Positions 1 to 57,302 of a stretch of DNA of 57,302 nt are shown one piece after another (the first letter of the stretch is position 1; each line of letters starts with the position of its first letter). Position numbers and translations under genes: made by a program. The DNA comes from an uncultured Candidatus Actinomarina sp. (lineage in GTDB: Bacteria > Actinomycetota > Acidimicrobiia > Actinomarinales > Actinomarinaceae). The stretch spans positions 1 through 57,302 of the forward strand of contig CACDQN010000007.1 in NCBI GenBank assembly GCA_902555055.1, written 5' to 3'. A model generated the notes under the pieces. That model did no database searches. It saw only the letters and a list, made by a program, of their open reading frames with translations, and was not told the origin of the DNA.

Positions 1-1110
1 GAGGGGGTAGATATAGGTGGCCCTCATGGAGAGTATAAGCAGTCCTTACGTTTTGATAGATATCAAGAAGTTGCTAATCAGCTTCTATCAGAAGGTCTTG
101 CATATGAAGATGATGGTGCTGTGAGATTTAAAGTTCCAGATGATGGATCTATAGAATTTAAAGATTATGTCAGAGGTGATATGTCTTTTAATTTATCAGA
201 TGTTGAAGATTTTGTTATATTACGCTCTGATAAGTCACCAACATATCATCTTGCTTCAACAGTAGATGATATTGATTATGGAATAACAATAATTGCTAGG
301 GGAGAGGATATATTGTCTTCTACCCCGAAGCATATATTAATAATGCAAGCTTTAAATTCAGATCTTCCAGACTTCTGCCACCTTCCTCTACTTTTTGGTC
401 CCGATGGAAAAAAATTAAGTAAACGTCATGGAGATACTTCAGTTGAAGCTTTTAGAGATAAAGGAATACTTCAAGAAGCAATGTTTAATTATCTGTGTTT
501 ACTAGGTTGGTCACCCGGAAATGATCTTGAAAAGTTTGATTCTGAATTAGCAGTTGAAAAATTTGATTTGCAAAATGTATTGCCTAATTCTGCAATATTT
601 GATGAGAAAAAACTACTTTGGTTAAACGGTTTATATATAAGATCAACCAAAGAAGAAGATTTTGAAAAAACAGCTATAAATCAAATCGAAAATGATCTTA
701 GTAGGACCCTTTTCACCGATGAATTAAACAGATTGACTAAAATCTTACCCTCTGTTCAGGAAAGAATAGAAACATTAAATGACTTAACCCCTCAGGTTTT
801 ATTTTTACTTGATGAACCTTTTGTAGTTAATTCGGAAGAGTGGGATTCCGTAAACTCAGCAGAGGCACAAAGTTATCTTGAAAATATTAGAGAAAAATTC
901 AAAGACTTAGAAGAATTTTCATTAGAGAATATAGAGTTGGTAATGAGAGAAGCTTTAAAAGATTTGGATATAAAAACAAAAATAGGTTTTCAGGCAACAC
1001 GAGTTTCAGTAACTGGGACAAAAATAAGCCCGCCTTTGTTTGAGTCAATACATTCATTAGGAAAAGAAGCATCGTTAGCTCGTCTAGCTGAAACTATCGA
1101 AAAATTGTAA
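1..1110 (+). CDS. gltX: Glutamyl-tRNA synthetase, C-terminal part (5' end outside window)
   Basis: Charges tRNA-Glu with glutamate in the cytoplasm. The reading frame is open from base 1, so the GTG at 121 is an internal valine codon and not the start; the N-terminal part with the HIGH motif lies upstream of the window. What is visible is the end of the class I catalytic domain, with the KMSKS-equivalent loop KLSKRHGDT near 410-435, followed by the helical anticodon-binding domain with its GWSPGND segment. The C-terminus matches the family (TRVSVTGTKISPPLFESIHSLG). Genes for tRNA-Glu and tRNA-Gln follow directly. A non-discriminating enzyme that also charges tRNA-Gln is common in this group, but the sequence here cannot decide that. 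Confidence 0.95.
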   Translation, partial: EGVDIGGPHGEYKQSLRFDRYQEVANQLLSEGLAYEDDGAVRFKVPDDGSIEFKDYVRGDMSFNLSDVEDFVILRSDKSPTYHLASTVDDIDYGITIIARGEDILSSTPKHILIMQALNSDLPDFCHLPLLFGPDGKKLSKRHGDTSVEAFRDKGILQEAMFNYLCLLGWSPGNDLEKFDSELAVEKFDLQNVLPNSAIFDEKKLLWLNGLYIRSTKEEDFEKTAINQIENDLSRTLFTDELNRLTKILPSVQERIETLNDLTPQVLFLLDEPFVVNSEEWDSVNSAEAQSYLENIREKFKDLEEFSLENIELVMREALKDLDIKTKIGFQATRVSVTGTKISPPLFESIHSLGKEASLARLAETIEKL

Positions 1111-1149
1111 CAACTAATAATTAAAATACTTTATTCTTAATATTTATAC

Positions 1150-1222
1150 GGCCCCGTCGTCCAGAGGCCTAGGACGCTGGGTTTTCAACCCAGAAACGCC
1201 GGTTCGAATCCGGTCGGGGCTG
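1150..1222 (+). tRNA. tRNA-Glu (anticodon TTC)
   Basis: Full cloverleaf of 73 nt. The acceptor stem pairs GGCCCCG with CGGGGCT (first pair G:U). The D arm is present, the anticodon stem pairs CTGGG with CCCAG around the loop TTTTCAA, and the T arm has the loop TTCGAAT. The discriminator base is G, and no CCA is encoded. It is a local GC island in AT-rich DNA and is almost identical to the third tRNA of the cluster. Confidence 0.95.
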
Positions 1223-1229
1223 CAATCTT

Positions 1230-1301
1230 TCGGGGATGGTGTAATTGGCAACACAATGGGTTCTGGTCCCATCGTTGAGGGTTCAAGTCCTTCTCCCCGA
1301 G
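1230..1301 (+). tRNA. tRNA-Gln (anticodon CTG)
   Basis: 72-nt cloverleaf. The acceptor stem pairs TCGGGGA with TCCCCGA. The anticodon stem pairs ATGGG with CCCAT around TTCTGGT, which gives the anticodon CTG, and the T loop is TTCAAGT. Discriminator G, CCA not encoded. It lies 7 nt after tRNA-Glu(TTC) and 4 nt before tRNA-Glu(CTC), so the three are probably processed from one transcript. Confidence 0.95.
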
Positions 1302-1305
1302 CAGA

Positions 1306-1378
1306 GGCCCCGTCGTCTAGAGGCCTAGGACGCTGCCCTCTCAAGGCAGAAACGCCGGTTCAAATCCGGTCGGGGCTG
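1306..1378 (+). tRNA. tRNA-Glu (anticodon CTC)
   Basis: 73-nt cloverleaf with the same acceptor stem as the first tRNA-Glu. The anticodon stem pairs CTGCC with GGCAG around CTCTCAA, anticodon CTC. Compared with the TTC isoacceptor, the changes are confined to the anticodon arm plus single bases in the D and T loops, which suggests duplication. Its last base directly abuts the stop codon of the opposing cofC gene. Confidence 0.95.
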
Positions 1379-1984
1379 CTATAAAGATAGCTTTTTATAC
1401 CATCTTGGTGTATTTTTGATGAATACTTCAAAATCTTTTGGAGTATCAAGTTCAAAATATAGTTCTTTATTGTATATCTGCTTAAATTCAATTTTTTGTT
1501 TTGTCAGAGTTCTTGTATGTTTGATAAAACTATTTTTACCATATTCAAAATTATCAAAAAAGACACTCCCTCCCATAAGAGGTGTGCCGTCATCATCACT
1601 TTTTGAAATAACAATTTTATTATTTTCGATTTCATTTAAAAATACAGATATGTTGAATTTATTTAAATAAGGAAGGTCTGCATGACATATCGTCCAATTT
1701 TGATAATTTTTAATTTGATTTGTAAATTTGATAATTTCATTATTTAAACCACTAACGTTTGCTTTAAATAAATTTACATTTAGCTCGTCTGCGATTACTT
1801 CTACGTCACGACTATTAGAAATGAGGAAAATGTCAACATTTTTACCTTTAAAACAGTTAACGGTATTAACTAAGAGTGCTTTTTGAAGACTTTGTCTAGT
1901 TTTTAAATCCACACTTTCACTAAGTCTTGACATAGGATTGTCAAAACTGTGTATCGGAATTCCAATTATTATTTTGCTATTCAT
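1379..1984 (-). CDS. cofC: 2-phospho-L-lactate guanylyltransferase-like (F420 biosynthesis)
   Basis: Small nucleotidyltransferase of the MobA/CofC fold, 201 aa, the usual size. CofC activates phospholactate or phosphoenolpyruvate with GTP for coenzyme F420 synthesis. Visible family features are an N-terminal IPIHSFDNPMSRLSES segment (where the family has the K-x-x-SRL loop), the ICHADLPYL motif near residue 100 (metal-binding DLP), then DDDGTPLMGG, the FEYGKNSFIKHT block and a C-terminal LDTPKDFE. The two PPOX/Ddn-type F420 proteins in this window support the assignment. cofD and cofE are not here. Its transcript would run antisense into the tRNA cluster because the stop codon touches tRNA-Glu(CTC). 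Divergence is considerable, so function is likely rather than certain. Confidence 0.75.
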   Translation of the reverse strand: MNSKIIIGIPIHSFDNPMSRLSESVDLKTRQSLQKALLVNTVNCFKGKNVDIFLISNSRDVEVIADELNVNLFKANVSGLNNEIIKFTNQIKNYQNWTICHADLPYLNKFNISVFLNEIENNKIVISKSDDDGTPLMGGSVFFDNFEYGKNSFIKHTRTLTKQKIEFKQIYNKELYFELDTPKDFEVFIKNTPRWYKKLSL

Positions 1985-2028
1985 ATTCTTAAATTTGTTA
2001 TACCATGCTATTAAAGTATTTAATCAAT

Positions 2029-3426
2029 ATGGATAGAAAAACTAAAATTATTGCAACTGTAGGTCCAAGCTTACTTTCTGAACAAAAAATACATAAAGTT
2101 GTTCAACAAGGTGTTGATGTTTTAAGACTAAATTTTTCTCATGGTACAAGGGAAGATCATGAAAATGTAATCAAGTGGGCGAAATCTTCTAAAAAAAATG
2201 TAGCAGTTATGCAAGATATACAAGGTCCAAAGATTAGGACTGGGGTAGCTAAAGAGAACACAGTCCTTAAGAAAAGTGAACAAATTAACATTACTAACAA
2301 AGAATCTAAATCTGATGAAACAACTATATACATTAATTATGAAGACTTAATTAAAGATATCAATATTGGGGATCGTATTTTTATTGACGACGGACAGGTT
2401 GTTCTTAAGGTCGTTGAAAAAAACAAGAATACTATGGAAGCTCTTATTTTGATAGGCGGTGAGTTAAGAGATAATCAAGGAGTCGCATTCCCTGATTCCA
2501 ATCTTTCTGTATCTGCAATTACACCAAAGGATATAGAGGATTTAAAATTTGGTACTACTCATGATGTTGATTTTGTCGCAGTCTCATTTGTAAGAAATGC
2601 TGATGACATTAATACAGTTAAAAAGCTTATTCCTAAAGACATAAGAGTAATTGCAAAAATAGAGCTTAAGATGGCATTAGACAATATTGAAGAAATTTTA
2701 GAAGTCTCAGACGGCGTCATGGTGGCACGAGGTGATTTAGGTGTCCAATTACCAATTGAACAGGTACCTTTTGTACAAAAGCAAATTCTTAATGCCGCAA
2801 ATTCAAGAGGTAAAATCTCTATCACTGCCACCGAAATGCTTCAATCTATGAAGACTGCATATAGACCAACTAGAGCAGAGGTAACTGATATAACAAATGC
2901 AATTTTAGAAGGATCCGATGCGGTTATGCTATCAGCTGAAACCTCAATCGGAGATCATCCAAATAGGGCAGTTGAAGTGATGTCAACAATTTGTTCAGAA
3001 ACTGATGCAAGAAACGACACATCAACACTTAGATTTAAAGAGTTGTCATCTATAGATGAACTAACAACTACTTTAGCTAGAGCAGCAGTTCAAGTTGCTA
3101 ATGACATTGATGCTAGAGCAATAGTAGCTTTTACTGAATCTGGAAGAACCCCTTTATTAATCTCTAATTACAGACCAAAATCTCCAATTATTACATTTAC
3201 CTCTAAATCTAAAACTTACAACCAAATGAGCTTACTTTGGGGTGTGGAACAACACAAAATAGAGAGAAGAAATACGTTTGAAGAAATGTTATCTGATGCC
3301 AATGACTTTTTAAAAAATGAAAAAAAATATAATAAAGGTGATAAAGTTGTTGTTGTTGCTGGAACTCCTCCAAATGTTGAAGCAGCAACCAATTTAATAA
3401 GAGTGCATAGGATAGGAGAGGGTTAA
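2029..3426 (+). CDS. pyk: Pyruvate kinase
   Basis: Converts phosphoenolpyruvate and ADP to pyruvate and ATP, the last step of glycolysis. The protein begins with the conserved TKIIATVGPS, then shows RLNFSHG, MQDIQGPKIRTG, the signature around IAKIEL with its catalytic lysine, VARGDLGVQLP, TATEMLQSM and SAETSIGDHP. The C-terminal allosteric domain ends in VVVVAGTPPNVEAATN. An in-frame ATG at 2005 would add eight non-conserved residues, so the ATG at 2029 fits the family better; neither start has a clear Shine-Dalgarno sequence. The stop codon overlaps the next start (TAATG), so the following two genes are probably co-transcribed. Confidence 0.95.
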   Translation: MDRKTKIIATVGPSLLSEQKIHKVVQQGVDVLRLNFSHGTREDHENVIKWAKSSKKNVAVMQDIQGPKIRTGVAKENTVLKKSEQINITNKESKSDETTIYINYEDLIKDINIGDRIFIDDGQVVLKVVEKNKNTMEALILIGGELRDNQGVAFPDSNLSVSAITPKDIEDLKFGTTHDVDFVAVSFVRNADDINTVKKLIPKDIRVIAKIELKMALDNIEEILEVSDGVMVARGDLGVQLPIEQVPFVQKQILNAANSRGKISITATEMLQSMKTAYRPTRAEVTDITNAILEGSDAVMLSAETSIGDHPNRAVEVMSTICSETDARNDTSTLRFKELSSIDELTTTLARAAVQVANDIDARAIVAFTESGRTPLLISNYRPKSPIITFTSKSKTYNQMSLLWGVEQHKIERRNTFEEMLSDANDFLKNEKKYNKGDKVVVVAGTPPNVEAATNLIRVHRIGEG

Positions 3427-3728
3427 TGGGCCAGATTATTGAAGTTAAGACAACAAAGCTTAATAAAACCGTTATTTTTGATTTAAATAGATCAGTATCT
3501 GGTCAAGAAGGAATGACTTTCAATAATATCTCTGATGCATCTTTAATTTCTGATGTTAGTGGTAAGTTAGCTTTAAAGTTATTTCAAGAGATTGAAGATA
3601 TAGAAACTATATTTATTCAATCAAACATAGTTACAATAAATTTTTATAGAAATATTGGAAATGATGCAACTGATATTGAAAATACACTTAAAAACTTTTT
3701 TATATTTTATAAAGATGGTTCAAATTGA
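3426..3728 (+). CDS. Nfu/NifU N-terminal-domain-like protein
   Basis: 100-aa protein. The middle resembles the Nfu N-terminal domain: the LALKLFQEIEDIETIFIQ stretch followed by NIVTINFYRN corresponds to the family's 'LAxxLFxIxGVxxVFxxxxFITV' core. The C-terminal CxxC scaffold domain of Nfu proteins is absent, so this is a stand-alone N-domain. It is translationally coupled to pyk (TAATG) and overlaps the next gene by 4 nt. A complete NfuA-type carrier is encoded separately at 27075. A role in iron-sulfur carrier targeting is inference. Similarity is recognised by eye only. Confidence 0.5.
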   Translation: MGQIIEVKTTKLNKTVIFDLNRSVSGQEGMTFNNISDASLISDVSGKLALKLFQEIEDIETIFIQSNIVTINFYRNIGNDATDIENTLKNFFIFYKDGSN

Positions 3729-4666
3729 AAGTCGGCATAACAGGAGCTTCAGGATATATTGGTAAAAAACTCTGCAATGAACTTACAGAAAAAGGATTCG
3801 AAGTCTTTAAGTTTGTTAGACGAGAACCTCAGAAAGAAAATGAAATTTATTGGAGCCCCTCTAAACAGGAAATAGATAAAGAAAAGTTTCAAACATTAGA
3901 TGCAATTGTTCACCTTGCAGGCGAATCACTTGCACCAAAAGATATCTTTGGGTTTCTACCATTAAGCGGTGGAAGGTGGAATAAAGAAAAGAAATCTAGA
4001 ATATATTGGTCTAGGAAATGGGCATCAGACCTTTTCATGAAAACCTTTAATGAAAGTGAAAGCTATCCAAAGATATTTATAACAGCGTCAGGTACAACTA
4101 TTTATGGAGACCACTCTGACGAGGTAATTACAGAAGCTACTACTAAATTCAACAAAGGTACTTTTGATCAATTAGTTGCCGAAGAAGCTTGGGAAGAACC
4201 ACTTAATCAGTTACAGAAGAGTGATGTTAGGGTTGTTAAAGCAAGGAATGGTTTTATATTAGGTAAAGGAAATATTGCCACTCAACTTATTACCCTAACT
4301 ACCAAATTAAATATTTCAGGACCCTTAGGTAAAGGAACACAATATTGGTCTTGGATTTCTATAGAAGATGTTATAAATGCCTATGTCTTCTGTTTAGAAA
4401 ATGACAATATATCAGGTCCAGTAAATTTTGTTTCCCCAGTTCCGATGGAACAAAAAGAATTCTCCTCCAGGTTTGCAAAAGTATTTAAAAAAATTTCAAT
4501 CATCCCAGCTCCACAATTAGCAATAAATCTTTTGATGGGTTCCGAGTTAGCACATGGATTAATTTTTTGCAGTCTACGAATAATTCCTGAAAGACTCTTA
4601 AAGGAAGGTTTCGAATTTCAGTACCCACTAATAGAAGATTATGCAAAGGTTTTAAAAGATGAGTAA
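3725..4666 (+). CDS. TIGR01777-type NAD-dependent epimerase/dehydratase-fold protein
   Basis: Extended short-chain dehydrogenase fold, 313 aa. The N-terminal Rossmann motif is GITGASGYIGKKL. The protein then has the family landmarks AIVHLAGES, the GGRWNKEKKSRIYWSR block, ITASGTTIYG and the EEAWEEPL segment, followed by a C-terminal part like the E. coli YfcH family. Its substrate is unknown across the family. The start is TTG, overlapping the previous gene by 4 nt, which indicates translational coupling. It overlaps the following coiled-coil gene by 8 nt. Confidence 0.85.
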   Translation: MKVGITGASGYIGKKLCNELTEKGFEVFKFVRREPQKENEIYWSPSKQEIDKEKFQTLDAIVHLAGESLAPKDIFGFLPLSGGRWNKEKKSRIYWSRKWASDLFMKTFNESESYPKIFITASGTTIYGDHSDEVITEATTKFNKGTFDQLVAEEAWEEPLNQLQKSDVRVVKARNGFILGKGNIATQLITLTTKLNISGPLGKGTQYWSWISIEDVINAYVFCLENDNISGPVNFVSPVPMEQKEFSSRFAKVFKKISIIPAPQLAINLLMGSELAHGLIFCSLRIIPERLLKEGFEFQYPLIEDYAKVLKDE

Positions 4667-5015
4667 GAGCTACGAAGAACGAATGGCTGAAAAATATAAT
4701 TTCTTAAAAAAAGATAATGAAAAGCAAGGCGATGTGAGCAATGATAATAAGGAGACTTCAATAAACGACGCTGAGGTTAAAACAGAACAAGAAGGTGAAA
4801 CTGTAAATGAAGAAAGCCTCCTCGTTCCTCTAGATGCATGGAACACAGTTCTTAATCAACTTGGAAATCTGCATGAGGCAAGTCAGCAAATGGCAGAAGC
4901 AAGGGAGAGAGCTGCTAAAGCAGAAGCAGAAGCAGAATTTCTTAGGGAAAAGTTAAAAAATACCCGTCAACAACTTGAAGATGTAAACAAAAAGAAAAAG
5001 TTTTTCTTTTTCTAA
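4659..5015 (+). CDS. Acidic/coiled-coil protein of unknown function
   Basis: 118 aa. The N-terminal half is charged and low complexity (Lys/Glu/Asp/Asn rich). A conserved-looking core PLDAWNTVLNQLGNLHEA then leads into a heptad-like helix rich in Ala, Glu and Arg (about residues 70-108). The type is familiar from actinobacterial genomes but has no known role. The last eight residues are KKKKFFFF, encoded by a perfect DNA inverted repeat that may double as a terminator. Its stop shares four bases with the stop of the opposing transporter gene. Confidence 0.7.
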   Translation: MSKSYEERMAEKYNFLKKDNEKQGDVSNDNKETSINDAEVKTEQEGETVNEESLLVPLDAWNTVLNQLGNLHEASQQMAEARERAAKAEAEAEFLREKLKNTRQQLEDVNKKKKFFFF

Positions 5016-6226
5016 TACCTTGCTTCATCTGAAACATCTTTAATAATATAAAAAGACACTGCTAATAACATAATTAGTGACCCCATTGCTACATTTCTGC
5101 TCAGATCAAGAGTATTTACAATTAAACCCCAAAGTATTGGTCCTAGTATTGTGGCAAATCTACCAACAGTTGAATACAAACCATAGAATTCTCCAAGGTG
5201 GATTTCTGGTGATAAACGTGTCATAAATACTCTATCTACTGCAAAAATACCACCAATATTAAACCCTCCCAATACACCAGTAACATAAATTAACCAAAGT
5301 TGATCGAACTCGGTTGCTATGATTGCAAGCGAAAGAGACACAATCCAGCAAAGTATACTTGTTAGAATTAATTTCCTTGGACCATATAGGTCGGCTGCTT
5401 TACCAAAGATATAACCACCAATTATTGATACGACTATAGCTAGAGCTAATATATTTTGACTATCGCCAGGAGTAAGGCCAACTTCCTCAACAAGGTAGAC
5501 AGCTAAAAGTCCACTAATTAATGTATTGATTGCATCAGCATAAAAAAATCTACCAATTAAAAATCTTGTTAGGCCTTCGTATTCACGGGAATGCCTCCAT
5601 GATTTGATAACAATATTTAATGAACTCAATATACTGGTTTTAATTTTTTTGGATGAAACAATTTTTTCTTCAATAAAGAAAAATGCTGGTAATGAAAAAA
5701 TTAGAAATAACAAAGCAACAGATTTAAAAATTTCTTCGTAGCTATAGCCATTGTTTTGAAGAAGTGTGGCAACGCCAAAACCAATTAAAGAACCTGTATA
5801 TCCAAAAGCAACACCTAGTCCAGATATTTTTCCACGGTTCTCATTATTACTAACAGAGACTATCAATGCATCATAAACAACTGAGCCTAAATTGAAGCCA
5901 ATCAAAGATATTACAAATAGCAGTACAGACACTTCTACAGTAAAGGTTCCAAGTAAAAATGTAGAAATAATACACAGTAGTGTCATTATTAATAAGAGCT
6001 TTTTCTTACCTTCTGAACTATCTGATTTCCTACCAATCCAAGGCCCTAGAATTGCAACTATAATCATTGCCGAGGATGTGGCTAGACCTAACTGCTGGTC
6101 TGTCCACCCCTTTTCACTTACTAACCATACTGAAAAATACAGACCCGGAATTATAAATGCATAAACTGTGTTTGCTAGATCAAATAGAAGCCAAGAAAAC
6201 AAGCTCCTTTTTTTAACGTCACCCAT
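5012..6226 (-). CDS. UMF1/Atg22-like MFS transporter
   Basis: 404-aa membrane protein with about twelve hydrophobic segments. The N-terminal FSWLLFDLANTVYAF motif is diagnostic of the UMF1 branch of the major facilitator superfamily, related to yeast Atg22, an amino-acid effluxer of the vacuole. A charged loop GRKSDSSEGKKK follows TM2-3, as in MFS proteins. The substrate is unknown. The gene overlaps the start of nothing upstream but follows the aminotransferase at 6219 with an 8-nt overlap, so the two are one operon. A paralogue lies at 8311. Confidence 0.85.
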   Translation of the reverse strand: MGDVKKRSLFSWLLFDLANTVYAFIIPGLYFSVWLVSEKGWTDQQLGLATSSAMIIVAILGPWIGRKSDSSEGKKKLLLIMTLLCIISTFLLGTFTVEVSVLLFVISLIGFNLGSVVYDALIVSVSNNENRGKISGLGVAFGYTGSLIGFGVATLLQNNGYSYEEIFKSVALLFLIFSLPAFFFIEEKIVSSKKIKTSILSSLNIVIKSWRHSREYEGLTRFLIGRFFYADAINTLISGLLAVYLVEEVGLTPGDSQNILALAIVVSIIGGYIFGKAADLYGPRKLILTSILCWIVSLSLAIIATEFDQLWLIYVTGVLGGFNIGGIFAVDRVFMTRLSPEIHLGEFYGLYSTVGRFATILGPILWGLIVNTLDLSRNVAMGSLIMLLAVSFYIIKDVSDEARY

Positions 6227-7409
6227 TTAGATCATTTATTGCTGTAGCGAGTCTTTCTAAACCTTCTTCTAATTCTTGGTCACTAAGCGCATATGATAAT
6301 CTCATAAATCCATTTGTACCAAAAACCTCACCAGGGACAAATGCAATAAAATAGTTTTCTATTAACCAATTACAGAAATCTTCTGATGAATTGATATTTA
6401 AGAATTTACCAGTACAGTAAAAATTGACATCGACATATAGATAAAAAGCACCAGAACCATTAACAACACTTAGGTTGTCAATGGTTTCAAGTTTCTTAAT
6501 TGCATAATTCCTTCTACGATCAAAAGCTATCTTCATTTCTTTTGTTACATCTAATCCATTTTTAAGTGCAGACTCTGCTGCTAATTGTGAAACATTTGAC
6601 ACATTTGATGTTGCTTGTGATTGAATTTTTTTTGCAAGCCCCATAACCTCGTTGTTAGCAATTAACCAGCCAACTCTCCATCCAGTCATAGAGTAAGCTT
6701 TAGACACCCCATTAATTATTAATGTATTATTTAGATTTTTATCAATTAATGCCGGTGATGGGGTATTTTCACCTTCATAAACTAAATGTTCATATAATTC
6801 ATCTGACATTATCCAAATGTTATTATCAAAAACCCATTGATAAATAGCATCAGCTTCTTCTTTGGAATAAACTACACCGGTAGGGTTTGATGGGGAACAC
6901 CAAATTAATAATTTTGTTTTATCTGTTTTAACACTTTCAAGCATATCTACATCAATTTTGAAATCTTGTTCTTTAGTTGATTGAATAAATATTGGATTCC
7001 CTCCAGCAATCTTTACAGCTTCAGGGTATGTAGTCCAATATGGAGCTGGAATAATTACTTCATCTGAAGGATTTAATATTGCCAACATGCAGGTAATAAT
7101 GGCTTGTTTGCCACCATTGGACACCAGGATGTTATTTGGGTCGATTTCAAAGCCAGAGTATTCAAGCGTAGTTCGAGCGATTTCATTTCTTAGACTGGCT
7201 AATCCAGCTACAGGTGAATATTTATGATTTTTAGGATCTTCAATAGCTTCTTTAGCTGCCTCTACAACATATTCTGGTGATGGAAAATCTGGTTCCCCTG
7301 CCCCAAACCCAATTACTGGTTTACCTTGTGATTTAAGCTCTCTTGCTTTGTTAGAGATTGCCATAGTTCCTGATGGCTTAATTAATTTATCTAATTTTGA
7401 AATTTCCAT
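6219..7409 (-). CDS. aspC: Class I/II pyridoxal-phosphate aminotransferase (aspartate aminotransferase-like)
   Basis: 396 aa. PLP fold-type I enzyme exchanging amino groups, most like bacterial aspartate aminotransferases of subgroup Ib. Visible are GFGAGEPDFPSPEYV near the N-terminus, NGGKQAI (phosphate contact), WCSPSNPTGVVYS, MSDELYEHLVYEG with the Asp that holds the PLP nitrogen, and NGVSKAYSMTGWRVGW with the Schiff-base lysine and phosphate-binding Arg. Substrate choice between aspartate and other amino acids cannot be read from the sequence. It is the first gene of a two-gene unit with the MFS transporter downstream. Confidence 0.85.
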   Translation of the reverse strand: MEISKLDKLIKPSGTMAISNKARELKSQGKPVIGFGAGEPDFPSPEYVVEAAKEAIEDPKNHKYSPVAGLASLRNEIARTTLEYSGFEIDPNNILVSNGGKQAIITCMLAILNPSDEVIIPAPYWTTYPEAVKIAGGNPIFIQSTKEQDFKIDVDMLESVKTDKTKLLIWCSPSNPTGVVYSKEEADAIYQWVFDNNIWIMSDELYEHLVYEGENTPSPALIDKNLNNTLIINGVSKAYSMTGWRVGWLIANNEVMGLAKKIQSQATSNVSNVSQLAAESALKNGLDVTKEMKIAFDRRRNYAIKKLETIDNLSVVNGSGAFYLYVDVNFYCTGKFLNINSSEDFCNWLIENYFIAFVPGEVFGTNGFMRLSYALSDQELEEGLERLATAINDLNG

Positions 7410-7478
7410 AATTTAGTTCCAGAGTTATTTTAATAAACTTATTAACTAAATACGTTTCATAATTATTAAACTGTATAG

Positions 7479-8318
7479 ATGGTACAAATACTTTATGGAA
7501 AACCAGTAGCAAAAAGACTTGATGATATAAGTTCTGAAGTTTTTCAAAAATACTCCAAAGAAGATAAAAAGCCTCACATGACTGCAATTACAGTTGGTGA
7601 TAACCACGCTTCCTTATTATATGTATCACGAAAAGAGGAAAAGGCAAAAGAATTAGGAGTTGAATTTCATTGGATAAAATTAGATGTCAATACAACTCAA
7701 AAGACTCTAGAAGACATAGTTATTGAAAATTCAAAAAATACTGATGGTTTAATTATTCAGCTACCTCTTCCTGAACACTTAAACCAAGAAGAAGCTATAA
7801 ATTGTATTCCTTATCATGTAGATGTTGATGGTTTAACCGCACATAATCTAGGAAGCTTATTTTCTAATACATTTAAATTAATTCCTGCTACTTCACTGGC
7901 AGTGTTAGAACTTTTAAAATTTTATGATATCCAAACGAATGATAAGAATATTGTTATAGCTGGAAGATCACGTTTAGTCTCATCTCCTCTCGCAAAAATA
8001 TTATCATCGAAAGGTTATGATGGCAATGTTACGGTTATTCATAGTAAAACTACAAATCAAAAATTATACACTCAGAATGCTGATATTTTTATTTCCGCAA
8101 TTGGCTCACCAAAGCTTTACGATTACTCCTATATCAATGAAGGGGCAACCGTTATTGATATAGGAATATCTTCTGTAGATAATAAAACATATGGAGATGT
8201 TGATACTGATAATCTTGATCAGGTCGTAAATGCAAGAGCACCTTATCCCGGAGGAGTAGGGCCTATAACAGTATCTGCACTATTTTTAAATTTATCTAAT
8301 CTAATTAAATTTAACTAG
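7479..8318 (+). CDS. folD: Bifunctional methylene-THF dehydrogenase / methenyl-THF cyclohydrolase
   Basis: Interconverts methylene-, methenyl- and formyl-tetrahydrofolate. 279 aa, normal length. Catalytic Tyr and Lys are in YVSRKEEKAKELG, the Gln in LIIQLPLPEHL and the Asp in DVDGL. The dinucleotide site has GRSRLVSSPLA, and the C-terminal signature PGGVGPITV is intact. The usual PCTP motif before the Rossmann domain reads PATS, an uncommon change. A TAAACT box at 7467-7472, six bases before the ATG, suggests a leaderless transcript. Its end overlaps the opposing MFS gene by 8 nt. Confidence 0.92.
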   Translation: MVQILYGKPVAKRLDDISSEVFQKYSKEDKKPHMTAITVGDNHASLLYVSRKEEKAKELGVEFHWIKLDVNTTQKTLEDIVIENSKNTDGLIIQLPLPEHLNQEEAINCIPYHVDVDGLTAHNLGSLFSNTFKLIPATSLAVLELLKFYDIQTNDKNIVIAGRSRLVSSPLAKILSSKGYDGNVTVIHSKTTNQKLYTQNADIFISAIGSPKLYDYSYINEGATVIDIGISSVDNKTYGDVDTDNLDQVVNARAPYPGGVGPITVSALFLNLSNLIKFN

Positions 8319-9615
8319 CTGCCCATTCTTCTTCACTGATTCTTTTATCCATATCTACAGACCTTAACAAAAGGGCTCCAATTAAAAAGAATGATGTGAT
8401 TACAGGAAGCGATAATCTTGGATTTCCAGTTGATGCACTCACATAAGCATATATTAGTGGACCCCAGATTGCAGAAAATCTAGAGAGTACTGAAAAGAAT
8501 CCCATAAACTCTCCTTCAGCACCCTTAGGCAACATGGCTGCATAGACACTTCTACTAACTGATTGAAGACCACCCATTCCCATCGCAGTGACTACTCCCA
8601 TTAAAATAACAGGGATCAATTGTTTCTCTGGGACAAAGTATGCTGCATTACCAACTAAGAAAAGCAAAAACATTGTGTAATATAATACATTTTTTTGACC
8701 TATTCTAGAAGCAAGGTTTCCAGCTAATTTTGCACCAAAGTAGGCTACAAATTGAACAACTAAAAATACAATTAGCACTTGTGTTTGATCCAGAAGTAAT
8801 ACTTCTGTAAAAAATGCAGCAGACATATTAATTAATGTTTGTAAGCCATCCCAGAAAAATATGTACGCAACTAAGAAGTACATTAGGAAAGGAAACTGTT
8901 TTATTTTTTTCAATGTTTTGAAGTTCCTACTGTAAGCATTTCCTATGGAAGTTTTTTCAGTATTCGATTTTGTTTCAACAATATTCATTCTAGAAAAGCT
9001 AAACACTGAGAATATGAGCCACCAGATACCTGCAAGAGTTATTGCAATTCTTGATGCTAATGCAGTATCTATTCCAAGAAGATCGGGACCGAGAAGAATT
9101 ATTACAAAAGATAATATTAGTTGTGTCCCACCACCTAGGTATCCAAGTGCGTATCCTCTTGCAGAAACAGCATCAATCGTATCATCAGTTGTAATATCTT
9201 TTAGAACACTATCATAAAAAACATTGGAACCAGTGGCACCAAACTGTGCTAAAAAGTAAATGCCCAGAGTTAATATTACATCACCTGATGTTGCAAAATA
9301 AAATGAAGATGCAAACACAGCACCACCATAAGCAAAGATTTTAAAGAACCTCATTCTGTTGCCAGACATGTCACCAATTGCACCAATTGTTGGCATTATT
9401 AAGAAAAATATAAATAAAGCAGAACCAATAGCAAATCCCCAGACCTCAGCTCCTGTATAAATGTTTCCTCTAAATTCGAACCCTTCTTCAGGTACAACTA
9501 CGCTAACGAAGTAGACCGGCAGCACCGCTCCTAATGTAGTTGTTTCATAAGCTGATTTGGCCCAGTCATACATAGACCATCCAAATATCGTTCTTTTGTT
9601 ATTCTTTTCGTTCAT
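8311..9615 (-). CDS. UMF1/Atg22-like MFS transporter (second copy)
   Basis: 434 aa, about twelve transmembrane segments. The N-terminus carries GWSMYDWAKSAYETT, the UMF1-family hallmark, and a conserved MGMGGLQSVSRSVYAAMLP block lies in the second half. It is a distant paralogue of the transporter at 5012. A strong Shine-Dalgarno run (AAGGGGGG) sits about five bases before the ATG, unlike most transcript-leading genes here. It is a single gene facing folD and diverging from ychF. Substrate unknown; solute efflux is the family expectation. Confidence 0.85.
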   Translation of the reverse strand: MNEKNNKRTIFGWSMYDWAKSAYETTTLGAVLPVYFVSVVVPEEGFEFRGNIYTGAEVWGFAIGSALFIFFLIMPTIGAIGDMSGNRMRFFKIFAYGGAVFASSFYFATSGDVILTLGIYFLAQFGATGSNVFYDSVLKDITTDDTIDAVSARGYALGYLGGGTQLILSFVIILLGPDLLGIDTALASRIAITLAGIWWLIFSVFSFSRMNIVETKSNTEKTSIGNAYSRNFKTLKKIKQFPFLMYFLVAYIFFWDGLQTLINMSAAFFTEVLLLDQTQVLIVFLVVQFVAYFGAKLAGNLASRIGQKNVLYYTMFLLFLVGNAAYFVPEKQLIPVILMGVVTAMGMGGLQSVSRSVYAAMLPKGAEGEFMGFFSVLSRFSAIWGPLIYAYVSASTGNPRLSLPVITSFFLIGALLLRSVDMDKRISEEEWAAS

Positions 9616-9732
9616 ATCCCCCCTTATTAAAGACTTTAATCAAAATATCTTGATGATGATGTCAAGAAATTTAATTTTAATTAGACAAACCACTATATTT
9701 ACTTATGTCTTGATTTAGACAAAGGGATAATA

Positions 9733-10824
9733 ATGGGATTTAAATGTGGAATTGTTGGCTTACCAAATGTCGGTAAATCTACGTTATTTAATGCACTAAC
9801 TCAAGCTGGTATAGAATCAGAAAACTACCCTTTCTGTACAATAGAGCCAAATGTTGGTGTTGTGCCAGTGAATGATTTTCGTCTAGAAAAATTAGCAAAA
9901 ATAGTAAATCCAAAAAAGATTTTGCCAACAACTATGGAGTTTGTTGATATCGCAGGATTAGTTGAGGGAGCATCAAAAGGAGAGGGTTTAGGCAATCAGT
10001 TCTTAATGAACATTAGGGAAACTGATGCCATAGTTCATGTAGTTCGTGCTTTTGAAGATGATGATATTGTTCATGTTTCAGGAAAAGTTTCACCTATCGA
10101 TGATATTGAGGTAATAAATACAGAATTAGTTTTAGCTGATTTAGCAACAGTTGAAAAACTTTATGATAAAGCTATTAAAAATACTAAGTCTGGCCAGAGA
10201 GACGGTATACCACTAAAGGTTTTACTAGAAAAAATTCTTCCAGTCCTTGAAGAAGGTCACAGTGTTCGTACGTTATCTTTTGATGAAGAAGAAATCAAGT
10301 TACTAAAAGGGTTTCAATTGCTTACAATTAAACCAATTTTGTATGTAGCTAATGTGAGTGAAGATGGTTTTGAAAATAATCCCCATCTTGATCAAATTGT
10401 AAACTATGCAAAAAGTCAAAATTCAAAAGTTGTTGCAATTTGCGCAAATATTGAAGCTGAGATATCTGAGTTGAGTACTGAAGAAAAGAAAGAGTTTCTA
10501 ATTGATATGGGACAAAATGAATCAGGTTTGGACCGACTCATTAAAGCTGGATATGAGCTTTTGGGTCTCCAAACTTATTTCACAGCTGGTCCACAAGAAG
10601 TTAAAGCATGGACAATAAATTTAGGTGATACAGCACCAAAAGCTGCAGGAAAAATTCATGGTGATTTTGAAAAAGGGTTTATTCGTGCTGAAACAATTGC
10701 ATTTGATGATTTTGTCGAACATGGTGGCGAAAAAGGCGCAAAAGAAGCTGGCAAGCTTAAAACAGAAGGAAAAGAATATATCGTTCAAGATGGAGATGTC
10801 TTACACTTTTTATTCAATAGTTAG
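9733..10824 (+). CDS. ychF: Redox-regulated ribosome-binding ATPase YchF
   Basis: OBG-family P-loop protein that binds ATP rather than GTP and associates with ribosomes. 363 aa, the standard length. The G1 loop is [15 protein letters not shown], followed by [32 protein letters not shown], a helical insert and the C-terminal TGS domain with [18 protein letters not shown] and the [17 protein letters not shown] end. A Shine-Dalgarno-like AAGGG precedes the ATG. It stands alone between divergent and downstream promoters. Confidence 0.97.
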
Positions 10825-10939
10825 AAATATTAAATCATAATAATATTCAAATAAACATTGCATTTTTACTGTTTTTACTCAAATTAATAATTTCAAACTA
10901 ATTCTTTCACTAAAATGAGAATATAGGATAATAAAACTC

Positions 10940-12343
10940 GTGAAAGTAATAATAGTAGGCGCGCATGGTGAAGCTAAAGAGCTAATCAATAGGATCAGCT
11001 CAGGTTGGTCTATTTCCGTCGTTGATATTGACCAGGATAAACTTAGAAATTTTACTACAAATAGGCAAATTGAAAAAATTCAAGGAGATGGTACCTCCGC
11101 ATTAGTTTTAAGAAAAGCTGGTTTAGATCAAGCAACAGCTGTTGTTACTCTTACGGTAGATGATGAAGTTAATCTTGAAATTTTAAAGATTGCAAAACAA
11201 AGCAATATCTTAAGATTATCTTCTGTAATTAACCAATCCGTAAATTTAAACAAATATAAAGAGATGGATGTTGAAGTAGTTGAGCCCAATATATTACTCG
11301 CTAGAAGATTTGAACATATACTTGAGCCAAGAAGAGTAGTTTCCCAGGCTTTCGCTGGGGGTCGAGCTGAGGCAATAGAGATTGAGATAAGTTCTGATAG
11401 CCCTGTAAGGGGAAAAACATTAAGAGAGATCGGATCTGATTATTATATTGTTGGAGCTCTTCTAAGAAAAGGGAAAGTAATTATACCTCATGGTGATACT
11501 GAAATTGAAACAGGTGACTTAGTTACAATTGTCTTACAATCAGGGGCATTTTCTAATGTTATAAATTTGTTCTCTGGTTCTGAATCAAGATTTCCTCTTG
11601 AGTTTGGTAAAGATGTTTTTGTAATACTAGAAAATGAAAATAACTTAAAGAACCTTTCTGAATCGGAGTTTTATATAAGAAACACTAAAGCAGCATCTTT
11701 ACAGCTTCTTACTAAAGAAGATTTATTTGAAAATAATTTAGAGACTACACAAGAAACACTTAAAGCTGTATTGAAAGACCAAGAATTTAATACAACATAT
11801 AAAAGTAAAATATCTAATAAAGATATAGATAAATTCATGAATGATAATTCTGTAGGTACTATCTTTTACCCGATTGAGGAGACTACTTCAAGAGCAAAAA
11901 TTAGATATATGTTAAATATTGCATCTAAAACGAATACACCAATTTTATTTTCTCGTTCGACTTATCCTTATAAAACAATTGGATTACTACTGAATAATAA
12001 TTTTGACGAAAATAGCTCAAATTCAATTGCATTTGATCTTGCTTCTGCAATGTCTTCGAATTTAGTTGCTATAAACATCAATCAACCCAAGTTTCTTCAA
12101 CAAGATAGCGAAAAACAACTTGCTGGTACAATTGAAAAATTGCAAGATCTTGCTCTTTCTCATGAGGTTCAATTAGATATTGAAACCCATGAGGGCAATG
12201 AAGCGAAAATATTTTCTGAGCAAACTTCAAAATTTGACCTCTCTATTGTCAGTTCAAGTGCTACACAAACATGGCAAGGGCGTAAAATCGTAGAGTTTGT
12301 TTCTAAAAATTCTAAATGTTCAGTACTTTATATTCCCGGATAA
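10940..12343 (+). CDS. TrkA/RCK-type regulator with C-terminal USP-like domain
   Basis: 467 aa cytoplasmic protein. Residues 1-130 form a TrkA-N/RCK Rossmann domain (VVDIDQDKL, QGDGTSALVLRKAGLDQA), residues about 140-215 a TrkA-C domain (SPVRGKTLREIG, HGDTEIETGDLVTIV). The rest looks like a universal-stress-type fold ending in CSVLYIPG. The nucleotide loop reads GAHGEAKE, lacking the full GxGxxG. The start is GTG. A membrane antiporter follows 3 nt later, so this is probably its ligand-sensing subunit, encoded separately rather than fused. Ion identity (K+ or Na+) is not determinable. Confidence 0.75.
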   Translation: MKVIIVGAHGEAKELINRISSGWSISVVDIDQDKLRNFTTNRQIEKIQGDGTSALVLRKAGLDQATAVVTLTVDDEVNLEILKIAKQSNILRLSSVINQSVNLNKYKEMDVEVVEPNILLARRFEHILEPRRVVSQAFAGGRAEAIEIEISSDSPVRGKTLREIGSDYYIVGALLRKGKVIIPHGDTEIETGDLVTIVLQSGAFSNVINLFSGSESRFPLEFGKDVFVILENENNLKNLSESEFYIRNTKAASLQLLTKEDLFENNLETTQETLKAVLKDQEFNTTYKSKISNKDIDKFMNDNSVGTIFYPIEETTSRAKIRYMLNIASKTNTPILFSRSTYPYKTIGLLLNNNFDENSSNSIAFDLASAMSSNLVAININQPKFLQQDSEKQLAGTIEKLQDLALSHEVQLDIETHEGNEAKIFSEQTSKFDLSIVSSSATQTWQGRKIVEFVSKNSKCSVLYIPG

Positions 12344-12346
12344 AAT

Positions 12347-13495
12347 ATGGAAGAATTTCAAGCTGAGTCGTTGGTCATTATTTCATTAGGTGCATTTATA
12401 TTGCCTCTTTTAGCTCAAAGAATCAAGATTCCTGGAATAGTTCTTGAAATTGCATACGGTATTACCGTCGGGCCAATTTTAGGAATTGTAGAAACTTCTG
12501 AGTTTATATCTGGTTTAGCAATTCTTGGATTTTTGTTATTAATGTTCTTATCGGGTTTTGAAATTGAATTAGAAACTTTTAGAGAAAAAGGCCTAAGAAC
12601 GTTAGCATTGCCGATGTCAATATACCTTTTAACTGTTGGAACTTCATTTTATTTAATATCTAGCTTAGGATATCCAATCTTTTTAGCATTAGTTCTATGT
12701 ACAACAAGTGTAGACATTGTTATAACAATTCTTAGAAGTGATGACACCATTAAAACAAATTATGGCCAAACCTTATTTATGGTTGCTTTACTTGCAGATA
12801 TTCTCACCTTATTGGCAGCCACTGTATATGCTTCTTTCATAAGAGCAGGCGGTCTGTCACTCTCTAACTTAAATGTTATTCTATATTTCATAGTTGTAAT
12901 CCTCATTTTAAGAATTATTAGAAGGGTTGCTTGGTGGAATCCTCAACTATTTTCAAGGATGTTTGATGGAAATGATCCAGACGAATTAGGAATCAGAAGC
13001 TCCCTAGCTTTGATGCTTACATTAGTTGGAGTATCTGTCATATTTGATATTGAGCCAATACTTGGTGCATTTTTAGCAGGTACAATTTTTGCATTTATAT
13101 TTTCCAACAGGGGAACTCTTGAAAGCAGCCTAAAGGGATTTTCATATGGTTTCTTAATTCCAATATTTTTTATAAATATTGGTCTAAATTATGATATTAA
13201 TGTTTTTAGTGAGACTCAGTTTTTTGTTGAAGTAGGCTACCTTTTCTTGATAGCTGTGGGTGTTAAATTTATACCTTCTTTACTCTTAGTTTTTTCAAAG
13301 ATAAAAGTTAGGGATATTGTTGCAGGCGGATTCTTGCTGTCAGCTCGATTTAGTTTGATTATTGCTATGGCAGAAATTGGGGTTCATCTAGATTTAATAA
13401 CTGTAGAACTTGAGCAGCAAATCATACTTCTTGCAGTAATTACAGCAACCTTTTCACCAATTTTATTTAGAATTTTTAGAAGCAAAACAACTTAA
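12347..13495 (+). CDS. CPA2-type cation:proton antiporter (Kef-like)
   Basis: 382 aa with about 11-12 hydrophobic segments and no soluble C-terminal domain. The pattern LPLLAQRIKIPGIVLEIAYGITVGP, then LLMFLSGFEIELE and EPILGAFLAGTIF match the Na+/H+ exchanger domain of Kef/CPA2 transporters. The RCK regulatory domain that KefC carries in cis is encoded immediately upstream here. The stop overlaps the start of the DUF368 gene by one base, giving a three-gene operon. Likely role: potassium or sodium export coupled to protons for pH or osmotic control. Confidence 0.85.
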   Translation: MEEFQAESLVIISLGAFILPLLAQRIKIPGIVLEIAYGITVGPILGIVETSEFISGLAILGFLLLMFLSGFEIELETFREKGLRTLALPMSIYLLTVGTSFYLISSLGYPIFLALVLCTTSVDIVITILRSDDTIKTNYGQTLFMVALLADILTLLAATVYASFIRAGGLSLSNLNVILYFIVVILILRIIRRVAWWNPQLFSRMFDGNDPDELGIRSSLALMLTLVGVSVIFDIEPILGAFLAGTIFAFIFSNRGTLESSLKGFSYGFLIPIFFINIGLNYDINVFSETQFFVEVGYLFLIAVGVKFIPSLLLVFSKIKVRDIVAGGFLLSARFSLIIAMAEIGVHLDLITVELEQQIILLAVITATFSPILFRIFRSKTT

Positions 13496-14397
13496 TGAAA
13501 TTTAACAAGTCATTATTCTTTAAGGGAATGTTAATGGGTGTTGCTGAAATCATACCTGGTGTTTCAGGAGGAACACTTGCTTTCATTACAGGTATTTATA
13601 AAGAGTTAATCGATTCTATAAAATCTATTAATTTAGAATCACTTAAGTTATTATTTAAATTTCAATTTAAAAAATTCTGGTTCCAAATAAATGGAAATTT
13701 TTTATCTACTTTATTAATGGGTATGATTATATCTATCCTGATACTCTCAAGATTTATTACTTTTCTACTAGATAGCCACCACTTTAAAATTTGGGGATTA
13801 TTTTTTGGATTAATAATATCTTCAGCATTTATTATTTTTAAGAGTATTAGCAAATTAACTCCTGTGTCATATTTGTTACTTGCTTTAGGGTTAGTTTCAT
13901 CAGGATACATCTCCTTAGTTGCACCATCATCAACACCAAATACCAATATTTATATATTCCTCTCAGGTGCAATTGCAATATCAGCTATGATTCTTCCAGG
14001 AATAAGCGGATCCTTTATACTTGTTTTTCTTTCTAAGTATGAATTTATATTGACCTCATTAAATTCTTTCGAAATAAATGTCCTTACAGTTTTTTTAGGT
14101 GGATGTATTGCAGGTTTAGTTACATTTAGTAGATTATTATCCTATCTTTTCAAAAATTATTATGACAGTGTAATCAGTATTTTGGTTGGATTTCTTTTTG
14201 GGTCTTTAATAAAAATTTGGCCATTTTATGAAACTATTGAATTCAATCAAGATAATGAACCGTTATACACTAATCCAGTTTTACCTAATAATTATCAGAC
14301 ACCAGAGTTTATTTATTTTTTAATATTTGTAATTGTTGGTATTTTATCGATTTGGTTAATAGAAAAGAAATTTATAGGAATTGGTAAAGAAAATTAA
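13495..14397 (+). CDS. popT: DUF368 family membrane protein (PopT-type polyprenyl-phosphate translocase)
   Basis: 300 aa, about eight membrane segments arranged as two internal halves. Each half has a re-entrant-like motif: GVAEIIPGVSGGTLAFITG near residue 16 and AISAMILPGISGSFILVFL near residue 160. This duplication is the DUF368 signature. DUF368 proteins (PopT) are established as recycling flippases for undecaprenyl phosphate, the carrier lipid for cell-wall precursors. It overlaps the antiporter stop by one base. Family membership is clear; the exact role in this organism is inferred. Confidence 0.85.
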   Translation: MKFNKSLFFKGMLMGVAEIIPGVSGGTLAFITGIYKELIDSIKSINLESLKLLFKFQFKKFWFQINGNFLSTLLMGMIISILILSRFITFLLDSHHFKIWGLFFGLIISSAFIIFKSISKLTPVSYLLLALGLVSSGYISLVAPSSTPNTNIYIFLSGAIAISAMILPGISGSFILVFLSKYEFILTSLNSFEINVLTVFLGGCIAGLVTFSRLLSYLFKNYYDSVISILVGFLFGSLIKIWPFYETIEFNQDNEPLYTNPVLPNNYQTPEFIYFLIFVIVGILSIWLIEKKFIGIGKEN

Positions 14398-14414
14398 GCT
14401 ATTAAAATAGAATT

Positions 14415-14552
14415 ATGAGATTAGGATTACCAGAGTTATTAATAATTTTATCAATTTTATTATTATTGTTTGGTGCAAAAAGACTTCCAGGATTAGCAAA
14501 ATCATTAGGTAAATCTACAAAAGAATTCAAATCTGCACTTGAAGAAGAATAA
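14415..14552 (+). CDS. tatA: Twin-arginine translocase subunit TatA (45 aa)
   Basis: Short gene of 45 codons. The translation starts MRLGLPELLIIL, continues with a single hydrophobic helix, then LFGAKRLPGLAKSLGKS and an amphipathic, Lys-rich helix ending in EFKSALEEE. This is the TatA pattern (PELLIIL-x-LLLFGAKRLP). It lies 17 nt after the DUF368 gene and overlaps the following cytochrome gene by 14 nt. tatB/tatC are not in the window. It forms the pore component exporting folded proteins. Confidence 0.88.
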   Translation: MRLGLPELLIILSILLLLFGAKRLPGLAKSLGKSTKEFKSALEEE

Positions 14553-14847
14553 TTTTAACAAATTTGTACTAATAGCTATTTGTTTATTAGTGAGTGCTTG
14601 CTCTCAAGAACCAATCCAAGAGCTTTCTTCTGGTCAAGCGGTGTATGAAGCAAGATGTTCAGCTTGTCACGGACCAAACCTTGAGGGCAGGGTAGGACCA
14701 GCACTTGATGCAAATAGTCCATCTGCCTCAATGCCAGATTCTTATTGGATTCAAACTATAACAAAAGGTAAAGGATCAATGCCAGCCCAAAGACTTACAG
14801 ACAATGAAGTTGAGTTAGTTATTGAATATATTAAGTCAAAGTATTAA
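14539..14847 (+). CDS. Lipoprotein c-type cytochrome
   Basis: 102 aa. N-terminal Lys-rich region, hydrophobic helix and lipobox VSAC predict a lipid-anchored exported protein (mature Cys about residue 21). The heme motif is CSACH at about residue 40, and the distal methionine is probably in KGSMPAQRLTDNEVELVIEYI, the class I cytochrome c6/cL-like end. It is an electron carrier at the outer face of the membrane. The TTG start overlaps tatA by 14 nt. Its 3' end overlaps the opposing malQ by 17 nt. Confidence 0.85.
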   Translation: MKKNNFNKFVLIAICLLVSACSQEPIQELSSGQAVYEARCSACHGPNLEGRVGPALDANSPSASMPDSYWIQTITKGKGSMPAQRLTDNEVELVIEYIKSKY

Positions 14848-16318
14848 ATCTAGAAGATTCTTTATTTAATTCTTTTAACTTATCCAAGCCTTCATGCAGA
14901 GAATCTAAATGACTAACTCTCCATTTCCAATTATTTTTCTGTGTTCCGGGTAAATTAAACCTTGCTTCTATACCAAGTTCTAAAATATCTTGAATATTAG
15001 TTACAGCTAATATGCTTGGTGTCCTCCATGTAAGTTCAATAAAGTTCCAAACTTCAGAGTTATTTGAAATATTTAAGTCATTTACGTAATTGTTATAAAA
15101 CATAATTTGTTTTGCTTCAGCTTCACTTAGCCATTGTTTGACAGTAGGACTGTCATGAGTTCCTGTATAAGCAACAACATTTTCCTTCCATTGTTTCGGA
15201 TGTATTTCGTTATGTTCAGCATTGTTTGGGATTCTTTGTTGTAGCACTTTCATGCCTGGAATATTGTAATCATTTAGAACTTGATCTGTTTCATCTAGTT
15301 CTACACCCAAATCTTCTGCCAATACTTTTGAGAAATCAACTCTATCTTTTATAGACTTAAAAAATGTATCCCACGGACCAGATCTCCAATGACCATTCAG
15401 TGCTTTTTCTCCATAAGGTATTGCCCAAAACTTAAAAAATCCTATAAAGTGATCAATTCTTAACAAATCGAACTTATCTAGATTATTATTTAATTTATTA
15501 ATCCAATATTCATAATTCTGTTTTAAATGTTCTTCCCAATCATAAAGGGCCGTATTCCAAATTTGTCCTTCTGTAGTAAAATCATCTGGTACTGCTCCTG
15601 ATACAAATCCCATATTATAATTTTCATCTAAATCAAAAAGAGATTTGTTTAGCCATACATCAGCTGAGTTATGGTTAACATATATCGGAATGTCTCCTAG
15701 AACAGATATATTTTTTTCATTTGCATATTTCTTTATTGAACGCCATTGATAATTAAATTCATATTGTAGAAATATATGTTTATTTATAATCTTTGGATAT
15801 TTTTCCATTACTAACTCAAAAAGATTATCTGAGTAACTTTGATACTCATTTTCCCAATGATTCCATTCTTTGTTGAGGGCTTCACTAATGGTTATAAATG
15901 TTATATGTTTTCTTATATCTTCATTTTCGAGAAAATTTTCATAAGATTTTTCTTTTCTATTTACCTTTTTTGCTAATTTATCAAATAAATGATCTTTAAG
16001 TTTGTAAACATTTGCATAATCAACATAATCTTTTGGTAAATCTTTAAAGATTTCTAAATCCTCTTTATCTAAAATGTTATTTTCCAGGTTTTCCAATGAA
16101 ACAATATATGGATTTCCCAGCAAAGAAGATTTACTTGAGTAAGGAGAGTATTCAACATTATCTGTTATGCCTAAGGGGAGTACTTGCCAAACTTTAGTTC
16201 CTGAGCTTGATAGTAAGTCAATGAATTCATAGCTGTGCTCTCCAAAATCACCAATACCTAAATTACTCGGTAATGATGTTGGGTGAAAAATTAATCCACT
16301 GCTTCTTTTTAAATCCAT
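14831..16318 (-). CDS. malQ: 4-alpha-glucanotransferase (amylomaltase)
   Basis: Transfers maltodextrin segments between glucans and releases glucose; GH77, 495 aa as usual. N-terminal RSSGLIFHPTSLPSNLGIGDFG is the family start. The catalytic aspartate lies in DLLRIDHFIGFFKFWAIP, the acid in VLAEDLGV and the third carboxylate in TGTHDSPTVKQWL. It is divergent from the alpha-amylase gene, with 53 bases between the two starts that must hold both promoters. Together with malE/F/G it forms a maltodextrin-use locus. Confidence 0.95.
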   Translation of the reverse strand: MDLKRSSGLIFHPTSLPSNLGIGDFGEHSYEFIDLLSSSGTKVWQVLPLGITDNVEYSPYSSKSSLLGNPYIVSLENLENNILDKEDLEIFKDLPKDYVDYANVYKLKDHLFDKLAKKVNRKEKSYENFLENEDIRKHITFITISEALNKEWNHWENEYQSYSDNLFELVMEKYPKIINKHIFLQYEFNYQWRSIKKYANEKNISVLGDIPIYVNHNSADVWLNKSLFDLDENYNMGFVSGAVPDDFTTEGQIWNTALYDWEEHLKQNYEYWINKLNNNLDKFDLLRIDHFIGFFKFWAIPYGEKALNGHWRSGPWDTFFKSIKDRVDFSKVLAEDLGVELDETDQVLNDYNIPGMKVLQQRIPNNAEHNEIHPKQWKENVVAYTGTHDSPTVKQWLSEAEAKQIMFYNNYVNDLNISNNSEVWNFIELTWRTPSILAVTNIQDILELGIEARFNLPGTQKNNWKWRVSHLDSLHEGLDKLKELNKESSRFNTLT

Positions 16319-16371
16319 ACCACTCTAAATATAGAGTATATAATAATATTTTTAAGGTAAATTTAAGTCTT

Positions 16372-18300
16372 ATGGTAGAAAAACACGCACCAGAATTTAT
16401 AGATGAAGGCGAAAAGCAAAAGATTGATTTTTTTGAGGGTGATGTTCACTTAGGTCATTATGACTTCAGATTTGATTTCAATGATAAGAAATATTTTTCA
16501 ATATCTCAAGATGGCACCGGAAGAATCAGGATTCACTCACAAACTAATATTAAAAAGGTATGGGTTTTATTAGAAGATGAAGATTTTAGACCAATTGAAC
16601 TTCGTAGTTACGCTACAACAGAACGATTTATTTTCTGGGGTACTCAGATTGAATTTCGCTCCAATATAGCAAAATTTAGTTTTGCCGCTACTACTGATGA
16701 TGATTTAAATATTTACATTGGATCAAGTGGTGTTGCAAATTTCATATCTCCCTCTGAGAAATGGATTTATAACTCAGAAACATTTCCTAGGCATACAATT
16801 CCTGATTGGGTTTACGGAGGTGTTATGTATCAAATATTTCCGGATAGATTTTCAAATTCAGATGAATCACTTAATCCAGATGGCACTGTTGAATGGGGAT
16901 TACCTCCAACTAGATTAGATTTTCAAGGTGGTGATCTGTACGGAGTAATTAATAATTTGGATCATATTGAGTCACTGGGAGTAAATATTATTTATTTAAA
17001 CCCAATTTTTCTTTCATCAAGTACTCATAAATATGACGCTTGGGATCACTTTAAAGTAGACCCCGTACTTGGCGGAGATGATGCATTAAAAAAATTAATA
17101 GATGAGTGTCATAAAAAAAATATAAAAGTGGTGCTTGATTGTTCATTGAATCACGTTCACCCAAGACATTTTGCATTCCAAGACATTATTGAAAAAGGTG
17201 AGAAATCTAAATATAAAGATTGGTTTACAGTTTTTGATTATCCTGTCCGCTTCATTCACAGGCCACATTTATATTCAAACACGTACAAGGTTGGTTGGGA
17301 TGGAAATGAAGAAGAATATAAACGCTATTTGGATAAAACTTTTAAGGAAACAAAAGTCCCTGTTGAAATTAAAGAAGATGATGGACCTATTGTAGAACCA
17401 TCCTTTAAAGCTTGGTGGGGAGTTCCAGATATGCCTAAAGTTAATTTTGAAAATAAAGAAGCAAGAAAATGGGCATTGGATGTTACAAAACACTGGATTG
17501 AAAACTTTGATATAGATGGTTGGAGAATGGATGTCGCAAAAGAATTAGATTTTTCATTTTGGAAAGACTTTAGAGACATAGCTCATAGTTCCAAAAAAGA
17601 TGTCCTATTAATTTCTGAAATATTCGGAGATACTTCTCAATGGCTACAAGGTGATAGATTTGACGGGACAATGAATTATTCCTTCAGAGAAACAATGACT
17701 GATTTTTTCGCAACTAAAAGGATTAATACAAAAGAATTCTCAGATTCTTTGGCATATTTATATTCAATGTATTCTTTTGAAGCGTTATCTTCTTGTCAGA
17801 ATCTTTTAAGTTCCCACGATGTAAAGCGATTTTTAAATAGATGTGGCAATAACGAAGATGGGGTTCTTGGGGCTATATTTCTACAAGCAACTTTTCCAGG
17901 CATAGCAGGTATTTATTATGGAGATGAAATCGGTTTAGGTGGTGCTGATGATCCGTTTAACAGAGCACCATTTCCATGGGAAAATAACGATCTGTGGAAC
18001 ACAAAAATTTTAAAATACACACAAGAATTAATGAATATTAAAAACTCAAATTCTATATTTAAATATGGAAGATTTGAATTAGTTCAATATGACGAAGATA
18101 TAGTAGCATTTAGAAGAATTCTAAAAGATGAATCTTTAGTCTGTATAGTGAATAGGGATAAGTCAAATAAAGATATCAATATAGTTTCTAATGCCCATAG
18201 TGCAAATATTATATTTGGTGATTGTGAGGCAAAACTCGATGAGGGCTTACTAAAAATTACAAACAATAGTGAAATAGGTCTAATAATTCACGAACAATAA
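16372..18300 (+). CDS. GH13 alpha-amylase family glycosidase (cyclomaltodextrinase/neopullulanase-like)
   Basis: 642 aa, no signal peptide, so cytoplasmic hydrolysis of imported maltodextrins or of glycogen-type glucans is likely. Residues about 1-150 form a beta-rich N-terminal domain like CBM34. The catalytic barrel starts at VYGGVMYQIFPDRFSNSD and has LDCSLNHVHPRHFAF, the nucleophile in DIDGWRMDVAKELD, the acid in LISEIFGD and the third aspartate in LLSSHDVKRFLN. An ATG at 16273 would read back into malQ and add 33 non-conserved residues; the ATG at 16372 is preferred. TAAATT at 16358-16363 lies eight bases upstream, consistent with a leaderless message. Confidence 0.9.
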   Translation: MVEKHAPEFIDEGEKQKIDFFEGDVHLGHYDFRFDFNDKKYFSISQDGTGRIRIHSQTNIKKVWVLLEDEDFRPIELRSYATTERFIFWGTQIEFRSNIAKFSFAATTDDDLNIYIGSSGVANFISPSEKWIYNSETFPRHTIPDWVYGGVMYQIFPDRFSNSDESLNPDGTVEWGLPPTRLDFQGGDLYGVINNLDHIESLGVNIIYLNPIFLSSSTHKYDAWDHFKVDPVLGGDDALKKLIDECHKKNIKVVLDCSLNHVHPRHFAFQDIIEKGEKSKYKDWFTVFDYPVRFIHRPHLYSNTYKVGWDGNEEEYKRYLDKTFKETKVPVEIKEDDGPIVEPSFKAWWGVPDMPKVNFENKEARKWALDVTKHWIENFDIDGWRMDVAKELDFSFWKDFRDIAHSSKKDVLLISEIFGDTSQWLQGDRFDGTMNYSFRETMTDFFATKRINTKEFSDSLAYLYSMYSFEALSSCQNLLSSHDVKRFLNRCGNNEDGVLGAIFLQATFPGIAGIYYGDEIGLGGADDPFNRAPFPWENNDLWNTKILKYTQELMNIKNSNSIFKYGRFELVQYDEDIVAFRRILKDESLVCIVNRDKSNKDINIVSNAHSANIIFGDCEAKLDEGLLKITNNSEIGLIIHEQ

Positions 18301-18428
18301 AATTTTCACATTCCTCTAGTATTTGTGCAAAATATTTTAATTCTAGATAGAAAAATTTCTATTTATTAGTTAGATTGCTAATGACATTCATAAAGAATGT
18401 ATGTATGTATATACAAAAGGGAGAGTAT
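18301..18428 (+). promoter_or_regulatory. malE upstream region with two inverted repeats
   Basis: 128-base non-coding leader. It holds a 14-base palindrome-like element TAGAAA-AA-TTTCTA at 18348-18361 and a second ACATTC-5 nt-GAATGT at 18384-18400. A Shine-Dalgarno GGGAG follows at 18419-18423 before the malE ATG. The repeats are candidate operators for a sugar-responsive regulator; no regulator gene is in the window, and no binding is shown. Confidence 0.4.
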
Positions 18429-19733
18429 ATGAAAAATAATAAATCACGTTTTATAGTGATTTTATTGATGCTTTCTATGGTAGCTGTAGCTTGTGGAGGT
18501 GATACTGCTGAAGAAGTAGTAGAAACTCCTGAAGTTACTGAAGCTCCACAGGAAACATTAGCTGCCCCTGCAACCACAGCTCCACCACCAGAAGTAATTG
18601 TTGTGTGGGCTGAAGAAAAAGTCGCAACGGCTTTAGATCCTCTTGTTGGTGCTTATGAAGCTGCAGCAGGTGTTGATGTTGAAGTTGTAGTTTATGATTT
18701 TGGCGCAATAAGAACTGATGTTCAAACTGCTGGACCAGCAGGAGAAGGACCAGATGTATTCTTAGGCGCTCATGACTGGGTTGGAGAATTAGCAGCAAAC
18801 GGAGTAATTCAACCAATTAATTTATCAAGTGTTTCTGCTGACTTATTTGAAGTTGGTATTAATGCATTTAGCTATGATGGTATGTCGTATGGTTTCCCAT
18901 ATGCTACAGAAGCTATAGCAATGTATTACAATGCTGATTTAACTGATGGTGTCCCGGCTTCATGGGATGATGTAAAAGCTGCATGTGATGCTGCTGGTAC
19001 AGAACTTTGTGTAGGTGCACCAGGTGGTGGTGGAGGAGCAGATGCTTACCATAATCATCCTTTCGTTGCCTCAGCAGGTGGCTATGTTTTTAAAATTTCA
19101 GGTGGATTTGATCCAAATGATGTTGGTCTTGATAATGCAAATGCACTAGTTTCTGCGGAATATCTAGATTCATTGGTCAAAGATGGTGTTGTTGCGTCAA
19201 CCGATTATAGTGGCTCTATGTCAGCATTCCAAGAAGGTAGATCATTATTTTGGATGACTGGTCCTTGGGCAAGAAATGATGCAAGTGCTGTTAACTATAA
19301 TGTTGGATTAATTCCTGCATTTGGTGACAGTCCTGCAACTCCTTTCGTAGGTGTAAGAGGTGCTATGGTTTCATCATTCAGTGAAAAGAAACTTTTAGCA
19401 GAAAGTTTTATATTAGATTTCTTCGCTACTGTTGAAGTTCAAGAAGCTATGTATAATTCTGATCCAAGATTGCCTGCAACAAAATCTTTGTTTGCAATTG
19501 TTGAAGCCGCCGATCCGGTAGCAGCAGCATTCGCAGCAAGCGCATCAAACGGAATACCTATGCCAAATATTCCAGAAATGGGAAGTGTATGGGGACCATT
19601 TGGTGATGCTCTGTTAATTATTAGAGACCAAGCATATGGAACTAATGAAGAAACAGGTGTTACAGTTAACTCTGCTACAGATGCTATGAAATTAGCAGCT
19701 GAGCAAATAAGAACTGCTATTGCAGGGGGTTAA
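18429..19733 (+). CDS. malE: Sugar (maltodextrin-type) ABC transporter substrate-binding lipoprotein
   Basis: 434 aa. Signal peptide with lipobox VAVAC places it as a lipid-anchored binding protein outside the membrane. A low-complexity linker rich in Glu, Thr, Ala and Pro follows to about residue 55, then a family 1 solute-binding fold with GEGPDVFLGAHDWVGELAANG and YGFPYATEAIAMYYN, and the late motif LFWMTGPWARND. Composition is Ala/Gly rich and acidic, as expected for an abundant surface protein. The ATG at 18429 with its GGGAG is the start; an upstream ATG at 18375 would spoil the signal peptide. A strong terminator follows. Confidence 0.92.
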   Translation: MKNNKSRFIVILLMLSMVAVACGGDTAEEVVETPEVTEAPQETLAAPATTAPPPEVIVVWAEEKVATALDPLVGAYEAAAGVDVEVVVYDFGAIRTDVQTAGPAGEGPDVFLGAHDWVGELAANGVIQPINLSSVSADLFEVGINAFSYDGMSYGFPYATEAIAMYYNADLTDGVPASWDDVKAACDAAGTELCVGAPGGGGGADAYHNHPFVASAGGYVFKISGGFDPNDVGLDNANALVSAEYLDSLVKDGVVASTDYSGSMSAFQEGRSLFWMTGPWARNDASAVNYNVGLIPAFGDSPATPFVGVRGAMVSSFSEKKLLAESFILDFFATVEVQEAMYNSDPRLPATKSLFAIVEAADPVAAAFAASASNGIPMPNIPEMGSVWGPFGDALLIIRDQAYGTNEETGVTVNSATDAMKLAAEQIRTAIAGG

Positions 19734-19753
19734 TTTTTAATTAATCTTACTAA

Positions 19754-19785
19754 AATTGGGGCTCAAATTGAGCCCCAATTTTTTT
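19754..19785 (+). terminator. Rho-independent terminator after malE
   Basis: A twelve-pair GC-containing stem (TTGGGGCTCA paired with TGAGCCCCAA and flanking A:T pairs) with a tiny loop is followed by a run of seven T. It is the clearest intrinsic terminator in the window. It sits between malE and malF and so separates the highly expressed binding protein from the permease genes. Confidence 0.93.
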
Positions 19786-19790
19786 AGTGA

Positions 19791-19796
19791 TATATT
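19791..19796 (+). promoter_or_regulatory. Candidate -10 box for leaderless malF
   Basis: TATATT ends five bases before the ATG of malF and begins six bases after the malE terminator. A separate promoter here would let malFG be transcribed at its own level. The box is short and the region AT-rich, so chance is possible. Confidence 0.4.
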
Positions 19797-19801
19797 TAAG
19801 T

Positions 19802-21388
19802 ATGAAAAAATCAACAGTTTTTAGATATCTCTTCCTAGCAATATTTAATTCTTTTGTTGTTTACTCTATCCCATTAACTATCACATTTGAATCTTGGTTT
19901 TTACTCTCTTTAATTTTGTTAATTTCTTTGTTAGTCAATATAGTTTATTTTTCTGATAGGTTCCTGCCCATGAAATGGATACTTCCGGGTATGATTTTTT
20001 TAATTTCTTTCGTAGTATTCCCTGCTGTTTACAATACTTTTGTTTCTTTTACTAATTGGTCAACAGGCCATATATTAACTAAATCTCAAGTAGTTAATAT
20101 ATTGGAAAGTAGAACATTTACACCTGAAGATCAGCAAGGAATTGAATTTGATTTGTATGTATTTCAAGATACAAATCTTGAATTTTATTATTTAGCAGAT
20201 ATAGACGATCAAAATATTTTGTTTGGTAAAGCTGTAACTTTTGAAAACATAAATGACAGTAATTTTGCCGTACATGAACCTTCTCTCATACAGAATGGAG
20301 ATATTATTCCACCCAGTGGCTTCAATTTATTAACAGGTAAAGATCAAATCGCAAATTCAACAACTCTTCAAGAATTATCACTAGTCATTGATGAGAATAC
20401 GAGAGCACAACTATTCAAAATTTCTGTTTTCGGAGCATCTACTGGTTTGCTATCTTCGACATCACAACTTTACACATTTGATGAATCTAGTGACTCGATT
20501 ACTAATAATTCAACCAATACAATTTGCATGGCTGAAGTTGATAATTTTGTATGTGATGGTGAAGAAATAGATCCAGGTTGGCGTGTTTTTGTTGGGTTTG
20601 ATAATTATCAAAAACTATTTTCTAATCAGCGTATAAGAGGACCATTGAGTTTAGTAACTAAATGGACCTTTCAATTTGCTTTTGTAACCGTTCTACTTGC
20701 ATTTTCAGTTGGACTTTTTCTAAGCTTGGTATTAAATAAAGAAAACTTAAAATTTCAAAGAATTTATAGAGCTATTTTTATATTGCCCTATGCCATTCCC
20801 GCCTTTGTCTCAGTATTAGTTTGGAAAGGGTTATTAAATCCTGATTATGGAGTAATAAATACTTGGTTATCTCCACTTTATGAAATGTTAGAGATAGAAC
20901 CTATACAATGGTTAAAAACAAAAGAAAGCGCTAGATCAGCAGTATTGCTAGTAAATACTTGGCTAGGTTTTCCGTATATGTTTTTAATAACAACTGGTGC
21001 TCTACAATCAATTCCTAAAAATTTAATTGAAGCTGCACGAGTTGACGGAGCTAGTAGTTTACAAACATTTTGGAGAATTGTATTTCCTTTACTTATGGTT
21101 TCAATTTCTCCACTTTTAATTGGTTCATTCGCGTTTAATTTTAATAATTTTACATTAATCTTTTTACTTTCTGGTGGAGGACCTCCTGTAATTGGTAGTG
21201 AAGTGGCAGTTGGATGGACTGACATACTTATATCTTTTTCTTATAAGCTTGCAATTTCTGGAGGTAGGGGTAATTTATTTGGATTGGCTTCAACAGTTTC
21301 TATAATTATCTTTGCTTTGGTACTTTTAATTTCTGCAATTTCTTTTAGATACACTAAACGATTAGAGAGAATTTATGGAAATATCTAA
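19802..21388 (+). CDS. malF: Maltodextrin-type ABC transporter permease MalF
   Basis: About 528 aa. N-terminal helices are followed by a long extracytoplasmic insertion (about residues 75-270), as in E. coli MalF, then the permease domain with FRAIFILPYAIP-like segments and the EAA loop EAARVDGASSLQTFWRIVFPLL, which contacts the ATPase. A GTG at 19787 in frame is the only alternative upstream start; the ATG at 19802 gives the expected MKKS start. The gene overlaps malG by 14 nt. No ATPase gene follows. Confidence 0.92.
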   Translation: MKKSTVFRYLFLAIFNSFVVYSIPLTITFESWFLLSLILLISLLVNIVYFSDRFLPMKWILPGMIFLISFVVFPAVYNTFVSFTNWSTGHILTKSQVVNILESRTFTPEDQQGIEFDLYVFQDTNLEFYYLADIDDQNILFGKAVTFENINDSNFAVHEPSLIQNGDIIPPSGFNLLTGKDQIANSTTLQELSLVIDENTRAQLFKISVFGASTGLLSSTSQLYTFDESSDSITNNSTNTICMAEVDNFVCDGEEIDPGWRVFVGFDNYQKLFSNQRIRGPLSLVTKWTFQFAFVTVLLAFSVGLFLSLVLNKENLKFQRIYRAIFILPYAIPAFVSVLVWKGLLNPDYGVINTWLSPLYEMLEIEPIQWLKTKESARSAVLLVNTWLGFPYMFLITTGALQSIPKNLIEAARVDGASSLQTFWRIVFPLLMVSISPLLIGSFAFNFNNFTLIFLLSGGGPPVIGSEVAVGWTDILISFSYKLAISGGRGNLFGLASTVSIIIFALVLLISAISFRYTKRLERIYGNI

Positions 21389-22241
21389 ATTTAACAATTG
21401 GTTTAAAGAATTTGGATGGCGACACCTTGTTGCTTTAATTTTTGTGGTGTTTGCCATATATCCAATACTGTATGTTTTAACTAATTCGTTTGCTGATTTT
21501 GCAAACCTAACAAATTCAAAACTAATTCCAGATTCATTAACATTGAAACATTACAAATTACTATCTGGCAATCCTTTAGTACCTTATTCTGATTGGCTCT
21601 ACAATACTTATAAGATTTCAATAATTGCCGCCTTTTTTAATGTTTTTCTTGGTACTTTGGCAGCTTATGCTTTTTCTAGGCTTCAATTTAAAGGAAGAAG
21701 GGCAAGCTTGCTAACATTAGTTATTGTTCAAATGTTCCCATCATTTTTAGCATTTGTAGCTATCTATCTTTTATTTTTCCAAATAAGTGATGTAATTCCA
21801 ATAATGGGATTAGGAACTCATTTTGGATTAATACTTGTATATCTTGGTGGTTCTATAGGCTTTAACTCCTGGTTAATAAAGGGATTTATGGATACTATTT
21901 CTCCTTCTCTTGATGAGGCAGCTAAAGTTGATGGGGCTTCTGAATTTCAGATATTTAGTAAAATTATTGCACCACTGACAAGACCTATATTGATAGTAAT
22001 TTTTGTAATTACATTTATAGGTATATATTCTGATTACATACTTGCTGCAATTTTCTTAAAAGATAAAAACTTATGGACAGTTGCAGTTGGCATTAATACT
22101 GTATTTGTTGATGATTTCAATGCAGATTGGGGTGTAATAGCTGCGTCCTCAGTAATAGCTGCGACACCAATAGCAATGTTATTTATATTTTTTCAAAAAC
22201 AAATTACAGGGGGATTAACAGCTGGTTCTGTGAAAGGATAA
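21375..22241 (+). CDS. malG: Maltodextrin-type ABC transporter permease MalG
   Basis: 288 aa, six predicted membrane helices. The EAA loop is DEAAKVDGASEFQIFSKIIAPL near residue 185, and the C-terminus QITGGLTAGSVKG is characteristic of MalG, whose tail reaches into the ATPase dimer. It is translationally linked to malF by a 14-nt overlap. The partner ATPase (MalK/MsmK-type) must be encoded elsewhere and may be shared with other sugar importers. Confidence 0.95.
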   Translation: MEISKFNNWFKEFGWRHLVALIFVVFAIYPILYVLTNSFADFANLTNSKLIPDSLTLKHYKLLSGNPLVPYSDWLYNTYKISIIAAFFNVFLGTLAAYAFSRLQFKGRRASLLTLVIVQMFPSFLAFVAIYLLFFQISDVIPIMGLGTHFGLILVYLGGSIGFNSWLIKGFMDTISPSLDEAAKVDGASEFQIFSKIIAPLTRPILIVIFVITFIGIYSDYILAAIFLKDKNLWTVAVGINTVFVDDFNADWGVIAASSVIAATPIAMLFIFFQKQITGGLTAGSVKG

Positions 22242-22311
22242 ATCTGTATAATTATTAGCCCAATCTTGAATAATAAATTAAAATTCATATATCAGTTCTA
22301 TAGGAGGAAAC

Positions 22312-24237
22312 TTGTCAAAGCTACATGAATACTTAAAATCTCAAGAATCATTAATTACTTCTTCAGTTGAAGGAAAAACATTAATAGATTTTATTAATAG
22401 AAATGCTGAAGAATACGCTGATTACCCCGCTCTAAACACTCCTGCTAATTCTGAATATTCCGCTTGGGACTCTATGTCTTGGTCTGAGTATAGAGACGCA
22501 GCAAAAAATTTAGCATCCGGTCTTATAGATCTTGGTTTAAGTCCAGGTGACACTGCTTTTATTATGTCAAACAATACAAAAGAACACAATATTTCGGATT
22601 TAGGAATAGTTTATTGTGGAGCAACACCCTCAACTCTTTATAAACAATTAAAATATAACCAGATAGAATATGTAGCTAACCTCATGCAGGCCAAAGTCGC
22701 AATTGTTGGAGATCTTGAACTCTTTGAAGAAGTCAATAAAGCAAAAAAAGATTGTATAAATTTACAAGCTATTGTATTAATCGATGGGTATGAAGAAAAA
22801 AAAGATCTAGATTATGTATATAGCTACCACGACTTAATAGCAAAAGGAAAAGAGATTAATGCTTCTGATTCTTCAAAACTAGACGCAGCAATTGAAACAA
22901 TTACTCCAGACACTTTAGCTTGTTTGATATTTACTTCTGGTACTACTGGTAAGCCAAAGGGGGTAATGATATCCCATAAAAATGTATTATGGACTATAGA
23001 AAGTTTATTTGGTCAAATGATCCCTGCATCTAAATTCCCAAGGATAGTTTCTTATTTACCAATGGCCCATATTGCAGCAAGAGCTGGAGATCATTATCAA
23101 GCTATTTACAGAATTGGACAAATTTTTCCAGTCCCAGTTCTTGAAGATATGAGAGACGCTCTTCCAACAATTAAACCTTCTGTATTTTTAGCAGTTCCAA
23201 GAGTATGGGAAAAATTTAAGGCAGGTCTTGAAGCAAGAATTGAAGAAAATCCTAAAAAAGATCTTATTGCTAAAGCTATCAAAAACGGTTTAGAGAGAGT
23301 TGATTATGAACAAAAAGGCGAGACAGTTCCTTTTATGGTTGGACTTAAAGATAAAGTATTTTCAAAATTAGTTTTTTCAAAATTTAAGGAAGGCTTAGGT
23401 ATTGTAGATACTGAATATTTTGTCACTGCAGCTGCTCCAATGAATAAAGATGTACATAGGTGGTTCCATGCTATTGGTATAGATGTTACAGAGATATATG
23501 GAATGACTGAAGACACTGGTCCTGCAACTATTGGTGTTCCAGGTAACGCGGTTGAGTCATTTAGTAAAAGATTAAAGGCAGATTCAATAGAAGTACCGAG
23601 TGTATTAAATCCAATTGGCAAAGTTGGTATTCCAATTCCCGGAACTGAGGTAAAAGTGATGGAAGATGGTGAATTATGTATTAAAGGTAATCACGTCGCT
23701 CAAGGATATTACAAATCAGACGAACAGACTAAAGAAACCTTTGATTCTGACGGATGGTTACATACTGGGGATTTGGCTGAGATTGATTCCGAAGGATATG
23801 TCAAAATAATAGGAAGAAAGAAAGAAATATTGATAACATCTGCAGGTAAGAATATAGCTCCTGTAGAAGTAGAGGATTTAATTAAACCGCATCAACTAAT
23901 AGGACAAATATGTGTTGTTGGAGATGGAAAAAAATACTTAACAGCATTGATTGTTTTAGATGGTGATGGAGGAGCAGAATCTTGGGCATCAGATAATAAT
24001 GTTGAATATTCAATTGAAAATATGGCTAAAAACCAGACCGTTATTGACGCAATACAAAAGCAAGTTGATGAAGCTAATTCACAAGTTGCACAAGTACAAC
24101 AAATTAAAAAATTTGTTGTCTTAGAAAAAGAATGGACAGATTCTAGTGGTGAACTAACACCAACATTAAAACTGAAGCGCAATGTTATTGCTGAAATGTA
24201 TAATGAAGAAATTGAATCCATGTATGAGGAAGGGTAG
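22312..24237 (+). CDS. fadD: Long-chain-type acyl-CoA synthetase (AMP-forming)
   Basis: 641 aa. Activates a carboxylic acid to its CoA thioester through an acyl-adenylate. The P-loop signature is IFTSGTTGKPKGVMISHKN at about residues 204-222, followed by SYLPMAHIAAR, EIYGMTEDTG, DGWLHTGDLAEID and the hinge/A10 region GRKKEILITSAGKNIAP. It resembles the bacterial FadD15 type. The start is TTG, fixed by a perfect AGGAGG at 22303-22308. The SDR gene follows after 2 nt, so the two form one unit. Chain length and hydroxylation of the substrate are not readable. Confidence 0.9.
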   Translation: MSKLHEYLKSQESLITSSVEGKTLIDFINRNAEEYADYPALNTPANSEYSAWDSMSWSEYRDAAKNLASGLIDLGLSPGDTAFIMSNNTKEHNISDLGIVYCGATPSTLYKQLKYNQIEYVANLMQAKVAIVGDLELFEEVNKAKKDCINLQAIVLIDGYEEKKDLDYVYSYHDLIAKGKEINASDSSKLDAAIETITPDTLACLIFTSGTTGKPKGVMISHKNVLWTIESLFGQMIPASKFPRIVSYLPMAHIAARAGDHYQAIYRIGQIFPVPVLEDMRDALPTIKPSVFLAVPRVWEKFKAGLEARIEENPKKDLIAKAIKNGLERVDYEQKGETVPFMVGLKDKVFSKLVFSKFKEGLGIVDTEYFVTAAAPMNKDVHRWFHAIGIDVTEIYGMTEDTGPATIGVPGNAVESFSKRLKADSIEVPSVLNPIGKVGIPIPGTEVKVMEDGELCIKGNHVAQGYYKSDEQTKETFDSDGWLHTGDLAEIDSEGYVKIIGRKKEILITSAGKNIAPVEVEDLIKPHQLIGQICVVGDGKKYLTALIVLDGDGGAESWASDNNVEYSIENMAKNQTVIDAIQKQVDEANSQVAQVQQIKKFVVLEKEWTDSSGELTPTLKLKRNVIAEMYNEEIESMYEEG

Positions 24238-24239
24238 AA

Positions 24240-25142
24240 ATGTCGAATATATCTTTTGAAGATAGAGTAGTTATTGTTACTGGAGCCGGTAATGGTTTAG
24301 GAAAGGCGTATGCTCTAGAACTCGGTAATAGGGGAGCTAAAGTAGTTGTTAATGACCTAGGAGGTTCAGTAGATGGATCTGGTTCTGCAAGTTCTCCAGC
24401 TGATGAAGTTGCCAATGAAATAATCGAAAATGGCGGTGAAGCGGTAGCTAACTACGATTCTGTAGCAACTAAAGAAGGCGGTGAATCAATTGTTCAATCA
24501 GCTATTGATAACTTTGGTACAGTTGATGCTGTAATAAACAATGCAGGAATATTACGAGATAAAAGTTTTGCTAATATGTCTGAAGAAGAACTGTCATTAA
24601 TTATTGATGTTCATTTGAAAGGCACGTTTTTTGTGTCCCAACCAGCATTTAAAGTTATGAAAGAAAAAAATTATGGACGAATAGTCAATGTTGCCTCACC
24701 ATCAGGTTTATTTGGTAACTTTGGACAATCAAATTATGGTGCTGCAAAAATGGGAATAGTTGGGTTGACTAATGTTTTAGCAATTGAAGGTGCAAAATAT
24801 AACATAAAAGTCAATGTTATTGCCCCTACTGCATATACACGAATGACTGAAGCTCTGCTTCCTGAAGATGTTGGTAAATTGTTTGGTCCTGAGTTAGTAA
24901 CACCTATGGTAACTTACTTAGCTTCTGAATTATGCGAACCGTCTCATGAAATATTCGGTGTTGCTGCAGGTAGGTTTGCACGAATTGGAATCATTACACA
25001 CAAGGGATATGTCAACACTAGTGCATCAGCTGAAGACATAGCGAGTAATATTTCAGAAATTCGAACTATTACTGATGGAACTTATCCAATGAGTAATGAA
25101 GATGAACTTGTAATCATACAAAAAGCAATTCAAGGAAATTAG
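24240..25142 (+). CDS. SDR family oxidoreductase, MFE-2/HSD17B4-like 3-hydroxyacyl-CoA dehydrogenase
   Basis: 300 aa classical-type short-chain dehydrogenase. The NAD motif is VTGAGNGLGKAYALELG, then NNAGILRDKSFANMS, VASPSGLFGNFGQSNYGAAK (Ser-Tyr-Lys site) and NVIAPTAYTRMTEALLP. The long loop VVNDLGGSVDGSG after beta-2 and the RDKSF region are typical of the (3R)-hydroxyacyl-CoA dehydrogenase domain of peroxisomal multifunctional enzyme 2. It is 2 nt after the acyl-CoA ligase, so a beta-oxidation step on the same substrate is plausible. An alternative is an LvaD-like 4-ketoacyl-CoA reductase. Confidence 0.8.
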   Translation: MSNISFEDRVVIVTGAGNGLGKAYALELGNRGAKVVVNDLGGSVDGSGSASSPADEVANEIIENGGEAVANYDSVATKEGGESIVQSAIDNFGTVDAVINNAGILRDKSFANMSEEELSLIIDVHLKGTFFVSQPAFKVMKEKNYGRIVNVASPSGLFGNFGQSNYGAAKMGIVGLTNVLAIEGAKYNIKVNVIAPTAYTRMTEALLPEDVGKLFGPELVTPMVTYLASELCEPSHEIFGVAAGRFARIGIITHKGYVNTSASAEDIASNISEIRTITDGTYPMSNEDELVIIQKAIQGN

Positions 25143-25161
25143 TTTTCTACATATTGTGATG

Positions 25162-25167
25162 TATAAT
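25162..25167 (+). promoter_or_regulatory. Candidate -10 box (TATAAT) for leaderless acyl-CoA dehydrogenase
   Basis: A consensus TATAAT ends five bases before the ATG at 25173, inside a 30-base gap after the SDR gene, and there is no Shine-Dalgarno sequence. This suggests an independent leaderless start even though the three genes are co-oriented. Confidence 0.5.
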
Positions 25168-25172
25168 TTCAT

Positions 25173-26390
25173 ATGACAAAAATTGACACAAAGCCTTTAG
25201 ATTCTGAAGAATTAGTAAAAAGTAAACTTCAGGAGTTAATCGACTTCAGAAATGACGATCAAGACATTCGAGATTTTTGGGGTAAGCAATTTGATTTAGG
25301 GTTAGCTTGGGTACAATTTCCAGAAGGAGCAGGTGGTCTTGGCCTTAATCCAAAATATCAGCTTTTAATTACTGAAACCCTCAGAAATGAAGGAATTTCA
25401 CAACAAAATAAAATAGCAAACATACTTGGTATTGGTATGGGAGCTCCGACCATTGTTGAGTATGGAACTCCAGAACAAATTTCAAAATATCTTAGACCCA
25501 TGTTTACAACTGAAGAAATCTGGTGCCAACTATTCTCAGAACCAGGTTCAGGCTCCGACTTAGCTAGTTTATCAACCAAAGCAGTAGATGATGGTGACGG
25601 ATATTTAGTTAATGGACAGAAGGTATGGACAACTCTAGGTCATTTAGCAAAATGGGGTTTAATTGTAACTAGAACTGATCCAAATGTTCCAAAACACAGG
25701 GGTCTGACCTTTTTCATTGTTGATATGGAATCTGAAGGTGTTGATGTAAGACCTCTTAGACAAATTACTGGTGAAGCTGAATTCAATGAAGTATATTTCA
25801 CAGATGTAAAGATTCCTAAAGAAAATATGCTGGGTGCTGTTGGTGATGGGTGGCGCGTATCTCTCGCCATTCTAATGAATGAAAGAGTAGCTATTGGTGG
25901 CAATGTTAGAGAGAGGGGCAGTGGCGCTCCTGGTCACCTTGTTCAACTATGGAAAGATAATGATCTCAAAGATCCCGTTACAAAAGACAAATTAGTTTCC
26001 TTATGGATTGAACAAGAGGCTGTAAGACTAACCAACATGCGAGCAATTGAAAATAGAGAAAAAGGTACACCTGGACCAGAAGGGTCTACAAGTAAACTTT
26101 ACGAAGCAGAAATCAACAAATCTTCATATGAGTTTGGTATGGAAATGTTGGGAAATGAAGGACTACTTTTCCCTAGGGGATATGCATTGACTCAACCGGA
26201 GTTAAATTTTGATAATGAAACTTTTGGCTTCACAGATACCCAAAGCTTATTTTTAAGATCTAGGGCCAATTCAATTGAAGGTGGTACATCTGAAATAATG
26301 CGTAATATAATTGCTGAAAGAGTTTTAGGACTTCCTAGTGAAACAAAGCTTGATAAAGATAAAGCATGGAAAGACATACCTAGGTCTTAA
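25173..26390 (+). CDS. Acyl-CoA dehydrogenase
   Basis: 405 aa FAD enzyme introducing the alpha-beta double bond in an acyl-CoA. Visible are QLFSEPGSGSDLASLSTKA and VNGQKVWTT for FAD/substrate binding, and the C-terminal IEGGTSEIMRNIIAERVLG, in which the Glu of the EGGT block is the usual catalytic base. It belongs with the large family found in actinobacterial lipid clusters. It follows the ligase and SDR genes, completing activation and first oxidation. Its stop shares four bases (TTAA) with the stop of the opposing thiN gene. Confidence 0.93.
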   Translation: MTKIDTKPLDSEELVKSKLQELIDFRNDDQDIRDFWGKQFDLGLAWVQFPEGAGGLGLNPKYQLLITETLRNEGISQQNKIANILGIGMGAPTIVEYGTPEQISKYLRPMFTTEEIWCQLFSEPGSGSDLASLSTKAVDDGDGYLVNGQKVWTTLGHLAKWGLIVTRTDPNVPKHRGLTFFIVDMESEGVDVRPLRQITGEAEFNEVYFTDVKIPKENMLGAVGDGWRVSLAILMNERVAIGGNVRERGSGAPGHLVQLWKDNDLKDPVTKDKLVSLWIEQEAVRLTNMRAIENREKGTPGPEGSTSKLYEAEINKSSYEFGMEMLGNEGLLFPRGYALTQPELNFDNETFGFTDTQSLFLRSRANSIEGGTSEIMRNIIAERVLGLPSETKLDKDKAWKDIPRS

Positions 26391-27001
26391 TAAATAAAAG
26401 CAAACTTTCCTTCTTCACAAGAAATATTTAGTAATTCGCCTTTAGTTTGATTTCTTAGTGTAAGTGAATGCCCCGACTCAACATCTTCATTTTTTAATTC
26501 CCATTTTGCACCTTTAATGGAAAGTGATTTTAAGTCCGTAAGAGGTATTAGGCTAAAATTTACATTTGAACCTATTTCTAAAGAAATATTATTTTTGAAT
26601 AAGATAGTTTGTTTACCATAGAGCCAGATTATATTTTTATAAAATTCTTTATGGGAAATTATAAAGAATACAGATAGCATGTGATCAATATCTCCACCTT
26701 CACCACCGATAATAAAAATATTTTTATTATCAGGATTTTCGATTTTATTAAGACTTAATTCAAAATCAGTATTTTCTTTATTTTTTTGATAGCTGTCAAT
26801 ATTAATATTTGCTTCTAGAACTTTTTGGTAGTCTTCTTTTGAAATTGAGTCCAAATCTCCAACTAAAATACTTGGTTCTAATGAGAGATTGTAAATATGC
26901 TTTATCCCACTATCTACAGCGATTATTTGGTCAAAATTAAGGTTGTTATTTACTATGTTGCTAGAGCAATCACCACCTATTGAAATTAATACATTTTTCA
27001 T
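26387..27001 (-). CDS. thiN: Thiamine pyrophosphokinase
   Basis: 204 aa; pyrophosphorylates thiamine to thiamine diphosphate. Motifs AVDSGIKHIY, LVGDLDSI near residue 48, NTDFELSL and IGGEGGDIDHMLS line the active site; they match the TPK catalytic domain. The C-terminal beta-rich thiamine-binding part (NFSLIPLTDLKSLSIKGAKWEL) is present. It is transcribed alone, possibly from a TAACTT box at 27009-27014, seven bases before the start. No TPP riboswitch is visible upstream. Confidence 0.85.
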   Translation of the reverse strand: MKNVLISIGGDCSSNIVNNNLNFDQIIAVDSGIKHIYNLSLEPSILVGDLDSISKEDYQKVLEANINIDSYQKNKENTDFELSLNKIENPDNKNIFIIGGEGGDIDHMLSVFFIISHKEFYKNIIWLYGKQTILFKNNISLEIGSNVNFSLIPLTDLKSLSIKGAKWELKNEDVESGHSLTLRNQTKGELLNISCEEGKFAFIY

Positions 27002-27074
27002 AAATTAAAAGTTATATATTTAGTTTAATCCTAAAAAATTTCTCACATATCTCAAATCATGTAACATTAATAGC

Positions 27075-27701
27075 ATGAGTGATGAACTAAATTTTAAAAT
27101 AGGTGATGAAGCTGTAAAAACAATTATTGAACTCCGTGACCAAGAACCAGGTGAAAAAGAGTACGCTCTTTTCCTCCAAATCGATGGTGTACACGGAAAT
27201 CAATTTACATATGACTTGAGTTTTTTAGATGTTGAACAAGCCCGTTCAGATGACAAAAGAGTAGAATTTGGCGATTTAGTTGTTATTGTTGCAGCTAAAG
27301 ATATAGATAAATTTGAAGGGGCAAGTTTGGATATGTCAGATGACCCTCAAGCACCTGGGTTGACAATGGACAATCCTAATACTCCTAGCCCCGCTATGAT
27401 TGGTAATCCTGAAGATTTACCTGAATTGAAAGGTGAATTTGCTGAAAAAGTCCAAGCTGTACTTGAAAGCCAAATAAATCCCGCAATTGCTTCCCATGGT
27501 GGAGCAGCTCAATTAATTGGTGTTGAGGGAACTGATATTTATTTAAAACTCGGTGGTGGTTGCCAAGGTTGTGGAATGGCACAAGTTACACTTACTCAGG
27601 GTATTGAAGCTTCTTTAAGACAAGCTGTACCTGAGATTGGTAATATTATTGACGCAACAGATCACGCTGCAGGGGACAATCCCTACTTTGCATCACATTA
27701 A
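27075..27701 (+). CDS. nfuA: NfuA-type iron-sulfur carrier protein
   Basis: 208 aa. Residues 1-100 look like the degenerate A-type (HesB-like) domain of NfuA, and residues about 115-205 are the Nfu scaffold domain with the cluster motif GGCQGCGMAQ (CxxC). The protein delivers [4Fe-4S] clusters to apo-targets. A TAACAT box at 27062-27067, seven bases before the ATG, and no Shine-Dalgarno sequence suggest leaderless translation. It is next to the acyl-CoA divergon whose dehydratase-family member would need a [4Fe-4S] cluster; a functional link is only a suggestion. The stop overlaps the opposing gene by four bases. Confidence 0.9.
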   Translation: MSDELNFKIGDEAVKTIIELRDQEPGEKEYALFLQIDGVHGNQFTYDLSFLDVEQARSDDKRVEFGDLVVIVAAKDIDKFEGASLDMSDDPQAPGLTMDNPNTPSPAMIGNPEDLPELKGEFAEKVQAVLESQINPAIASHGGAAQLIGVEGTDIYLKLGGGCQGCGMAQVTLTQGIEASLRQAVPEIGNIIDATDHAAGDNPYFASH

Positions 27702-28669
27702 ATATTAATTACAGTTTTTCCTATATTTTTCCTATTTAGAAAATTCTCAAGCGCTAATGGCGTTTCTTCAAGCTTGTATACATTGTTAGGCACAATTTTT
27801 AGTTTGTTGTCGTTGATAAATGAAACAAGTTCAGAAAAGTCCTGAGCTGTTTCTTTTGGAGATGTATTAGTCCATCGACCCCACCATACTCCAACTATTG
27901 ACACGCCCTTAACCAAAGTAAGGTTTAATGAAATTTTAGGAATTTCTCCATTTGCAAACCCAATTACTAAATGTCTTCCATTAAACGCTGTTGCACGCAG
28001 TGCTTGTTCAGACACATCGCCGCCGACAGGATCCATGACAATATCTACTCCTAAGCCATTTGTGAGTTCTTTAACGGTTTCTTTTAGAGGCTCTCTATCG
28101 TATCTTATTATCTCATCAGCACCTAAGCTTTTAACATAATCTTCCTTTTCATCAGATCCCACAGCGCATAATGTTTTTAATCCCATTATTTTGGCTAACT
28201 GTATAGAGGCAGTACCTATACCTCCAGATGCTCCAAGAACTAGAAGAGATTCCCCATTAGATGCATCAGCTCTTCTTTTTAGTGCATAGTAAGCAGTACC
28301 GTAATTTATAGGCAAACTGGCACCTGCAAGTGAATCAAAATCATCGTTAACAGGTATTATCAAATTTTTATTTACCGCTACATATTCAGCAAATCCACCT
28401 ACAGGTGGTAAACCAATAACTTTTGTACCTACAGGAATATTTACATTAGAACCTACATCTTCAATCAATCCACAAACTTCATTTCCTGGAGTAAAGGGAG
28501 GATCAATTACTATTTGGTATTTCCCCTGAACTAGCAAAGCATCAGGAAAATTAACTCCAGCAGCTTGAACTTTTACTAGTACATCGTCCTCACCTAAAGA
28601 AGGAAGAGTCAATTCTTTGACTTCAAGAAGGCTTGGTTCTCCTAATGTTGTGCATACTATTGATTTCAA
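27698..28669 (-). CDS. NADPH:quinone oxidoreductase-like MDR protein
   Basis: 323 aa, zinc-free medium-chain dehydrogenase/reductase. N-terminal GroES-like domain with AAGVNFPDALLVQG and PFTPGNEVCG, then a Rossmann motif VLGASGGIGTASIQLA and a DPVGGDVSEQALRA block typical of quinone oxidoreductases. The zinc ligands of alcohol dehydrogenases are missing. It overlaps the upstream dehydratase-family gene by 4 nt and is the last gene of the leftward acyl-CoA operon. It could be an enoyl-CoA or enone reductase; the substrate is unknown. Confidence 0.85.
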   Translation of the reverse strand: MKSIVCTTLGEPSLLEVKELTLPSLGEDDVLVKVQAAGVNFPDALLVQGKYQIVIDPPFTPGNEVCGLIEDVGSNVNIPVGTKVIGLPPVGGFAEYVAVNKNLIIPVNDDFDSLAGASLPINYGTAYYALKRRADASNGESLLVLGASGGIGTASIQLAKIMGLKTLCAVGSDEKEDYVKSLGADEIIRYDREPLKETVKELTNGLGVDIVMDPVGGDVSEQALRATAFNGRHLVIGFANGEIPKISLNLTLVKGVSIVGVWWGRWTNTSPKETAQDFSELVSFINDNKLKIVPNNVYKLEETPLALENFLNRKNIGKTVINI

Positions 28670-30123
28670 TTTTTATCCTTTTTGTTTACACCCGATAGTT
28701 TTTTTGCTAAATCTTTCTTCTCTTCAATATTTACTTTTCTTTTTATCTGAACTCTTTGTGCTTGAGGTGAACCAGCACCATGAAGAGATTCAGTTAAGTA
28801 AGCTACTGCATTTCTTCCAAGGGTCATATTCTCTATAAGTCGAAGAATTTTTACCCTATCTTCAGCATTTGTTTCTTTTATACCTTTTAAGTATTTTTTT
28901 AACTCTGATGACATTTCACCTTCATTAAAATCTATTCCTGAAGGCATAGATCCAACAAGACCTCCTGCTAAATCTTGAGCTAATCGACCTATTTCAAATG
29001 TGTCCTTTGTTACATGTTGTTTACAAACATTAGCCAATAAATCATCATTTATATAATTTCCTGACTTGGTTTTAGAGCCTTGAAGTGAAGAGGCAATACC
29101 AGTTGCGTATATTGTTTCGTTCATTTTATTCATTTCAACAAGTTTGTCAGAAATATGTGAAGCATTCTCAACACCGTTATATTCTGCTATTGTTGCAGCT
29201 GCTCCTATTAAAACATCACCAACACCAGCTTTGCAAACATATGATCGTCTATGATATGTTGTAAATCTTTCAACTAGCATTGATGCAAAATCGAATTCAC
29301 CGTTCATAAAAATTAATTCGTTAGGGATAAAAACATTATCAAAAATTACCATTGCTTCTTGACCTGCAAAATATTTGTTACCTACATCATATTCTCCTGG
29401 CTCCATGCTCCTCGTATCACAAGACTGTCTTCCGTATATGTAAGTAATGCCCTCAGCATCTACAGGAATAGCTCCAACTATTGCATAATCTTTATCTTTT
29501 TCAGTGAGTCTAAGAGTAGGCATTACCACCATCCAGTGTGAGTTTATACATCCAGTTTGGTGAGCTTTTGCACCTTTTACATAAACACCATTTTCATCCC
29601 TATCAACTATTCTTAAATATAAATCTTCATCCTCTTGTTCGTGAGGCAATTTAGAACGATCTCCTTTAACATCTGTCATTGCACCACCAATTACTAAATT
29701 GTATTTATGCATTTCAGTTAAGAAGTTAATAAAATTTTGATGATATTTTGTGGAATATTTCTCATCAATTTCAAATGTTACAGAATGAAGAGCATTAAAG
29801 GCATCCATACCAACACATCTTTGAAAACATGTCCCAGTTAATTGACCAAGTTTTCTTTGCATTTTGTTCTGTAAATACAAATCATCATTACTTTCAGCAA
29901 TATGTAAAAATCTATTAATGCTTTCTCCTGTATAGGGAGACTTTACAGAACCTAGTTCAGGTTCATTTACTGCTAGTTCGTATGTTTCTGCCATCGCTTC
30001 TATACTCGGTCTTATTATTGGGTGTGATAAAGGATCCTCAACAAGTTTTCCCATTAGGTAAATTTTTAAATTTCTATCTGATATTGATTTTAAGTAACTT
30101 TCTCTGTTAGAAATTTTTTCCAT
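28666..30123 (-). CDS. 4-hydroxybutyryl-CoA dehydratase / vinylacetyl-CoA isomerase family protein
   Basis: 485 aa, full length for the AbfD/HpaB flavoprotein family. In the clostridial enzyme the [4Fe-4S] cluster is held by Cys99, Cys103, His292 and Cys299. Here TGTCFQRCVGMDAFN puts cysteines at exactly 99 and 103, and YHRRSYVCKAGVGD gives His291 and Cys297, one residue fewer between them. Thr190 (KAHQT) and the C-terminal TESLHGAGSPQ (Glu445) are also present. HpaB monooxygenases lack these cysteines, so the dehydratase branch is favoured. Expected reaction: 4-hydroxybutyryl-CoA to crotonyl-CoA by radical chemistry. It lies between a thiolase and an MDR gene in one operon. TATAAT at 30129-30134 may be an internal promoter. 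Confidence 0.8.
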   Translation of the reverse strand: MEKISNRESYLKSISDRNLKIYLMGKLVEDPLSHPIIRPSIEAMAETYELAVNEPELGSVKSPYTGESINRFLHIAESNDDLYLQNKMQRKLGQLTGTCFQRCVGMDAFNALHSVTFEIDEKYSTKYHQNFINFLTEMHKYNLVIGGAMTDVKGDRSKLPHEQEDEDLYLRIVDRDENGVYVKGAKAHQTGCINSHWMVVMPTLRLTEKDKDYAIVGAIPVDAEGITYIYGRQSCDTRSMEPGEYDVGNKYFAGQEAMVIFDNVFIPNELIFMNGEFDFASMLVERFTTYHRRSYVCKAGVGDVLIGAAATIAEYNGVENASHISDKLVEMNKMNETIYATGIASSLQGSKTKSGNYINDDLLANVCKQHVTKDTFEIGRLAQDLAGGLVGSMPSGIDFNEGEMSSELKKYLKGIKETNAEDRVKILRLIENMTLGRNAVAYLTESLHGAGSPQAQRVQIKRKVNIEEKKDLAKKLSGVNKKDKN

Positions 30124-30168
30124 ATAATATTATAGATTTTGATAGCCAAGTTATCTTTTAGAAATCTA

Positions 30169-31347
30169 TTAAATTACTTCGAATAAACCGGCAGCTCCCA
30201 TGCCTCCACCAACGCACATGGTAACAACTACAAATTTAGCACCTCTTCTTTTACCCTCCATCAGTGCATGCATAGTCATTCTTGAACCAGTCATTCCATA
30301 AGGGTGGCCAATAGAAATTGAACCTCCATTGACATTGTAAATTTCATTATCAATTCCTAAGTTATCTCTGCAATATAATGCTTGAACAGCAAATGCTTCA
30401 TTAAGTTCCCAAAGTCCAATATCATCAATTGTAAGATTAAACTTTTCTAATAATTTTGGAACAGCATAAACAGGACCGATACCCATTTCTTCTGGAGCTA
30501 ATCCAGCTACAGTCATTCCTCTATAGTAACCTAGTGGATTCAAGCCTTTTTTCTCAGCAATTTTTGATTCCATAACTACAACTGAAGCAGATCCGTCAGA
30601 TAATTGTGAAGCATTACCTGCAGTTATATACTTACCTTCACCATATACAGGCATTAAAGATGAAAGGCCTTCGATATTAGTTTCAGGTCTATTTCCCTCA
30701 TCTTTTTCTAGAGTTACTTCCTGTTCTGAAATTTCTCCAGTTTCTTTATCTTTTACCAATTTAGTTGTTGTTGTTGAAAATACTTCTTCAGCATAAATAC
30801 CTGAATCTTGGGCTGCTGCAGTTCTTTGTTGACTTTGTAAAGAATATTCGTCTTGTTTTTCTCTACTAACTTCATACTTATCAGCAACATGATCGGCAGT
30901 TTCAATCATTGGCATGTATGCGTGTTTTGCATGTGCAGTAACACTTGGGTCAATATCTAATCTCATTTCAGCAGTTTGTACTAGTGATATAGATTCAACT
31001 CCACCAGCTACTACAACATCCATGTTGTCTGTAACAATTTGCTTTGATGCAGTTGCAATAGCCATTAATCCAGATGAGCATTGACGGTCTATTGTCATAC
31101 CAGGTACTGTATTTGGAAGGCCTGCCGCAATTCCACCAAGTCTACCAATATTTAATGCTTGGGAACCTTGTTGTTGTGCGCAGCCCATAACGACATCCTC
31201 TACTTCTTCAGGATCAATGCCTGCCCTGCTTACAGCTTCTTTGATAGAATATGAAGCAAGGGTAGGTGCTGCAGTATTATTATACGCACCTCTGTAGGCT
31301 TTTCCGATTGGCGTCCTGGCCGCTGATACAATTACCGCTTCTCTCAT
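30169..31347 (-). CDS. Acetyl-CoA acetyltransferase / 3-ketoacyl-CoA thiolase
   Basis: 392 aa thiolase. The nucleophile is Cys90 in [12 protein letters not shown], with the late motifs [17 protein letters not shown] (His) and [13 protein letters not shown] (second Cys). N-terminal [16 protein letters not shown] is typical of the AtoB/FadA branch. It cleaves acetoacetyl-CoA or longer ketoacyl-CoA to acetyl-CoA. An AAGGAGA Shine-Dalgarno precedes the start. It sits 23 nt after the MaoC gene and 45 nt before the dehydratase gene in the leftward operon. Confidence 0.93.
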
Positions 31348-31370
31348 AAAATAATCTCCTTAAATATTTA

Positions 31371-31838
31371 TTATTCTTTTACTATGTACAAAGTTAAAGT
31401 TTCGACAATCGCAGCAGGCTTTTCAACACCTTCAATTTCAATCGTCACAGTAGTTTTCACTAGCCATCTACCGTTTTTCTTATATTGAGCTTCAGTTAAA
31501 ACAAATTTTCCTCTAATTTTGCTATTTACTGGAACAGCTTCCATAAATCGAACTTTGTCAGAACCATAATTAACTGCTGTTTGCATTTGAGCAGGCATAA
31601 AGCCCGAAGTTACTGACATGTAAGAAACTAAGCTTAACGTTAAAAATCCGTGTGCAATAGTTGTATCCCATGGTGTTGGAGCAGCTTTGGCAGCTTCAGG
31701 ATCTACATGTATAAATTGATGGTCATTAGTGGCATCAGCAAATTGATTTATTCTTTCTTGTGTAATCTCAATCCATTCAGAAACTCCAATTTCTTCACCG
31801 ATATGATTCTCTAGTTCATTTGCTGGAATTACATTCAA
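31371..31838 (-). CDS. MaoC-type enoyl-CoA hydratase / 3-hydroxyacyl-thioester dehydratase
   Basis: 155 aa single hot-dog domain. The catalytic Asp/His pair lies in ATNDHQFIHVDPE, and IAHGFLTLSLVSYM follows, as in the NodN/MaoC group exemplified by mycobacterial HtdZ-type proteins. It would hydrate enoyl-CoA to (3R)-hydroxyacyl-CoA. The start is TTG, supported by AAAGGAGA and a 4-nt overlap (TTGA) with the kinase gene stop. The (R)-specific product would suit the MFE-2-like SDR at 24240 rather than the HBD at 34112. Confidence 0.88.
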   Translation of the reverse strand: MNVIPANELENHIGEEIGVSEWIEITQERINQFADATNDHQFIHVDPEAAKAAPTPWDTTIAHGFLTLSLVSYMSVTSGFMPAQMQTAVNYGSDKVRFMEAVPVNSKIRGKFVLTEAQYKKNGRWLVKTTVTIEIEGVEKPAAIVETLTLYIVKE

Positions 31839-32851
31839 AATATCTCCTTTAACAGATTCTTAGTTGAAGCTTTTTTAGCAAAATTTAATGTGCTTTGTCC
31901 AAAAGCTTCAATATCCTTCTTATCAACATTACCATAATAACCAAGTGAATATCTTACGTAGACCCCTTCCATTATCATCGCATGCTTCCAAAAAGATAGA
32001 CGAATATAGAATTCTATTTCACTTATATTAAGCAAAGACTTTTTTTCATATAAAGTGATAATATCTTTTCTACTTGGAAAACCTCCACTTAAAGAAGGAG
32101 AGTAAATAAAAGGTGTGTCAATTTCATCTGCATTTGACCAGGAAGCAATAACTGTTCCTAGGTCAGCTAAAGGATCTCCCAAAGTGCAAAGTTCCCAATC
32201 TACAATTGCCGCTACTGAATTATTATTAATCCTTACATTATCTAACCGGTAGTCTCCATGCACAATACTGACTCTTTGTTGAGATGGGATATTGTCTAAA
32301 AGTAATTTTGTAGCTTGATCTAAATCATCAATCTCTCTAACTTTTTGTGCTCTAAATTGTTTATTCCATCTATTTAATTGTCTTTCTACATAATCTTCAT
32401 GCTTACCTAAATTCTTTAAATTTGATTCAAGAACATTAAATGTATGAAGTTCTGCAAGTGTTGAAACAAATGATTCTGTAATCTTTTTTTTCTGAGAGTC
32501 TGAATAATTTTCTGCTATTAGATTATCTGCAATTGTTTCACCTTCAATAAACTCCATAATATAAAAATCATCTTCTGAGATAGATTTGTCTACACATAAG
32601 AGGATTGGCTTTGGTACTTTTAAATTATTTCTACTTAACTCGGTAATAATTTTGTATTCTCGTTGCATATTATGAGCTGATTCAAGCTTATTTCCAAATG
32701 GTGGCCTTCTTAATACGTAACTAATGGAATTATCAAATATTTTAAAAGTAATATTTGATCTTCCAACTTTAAATTGTTCGAATTTAAAATTGCTATCCAA
32801 ATCTAAATTGGATGAGATATAGTCTCTAATTTTTTCATCAAAAAATTCCAT
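31835..32851 (-). CDS. APH-family phosphotransferase, ACAD10/11 kinase-domain type
   Basis: 338 aa protein-kinase-like fold of the aminoglycoside phosphotransferase family. VGRSNITFKIF and YVLRRPP form the nucleotide lobe; the catalytic loop is VSIVHGDYRLDNVRI and the metal motif VDWELCTLGDPLADLG. The block DYVERQLNRWNKQFRA matches the N-terminal kinase half of human ACAD10/ACAD11. In those proteins, and in bacterial LvaA, this domain phosphorylates the 4-hydroxyl of a 4-hydroxyacyl-CoA. Antibiotic resistance is not indicated. It is the first gene of the leftward operon and is divergent, 58 bp away, from the matching dehydrogenase. Confidence 0.85.
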   Translation of the reverse strand: MEFFDEKIRDYISSNLDLDSNFKFEQFKVGRSNITFKIFDNSISYVLRRPPFGNKLESAHNMQREYKIITELSRNNLKVPKPILLCVDKSISEDDFYIMEFIEGETIADNLIAENYSDSQKKKITESFVSTLAELHTFNVLESNLKNLGKHEDYVERQLNRWNKQFRAQKVREIDDLDQATKLLLDNIPSQQRVSIVHGDYRLDNVRINNNSVAAIVDWELCTLGDPLADLGTVIASWSNADEIDTPFIYSPSLSGGFPSRKDIITLYEKKSLLNISEIEFYIRLSFWKHAMIMEGVYVRYSLGYYGNVDKKDIEAFGQSTLNFAKKASTKNLLKEIF

Positions 32852-32909
32852 TAGTAAATATCTTATGAAATAATTCTCTTGGACTCAAGTTAATTGATAG
32901 AATATAACA
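32852..32909. promoter_or_regulatory. Divergent promoter region of the acyl-CoA divergon
   Basis: 58 bases separate two start codons facing away from each other. On the minus strand TAAGAT (32860-32865) lies eight bases before the kinase ATG. On the plus strand TAGAAT (32898-32903) lies six bases before the dehydrogenase ATG. Neither gene has a Shine-Dalgarno sequence. Shared control of both arms is therefore likely. Confidence 0.55.
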
Positions 32910-34115
32910 ATGGATTTTAATTATTCAAATAAGTCTTTGGAACTACAAGATAAAATGAAAAAGTTTTTCGAAGATTATATTTTTCCTAATGAAGATCTAT
33001 ACGAAAAAGCTATTGTAGACTCTGGTGACCCACTTCATATTCCTGAATTGTTAGATGAATTAAAACAGAAAGCAAGAGATGAGAACCTATGGAATCTTTT
33101 TTTGCCAGATAGTGAATTCGGCGCTGGATTATCAAATGTAGAATATGCTCCTCTAGCTGAAATTACTGGACAGAGTTGGTGGGCTCCTGAGGTTTTTAAT
33201 TGTTCAGCACCTGACACAGGGAATATGGAAATTCTTGCTGAATTTGGAACAAGTGAACAGAAAGAACAATGGTTAAATCCACTACTTAATGGAGAAATTC
33301 GCTCTTGCTTTGCTATGACTGAACCAGATGTTGCTTCATCTGATGCAACAAATATTTCAAGTTCCATTACTTCTGACGGAGAAAATTATATTATTAACGG
33401 TAGGAAATGGTGGACTTCAAATGCTATAAATCCACGAGCAAAGATATGTATTTTTATGGGCATAACCAATCCTGATAATCCTCCATACACAAGACAGAGC
33501 CAAGTGCTTGTACCTATGGACTCTGAAGGTATAACAATTGTTAGGCCGATGCATGTTTATGGATACGACGATGGATACACAGGACATCCAGAATTAAACT
33601 TTGAAAATGTTGTGGTTCCTAAATCAAATATTATAGGCGGAGAAGGTATGGGCTTCAAAATTGCACAGGCAAGATTGGGCCCAGGAAGAATACACCACTG
33701 CATGAGGACAATTGGTATGGCAGAAAGAGCTCTGGAACTTATGATTAAAAGAACAACATCTAGGGAAACATTTGGTACCAAAATTTCTGATCATGGAGTT
33801 GTTCAAGATTGGATTGCGAGATCAAGAATTAAAATAGAAGAAGCAAGGCTTCTTACATTAAAAACAGCCTGGCTTATTGATAATGTTGGTAAAGAACAAG
33901 CGAAAATTGAAATTTCTGCAATTAAAGTTGGTGTTATAGAGGCTGCATCATATGTTATTGATAAAGCTATTCAAGCACACGGAGCAATGGGACTTTCACA
34001 AGATACTCCTCTCGCACGAATGGCTGCTGGAGCTAGAACCTTAAGAATTGCAGATGGTCCAGATGAAGTCCATTTAAGGTCTATTGCTAGAAGAGAAATA
34101 AATAAACATTCATGA
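32910..34115 (+). CDS. Acyl-CoA dehydrogenase, ACAD10/11 type
   Basis: 401 aa. Distinctive blocks LWNLFLPDSEFG, CFAMTEPDVASSDATNIS, INGRKWWTSNA, LGPGRIHHCMRTIGMAERALELM and LRIADGPDEVHLRSIA match the C-terminal domain of ACAD10/ACAD11 rather than ordinary fatty-acid enzymes. Where canonical enzymes have the catalytic Glu in an EGT/EGGT block, this one has Asp in ADGP. In ACAD10/11 and LvaC-type enzymes the domain removes the 4-phosphate to give an enoyl-CoA. The kinase half is encoded divergently next door. Its stop overlaps the HBD start (ATGA). Confidence 0.88.
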   Translation: MDFNYSNKSLELQDKMKKFFEDYIFPNEDLYEKAIVDSGDPLHIPELLDELKQKARDENLWNLFLPDSEFGAGLSNVEYAPLAEITGQSWWAPEVFNCSAPDTGNMEILAEFGTSEQKEQWLNPLLNGEIRSCFAMTEPDVASSDATNISSSITSDGENYIINGRKWWTSNAINPRAKICIFMGITNPDNPPYTRQSQVLVPMDSEGITIVRPMHVYGYDDGYTGHPELNFENVVVPKSNIIGGEGMGFKIAQARLGPGRIHHCMRTIGMAERALELMIKRTTSRETFGTKISDHGVVQDWIARSRIKIEEARLLTLKTAWLIDNVGKEQAKIEISAIKVGVIEAASYVIDKAIQAHGAMGLSQDTPLARMAAGARTLRIADGPDEVHLRSIARREINKHS

Positions 34116-34972
34116 ATGAGAATATTGCTGTAATTGGTGGTGGCCAAATGGGTAGCCAAATTGCTGCTTTAGCCGCTATGGCAGGTTATAAAACTAACCT
34201 TTATGATGAAAATAAAGAAAATTTAGATTACAGATATAAATTTGTTGAGGAGAATATAAAAAACTTAATAGATAAAAAAATATACACTCAAGATAAATTA
34301 GATAATTATAAGAATAACTTAGAACTTAGTTACTCCTTAAAGGAAGTTACAGAAGATAAATCTTTCGTAATTGAAGCAGTAGTTGAAAGGTTTGATGTGA
34401 AACTTGAAATATTTAAGGAGATTTCTCAAGTCATGAATCAAGAAGTTGTTATGGCAACAAATAGTTCTTTTATTCAAGCATCTGAATTATCTAAACATTG
34501 TCAGCATTCCGAAAGATTTATTAATATGCATTTTTTTTATCCACCAATAAGGATGGACTTAATTGAAATTTCTTTTCCCGATAATATTTCTGATAATATT
34601 TTAGAACGAACTAAAACCGTTAGTAAAAACATGGGTAGATCTGTAGTAGTTCTTAAAAAGGAAACGCCAGGTTTCATAGTTAACAGAATGCTTGCTGCCC
34701 TTGTGGATGAAGCCTATGAACTTTATGATGAAGGGATAGCAGAATTTGAAGATATAGATCTTGCTATCAAGAAAGGACTCAACCATCCCTTAGGTCCATT
34801 CGAACTTTCTGATTACTCAGGTTTAGATATTCATTACTACGCAAAATTAAAAAAGTTTCAAGAATCAGGCGACCCTAAAGATGAGCCAAAGGCATTTCTT
34901 AAAGACAAAGTGTTAAATGGCGATTTAGGAGTGAAAACCGGAAAAGGTTTTTATGAATACAAAAAAGATTAA
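34112..34972 (+). CDS. 3-hydroxyacyl-CoA dehydrogenase (HBD type)
   Basis: 286 aa. NAD-binding start VIGGGQMGSQIAALAAMAGY, EAVVERFDVKLEIFKE, then the catalytic His in FINMHFFYPP, and the C-terminal domain beginning ETPGFIVNRMLAALVDEA and ending KTGKGFYEY. It oxidises (3S)-hydroxyacyl-CoA to 3-ketoacyl-CoA, the step before thiolase. Length equals single-function butyryl-type HBD enzymes. It overlaps the ACAD10/11-like gene by four bases, so the two are translationally coupled. Confidence 0.93.
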   Translation: MNENIAVIGGGQMGSQIAALAAMAGYKTNLYDENKENLDYRYKFVEENIKNLIDKKIYTQDKLDNYKNNLELSYSLKEVTEDKSFVIEAVVERFDVKLEIFKEISQVMNQEVVMATNSSFIQASELSKHCQHSERFINMHFFYPPIRMDLIEISFPDNISDNILERTKTVSKNMGRSVVVLKKETPGFIVNRMLAALVDEAYELYDEGIAEFEDIDLAIKKGLNHPLGPFELSDYSGLDIHYYAKLKKFQESGDPKDEPKAFLKDKVLNGDLGVKTGKGFYEYKKD

Positions 34973-34973
34973 T

Positions 34974-35384
34974 TTAATCAAAATCTTCATCTTTTAAATT
35001 AAATATAACTTCTTTATTTGATTTAATTATTAATACAATTCTTTCAGTTTGTATAGGGAATGGGTATGGTTTGTTCCAGTACTTTTCTGATAGTTTATCG
35101 ATATTATCTCGAGCTTCTTGTCCAGTAATTTCTCCAATGACTTCACCTCTAATTTCAACAAATTTGAAGGGATTATCATGTTTCCAAATCATTACTGTAA
35201 CTCGAGGATCTATTTTTACATTTTTATATTTAACTCTATGAATTTCAGTATTAATTAAAATATTTTCACCATCTGTATCGACCCACATTACATGAGTTTG
35301 AGGAACCCCATTTTTAAATAGTGTTGTTAGAGCGGCATAATTAGGTCCAGCCGCCATTAATAAAGTTTTATTGTCTAGTGTCAT
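34974..35384 (-). CDS. PPOX-class F420-dependent oxidoreductase
   Basis: 136 aa split-barrel flavin/deazaflavin protein. The pattern NYAALTTLFKNGVPQTHVMWVDTDG, then INTEIHRVKYKNVKIDPRVTVMI and a C-terminal RIVLIIKSNKEVIFN fit the Rv1155/PPOX F420 group. The substrate is unknown; family members reduce biliverdin and other electron-poor molecules or simply hold F420. A TAATTT box five bases before the ATG suggests a leaderless message, divergent from dtd. Confidence 0.75.
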   Translation of the reverse strand: MTLDNKTLLMAAGPNYAALTTLFKNGVPQTHVMWVDTDGENILINTEIHRVKYKNVKIDPRVTVMIWKHDNPFKFVEIRGEVIGEITGQEARDNIDKLSEKYWNKPYPFPIQTERIVLIIKSNKEVIFNLKDEDFD

Positions 35385-35401
35385 CTGTTAAATTATAGTT
35401 T

Positions 35402-35857
35402 ATGAAAGTAGTTTTGCAGAGGGTAAAGAACGCATATGTAGAAGTGGACGGTAACAAAATTTCTGAAATTGATAATGGGCTACTTTTACTTTGGGGAATT
35501 GAGCAGGGGGATAGCGACGCAGATAGTGAAGTACTAATTAATAAAATCTTAAATTTCAGAATATTTTCTGATGAAAACTTAAAAATGAATAAGTCAATTA
35601 TTGATATTGGTGGAGAAATTTTATTAGTCAGTCAGTTCACACTTGCTGGAAATTTTTTGAAGGGCAATAGGCCTTCTTTTATTAATGCTAAAGATCCAAA
35701 GATTGCTGAAGAAATGCTTGAAGAAATATATCAAAAGTTATCTGAAAAAGTCACTATAAAACTTGGAAGTTTTGGTTCGATGATGCAGGTGGGACTTATA
35801 AACGATGGTCCAAGTACTTTTGTTTTAAGCTCAAAAGACGGAAAAATTAATTCTTAA
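35402..35857 (+). CDS. dtd: D-aminoacyl-tRNA deacylase
   Basis: 151 aa. Removes D-amino acids (and glycine mischarged on tRNA-Ala). It begins MKVVLQRVKNAYVEVDG, has the catalytic SQFTLAGNFLKGNRPSF and ends with the cross-subunit NDGPSTFVL motif, containing the Gly-Pro that selects against L-substrates. TAAATT at 35389-35394, seven bases before the ATG, suggests leaderless expression. Stop shares TTAA with the opposing Rad52-like gene. Confidence 0.95.
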   Translation: MKVVLQRVKNAYVEVDGNKISEIDNGLLLLWGIEQGDSDADSEVLINKILNFRIFSDENLKMNKSIIDIGGEILLVSQFTLAGNFLKGNRPSFINAKDPKIAEEMLEEIYQKLSEKVTIKLGSFGSMMQVGLINDGPSTFVLSSKDGKINS

Positions 35858-36282
35858 GCAGATTGTAAGTTAATTTTTTTTTCTTGTCTTTTTTTTTCAA
35901 GTTGTTTATCTAAGTAGTATTCGTCACCAGCCCAAAGATGCAGTCCAAGTCCAAGTTTCATCGCACAACGTTTGAAAGCATCTGATTCTGCATGCTTTGC
36001 ATTTGATCCATCATTTTTTTGGTCATGTTCGACATCACCAATTGATGTTACTGTTACAGGTTTTCCATCAACCTCTACAGTTAGCTTACCAAAACAACCA
36101 ACCACACTTCCTGATGATTCTTGTCTAATCAATTCAACCACCTCCCAATTAAATGGTCCGCATACTTCTAATAATCGTTGTGTTATAACTGGGTGGGGTA
36201 CGTAGTTACCAAATTTTCCTTTCGGCGCTTTTTTAATCCATTCTTTTGGAAATTTTCTTGATAGTTCAAATAGTTGTCTCAT
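35854..36282 (-). CDS. Rad52/Rad22-like single-strand annealing protein
   Basis: 142 aa. The centre GCFGKLTVEVDGKPVTVTSIGD, followed by DQKNDGSNAKHAESDAFKRCAMKLGLGLHLWAGDE in two adjoining parts, is the Rad52-type annealase pattern: the KHAESDAFKRCAMKLG helix corresponds to the family's DNA-binding helix. Such proteins anneal single strands during recombination and are commonest in phages, though also found on actinobacterial chromosomes. No other phage genes are present. It overlaps the upstream unknown gene by 4 nt. Recognition is by motif only. Confidence 0.65.
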   Translation of the reverse strand: MRQLFELSRKFPKEWIKKAPKGKFGNYVPHPVITQRLLEVCGPFNWEVVELIRQESSGSVVGCFGKLTVEVDGKPVTVTSIGDVEHDQKNDGSNAKHAESDAFKRCAMKLGLGLHLWAGDEYYLDKQLEKKRQEKKINLQSA

Positions 36283-36800
36283 TTTTTTCTCTCCATCTCG
36301 TTAAGATCCTTTGCCCAAATAGGAGCTGTTTCATTAGATGTGTTAATAACTTGCAATTTAGGTTCTTCATCCCACTTCTTTTCAATAAAAGTATCTCTTG
36401 CTAATTGCTTTTCCATACCTTTTTTTTCAGCAACTGCATCAAGGCCTCTCAATTTAGGTACAAAATTATTTCCACATATAGCTATTAAATTTTCAAGTTC
36501 ATCATCAGTTAACTTCTTATTTGTTGTCCAATCTAAAAGTCTTTTCAAATCAATAGTTTTTGACTTGTAGCTTTTTGAGTAACTGAAGACCGTATCAGAG
36601 ATTTTTATTGCTCCTTTATCTTGTACGTCTAAAGCAATTTTGTTATCAACAAATTTATTTATTTTGTATGTACTATCTTTTGCTTCTAAAGAAACACCTC
36701 TTGCAACAAATAATTCTTTTGGTTCTTCAATAGTTTGTAAGTCGGTATTTTCTAATTGATCTTCACCACTTTTGGCTATATCCCAAATTAAGTCTTTCAC
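36279..36800 (-). CDS. Unknown protein coupled to the Rad52-like gene
   Basis: 173 aa, soluble, charged, not recognised. The start is GTG at 36800, fixed by a perfect AGGAGG five bases upstream; an ATG two bases away is out of frame. The middle is beta-rich (FVARGVSLEAKDSTYKINKF, KIALDVQDKGAIKISD), and the second half is helical, with LTDDELENLIAICGNNFVP. Because it overlaps the Rad52-like gene by four bases, a recombination-accessory role is a reasonable guess only. Confidence 0.6.
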   Translation of the reverse strand: MKDLIWDIAKSGEDQLENTDLQTIEEPKELFVARGVSLEAKDSTYKINKFVDNKIALDVQDKGAIKISDTVFSYSKSYKSKTIDLKRLLDWTTNKKLTDDELENLIAICGNNFVPKLRGLDAVAEKKGMEKQLARDTFIEKKWDEEPKLQVINTSNETAPIWAKDLNEMERKK

Positions 36801-36815
36801 ATTTGCCTCCTTAAA

Positions 36816-36932
36816 TTAAGCTGCTTCATCATATATTCTATGACAATTGCAGCTGTCATTATGGTCTGAACAAATAAAATTTGCTTTTATACCGGCTGTG
36901 TTTAATATTTTGATTATTTCTCTATCTTTCAT
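36816..36932 (-). CDS. Possible 38-aa Cys/His-rich small protein
   Basis: Short open frame beginning MKDREIIKILNTAG and ending in a compact Cys/His cluster CSDHNDSCNCHRIYDEAA (C-x2-H-x3-C-x-CH), suggestive of metal binding. It ends 15 bases before the GTG of the 173-aa gene. A TAAATT box at 36940-36945 lies seven bases before its ATG, the same geometry as other transcript-leading genes, which supports it as the first gene of the Rad52 operon. No homologue is recognised, and at 38 codons chance cannot be excluded. Confidence 0.4.
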   Translation of the reverse strand: MKDREIIKILNTAGIKANFICSDHNDSCNCHRIYDEAA

Positions 36933-36998
36933 ACTTAATAATTTAGAGATGGTGTGTGACAAAAAATTAAATAATTTAACATTTCTATTAAAAAACTA

Positions 36999-37004
36999 TA
37001 TATT
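36999..37004 (+). promoter_or_regulatory. Candidate -10 box for leaderless gdhA
   Basis: TATATT ends eight bases before the GTG start at 37013. No Shine-Dalgarno sequence is present. Part of the recurring TANNNT pattern. Confidence 0.4.
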
Positions 37005-37012
37005 ATGAGTTT

Positions 37013-38278
37013 GTGATAGTTGAAAACAACCTCTTTGACTCACATATGTATACAGAAGTCATCAGGCAATATGATGAAGTTTCTGATTTGATTAATCTTG
37101 ATTCAAATATTCAAGAAAGACTCAAACTTCCGCAAAGGTCTCTTGTTGTGTCATTTCCATTTAGAAGAGATGAGTATGATGAAGTTGAAACGGTTATGGG
37201 CTATAGGGTTCAACATGTACTTTCAATGGGCCCTACTAAAGGTGGTATAAGATACGCACCAGATGTTAACTTAGGAGAAGTAACAGCTTTAGCTATATTA
37301 ATGTCTTGGAAATCAGCTATTGTTGGACTTCCTTATGGTGGTGCTAAGGGAGGGGTTGCTATTGACCCAAATCCATTAACTCGTTCTGAAAAACAAAGAG
37401 TAACAAGAAGATACACAGCAGAGTTACTTCCTATTATTGGCGTTGATAAAGATGTTCCTGCTCCAGATCTGGGAACCGACGAACAAACAATGGCATGGAT
37501 TATGGACACTTACAGCAACTTTGTTGGTTCGCCACAACCCGGAATTGTTACAGGAAAACCAGTATCTTTAGGCGGATCTATTACTAGGAGAGAGTCTACA
37601 GGAAGAGGAGCAATTGCAGTAGGCGATGCTGCCATGAAAAAAATGGGTAAGGAAATTAAGAACTCTAGAGTTGTTGTTCAAGGCTTTGGAAATGTAGGAA
37701 GATACGCGGCACTAGATTCATATGAAAGAGGCGCAAAAGTAATTGCTGTAAATGATTTAGGTGGAGCTGTAATAAATGAAAATGGTTTAAATATTCCTGA
37801 ACTGTTTAAGCATATTGCAAAAACTAATACAGTAAATGGTTTTAATGGAGGGGAATCTTTAGATGGAGCAATCCTGGAGGTTGATTGTGATGTTCTTATT
37901 CCAGCAGCAGTTGGAGGGGTCATAACTTCCAGTAATGCTGAAAAAATAAATGCAAATGTAGTAATAGAAGGTGCAAACTCACCTACTACATTAAATGCTG
38001 ATAAAATTTTAAGAGAAAATGGTACTTTAATTATTCCCGATATTTTGGCAAATGCCGGTGGTATTACTGCAAGTTATTTTGAATGGGTTCAAAATACTCA
38101 AAATTATTTATGGAAAGAAAAAGAACTTCATGAAAAATTAATAGATGTAATGATTACGGCCTTTGAAGAAGTGTGGACAATATCTCAAAAACAAAATTGT
38201 GACTTAAGAACAGCTGCACTTATTAAAGGAATTAAGAGGGTTGCAGCCGCAAAGCTTACTAGAGGTCTATTTCCTTAA
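37013..38278 (+). CDS. gdhA: Glutamate dehydrogenase (Glu/Leu/Phe/Val family)
   Basis: 421 aa hexameric-type enzyme interconverting glutamate with 2-oxoglutarate and ammonia. MGPTKGGIRYAPDVNLGEV and LPYGGAKGGVAIDP carry the substrate lysines, APDLGTDEQTMAW the following motif, VVQGFGNVGRYAA the dinucleotide site and EGANSPTT the late conserved block. GTG at 37013 starts the frame; an ATG 33 bases later is possible. Resembles the NAD type of archaea and Gram-positives. It could feed or drain the 2-oxoglutarate used by the GabT-like aminotransferase at 40508. Confidence 0.92.
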   Translation: MIVENNLFDSHMYTEVIRQYDEVSDLINLDSNIQERLKLPQRSLVVSFPFRRDEYDEVETVMGYRVQHVLSMGPTKGGIRYAPDVNLGEVTALAILMSWKSAIVGLPYGGAKGGVAIDPNPLTRSEKQRVTRRYTAELLPIIGVDKDVPAPDLGTDEQTMAWIMDTYSNFVGSPQPGIVTGKPVSLGGSITRRESTGRGAIAVGDAAMKKMGKEIKNSRVVVQGFGNVGRYAALDSYERGAKVIAVNDLGGAVINENGLNIPELFKHIAKTNTVNGFNGGESLDGAILEVDCDVLIPAAVGGVITSSNAEKINANVVIEGANSPTTLNADKILRENGTLIIPDILANAGGITASYFEWVQNTQNYLWKEKELHEKLIDVMITAFEEVWTISQKQNCDLRTAALIKGIKRVAAAKLTRGLFP

Positions 38279-39238
38279 AAGCTCTTGAAGGTCTTCTTCA
38301 ATATGATCTCTTCTGTTTTTTAATGTATCAATATTTTCCTGGATTTCTTCTTTATTAACAGTACTTAGTGGACTACCTTCTGGTAAATCACTAGGATTAT
38401 CAAACATGCTCAAAGCTTCTAAATTATCATTTAGCTCTTTTATTTCTTCATTAAGTTTTTTCAATTCATCAGTATCTGGGGCATTTTCGTTAAACACAGG
38501 ACAAATAGGTTTGTAGTAACACCAATCACACAAATTATTTTTTGTAGCAGGAAAATCATTTTCTTTAAATGCTTTCTTAATAGCTTCCCAAATTTCTATT
38601 ATTTCTGATTTTGCTTTAGTTAGGTCTTCATCACTTATCTTTAACGTATGGATAGTTGAATTCTTTAGATAAATTAATTTCAATTCAGCTGGCATTTCAT
38701 TTAGTTCTTCTTTGATAAGTAATGCGTATAATTTCAAAGCAAAGAAGCGCGGTTCTTTATATTTTGCCATAGGAGCTTTACCACTTTTATAATCAACAAT
38801 CACTAATTCGCCCTTATTATTTCTATCCATTCTGTCTAGGATTCCTCTTAAGTTTAGATCTTCGATTGAACCTCTAACCCATCTCTCCCTTTCAAGAGGT
38901 TCAAAACTAGTAGGGTCCTCAATTTGCATATAGTTATTAAGTAGCTTTAATCCATCTACACCCCAGTCTCGTTCTTCTTCAACACTTTCAAATAGATTAT
39001 GGTGCTCATCGTTACTTCTAACTTTGGTCCAAGCATCTCTAAACAAATTATGAAGTTTTTCAGTTGTTCTTTCAGATTGTGGAAGATCAAATAAGTCCTC
39101 TAAAGCTTGATGAACTGTAGTACCTTTAGCTTGAACTTCTGTTGTAGGTTCACTAATTTTATCAATATTTGCATATTTAAACTGTCTTGGACATGTTTTA
39201 AATTGAGATGCCCGGGAGGGTGACAAATTTTTTATCAT
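38267..39238 (-). CDS. RecB-family PD-(D/E)XK nuclease with Fe-S cysteines
   Basis: 323 aa. A Cas4/AddB-like nuclease: SPSRASQFKTCPRQFKY at the N-terminus, GILDRMDRN and LVIVDYKSGK forming the PD-(D/E)XK site (about residues 133-154), and four cysteines, Cys16 plus Cys237-x2-Cys240-x5-Cys246, as in iron-sulfur-stabilised AddB/Cas4 nucleases. A C-terminal coiled coil (about 258-323) is an addition of unknown use. No CRISPR array is nearby, so a repair exonuclease is likelier than Cas4. TATAGT at 39245-39250 lies six bases before the ATG. Confidence 0.85.
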   Translation of the reverse strand: MIKNLSPSRASQFKTCPRQFKYANIDKISEPTTEVQAKGTTVHQALEDLFDLPQSERTTEKLHNLFRDAWTKVRSNDEHHNLFESVEEERDWGVDGLKLLNNYMQIEDPTSFEPLERERWVRGSIEDLNLRGILDRMDRNNKGELVIVDYKSGKAPMAKYKEPRFFALKLYALLIKEELNEMPAELKLIYLKNSTIHTLKISDEDLTKAKSEIIEIWEAIKKAFKENDFPATKNNLCDWCYYKPICPVFNENAPDTDELKKLNEEIKELNDNLEALSMFDNPSDLPEGSPLSTVNKEEIQENIDTLKNRRDHIEEDLQELLRK

Positions 39239-39276
39239 ATTTAAACTATAACTATATTAATTTCAAAATTTGTAAA

Positions 39277-39399
39277 ATGATATTAATGAATAGGTTTTTA
39301 AAAATATTGCAAATTATTGGGATAGCAACTTTTATTCTTTATTTTATTGCTGGAATTCTTTACAGCTCGTTTAGTTGGTTTAATTACTTATTCAATTAA
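39277..39399 (+). CDS. Possible 40-aa single-helix membrane protein
   Basis: Small frame MILMNRFLKILQ followed by one hydrophobic helix and an aromatic tail ending NYLFN. A positive N-terminus and one membrane span make a plausible small membrane protein. A longer version from 39208 would overlap the nuclease start on the other strand and is less likely. There is no Shine-Dalgarno sequence. It precedes ino1 by 35 bases. Low confidence because AT-rich DNA easily encodes hydrophobic peptides. Confidence 0.3.
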   Translation: MILMNRFLKILQIIGIATFILYFIAGILYSSFSWFNYLFN

Positions 39400-39422
39400 A
39401 TATGTGTATATCACACTATTGC

Positions 39423-39428
39423 TAAAGT
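39423..39428 (+). promoter_or_regulatory. Candidate -10 box for leaderless ino1
   Basis: TAAAGT ends six bases before the GTG at 39435, with no Shine-Dalgarno sequence. It supports choosing the GTG as start. Confidence 0.4.
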
Positions 39429-39434
39429 ATTGAT

Positions 39435-40511
39435 GTGGAAAACGGAAAAATAAAAGTCGCAATTTTAGGCGTTGGAAATTGTGCTAGTTCATTTGTTCAA
39501 GGAATTTACCATTATTCAAATAATAACTCCGAAGATGGATTAATTTCTGATGTTATTGGTGGGTATAAAGTATCTGATATCGAGGTCGTAGCAGCTTACG
39601 ATATAAATTCTTCTAAAGTTGGAAAAGATTTATCACAAGCAATATTTGAAGAACCTAACAATACTTTAAAATTTTATGATGTTCCAGAGACAGGAATTAT
39701 TGTCGAACCGGGTGTTGTAAACGATGGTGTTGGTAAATTTGTTAAAAATATAATTGATGTAGTTCCAGATTCAAGCGATTTTGAAAAATCTTTGACAAAT
39801 TCTGGTGCAGAAATATTGATAAATCTCTTACCTGTAGGTTCAGATGAAGCTGTGAAATTCTATGCTCAGTCAGCTATAAATACTAAAGTTGGGTTCATTA
39901 ATTGTATTCCAGTTTTCATAGCTAGAGATGAAAATTGGTATAACAAATTTAGAGAAAACAATGTTCCTATTATTGGTGATGACATCAAGAGTCAAGTCGG
40001 TGCAACTATTGTTCACAGGGTTCTTGCACAACTTTTTTCAGACAGGGGAGTAAAGCTGAAGAATACATATCAATTAAATGTAGGTGGTAATATGGATTTT
40101 CTTAATATGCTTGAAGAAGATCGGTTAGAAACAAAAAGAACAAGTAAAACATCATCTGTAACTTCAGTTGCAAACAATGGAAAAGGAATAGACCCAGACA
40201 ATGTTCGAATAGGCCCATCCGATTATGTAAAGTGGCTTGAAGATAAAAAGAAAGCTTTTATTAGATTAGAAGGCGAATCTTTTGGAGGTGCTCCATTAAA
40301 TATTGAAGTTCAATTAGAAGTTTGGGATTCGCCAAATAGTGCTGGAGTAACTATTGATGCAGTCAGATATATGAAGTTCTTTGCAGAAAAGAAAGATTTT
40401 GATTCTTTAGATTTAGTTTCAGCTTGGTTAATGAAAGCACCAGCTAAGGCACATAAAGATAGTGATGTCTTAATGAAGCTACATGAACTTACTCATGTAG
40501 AAAAAAACTAA
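39435..40511 (+). CDS. ino1: Inositol-3-phosphate (myo-inositol-1-phosphate) synthase
   Basis: 358 aa, the short actinobacterial type. Converts glucose-6-phosphate to inositol phosphate for phosphatidylinositol and related lipids or thiols. VAILGVGNCASSFVQGIYHY starts the NAD domain; GDDIKSQVGATIVHRVLAQLF and LNVGGNMDFLNM are family blocks around the active-site lysine region, and DAVRYMKFF follows near the C-terminus. The GTG start is supported by an upstream TAAAGT box. This gene is one of the stronger hints of actinobacterial origin. Stop shares CTAA with the opposing gabT. Confidence 0.95.
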   Translation: MENGKIKVAILGVGNCASSFVQGIYHYSNNNSEDGLISDVIGGYKVSDIEVVAAYDINSSKVGKDLSQAIFEEPNNTLKFYDVPETGIIVEPGVVNDGVGKFVKNIIDVVPDSSDFEKSLTNSGAEILINLLPVGSDEAVKFYAQSAINTKVGFINCIPVFIARDENWYNKFRENNVPIIGDDIKSQVGATIVHRVLAQLFSDRGVKLKNTYQLNVGGNMDFLNMLEEDRLETKRTSKTSSVTSVANNGKGIDPDNVRIGPSDYVKWLEDKKKAFIRLEGESFGGAPLNIEVQLEVWDSPNSAGVTIDAVRYMKFFAEKKDFDSLDLVSAWLMKAPAKAHKDSDVLMKLHELTHVEKN

Positions 40512-41770
40512 ACTAAAGAATTTTTAAATATCTCCATTGCTTCTTCTACTTGATTTTGAGGAGTAGTTAATGGTCCCATAAATCTAATTACGTTCCCTTC
40601 TTGCCCACAAGAGACTAGTAATAGACCATTTTCTTTACATTGATCTAAAATTTTGTTGACTTTACTTTTATCTGGAATTTTAGATATTTTACTTTCAACA
40701 ATCTCAACACCAATCATAGGTCCGTAACCTCTAATGTCTCCAATAAAGTCACAACTGTCCATCATTGCATTAAGTGCATCTTTCATAATCTTTTCTTGGA
40801 TTTTTGTATTTGAAATTATATCTTCATTATCAAAAGCCTCTAAAACACCTAGAGAAGCTGCACAAGATACTGGAGATGCGCCAAAAGTACTTCCAATTCC
40901 AGCATCATGAATAGAATCCATTATATGACTTCTACCAAGTACGGCTGCTAGTGGAAAACCACCTGCAATTCCTTTGGCTAGAGTTACAATGTCAGGTTCA
41001 ACATCTACATTTTCCGCTCCAAACATTTTTCCAGTTCTTCCAAATCCAGTTTGTACTTCATCGAAGATAAGAAGAATACCGTTTTCATCACAAACCTTTC
41101 TTAAATGCTGAATAAAAGTACCTGATGCTGGTATATATCCACCCTCACCTAATTGAATTTCAATGACAATTGCAGCTACCTCATTTGGGTTTAATGCTGT
41201 GTTTAAATATGTATCAAGTTTTTCTATTGCTAATTCATCAGTAATACCTCGGTATTCATAAGGATATTCAGTATGATGTACAAAATCCGGAAAGGGACCA
41301 AATCCCTGTTTGTAAGGCTTATCTTTACCAGTCAAGCCCATTGCTAAGTAAGTTCTACCATGAAAACCACCATTAAAAGAAATAATAGATTTTCTACCAG
41401 TAAAATATCTTGCAATTTTTACTGCATTTTCCACAGCTTCTGCACCACTATTGACAAGAAATGTTTTTGTACTGTCGTTTATTGGATACCTATTGTTTAA
41501 TTCATTACAAACATTAACTGCATTTTCATGTGGTGCATATGCGAAACAAGAGTGAGAAAAATTATCTAATTGTTCTCTGACTTTTTTCACTACACGTGGA
41601 TGTAAGTGACCTGTATTTAAAACAGCATACCCGCCAACATAGTCGAGGTATCTTTTACCAGTAGAATCCCATATTTCAGCGTTTTTTCCCTTAGTAATAT
41701 AATTTTCAAGACTACTTAGCCAAGCATTTGGCACATTAGATATGATTTCATTATTTAATAAATTTACCAT
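40508..41770 (-). CDS. gabT: 4-aminobutyrate aminotransferase-like class III transaminase
   Basis: About 420 aa. Class III PLP enzyme: NSGAEAVENAVKIAR, SFNGGFHGRTYLAMGLTG, LLIFDEVQTGFGRTG with the PLP-nitrogen Asp, and DIVTLAKGIAGGFPLAAVLG with the Schiff-base Lys. Motifs agree best with GABA or 5-aminovalerate aminotransferase, but ornithine-type enzymes are close. A TTG two codons upstream (41776) is an alternative start; TACAGT at 41779-41784 lies eight bases before the ATG and favours 41770. If GABA is the substrate, the product succinic semialdehyde is one reduction from 4-hydroxybutyrate. Confidence 0.82.
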   Translation of the reverse strand: MVNLLNNEIISNVPNAWLSSLENYITKGKNAEIWDSTGKRYLDYVGGYAVLNTGHLHPRVVKKVREQLDNFSHSCFAYAPHENAVNVCNELNNRYPINDSTKTFLVNSGAEAVENAVKIARYFTGRKSIISFNGGFHGRTYLAMGLTGKDKPYKQGFGPFPDFVHHTEYPYEYRGITDELAIEKLDTYLNTALNPNEVAAIVIEIQLGEGGYIPASGTFIQHLRKVCDENGILLIFDEVQTGFGRTGKMFGAENVDVEPDIVTLAKGIAGGFPLAAVLGRSHIMDSIHDAGIGSTFGASPVSCAASLGVLEAFDNEDIISNTKIQEKIMKDALNAMMDSCDFIGDIRGYGPMIGVEIVESKISKIPDKSKVNKILDQCKENGLLLVSCGQEGNVIRFMGPLTTPQNQVEEAMEIFKNSLV

Positions 41771-41823
41771 TACCAAATACTGTAACTGATTAGTTATTAA
41801 TACTCAATTTTGTAGGTACTAAA

Positions 41824-42213
41824 ATGAATTTTATGGAATTTTATTATTTACAACTTCCTTCATATATAAGCTTAGGAATCTGTGGTTCAGTTGGGTTGTT
41901 ATTTTTATACATACATGTAAAAAAAATAATTATTGATATAAAAATATCCAATTCATTAATTCTCTTATCACTAAGTTCAATAATAATTCAAGTCCTAGTT
42001 GTAATTGTTTATCAATCTATGGGTAATGAAATAGGTTCATTCAGTATGTTTTACAATGTTATTAATTTATTTATACTCACTTTTTTATATATTTATAGAA
42101 ATGAAATGAATTTAAATTACTATTTATATTGGTCTTTTGCTTTATTGTTTCTTATGGGAATGGAAATAAGAGCACTGCAAACACTTAAACTGGGGTTACT
42201 AGATGCCATATAA
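41824..42213 (+). CDS. Unknown four-helix membrane protein
   Basis: 129 aa with four hydrophobic stretches (about residues 10-30, 38-62, 70-92, 98-120) joined by short loops. No family is recognised. It overlaps the alpha/beta hydrolase gene by 11 nt and so leads the cell-wall operon. A role in the envelope is only a positional inference. Confidence 0.6.
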   Translation: MNFMEFYYLQLPSYISLGICGSVGLLFLYIHVKKIIIDIKISNSLILLSLSSIIIQVLVVIVYQSMGNEIGSFSMFYNVINLFILTFLYIYRNEMNLNYYLYWSFALLFLMGMEIRALQTLKLGLLDAI

Positions 42214-42910
42214 ATTATTAAATGATAAAAAAACTTTTGCCAATATAAATTCTGAAAATCCTACAGTATGTTTTCTTCATGGATGGGGAAGATCATCACA
42301 AGATTTTTATTTGATAAGCCAATCATATGATTATATTAATTTTGACCTACCTGGCTTTGGAAAATCCCAAGAACCGGAAACCAGTATGAACCCAAAAGAA
42401 TATGCTGAATACATAAATCAATTTATTCCAAATTCAGTAGAGACTGTTGTTGGACACTCTTTTGGTGGTAGGGTTGCTGTTCATTTGAGCGGGTTAAGAA
42501 ATTTTGAAAAGTTAATACTTATTGGTGTACCGTTAATAAAAAAACAAACATCTTCAGGCAAACTTTCTATGTTGAATTTTTATAAAAGTTTAAATAGGTT
42601 TGGAATCTTATCTAACGATAAGATTGAGAAAATTAAAAAAAAGAAAGGTTCATATGACTATAGGAACTCGCAAGGCATTATGAGAGAAAATTTAGTAAAA
42701 GCAGTAAATGATGACCTCTCCCAGGAATTAGAAAATATTAAAAGTAAAGTTCATCTGATATGGGGCAGTGAGGATAAGGAAGTACCTATTGATATAGCAA
42801 AAGAAGCTAATAAGAAAATTAAAAAATCCAATTTACACATATTAGAAGGTCAAGGTCACAATCCTTTAAATTCATCGTATGTTGAAATAGTTAATATTAT
42901 TAATACATAA
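42203..42910 (+). CDS. Alpha/beta hydrolase
   Basis: 235 aa. Oxyanion segment CFLHGWGRSSQDF, then NFDLPGFGKS, the nucleophile elbow VVGHSFGGRVAVHLSG (Ser), an Asp in WGSEDKEVPI and the final His in EGQGHNPLN complete the triad. A charged lid (about residues 112-165) is Lys rich. It lies between a membrane protein and a Mur ligase, overlapping both, so an envelope-related esterase or amidase is possible; the substrate is unknown. Confidence 0.85.
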   Translation: MPYKLLNDKKTFANINSENPTVCFLHGWGRSSQDFYLISQSYDYINFDLPGFGKSQEPETSMNPKEYAEYINQFIPNSVETVVGHSFGGRVAVHLSGLRNFEKLILIGVPLIKKQTSSGKLSMLNFYKSLNRFGILSNDKIEKIKKKKGSYDYRNSQGIMRENLVKAVNDDLSQELENIKSKVHLIWGSEDKEVPIDIAKEANKKIKKSNLHILEGQGHNPLNSSYVEIVNIINT

Positions 42911-44433
42911 TGAATTTAATTTATTTTATTGTTTTATTTTTACTAACATCCTCCTCCTTAATTAATGCTTTGAGGTGGTCACGTGTTGCACAACGAGAGC
43001 ATTATGTTCCAGGTTATGTAAGTAAGTTTTATTTTCGTTGGGTAAAGTTAGTTCCATTTAATAATTTTTATTTCTTATTAACACTTATTTTTATGATTCT
43101 AAGTTTATGGAATCCTTATACAGCTATATTAGTTGCAATTCTCAGTCTTTTACTTCCTAGAGGACTTTCCTTTAATTACAGAACATCAAAAGTTGAGCAA
43201 ACTGAAAGAATTAAAAGACTCAATATTGTATATTTTATTTTGATTTCTTTAATTTCTGTAGCTTCTGTAATGCTGGAATACGGATATTTCTTAGCATTAT
43301 TTGCTAATGTATTTTCTTTTTTTGTATACGATCAAGCCTTAAAGCTCACAAAGAATTTTGAAAAAAATCAATCACAAGTATTTGTTGACAGGGCTGAAGA
43401 TAAGTTAGGAACTTTTACGGGTCCGATTGTTTCAATTACTGGTTCTTATTCAAAAACAACTACAAAAAATACTTTGTATCAAATATTATCATCCACTAAT
43501 GATGTATTTGTAACTCCGGAAAGTTACAACAACCGTTTAGGTATTGCAAAATCAATTAATGAGAATCTAAGAGAAAATAATGAAATTGCAATATTTGAAA
43601 TGGGAACTTATGGTTTTGGAGAAATTAGGGAAATGTGTTCATGGGTTAAGCCACACGTATCAGTAATTACAGGAATAGCACCAGTACATTTAGAACGAAT
43701 GAAGACACTTGAGAATATTCTCGATGCTAAATCAGAAATTGTAGATTTAACGGGAACAGTAGTTATCAATGGCGATGATCCATTACTTTTAGGTCAAGCC
43801 AGGCTTTGGACAGCACAGAAGATGGTAATTGATTGTTCCACAACATTTTCAAAAGCTGCAGTCTATGTAGAATATGAAAACAATGAGCATTCTATTTATA
43901 TTTCGGGTAAATATATCACCTCCGTCAAGGGTCCAAAAATTTTACAACTTTCTATATCACTGTCTGTTGGAATTATGATTGCTTTAGAAATGGATGTTTT
44001 AGAATACATCAATAAAGTTACAGAACTTGAAAAAACATCTCATAGACAAACTGTTTTGAAAGGAAATTTAGGTCAAACAATTATTGATAATTCATTTAAC
44101 TCTAACCCAATTTCAAATAAATCGTCCTTAGATTTTCTAAGTTCATTTCAAACAGAAGGAAAAAAATATTTAATCACTCCAGGAATGGTTGAGCTTGGAG
44201 CAGACCAGTTTACATATAATTATGAATTTGCTCATAATGCTAGTTCTGTCATTGATGAAGCATTGGTAGTTGGATATACAAACAAAGTCTCCCTGATGTT
44301 ATCTTTTGAAGATAATAATATTCCAGTTAAATTTTTTAAAAATAGAGATTTAGCAGTTTCCCATCTAAACTCTGTTGTGAAAGACGATGATATTGTATTA
44401 TTTGAAAATGATTTACCAGATCACCACCCATAA
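42910..44433 (+). CDS. Membrane-anchored Mur ligase (MurF-like)
   Basis: 507 aa. Residues 1-145 contain about four membrane helices, unlike cytosolic MurF. The ligase part follows: P-loop ITGSYSKTTTKNTL (residues 176-188, with Ser181 where Gly normally precedes the Lys), ESYNNRLGIAKSI, EMGTYGFGEIREMC, GIAPVHLERMKTLENI and INGDDPL. DNSFNSNP is the MurF-type third-domain motif. The D-Ala-D-Ala ligase gene is 3 nt downstream, which fits a MurF that adds D-Ala-D-Ala to the precursor. It may hold the step at the membrane. Confidence 0.8.
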   Translation: MNLIYFIVLFLLTSSSLINALRWSRVAQREHYVPGYVSKFYFRWVKLVPFNNFYFLLTLIFMILSLWNPYTAILVAILSLLLPRGLSFNYRTSKVEQTERIKRLNIVYFILISLISVASVMLEYGYFLALFANVFSFFVYDQALKLTKNFEKNQSQVFVDRAEDKLGTFTGPIVSITGSYSKTTTKNTLYQILSSTNDVFVTPESYNNRLGIAKSINENLRENNEIAIFEMGTYGFGEIREMCSWVKPHVSVITGIAPVHLERMKTLENILDAKSEIVDLTGTVVINGDDPLLLGQARLWTAQKMVIDCSTTFSKAAVYVEYENNEHSIYISGKYITSVKGPKILQLSISLSVGIMIALEMDVLEYINKVTELEKTSHRQTVLKGNLGQTIIDNSFNSNPISNKSSLDFLSSFQTEGKKYLITPGMVELGADQFTYNYEFAHNASSVIDEALVVGYTNKVSLMLSFEDNNIPVKFFKNRDLAVSHLNSVVKDDDIVLFENDLPDHHP

Positions 44434-44436
44434 AAT

Positions 44437-45519
44437 ATGAGTGACAATTTAGCAATTATATTTGGCGGTCCTTCGCCTGAACATGATATTTCTATACTTA
44501 CTGGTTTACAAACATCAAGAGTGCTCTCTTCGAAGTATCAAGTTTTAAATATATATTGGTCTCAAGATAATAAATGGTATTTAGTCGATGCAAATCTTGA
44601 ATCAAAGGATTTTCTTGATAATAATTCAATATTTAAAAAAGAATTAAATGTAAGACTTGATTCAAATCCGGGATTTTATTACAAAAAGAAAAAACTAGAT
44701 ATTTCATTAATTATTAATTCATGTCACGGAGGACCTGGAGAAGATGGGACTCTTCAAAGCTTACTTGATTTAATGGAGATTAAATATAGTGGACCTTCTT
44801 TATCTACTTCTCAATTGTGTATGGATAAATATGCATTCTTCACCTTAATGAGTAAAAATAATATACCTGTATTAAACACACACTTGATCTCTCATAAACA
44901 TGAGCCTGGTTTTAAAGGTCCTTACATATTAAAACCTAGATTTGGTGGGTCTTCTATTGGTGTAGAAATAGTTCAAGATTATAAAACTGCATTATCGATT
45001 ACAAATAATTCAACTCTTTATAATCATGGCTCTATATTGCAGCCATTTCTAGAAGACTCAAACGACTTATTAGTTGGAGTAAGGACATATCCTGAAACAG
45101 ATTACTCTGACATTGAAAAGCCTATTAGGTCTTCTAATAATGAGATGTTCTCCTACAAAGATAAGTATCTAGAGAATGGTGGACTTGAAGGCTCCAGAAG
45201 GGAACTGCCAGCTAAAGTTGATGCATCGATTAAAAGTCAAATAACTGAAATATTAGATAGGTTATTAACAATTATAGAAATAAAAGGTATTTGTAGAGTT
45301 GATTTCTTATCTAAGGGAGAGAAAGTATATCTTAATGAAGTAAATACAATTCCAGGTAGCTACGCTCTATATTTATGGGAACATATAGGTTTGAACAAAT
45401 TTGATTTGCTCAAAGATATGGTTGATGAAACTCAACTTAAAACTATTAACTGGATTAAGGAAGGTTCGGACGGAACAGCTCTAAAAACAGCAAAAGATAT
45501 TCAAAGTAAGTTAGGTTAA
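44437..45519 (+). CDS. ddl: D-alanine--D-alanine ligase
   Basis: 360 aa ATP-grasp enzyme making D-Ala-D-Ala for peptidoglycan. N-terminal IIFGGPSPEHDISILTG, then SCHGGPGEDGTLQSLLD, ILKPRFGGSSIGVEIV in the ATP-grasp fold, a YKDKYLENGG loop, and GICRVDFLS with LNEVNTIPGSYALYLWE for Mg and substrate binding. It follows the Mur ligase by 3 nt and shares one base with the next gene. The omega-loop region differs from vancomycin-type ligases, but D-Ala versus D-lactate preference was not analysed. Confidence 0.93.
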   Translation: MSDNLAIIFGGPSPEHDISILTGLQTSRVLSSKYQVLNIYWSQDNKWYLVDANLESKDFLDNNSIFKKELNVRLDSNPGFYYKKKKLDISLIINSCHGGPGEDGTLQSLLDLMEIKYSGPSLSTSQLCMDKYAFFTLMSKNNIPVLNTHLISHKHEPGFKGPYILKPRFGGSSIGVEIVQDYKTALSITNNSTLYNHGSILQPFLEDSNDLLVGVRTYPETDYSDIEKPIRSSNNEMFSYKDKYLENGGLEGSRRELPAKVDASIKSQITEILDRLLTIIEIKGICRVDFLSKGEKVYLNEVNTIPGSYALYLWEHIGLNKFDLLKDMVDETQLKTINWIKEGSDGTALKTAKDIQSKLG

Positions 45520-46154
45520 TGATAGGTATTTTTTGGGACTGTGATGGAACAATCATGGACACTGAAAGACTTTATGCTTATGCATGGCAAACTCATTTAA
45601 AACAATTTGGATTAAATATTTCAGAAGAAGAAATAAGGCAATTTGTAGGCGTAGATGATCGTATCGTTCATTCTTTTTATTCAGATTCTGTTGATCTTGA
45701 TGATTTTAATAACACGATGCTTTCTCTTGGAAAAATTATTCAGGAATCATTAAGCAATAAGATTATTTACGATGACGCGAAAATATTATTAAATCAGATT
45801 CACGACTTAGATATTAAACAAGCTTGTGTATCAGCGAGTCCACAGGGGCTTTTACATAAAAAACTCCAAGAAGTTAAAATAGAAAATTTATTCAACTTCA
45901 TCATTGGTGGAGATATGGTAAATAGAAATAAACCATATCCCGATATTTACAACAAAGCGATAGAAAACATGCAAACAACAAAAAATATTATTATTGAAGA
46001 TAGTCCTACCGGCATTCAATCTGGAAAAAAATCAAATACTTATGTGCTAGCTGTGAATAGGGGGATATTTTCAAAAGATCAACTTAGTGAAGCTGACTTA
46101 GTAGTTGAAAAACTTAGTCTTGGTATAATAAATAAAATTTTAGAAACCCTATAA
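45519..46154 (+). CDS. HAD-superfamily phosphatase (beta-phosphoglucomutase-like)
   Basis: 211 aa. Motif I FWDCDGTIMDTERLYA (nucleophile Asp and acid Asp), motif II CVSASP, motif III NRNKPYPDIY with its Lys and motif IV EDSPTGIQSG are intact, with a helical C1 cap between. Such enzymes act on sugar phosphates or phosphoglycolate. It ends the cell-wall operon, coupled to ddl by a one-base overlap (TAATG). Substrate unknown. Confidence 0.88.
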   Translation: MIGIFWDCDGTIMDTERLYAYAWQTHLKQFGLNISEEEIRQFVGVDDRIVHSFYSDSVDLDDFNNTMLSLGKIIQESLSNKIIYDDAKILLNQIHDLDIKQACVSASPQGLLHKKLQEVKIENLFNFIIGGDMVNRNKPYPDIYNKAIENMQTTKNIIIEDSPTGIQSGKKSNTYVLAVNRGIFSKDQLSEADLVVEKLSLGIINKILETL

Positions 46155-46181
46155 ATACGTGATATATCGAAAATAAACTAC

Positions 46182-46216
46182 AAAACTTTCTTAGGCGCAA
46201 AATGTGACTAAGAAAG
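46182..46216 (-). terminator. Terminator of the rpmB-photolyase-Ddn operon
   Basis: Nine-base perfect inverted repeat CTTTCTTAG (46186-46194) and CTAAGAAAG (46208-46216) with a 13-base loop. Read leftward it is followed by TTTTG, giving a short T-run. The right arm overlaps the stop codon of the Ddn-like gene. It also lies after the rightward HAD gene, for which it lacks a T-tract. Confidence 0.6.
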
Positions 46217-46651
46217 AGTCAGAACTAAAACAGGGATTTTTCTATTTGTTAGTTCTTGATAGGATGAGTAACCACCACGATTCATAAAGTCCATTTTTTC
46301 CCACCACTCTTTTCTTTCTTCATCGTAAACTTCTCTAGAGTTTGCTTCATAAGTATCACGACCAATTTGAATTTTACATTTTTCTAATTTTTTAAGATTA
46401 TGATACCAACCTGGATTATTCTTATTTCCGCCTTTAGATGCAATTAAACAAATCTCATTACCTTCTCTAAGAAATACTAAGACATTTTTTCTTTCTAATT
46501 GTGTTTTAGCACCTTTAGTATGCAATATTAAACATGGTCGATTGTTTAAAAACTTACCAAATCTTCCGTCTGAATAAATATATATATAATTATGAAAATA
46601 TAAAAAAACAAAAATTGAATATCTTCTAATTTTTTTAAAAAAACTTTTCAT
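46208..46651 (-). CDS. Ddn-type deazaflavin (F420)-dependent nitroreductase family protein
   Basis: 147 aa. RPCLILHTKGAKTQLERKNVLVFLREG, then ASKGGNKNNPGWYHNL and an acidic RKEWWEKM segment are the signature of the Rv3547/Ddn split-barrel group that binds F420. The N-terminus is hydrophobic and basic (KSFFKKIRRYSIFVFLYFHN), as in membrane-associated members. It overlaps the photolyase-like gene by four bases (ATGA), so the two are made together; quinone reduction or deazaflavin handling are options. Confidence 0.85.
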   Translation of the reverse strand: MKSFFKKIRRYSIFVFLYFHNYIYIYSDGRFGKFLNNRPCLILHTKGAKTQLERKNVLVFLREGNEICLIASKGGNKNNPGWYHNLKKLEKCKIQIGRDTYEANSREVYDEERKEWWEKMDFMNRGGYSSYQELTNRKIPVLVLTLS

Positions 46652-47847
46652 ATGGTTAATTTAATTCTTTTTTTCCAACTACTAAAACTATTTGGATAAA
46701 ATTCAATTGGCTGAACCAGTCTTTGTGCAGGAAATTCATATAAAGGTTTATTAATTTTTGTTATTTTCTTATATTTAGGAACTGGTGCAAAAGTAGATGC
46801 AAATAATTTATTTTTTAAATAAATTAATGGATCATCAATTACTACTGTTAGATCTCTTTTTAGCGAAATTTCTTTTAAACAATCTAGTAAAAAATTAATT
46901 CTTTTTGTTGAGATTTTTAAACTATTTAATAATTTTTTATCAAATATAAAAACAACAGGCAAGTTGGAAAAATATTTCATTGATGGATCATCATCTCCCA
47001 GAGACTCAGCTGTTATCCAAACAAAATCTGGATTTTTATTATTAGTTTTAATTTCTTGTGGTCCAAAATTTTTATAAACATCAGTTACTACATCAATATT
47101 TTTTTTTGTAATTTCAATACTTTCCGGCCAGTCATTTATCGGGCAGTTGAAATTTAGATCGCATTCATCGCAGAGTTTTTTAGCTCTTTTTTGAACTTGG
47201 AATTTTGAAAATCCGTAAACTTTTCCTGTTTGAGATCCCATTACCCAGTGCCAACCTAATCTATTTGCAAATCTCGAACCATCAACCAGATGTTTAAACA
47301 TATAATTCTCATAATTATTCCAATCTCCACCATCTCGTATTGAAAAATGAGAGGCAAACCACATTCTTGTTTGATTCACCATATATCCTGTTTCTTCTAA
47401 TTCCTTTTTAACTGTATTTATACAATTCATTTTTTCAGTATTTGTATTTTTACTATTGATACTATTTATTGAATAATTTAGGTAATTTTGGGATTTTTTA
47501 CCAACAATCGCATACAAATGTCTTGAAAATTCTTGCCAAAGTAGTTCGTCTCTATATTTTGTTTTATCCTCATATTTAAATTTTTCTACATATTTCCATA
47601 CTTCCTTTAAATCAATTAAGCCGTGTCTTATATATGCGGATAAATATGATGATCCTCTTTTTGATTTCGGATACACATTATTTCTTAATTTTGCATAATT
47701 TGAAATATCTAGATTATGTAAAGCCAGGTCTGCATTTGATTGACCACCTCTTATTAAGGGTTCAGTGTATTTATCACAACATAAATCTAAAAAATTAGAA
47801 TTGATGATTTCTTCATTAGATAATTTAAGATTGATTAAAGACATCAA
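46648..47847 (-). CDS. Photolyase-like protein with permuted domain order
   Basis: 399 aa. Residues about 25-240 are a photolyase FAD domain: IRGGQSNADLALHNL, RGSSYLSAYIRHGLIDL, ELLWQEFSRHLYA, NQTRMWFASHF, DGSRFANRLGWHWVMG and TGKVYGFSKFQVQKRA. Residues about 274-350 look like the Rossmann antenna domain, which is normally N-terminal (VWITAESLGDDDPSM, LPVVFIFD, DDPLIYLKN). Three cysteines, Cys226-x2-Cys229-x5-Cys235, lie at the junction with Cys23/Cys24 possibly nearby in space. It probably repairs UV damage in DNA or senses light. Operon: rpmB, cold-shock-like, this gene, Ddn-like. Confidence 0.8.
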   Translation of the reverse strand: MMSLINLKLSNEEIINSNFLDLCCDKYTEPLIRGGQSNADLALHNLDISNYAKLRNNVYPKSKRGSSYLSAYIRHGLIDLKEVWKYVEKFKYEDKTKYRDELLWQEFSRHLYAIVGKKSQNYLNYSINSINSKNTNTEKMNCINTVKKELEETGYMVNQTRMWFASHFSIRDGGDWNNYENYMFKHLVDGSRFANRLGWHWVMGSQTGKVYGFSKFQVQKRAKKLCDECDLNFNCPINDWPESIEITKKNIDVVTDVYKNFGPQEIKTNNKNPDFVWITAESLGDDDPSMKYFSNLPVVFIFDKKLLNSLKISTKRINFLLDCLKEISLKRDLTVVIDDPLIYLKNKLFASTFAPVPKYKKITKINKPLYEFPAQRLVQPIEFYPNSFSSWKKRIKLTI

Positions 47848-47853
47848 CTAAGG

Positions 47854-48069
47854 TTAATATTTATCTTGTCCAATTTTAACATTTTTAATAACCTGGATAT
47901 CTTCAACAGTTTCTAATTCAAAGTTAATTCTCTGACCCTGACGTAAAGTTCTAAATATTGAACCCTTAAGTGAACCAGCAGTAATAAAAACTTCAGTTTT
48001 ATCTGTATCTAATAAGATTATTCCATTGCCAGTGTTTGGATCGTAGGATTTAACAACACCTTGAGCCAT
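47854..48069 (-). CDS. Cold-shock-domain-like small protein
   Basis: 71 aa single OB-fold of cold-shock type: GVVKSYDPNTGNGIILLD, VFITAGSLKG, LRQGQRINFELE. The aromatic RNP1/RNP2 residues (KGFGFI and VFVH in CspA) are eroded to NGIILL and VFIT, so nucleic-acid binding may be altered. Its start shares a base with the rpmB stop (TAATG), and the photolyase-like gene starts 6 nt after it. Confidence 0.75.
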   Translation of the reverse strand: MAQGVVKSYDPNTGNGIILLDTDKTEVFITAGSLKGSIFRTLRQGQRINFELETVEDIQVIKNVKIGQDKY

Positions 48070-48305
48070 TAAACTTTTTCGCCTCTTTGACGTATTTCTT
48101 TAACAACAGACTCAATACCTCGTTTGTCAATTATTTTATTTCCACGAGTGCTGACTTTTAGTCTTACCCATCTATTTTCACTTTCTAACCAGTATCTCTT
48201 GGTGATAATATTTGGTTTGAACCAACGGTTATTTCTTTTATGTGAAAAAGAGACATGTTTACCTGACCTTGGCTCTCTTCCTGTTACTTGACATCTATTT
48301 GCCAT
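48069..48305 (-). CDS. rpmB: 50S ribosomal protein L28
   Basis: 78 aa. MANRCQVTGREPRSGKHVSFSHKRNNRWFKPN is the standard L28 start, read here in parts, and the basic tail RGNKIIDKRGIESVV closes the protein. A GAGGAAA Shine-Dalgarno precedes the ATG. It is divergent from recG, as in many actinobacteria, and leads the photolyase operon. Confidence 0.93.
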   Translation of the reverse strand: MANRCQVTGREPRSGKHVSFSHKRNNRWFKPNIITKRYWLESENRWVRLKVSTRGNKIIDKRGIESVVKEIRQRGEKV

Positions 48306-48383
48306 ATTATTTCCTCTAAATTACAAGTATAACTATAACTAATTTATTAATTTGTAGGTACTTTCATTTTAAAACTTTTTAGG

Positions 48384-48389
48384 TAATGT
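48384..48389 (+). promoter_or_regulatory. Candidate -10 box for leaderless recG
   Basis: TAATGT ends six bases before the GTG at 48396. It abuts the alternative TTG start at 48390 and therefore argues for the GTG. Confidence 0.4.
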
Positions 48390-48395
48390 TTGATT

Positions 48396-50516
48396 GTGGT
48401 TGAAAGAAGCTTTAAATATTTAAATACAATAAAACTTGATTCACTGAAAGGTTTCGGAGAGAAAAGATATTCAAGTTTAAAAAAAAGTAATTTAAAATCC
48501 GTAACGGACTTAATTAGGTTTTATCCTCGTAAACATATTGACAGATCAAAAGTGAAATTAATAAATGAGATAAGTCAAGAGGACCAAAATCAAGAGGTAA
48601 CAATAATTGGAAGTATATCTAATATTTCAGTTTTTACTACAAAAACTCGATTACGAATCACAACCCTAACTATTAATGATGAATCTGGCAGCGTTAAGGC
48701 TAAATGGTTTGGACCTCAATACATTGAAACAAGATATAAAACTGAAGAAAGAATAGCACTTTCTGGTAAGCCTGATGTTAAAAAAACTGGAAGCATAGAA
48801 TTTAAAAATCCTACAATAGAAAAATTTTCAGACATTGAAGAATTAAATGAAACTGGTTCATTTATACCTATTTATCAAAAGATTGATGGAATGACTAGTT
48901 CATCTGTCAGAAAAGCATTGAAAGAAATTATATCAATACTAGATACAGATAAGGATAAATTCACAGCAGGTCTTTCTGACATGCTTTCAAATGAAATACT
49001 TAAAAAACATTCTCTTCTTCCTAGATATGACAGTATAAAGCAAATTCATTTTCCTAAGAATGAAGACCAATATAAAGATGCTCGCAATAGATTAGCATTA
49101 GATGAGTTTCTTTATTTGAGGTCTATTTTTGAAAATTTAAAATCAAAATACAAAAGTGAAAATAAGGGTTTAGAATTTTCATTTACAAAGTCTGATATAG
49201 AAAAATTTATAGAACACTTACCTTTCAAATTAACTAAATCTCAATATGCAACATCATATGAAATACTTGATGATCTAATTAAGGAATATCCGATGAAAAG
49301 GTTGCTACAAGGTGATGTAGGATCAGGTAAAACTGTTGTAGCAGCTGTAGCAATCTATGCAGCCTATATTTCTGGCTATCAAGTCGCATTAATGGCACCT
49401 ACAGAAGTCTTAGCCGAACAACATTTTAATTCAATTAAGATATTCTTAAACAATTATGACATTCCTATTAATCTGTTAACTTCTTCAGTGTCTGATAGAG
49501 ATTCTGTTCTACAAAACATAGAGAATGGAACCCCTGGCCTTTTTATTGGTACACATGCATTGATACAAGAAAAAATTCAGTTTACAAATTTAGGGTTAGC
49601 AATAATTGACGAACAACAGAGATTTGGTGTAGAGCAAAGAAAAAAACTTATTAACCAAAGTGGACTTATTCCTGACCAATTAGTAATGACAGCTACTCCA
49701 ATACCAAGAACAACAGCGCTATCAATATATGGTGATTTAGAGATTTCATCTATTAATGAAATGCCTCCTGGAAGGAAGGAAGTAATTTCATACTTGTTTT
49801 CTGGATTGCAAAGCGATAACAAAGCAGTGTTTGATAAATGCATTGACCACCTTTCCAACAATTCTCAAATATTTGTAGTCTGTCCGTTCATTGAAGAAAG
49901 TGAATCCTCAGACATTCAATCAGCTGAAAATGTATACAGCTTGTACAAAGAAAAATTTAAAGACAATAATGTAAAAATATTACACGGAAGAATGTCTTTT
50001 GAAGAAAAAGACCAAATAATGAATGAAATGAAAAAAGGTGAAATTGACATATTAGTATCTACAGTTGTCATAGAAGTTGGAATTGATATCCCAAATGCTT
50101 CTTTAATGATAATTGAAAGCGCAGAAAGGTTTGGGTTAAATCAACTACATCAACTCAGGGGTCGGGTAGGTAGGGGAGTAAAACAGTCTGAATGTATTTT
50201 CCATATAACAAATAAAAAATCATTATTAACAATCAGTGACGATGGCAGGAAGAGGCTCGAAGCCATTGTAGAAATCAAAGATGGATTTAAACTTTCAGAA
50301 ATAGATTTAGAAATAAGAGGTGAAGGAAAGGTAACAGGAACAAGCCAATCAGGACAGTCAGATTTAAAAATTGCTGATTTGAGATTTGACTACGATCTTT
50401 TATTAAAATCAAAAAATATTTATGAAGAATTAAATTCACCTATGGAAAAAGACCTAATTTTTAAAGAAGCTAAAATTTTGTTTCCAAATTATTTTAAGGC
50501 AGATGGTACAACTTGA
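48396..50516 (+). CDS. recG: ATP-dependent DNA helicase RecG
   Basis: About 706 aa. Remodels stalled forks and branched DNA. An N-terminal wedge OB domain (residues about 65-165, EVTIIGSISNISVF) is followed by helicase motifs: GDVGSGKTVVAAVA (Walker A), MAPTEVLAEQH, FIGTHALIQE, DEQQRFGVEQR (DExH), MTATPIPRT, STVVIEVGIDIPNASLM and QLRGRVGRG. The TTG two codons upstream (48390) is an alternative start. It heads the recG-rsmD-coaD operon, overlapping rsmD by four bases. Confidence 0.96.
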   Translation: MVERSFKYLNTIKLDSLKGFGEKRYSSLKKSNLKSVTDLIRFYPRKHIDRSKVKLINEISQEDQNQEVTIIGSISNISVFTTKTRLRITTLTINDESGSVKAKWFGPQYIETRYKTEERIALSGKPDVKKTGSIEFKNPTIEKFSDIEELNETGSFIPIYQKIDGMTSSSVRKALKEIISILDTDKDKFTAGLSDMLSNEILKKHSLLPRYDSIKQIHFPKNEDQYKDARNRLALDEFLYLRSIFENLKSKYKSENKGLEFSFTKSDIEKFIEHLPFKLTKSQYATSYEILDDLIKEYPMKRLLQGDVGSGKTVVAAVAIYAAYISGYQVALMAPTEVLAEQHFNSIKIFLNNYDIPINLLTSSVSDRDSVLQNIENGTPGLFIGTHALIQEKIQFTNLGLAIIDEQQRFGVEQRKKLINQSGLIPDQLVMTATPIPRTTALSIYGDLEISSINEMPPGRKEVISYLFSGLQSDNKAVFDKCIDHLSNNSQIFVVCPFIEESESSDIQSAENVYSLYKEKFKDNNVKILHGRMSFEEKDQIMNEMKKGEIDILVSTVVIEVGIDIPNASLMIIESAERFGLNQLHQLRGRVGRGVKQSECIFHITNKKSLLTISDDGRKRLEAIVEIKDGFKLSEIDLEIRGEGKVTGTSQSGQSDLKIADLRFDYDLLLKSKNIYEELNSPMEKDLIFKEAKILFPNYFKADGTT

Positions 50517-51049
50517 GAATTTTAGCTGGTGATTACAAATCAAGAAAGATAGATACAATTAATAGTCCAAATACTCGACCAATGATGAGCAAAGTTAGAG
50601 AATCTATTTTTAGTTCATTACAGTTTTCAATTCCTCATTCAGACGTTTTAGATTTATACGCAGGTTCTGGTAGTTTGGGCATAGAGGCCTTAAGTAGAGG
50701 CGCTCAATTTTCTACATTTGTTGAAAAATCTAGAGAATGTATCAAAATATTGGAAAAAAATCTAAAAGGGTTAGATAATAATTACAAAATTACTAATTCT
50801 TCTGTAGAGTCATTTCTTCAAACTTCAATAAATAAATATTCAATTGTGTTTTATGACCCCCCTTTTAATTTTGAAACAAGAATTGTTGAGAATGAAATAT
50901 CTTTAGTTGCTGACTTAATTGAAATTAGTGGACATCTTATAGTCCATAGACATTCTTCATCAGTATCAATTAAATTACCAAAATTTTATGAAATTCGTAA
51001 AGAAAAAAATTATGGTCAAAGTAATATTCTTATATTGAATAAAATATGA
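50513..51049 (+). CDS. rsmD: 16S rRNA (guanine966-N2)-methyltransferase RsmD
   Basis: 178 aa. MRILAGDYKSRKI, TRPMMSKVRESIFSSL, the SAM motif VLDLYAGSGSLGIEALSRGA and the catalytic FYDPPFNF are all present. The start is TTG overlapping recG by four bases; the stop overlaps coaD by four bases. Standard neighbour of coaD. Confidence 0.94.
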   Translation: MRILAGDYKSRKIDTINSPNTRPMMSKVRESIFSSLQFSIPHSDVLDLYAGSGSLGIEALSRGAQFSTFVEKSRECIKILEKNLKGLDNNYKITNSSVESFLQTSINKYSIVFYDPPFNFETRIVENEISLVADLIEISGHLIVHRHSSSVSIKLPKFYEIRKEKNYGQSNILILNKI

Positions 51050-51510
51050 AAGTTTTAATTCCAGGTTCGTTTGATCCGCCAACTAATGGCCATATAGATG
51101 TTATTAACAGGTGCTCAAAAATATTTACTGAAATAATTGTTGGTGTAGTTGTTAACCCCTCTAAAGATTCATTATTTACCCGCAATGAAAGATCTGAAAT
51201 GTTGGAAAAAATATTTCAAAACAAACAAAATATAAGTATAGAAAGTTTTGAAGGGTTACTTGTTGATTTTGCATCTAAACATAAAGTTGATGCAATTGTC
51301 AAAGGATTAAGAGCCATGACAGATTTTGACTATGAATTTCAAATGGCACAAGCAAATTCCACTCTTGCAGGTTTTGAAACTATTTTTATTCCCTCCTCTC
51401 CAGAATATGGATATTTATCAAGTTCTATGGTTAAGGAAATTCATTCGTATGGTGGAGATGTTTCATCACTGGTTCCTGCTGAAGTTTTAAAAAGTTTGAC
51501 CAATGAGTAG
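51046..51510 (+). CDS. coaD: Phosphopantetheine adenylyltransferase
   Basis: 154 aa; makes dephospho-CoA. PGSFDPPTNGHIDVINR holds the T/HxGH nucleotidyltransferase motif, AIVKGLRAMTDFDYEFQMAQAN the phosphopantetheine site, and YLSSSMVKEIHSYGGDVS the C-terminal signature. It overlaps both neighbours, so translation is coupled through the operon. Confidence 0.96.
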   Translation: MKVLIPGSFDPPTNGHIDVINRCSKIFTEIIVGVVVNPSKDSLFTRNERSEMLEKIFQNKQNISIESFEGLLVDFASKHKVDAIVKGLRAMTDFDYEFQMAQANSTLAGFETIFIPSSPEYGYLSSSMVKEIHSYGGDVSSLVPAEVLKSLTNE

Positions 51511-52006
51511 TTTTGAAATAAATTTTGAGGAAGTCATTAAAGGAAATAAACGTGTAGATATTGTTGATAAGCTTGAGGAATTACGAGCACAATTAAATTC
51601 CAATTCTTTAAAAGGAAGACTTAATAAAAAAGATTTAATAAAAAGCATTGATGAGATTATAGATTCTGTACCTGTAGAAATGAGAACAGCTCGCTGGATA
51701 GTAAGGGAACAGGAAAGTTTTATTAGCCAAGCAAAACAGGAGTCTAAGAATTTAGTAAATGAAGCAAAAATTGAATCCGAAAATCTTATTGCAAATTCAT
51801 ATGTTTTACAAGAGGCCGTTATTGAAGCTAATGCTCTTATAAAACAGGCTGAAGTCGAAACTCAAGCTTATAGAGCTAGTATTGAAGATACAATTGATCA
51901 AAAAATAGAAGATATTCAATCAAAAATTCAACAGATGTCTAATTTTCTTGAAGTTGAAAAAAATAAATTAAGAGAACCAAGAAATATAGATAAACCTCAA
52001 GAATAA
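51503..52006 (+). CDS. Coiled-coil protein between coaD and yceD (DivIVA-like, function unknown)
   Basis: 167 aa, almost entirely helical. A leader of about 60 residues (RVDIVDKLEELRAQL, LNKKDLIKSIDEIID) is followed by a long coiled coil with repeating Ala/Glu/Gln and LVNEAKIESENLIANSYVLQ in parts. A similar helical protein occupies this place in many actinobacterial genomes and resembles DivIVA or ATP synthase subunit b. It shares a base with the next gene (TAATG). Role not known. Confidence 0.7.
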   Translation: MSSFEINFEEVIKGNKRVDIVDKLEELRAQLNSNSLKGRLNKKDLIKSIDEIIDSVPVEMRTARWIVREQESFISQAKQESKNLVNEAKIESENLIANSYVLQEAVIEANALIKQAEVETQAYRASIEDTIDQKIEDIQSKIQQMSNFLEVEKNKLREPRNIDKPQE

Positions 52007-52503
52007 TGAGTTTGAAAACAAGAATAAAAACTATTGATTTAATCAATTCAAAACAATCATTTGAATTTAATCAATCCGGAAATCTAGATATTAAATTTGG
52101 GTGTAATTTTACTGATGCCAAAAATGGTATTGGTTATGAATCAAATTCAAAGATTGAATATAATATTTTGACATTTAATATGTCTATAAATTTTGACTAT
52201 CAAGCTGAGTGTGGAAGATGTTTATCAGTTGATTCTTTTGATAGTAAGAATTCCAGAGATTTCTCATTAAATTTAGATGCTGAAAATGATTATGAACTAG
52301 ATTTAGAGTCAGAATTTATTGATTTTGAGCCATTTATTTCTGAAATGATAATAGAAAAATTAGAGTTAAACTACTTATGTAATACTAACTGTAAGGGATT
52401 ATGTCCAGATTGTGGTGTAAATATGAATAAAAATAAATGTAATCATGATGAAAAAAAGTTAAAAGAAAGTCCATTTTCTTCCCTAAGTCAGCTAGATTTG
52501 TAG
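52006..52503 (+). CDS. yceD: DUF177/YceD family protein
   Basis: 165 aa. The conserved centre ECGRCLSVDSFDS and the C-terminal cysteine cluster CNTNCKGLCPDCGVNMN identify the YceD family, which is co-encoded with rpmF nearly everywhere and is linked to 23S rRNA/ribosome assembly. Here rpmF starts 18 nt later. Confidence 0.9.
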   Translation: MSLKTRIKTIDLINSKQSFEFNQSGNLDIKFGCNFTDAKNGIGYESNSKIEYNILTFNMSINFDYQAECGRCLSVDSFDSKNSRDFSLNLDAENDYELDLESEFIDFEPFISEMIIEKLELNYLCNTNCKGLCPDCGVNMNKNKCNHDEKKLKESPFSSLSQLDL

Positions 52504-52521
52504 TTTGAAAGGAATATAGTT

Positions 52522-52704
52522 ATGGCAGTACCAAAGAAAAAAATGTCTAAGTCAAGGACTAGACGAAGAAAAGCTACTCATAAAATTTCTAAACCGCACT
52601 TTGTTGTTGATCCTGAAACAGGAATAGCTAAAAAGTCACATAGAGTGAATCCTGCTGATGGTACCTACAACGGTCGTCAAGTTAAAGAACCTGAAGTAAG
52701 TTAA
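52522..52704 (+). CDS. rpmF: 50S ribosomal protein L32
   Basis: 60 aa. MAVPKKKMSKSRTRRRKA is the L32 start. No cysteines, so it is the zinc-free form. A GAAAGGAA Shine-Dalgarno precedes it. plsX follows after 7 nt, the classic yceD-rpmF-plsX order. Confidence 0.95.
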   Translation: MAVPKKKMSKSRTRRRKATHKISKPHFVVDPETGIAKKSHRVNPADGTYNGRQVKEPEVS

Positions 52705-52711
52705 TTTAATT

Positions 52712-53683
52712 ATGAATACTATTGCTGTTGATGCAATGGGTGGAGACTCTGCTCCAGTTGACTTAGTCAAAGGCGCTATCGAAGCAAAACAATCGGGGGT
52801 AAATGTTGTTTTGTGTGGTGATCAAAACTTAATTAAACCTTATTTAGATAATGTAGAAATTCCCATTTATCACTATCCACAAGTAATTTCTATGGATGAA
52901 GACCCAATGAAAGCAATTAGATCAAAAAAACAATCCTCAATAATTGGTTGCATGCAGCTTCTTAAAGAAAATAAAGTACAGGCAGTATTTTCTGCTGGTT
53001 CAACAGGAGCTACATTAGTTAGTGCTATTACTATTCTTGGTAAGCAAAAAGGAATTATCAGACCAGCTATTGCCTCGGTTCTCCCAACTGTTGATGATGG
53101 AATAGTTTTACTAGATTCAGGTGCAAGCCTAGATGTCAAACCAAAAATATTGTTTCAGTATGGTGTAATGGGTTCAAAATTAGCTGAGATTTTATTTAAC
53201 AATTCAAATCCAAAAGTCGGCCTATTAAATAATGGAGAAGAGGATACAAAAGGAAGAGATGTTGAGAAAGCAGCATATAAACTTTTTAAAAGTAGTGATT
53301 TAAATTTTGTTGGTAATGTAGAGGGTAGAGATTTTGCTACAGGAAAGGCAGATGTATTCGTAACAGATGGCTTCACAGGAAATGTGGTTTTAAAAACTAT
53401 GGAGGGAACTGCAAAATTACAATCAAAGTTGATTTCTAAATCTCTAAAAGAAAATTTATTTAAACCTATATTACCTGCAGTTAAAAAAGCATTACAACCC
53501 GCAAAGGACACATTGAATCCAGATAAAACAAATGCTTCTTATTTGCTTGGAGTAAATGGAGTTGTAACTATTGGCCACGGTTCATCAAATGTTGAGGCAG
53601 TAAAAAATGCAATTATTTATACAAATAATTCAGTAAACAAAGAATTTATAAGTGATTTCACTTCTGAAATAGAAATAACATGA
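52712..53683 (+). CDS. plsX: Phosphate acyltransferase PlsX
   Basis: 323 aa. Makes acyl-phosphate from acyl-ACP for phospholipid synthesis. AVDAMGGDSAP begins the protein; SAGSTGATLVSA, LLDSGASLDVKP, GLLNNGEEDTKG and VTDGFTGNVVLKTMEG are family blocks. It overlaps rnc by four bases. Confidence 0.95.
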   Translation: MNTIAVDAMGGDSAPVDLVKGAIEAKQSGVNVVLCGDQNLIKPYLDNVEIPIYHYPQVISMDEDPMKAIRSKKQSSIIGCMQLLKENKVQAVFSAGSTGATLVSAITILGKQKGIIRPAIASVLPTVDDGIVLLDSGASLDVKPKILFQYGVMGSKLAEILFNNSNPKVGLLNNGEEDTKGRDVEKAAYKLFKSSDLNFVGNVEGRDFATGKADVFVTDGFTGNVVLKTMEGTAKLQSKLISKSLKENLFKPILPAVKKALQPAKDTLNPDKTNASYLLGVNGVVTIGHGSSNVEAVKNAIIYTNNSVNKEFISDFTSEIEIT

Positions 53684-54357
53684 ATGATATAAGCTTTTTG
53701 GAAAAACAAATAGGATATAAATTTAACAATATAAAATTTTTAAAAATTGCGTTAACACATAAGTCTTATTTAGACGAGAATCCAGAACTAATGTCTAATC
53801 AAAGATATGAATTTTTCGGGGACGCTATTCTTGATTTCGATTTAACAGAATATTTATTTAAAAATTATCCAGACCTAGACGAGGGAAGCCTTACAAAAAT
53901 TCGATCAAGTGCAGTAAACCAATTTAATTTAGTTCAAATAGGAAAGAAAATTGATATTGGAAATTATCTTTACCTAAGTAAAGCAGAAGATTCAACTGGT
54001 GGCAGAAATAAAGATTCAATTATTGAAGATGCTGTAGAGGCCCTCATAGCTTCTCTTTATTTTGATGGAGGTTTAGAGGCTGTTAATAATTTTGTATCAA
54101 ATTTTATTTATCCAAGTATTCAAGAGCTATCTGAAAATCCTGGTCAAAAAGATTACAAAACAAGATTACAAGAGCATTATGCAAAACAGGGAAAGAAAGT
54201 AAACTATGAAGATAAATCGAGTGGACCTGATCATGACAAAAATTTTCAAACTGAAGTGTTCTTAGATGATGTATTAATAGGTTCAGGAATAGGTAAGTCA
54301 AAAAAAGCTTCTCAGCAAGCGGCTGCTAAAAATGCCCTAAGTAAAACAAATGCCTGA
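53680..54357 (+). CDS. rnc: Ribonuclease III
   Basis: 225 aa. Cuts double-stranded RNA during rRNA processing. The signature is QRYEFFGDAILDFDLTEYL, with the second acidic set in EDAVEALIASLYFDGG. A C-terminal dsRNA-binding domain (residues about 155-225) ends SKKASQQAAAKNALS. It overlaps plsX by four and mutM by eight bases. Confidence 0.95.
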   Translation: MNDISFLEKQIGYKFNNIKFLKIALTHKSYLDENPELMSNQRYEFFGDAILDFDLTEYLFKNYPDLDEGSLTKIRSSAVNQFNLVQIGKKIDIGNYLYLSKAEDSTGGRNKDSIIEDAVEALIASLYFDGGLEAVNNFVSNFIYPSIQELSENPGQKDYKTRLQEHYAKQGKKVNYEDKSSGPDHDKNFQTEVFLDDVLIGSGIGKSKKASQQAAAKNALSKTNA

Positions 54358-55153
54358 GTTACCTGAAGTTGAATCAATAAAAAAAATTGTTTCACCAGTA
54401 TTTATTGGTCAAAAGTTAAATAAATATTCTATTAATGATGAAAGAACAAATAGGTTCAATTCTGAAAACCCTAAAAATTTAGGAATATTATTAGGTGTAT
54501 TTAGAAAAGGCAAAGTGTTAGATTTTACATTTAAAGACTACTCAATACTGTTTCACTTAGGTATGAGTGGAAGAATTGATATTAATTCAAAAATTAATAA
54601 ACACACAAGAGCAGAATTTAAATTCACTAAAGATTACTTAGTTTTTGATGATATAAGAAAATTTGGATATATTAAATTTGTTTCAAATCAGCTAAAGAAT
54701 AATCACTTGCAAATGATAGGACCTGATATATTGGAATTATCAATTGAAAATAAAAGAAATATATTACAAAAAGGAAAAAAATCAAAAGTAACTATTAAAA
54801 ATTTTCTACTAAATCAAAAAAATATGAGTGGTCTTGGAAATATATATGTTAACGAAGTGTTATATAAAGCCAAAATTCATCCAATTTCTTCTACAGAAAA
54901 ATTAAATAAAAACCACTGGAAAGAAATTTTTCTGTATTCAAAAAAAGTTTTAAATTCAGCTATCAAAAACAATGGTACAACACTTGATGATATGACTTAC
55001 TTTCTACCAAATGGTAGTTATGGATCAAATCAAAACTTTTTAAATATTTATAATAAAAACAATTGCAATAAATGCAAAAATAAAATTGATAAACTATATA
55101 TTGATAATAGAGCAAGCTATGTGTGTAAAAAATGTCAATTCCTAGTCAATTAA
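54350..55153 (+). CDS. mutM: Formamidopyrimidine-DNA glycosylase
   Basis: 267 aa. Removes oxidised purines and nicks DNA. The N-terminal PELPEVES provides the catalytic Pro and Glu; the family Lys lies in FRKGKVLDF; FDDIRKFGYI and NMSGLGNIYVNEVL follow. A C-terminal zinc finger CNKCKNKI...CKKCQ is complete. It overlaps rnc by eight bases and the asparaginase gene by 22 bases. Confidence 0.94.
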   Translation: MPELPEVESIKKIVSPVFIGQKLNKYSINDERTNRFNSENPKNLGILLGVFRKGKVLDFTFKDYSILFHLGMSGRIDINSKINKHTRAEFKFTKDYLVFDDIRKFGYIKFVSNQLKNNHLQMIGPDILELSIENKRNILQKGKKSKVTIKNFLLNQKNMSGLGNIYVNEVLYKAKIHPISSTEKLNKNHWKEIFLYSKKVLNSAIKNNGTTLDDMTYFLPNGSYGSNQNFLNIYNKNNCNKCKNKIDKLYIDNRASYVCKKCQFLVN

Positions 55154-56079
55154 ATGTTGAACTCTTTAGAGATGGCAATTTAGAATCTAATCACATTGTT
55201 AATTTCTATAATTCAAAATCTAATTCAAATGATTATTTTTTTCCAAGGTCATCTGTAAAACCTTTTCAGATAATTCCTCTTCTTTATGTATTAAGTAACC
55301 AAAATGAAATCAATTTAACTGATGAAGAAATTGCACTTTTTGCTTCGTCTCATTCGGGTGAAGAATTACACACTGACCTTCTATTAAAAACTTCTGAAAA
55401 ATATAATCTTAATCTCAAGTATTTAATTTGTGGAGCTCAACGACCTTTTCATGATAAAACAGCTGATCGAATTCTAAATAGAAATAATGAATTTTTAAAA
55501 ATTCACAACAATTGTTCAGGAAAACATTTATCGATGTTACTTTATTCAAAATTATTAAATGTAGATTTTCAAAATTATTACAAAATTGATCACAAGTCAC
55601 AGACAAACATTAGTGAATTTTTTTATGAAATTTTTCAAACCAAAGATATTACTTATGGTATTGATGGATGTGGACTTCCAGCAATTAGGCTAAGAGTTTC
55701 AGATTTTATTGATTCAATTAATTATATTAAAAATTCAAAATACAATGAGTTGTGGAATAGAGTATTCAATGCATATGTTCGATTTCCTGACATAATTGGT
55801 GGCACAAATAGAGCCGATAGTAATTTAATTAATAACTCAAATTCGGCTTTGTTAGCTAAATCAGGTGCTGAAGGTGTCATGTTTGTTACTAATAATAATG
55901 AGTCATTTTTATTTAAATGCTTAGATGGTAGCAAGAGGGGAGTTGATTTAGCATCTTCACACTATTTAAATAGTATTGGACTTGTTAATAACTTACCATT
56001 TGAATCTCAAGTAGAACTTTATTCTATGAATCGACAAAATAACAAAGCAGTAGAAATCAAGATTACTAAAAATTTCTGA
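55132..56079 (+). CDS. Asparaginase II-family protein
   Basis: 315 aa. Thermolabile-type (PF06089-like) L-asparaginase: FFPRSSVKPFQIIPLLY, FASSHSGEELHTD, LICGAQRPFH, HNNCSGKHLSMLLYSK, GIDGCGLPA, GGTNRADS and LAKSGAEGVMFV match the family in order. It would hydrolyse asparagine to aspartate and ammonia in the cytoplasm; activity has been shown for few members. The ATG lies inside the mutM end, but the first residues already align with the family, so the 22-base overlap is probably real. Confidence 0.88.
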   Translation: MSIPSQLNVELFRDGNLESNHIVNFYNSKSNSNDYFFPRSSVKPFQIIPLLYVLSNQNEINLTDEEIALFASSHSGEELHTDLLLKTSEKYNLNLKYLICGAQRPFHDKTADRILNRNNEFLKIHNNCSGKHLSMLLYSKLLNVDFQNYYKIDHKSQTNISEFFYEIFQTKDITYGIDGCGLPAIRLRVSDFIDSINYIKNSKYNELWNRVFNAYVRFPDIIGGTNRADSNLINNSNSALLAKSGAEGVMFVTNNNESFLFKCLDGSKRGVDLASSHYLNSIGLVNNLPFESQVELYSMNRQNNKAVEIKITKNF

Positions 56080-56134
56080 TTTTAAACAATTTAATCTTAT
56101 TTTTACTACAATATAACTAACAACAGGGTAATAA

Positions 56135-57302
56135 ATGTATTTAAAATCATTAGATATTAATGGGTTTAAGTCTTTTTCAGAAAAGACTATTATTGATTTC
56201 TCAAACGAAGTCAATGTTATTGTAGGCCCAAATGGTTCAGGTAAATCAAATGTTGTTGATGCTATTTCATGGGTTCTTGGCACACAAAGTCCAGCAACAC
56301 TCAGAACAAATAAAATGGAAGATGTAATATTTGCAGGTACTGAGAAATTATCAGCAAAAGGATTTTCTGAAGTTTATTTAAATTTTGAAGTTGACGAACA
56401 ATTATTTAATGGAAATAGTGAAATCTCTATTGGTAGAAAGCTTTTTAGAGATGGAACTTCTGAATATTTCATGAACGGATTAAATTGTAGGTTACTTGAT
56501 ATACAAGAATTTTTAAATGACGTTGGTATAGGTAAACAACAGCACATCATAATTTCTCAAGGACAAATAGCTGAAATATTGAATTCTAAACCTGAAGATC
56601 ACAGACTTACGATAGAAGAAGCCGCCGGAATACTTCCACTTAGATCGAAAAAAGAAAAATCTTTAAAAAGAATTGAATCCGGAGAAAAAGAAATTAAAAG
56701 AGCGAAAGACGTTTTAAGAGAAATTAAAAAACAACTAAAGCCACTAAGAGTACAAGCTGAACAAGCTCGTATTCATGAAGAAAAATCAAATTTGCTTAAG
56801 AAAAAGATGATTGAGATCAATATTCTTTTATTTAATAAATATAAAAATTTAGATGAGCAACAAACTAGGTATGAAAAAGAAATTAATGAGTCCTTAAATC
56901 TGATCGATGAAAAGATTTTAGACTTGAAAAATCAAAAAAGTAAAATTAATACTGAACTTGGAGACGGAGTTTCAATTGGCTCAACTTTAAAAGACTACTC
57001 GTCAAAATTTTTAAACATATCTGAACAACTTAGATCAATTGCTCAAGTTGCTACTGAGAGAAAAGATAATTTAGAAAGAGAACAAATTAAAGTTATTGAA
57101 GAATTATCTAAAACAAATAAAAAAATTAAAGGAAACTCTGATCAAATCTCAAAACTTTCATCCCAATTAATTTCGAAAAAAATAGCATTAGGTTCACTCC
57201 AGGAATCATACAAACAAATTAAATTTCAACTAGAAGATATAATAAAGAAACTTTCAGCTTCAACTGAGGTCAATGAAGCTCTTCTCCAAAGTGAGATACA
57301 AC
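56135..57302 (+). CDS. smc: Chromosome segregation protein SMC, N-terminal part (3' end outside window)
   Basis: 389 codons before the window ends. Starts MYLKSLDINGFKSFSEKT; the Walker A motif is VGPNGSGKSNVVDAISWVLG, followed by KMEDVIFAGTEKL, the QGQIAEILNSKPEDHR region and EEAAGILPLRSKK, then the first long coiled coil from about residue 165. Condenses and segregates the chromosome. A GGG-containing element precedes the ATG by eight bases. The frame is open to the last base of the window. Confidence 0.95.
   Translation, partial: MYLKSLDINGFKSFSEKTIIDFSNEVNVIVGPNGSGKSNVVDAISWVLGTQSPATLRTNKMEDVIFAGTEKLSAKGFSEVYLNFEVDEQLFNGNSEISIGRKLFRDGTSEYFMNGLNCRLLDIQEFLNDVGIGKQQHIIISQGQIAEILNSKPEDHRLTIEEAAGILPLRSKKEKSLKRIESGEKEIKRAKDVLREIKKQLKPLRVQAEQARIHEEKSNLLKKKMIEINILLFNKYKNLDEQQTRYEKEINESLNLIDEKILDLKNQKSKINTELGDGVSIGSTLKDYSSKFLNISEQLRSIAQVATERKDNLEREQIKVIEELSKTNKKIKGNSDQISKLSSQLISKKIALGSLQESYKQIKFQLEDIIKKLSASTEVNEALLQSEIQ

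Follow-up and report, generated by a model that had tools for sequence, protein, structure and literature searches.

The question raised by this locus is whether an open reading frame of Candidatus Actinomarina encodes a photolyase whose two domains stand in reverse order and, if so, which DNA lesion the enzyme would repair. The original prediction, made from a stretch of 57,302 nucleotides (the window), placed a FAD domain first and an antenna-type domain last. This order was borne out, by Pfam and PDB matches in the N-terminal part and by hhalign and fold matches in the C-terminal part, and the protein is very probably an inverted member of the photolyase family. Our proposal as a whole, to which we assign a probability of roughly 55%, is that it would be an inverted, light-driven photolyase with a [4Fe-4S] cluster and an antenna-type Rossmann domain that repairs cyclobutane pyrimidine dimers (CPDs).

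Ca. Actinomarina are small-genome marine actinobacteria, and named Actinomarina records carry close copies (61–90% identity). The photolyase reading frame is uninterrupted and begins with a TTG codon. Codon 2 is an ATG in each of the 25 Actinomarina copies aligned, and this ATG is the likelier translation start. The gene is the third of an operon-like run in which gene ends overlap or nearly touch:

48069..48305, minus strand: ribosomal protein L28 gene, first of the run (PF00830, synteny)
47854..48069, minus strand: cold-shock domain protein gene, directly upstream of the photolyase (PF00313, synteny)
46648..47847, minus strand: coding sequence of the inverted-topology photolyase (399 codons, likelier start ATG at 47844)
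46208..46651, minus strand: F420H2-dependent quinone reductase family gene (PF04075, E = 4.5e-32, synteny; 4-base overlap with the photolyase stop)

By synteny this run is kept across the genus Actinomarina and not outside it, where the photolyase has neither a conserved neighbour nor a signalling partner. The photolyase gene is present in 35 of 42 Actinomarina genomes. In five of the remaining seven (G004, G008, G010, G017 and G024; loci L185–L189 and L193–L197) the cold-shock and reductase genes are adjacent: their matches lie 1 to 22 bases apart and no photolyase intervenes. For the other two genomes the locus itself was not found. The photolyase is thus an optional gene at a fixed place in Actinomarina, and the five genomes that lack it at a locus intact in other respects are natural knock-outs whose ecology can be compared. 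We also considered an obligate functional link between the photolyase and its operon neighbours, which is unlikely given that the run is confined to the genus and that the flanking genes adjoin without the photolyase in these five genomes.

The swapped order is not the novelty that the original prediction implied, since inverted topology has already been published for NewPHL/SPL and, with the same four cysteines, for Phr4/Phr5 and Phr6. The latter, from marine Synechococcus and Cyanobium (Haney et al. 2022, PMC9426592), resemble the Actinomarina protein in placing the FAD domain first and the antenna domain last and, going by the published description, in having four Fe-S cysteines with a C-x2-C-x5-C motif. 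Like the actinobacterial and Deinococcus kind, they occur in one-gene or two-gene forms. They differ in being cyanobacterial and in the repair assigned to them: their authors favour (6-4) repair, inferred from the Fe-S cysteines, whereas the pocket described below is of the CPD type. Disruption of phr4 in strain RS9916 lowers UV-C survival 20–30 fold, and the protection of E. coli by phr4/5 does not differ significantly between light and dark (PMC9426592). NewPHL, SPL and Phr7 (Emmerich et al. 2020; Xu et al. 2021), as cited in PMC13274461 and PMC9426592, are also inverted with the FAD domain first but differ from the Actinomarina protein, with its four invariant cysteines, in lacking Fe-S cysteines; in those citations NewPHL/SPL are given as having no Fe-S (Emmerich 2020), and PMC9426592 states the same of the cysteines of Phr7. 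Later papers credit NewPHL/SPL with CPD repair in single-stranded DNA.

The prokaryotic (6-4) photolyase FeS-BCP/PhrB (4dja) shares the four Fe-S cysteines, by way of the published comparison between Phr4 and PhrB, but has its antenna domain first and a histidine pair in its pocket. That antenna domain is of another family, PF04244, for which Pfam returned no match in the Actinomarina inverted protein or the homologues scanned and which is found elsewhere in the genome. Class I CPD photolyases (A. nidulans 1owl, E. coli 1dnp) have the FAD fold, the CPD pocket and a homologous antenna domain in common with the Actinomarina protein, and differ from it in having the antenna first and no Fe-S cysteines. 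In the literature searched, inverted Fe-S photolyases are described in cyanobacteria only, with none from Actinomycetota or Deinococcus; nor does that literature assign C142 in these groups or raise the CPD-type pocket against the (6-4) assignment.

The features of the protein that bear on its function are as follows:

47128..47775, minus strand: FAD catalytic domain, residues 25–240, Pfam core 100–225 (PF03441, E = 2.5e-9; PDB sequence and fold matches)
47245..47547, minus strand: stretch with the lesion-pocket residues E101, W104, N158, M162 and W201 (class I alignment and conservation)
47422..47424, minus strand: Cys142, proposed first Fe-S ligand (invariant)
47143..47172, minus strand: Cys226-x2-Cys229-x5-Cys235, proposed remaining Fe-S ligands (invariant; spacing as in Phr4 C254/C257/C263)
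46651..47028, minus strand: antenna-type Rossmann domain, residues 274–399 (hhalign P = 94% against class I antenna domains; model and fold search)

In the Pfam scan nothing precedes the FAD domain, and in particular no antenna domain lies N-terminal of it. Solved class I photolyases match residues 59–205 in a phmmer search against the PDB, and the FAD domain was also recovered by fold search and by comparison of the genus profile with PDB sequences. Alignment with class I enzymes revealed that the FAD contacts Y51, S67, L69, S70, D189 and N195 are kept, while all actinobacterial rows have Ser191 in place of the contact made by D382 of A. nidulans. Of the three tryptophans in the class I electron chain, the first two align with W199 and W176. 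No counterpart of the third appears in the alignment, and the invariant W163 is a candidate for this position.

All five residues of the class I CPD pocket (E, W, N, M and W) are conserved across the phylum, and the (6-4) histidine pair is absent, with V157-N158 at those positions. Because of this, and because the genome encodes a separate PhrB-type protein, the pocket predicts, with moderate confidence, CPD rather than (6-4) repair. A CPD-type pocket would run against the inference of Haney et al. that Fe-S implies (6-4) repair. The alternative that survives best follows that inference and holds the protein to be an inverted enzyme of (6-4) repair, the function proposed for Phr4/5 on account of their Fe-S cysteines. 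It draws on the four cysteines, which are those of the (6-4) enzyme PhrB, and on the observation that loss of phr4 matters after UV-C and not after UV-B (PMC9426592). We consider it unlikely: N158 and M162 stand where PhrB-type proteins have their histidine pair region (GYIHHIPRLM), the genome's PhrB-type protein already has the histidines, and the relatives described as Fe-S-free, NewPHL/SPL, are reported by later papers to repair CPDs.

A cryptochrome-like light sensor or redox protein with no part in DNA repair is a less probable alternative still. Ser191 in place of a common FAD contact and the missing distal tryptophan would fit such a protein, as would the clean absence of the gene from five genomes that keep its neighbours. 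The conservation of the whole pocket across the phylum argues against it, as does the absence of any conserved neighbour, or of a signalling partner, beyond the genus, and we regard a sensor or redox role as quite improbable beside the predicted CPD photolyase.

Four of the seven cysteines of the protein (142, 226, 229 and 235) are invariant in 25 genus rows, 26 class-level rows and 26 rows from the phylum search. The original prediction had likened Cys226-x2-Cys229-x5-Cys235 to an iron-sulfur site and had offered Cys23 or Cys24 as a possible fourth ligand. The first part stands, as all three cysteines are conserved in the genus, class and phylum and Fe-S is the best reading of them. Cys23 and Cys24 vary outside Actinomarina and were rejected as ligands; the invariant C142 takes their place. 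It stands immediately before the conserved stretch eLeetGymvNqtRmW, a position that we take to be the site of the first Fe-S ligand of PhrB. The C-x2-C-x5-C motif arises in 30 of 20,000 composition shuffles. In number and spacing the four cysteines match C169, C254, C257 and C263 of Synechococcus RS9916 Phr4, with the first cysteine 84 residues upstream here and 85 in Phr4. Deinococcus proteins have the same four cysteines, with a last gap of x6 in three proteins and of x3 in the one from strain QL22.

This pattern suggests, with good confidence, that the four cysteines hold an Fe-S cluster. That they instead bind zinc, or nothing, might be argued from the structure prediction: the full-length model (pTM 0.82, pLDDT 78.5) has a weak stretch at residues 230–238, where the proposed cluster would sit. 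The number, order and spacing of the cysteines are nonetheless those of Phr4, which its authors matched to PhrB (PMC9426592). All four are also invariant together, and an absent cluster is very unlikely. The same cysteine spacing had been noted by the original prediction in a PD-(D/E)XK nuclease at 38267–39238 (minus strand), which gave a Cas4-type match (PF12705, PF01930). An Fe-S cluster is a common feature of Cas4/AddB-type nucleases, and for that reason this spacing is probably unrelated to the photolyase.

The C-terminal domain gave no Pfam match in the Actinomarina protein or in 25 homologues. Pfam therefore failed as a way to find this domain in all 26 members, and profile-profile and fold comparison were needed. 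With the genus profile, residues 274–329 align with residues 7–68 of a cryptochrome, within its N-terminal antenna domain (E about 0.016). When the C-terminal domain was compared by hhalign to the antenna domains of class I enzymes, the score was 49 with P = 94%, and the Deinococcus equivalent gave P = 98%. As controls, 30 column shuffles reached at most P = 2% and a score of 19, a reversed profile gave 0.2%, and changing the target to the FAD domain of class I enzymes gave 0.1%. An AlphaFold2 model of residues 264–399 (pLDDT 90) was compared with PDB folds using Foldseek. Class II photolyases were matched with probabilities of 0.96–1.00 and a TM-score of about 0.5 over 131–142 columns, a modest value that the trimming of the domain might explain, and PhrB with a probability of 0.92; among the 50 matches listed, only class II photolyases and PhrB reached a probability of at least 0.9. 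An unrelated Rossmann-like domain, which would make this a case of antenna replacement rather than swapped order, could appeal to the blank Pfam result and the modest TM-scores, but is highly improbable given hhalign probabilities of 94–98% against at most 2% in shuffles, photolyases as the confident fold matches and the alignment of the genus profile with a cryptochrome antenna domain. Both domains compare to photolyase domains by sequence profile and by fold, and their order is swapped. About 70 actinobacterial homologues share the FAD-first order, as do the Deinococcus proteins.

Taken together, we propose an N-terminal FAD catalytic domain, a [4Fe-4S] cluster on C142, C226, C229 and C235, and a C-terminal antenna-type Rossmann domain that would pack on the FAD domain and close the flavin site. 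The C-terminal domain perhaps carries F0 (8-HDF) as antenna; this is possible because F420 production has been reported for the order that includes Actinomarina and the neighbouring gene belongs to an F420-dependent family. Light-excited FADH- would give an electron to the CPD, upon which the dimer would split and the electron return. The Fe-S cluster would have a structural or redox-tuning role. The substrate predicted from the pocket is the CPD, perhaps on single-stranded DNA, and not the (6-4) lesion. Several points count against this proposal: Ser191 at a FAD contact, the lack of a third tryptophan and the low-confidence model at the motif. The lack of significant light dependence in the protection of E. 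coli by Phr4/5, and the preference of its authors for (6-4) repair, also count against it.

Homologues that cover the full length are present in many genera of the class to which Actinomarina belongs, as well as in further families of the phylum Actinomycetota. On Deinococcus plasmids there are one-gene inverted forms of about 456–472 amino acids, and a plasmid of Deinococcus sp. QL22 (L126:2998-4289) has a FAD gene followed by an antenna gene, in the inverted order and with a four-base overlap, annotated as "FAD-binding domain-containing protein" and "hypothetical protein". A Deinococcus query matches actinobacterial proteins over both domains (up to residues 17–443 of 456; E down to 9e-38). 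The Actinomarina protein belongs with the published inverted four-cysteine kind, which now extends to Actinomycetota and Deinococcota. Alphaproteobacterial plasmids encode inverted proteins without the four cysteines, which are probably NewPHL. These putative examples have a CPD-type pocket in common with the Actinomarina protein and differ in a far more diverged C-terminal Z-domain (4% in hhalign against class I antenna domains). The other phage-record and plasmid matches examined, from Acinetobacter, Thermus and Klebsiella, were ordinary class I photolyases with the antenna first, and the viral contigs scanned contained no relatives. In a tree of the FAD domain the inverted groups fall on one side and class I with the class II row on the other (94/90). 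Because long-branched PhrB-type rows sit among the inverted groups, the tree neither shows nor excludes a single origin of the inverted form.

The inverted Fe-S photolyase is thus common among Actinomycetota and also found in Deinococcus, encoded by one gene or by two, and this wider spread makes the association between Fe-S cluster and lesion type testable. A further consequence concerns the idea that "short" photolyases without an N-terminal antenna represent the ancestral state, since a related domain can lie at the opposite end of such a protein or be encoded by the adjacent gene. Only tentatively do we suggest that inverted Fe-S photolyases may be a class of CPD-repairing enzymes widespread in bacteria (Cyanobacteria, Actinomycetota, Deinococcota), that Fe-S would be no marker of (6-4) repair, and that Actinomarina may have the pairing reversed, with the cluster in the CPD-type enzyme and a (6-4)-type enzyme without its cysteines. 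The PhrB-type photolyase of the same genome (L184, G000:C1:141369-145025) has the (6-4) histidine pair and lacks the Fe-S C-x2-C motif. Among the Actinomarina genomes that the class search listed or matched, none gave a class I antenna match. Actinomarina also encodes a divergent photolyase of about 500 amino acids (L062:1310-2833, plus strand; G000:C2:35499-36968), which matched no Pfam family at E 0.01 and is probably class II; in G034 it adjoins a rhodopsin gene.
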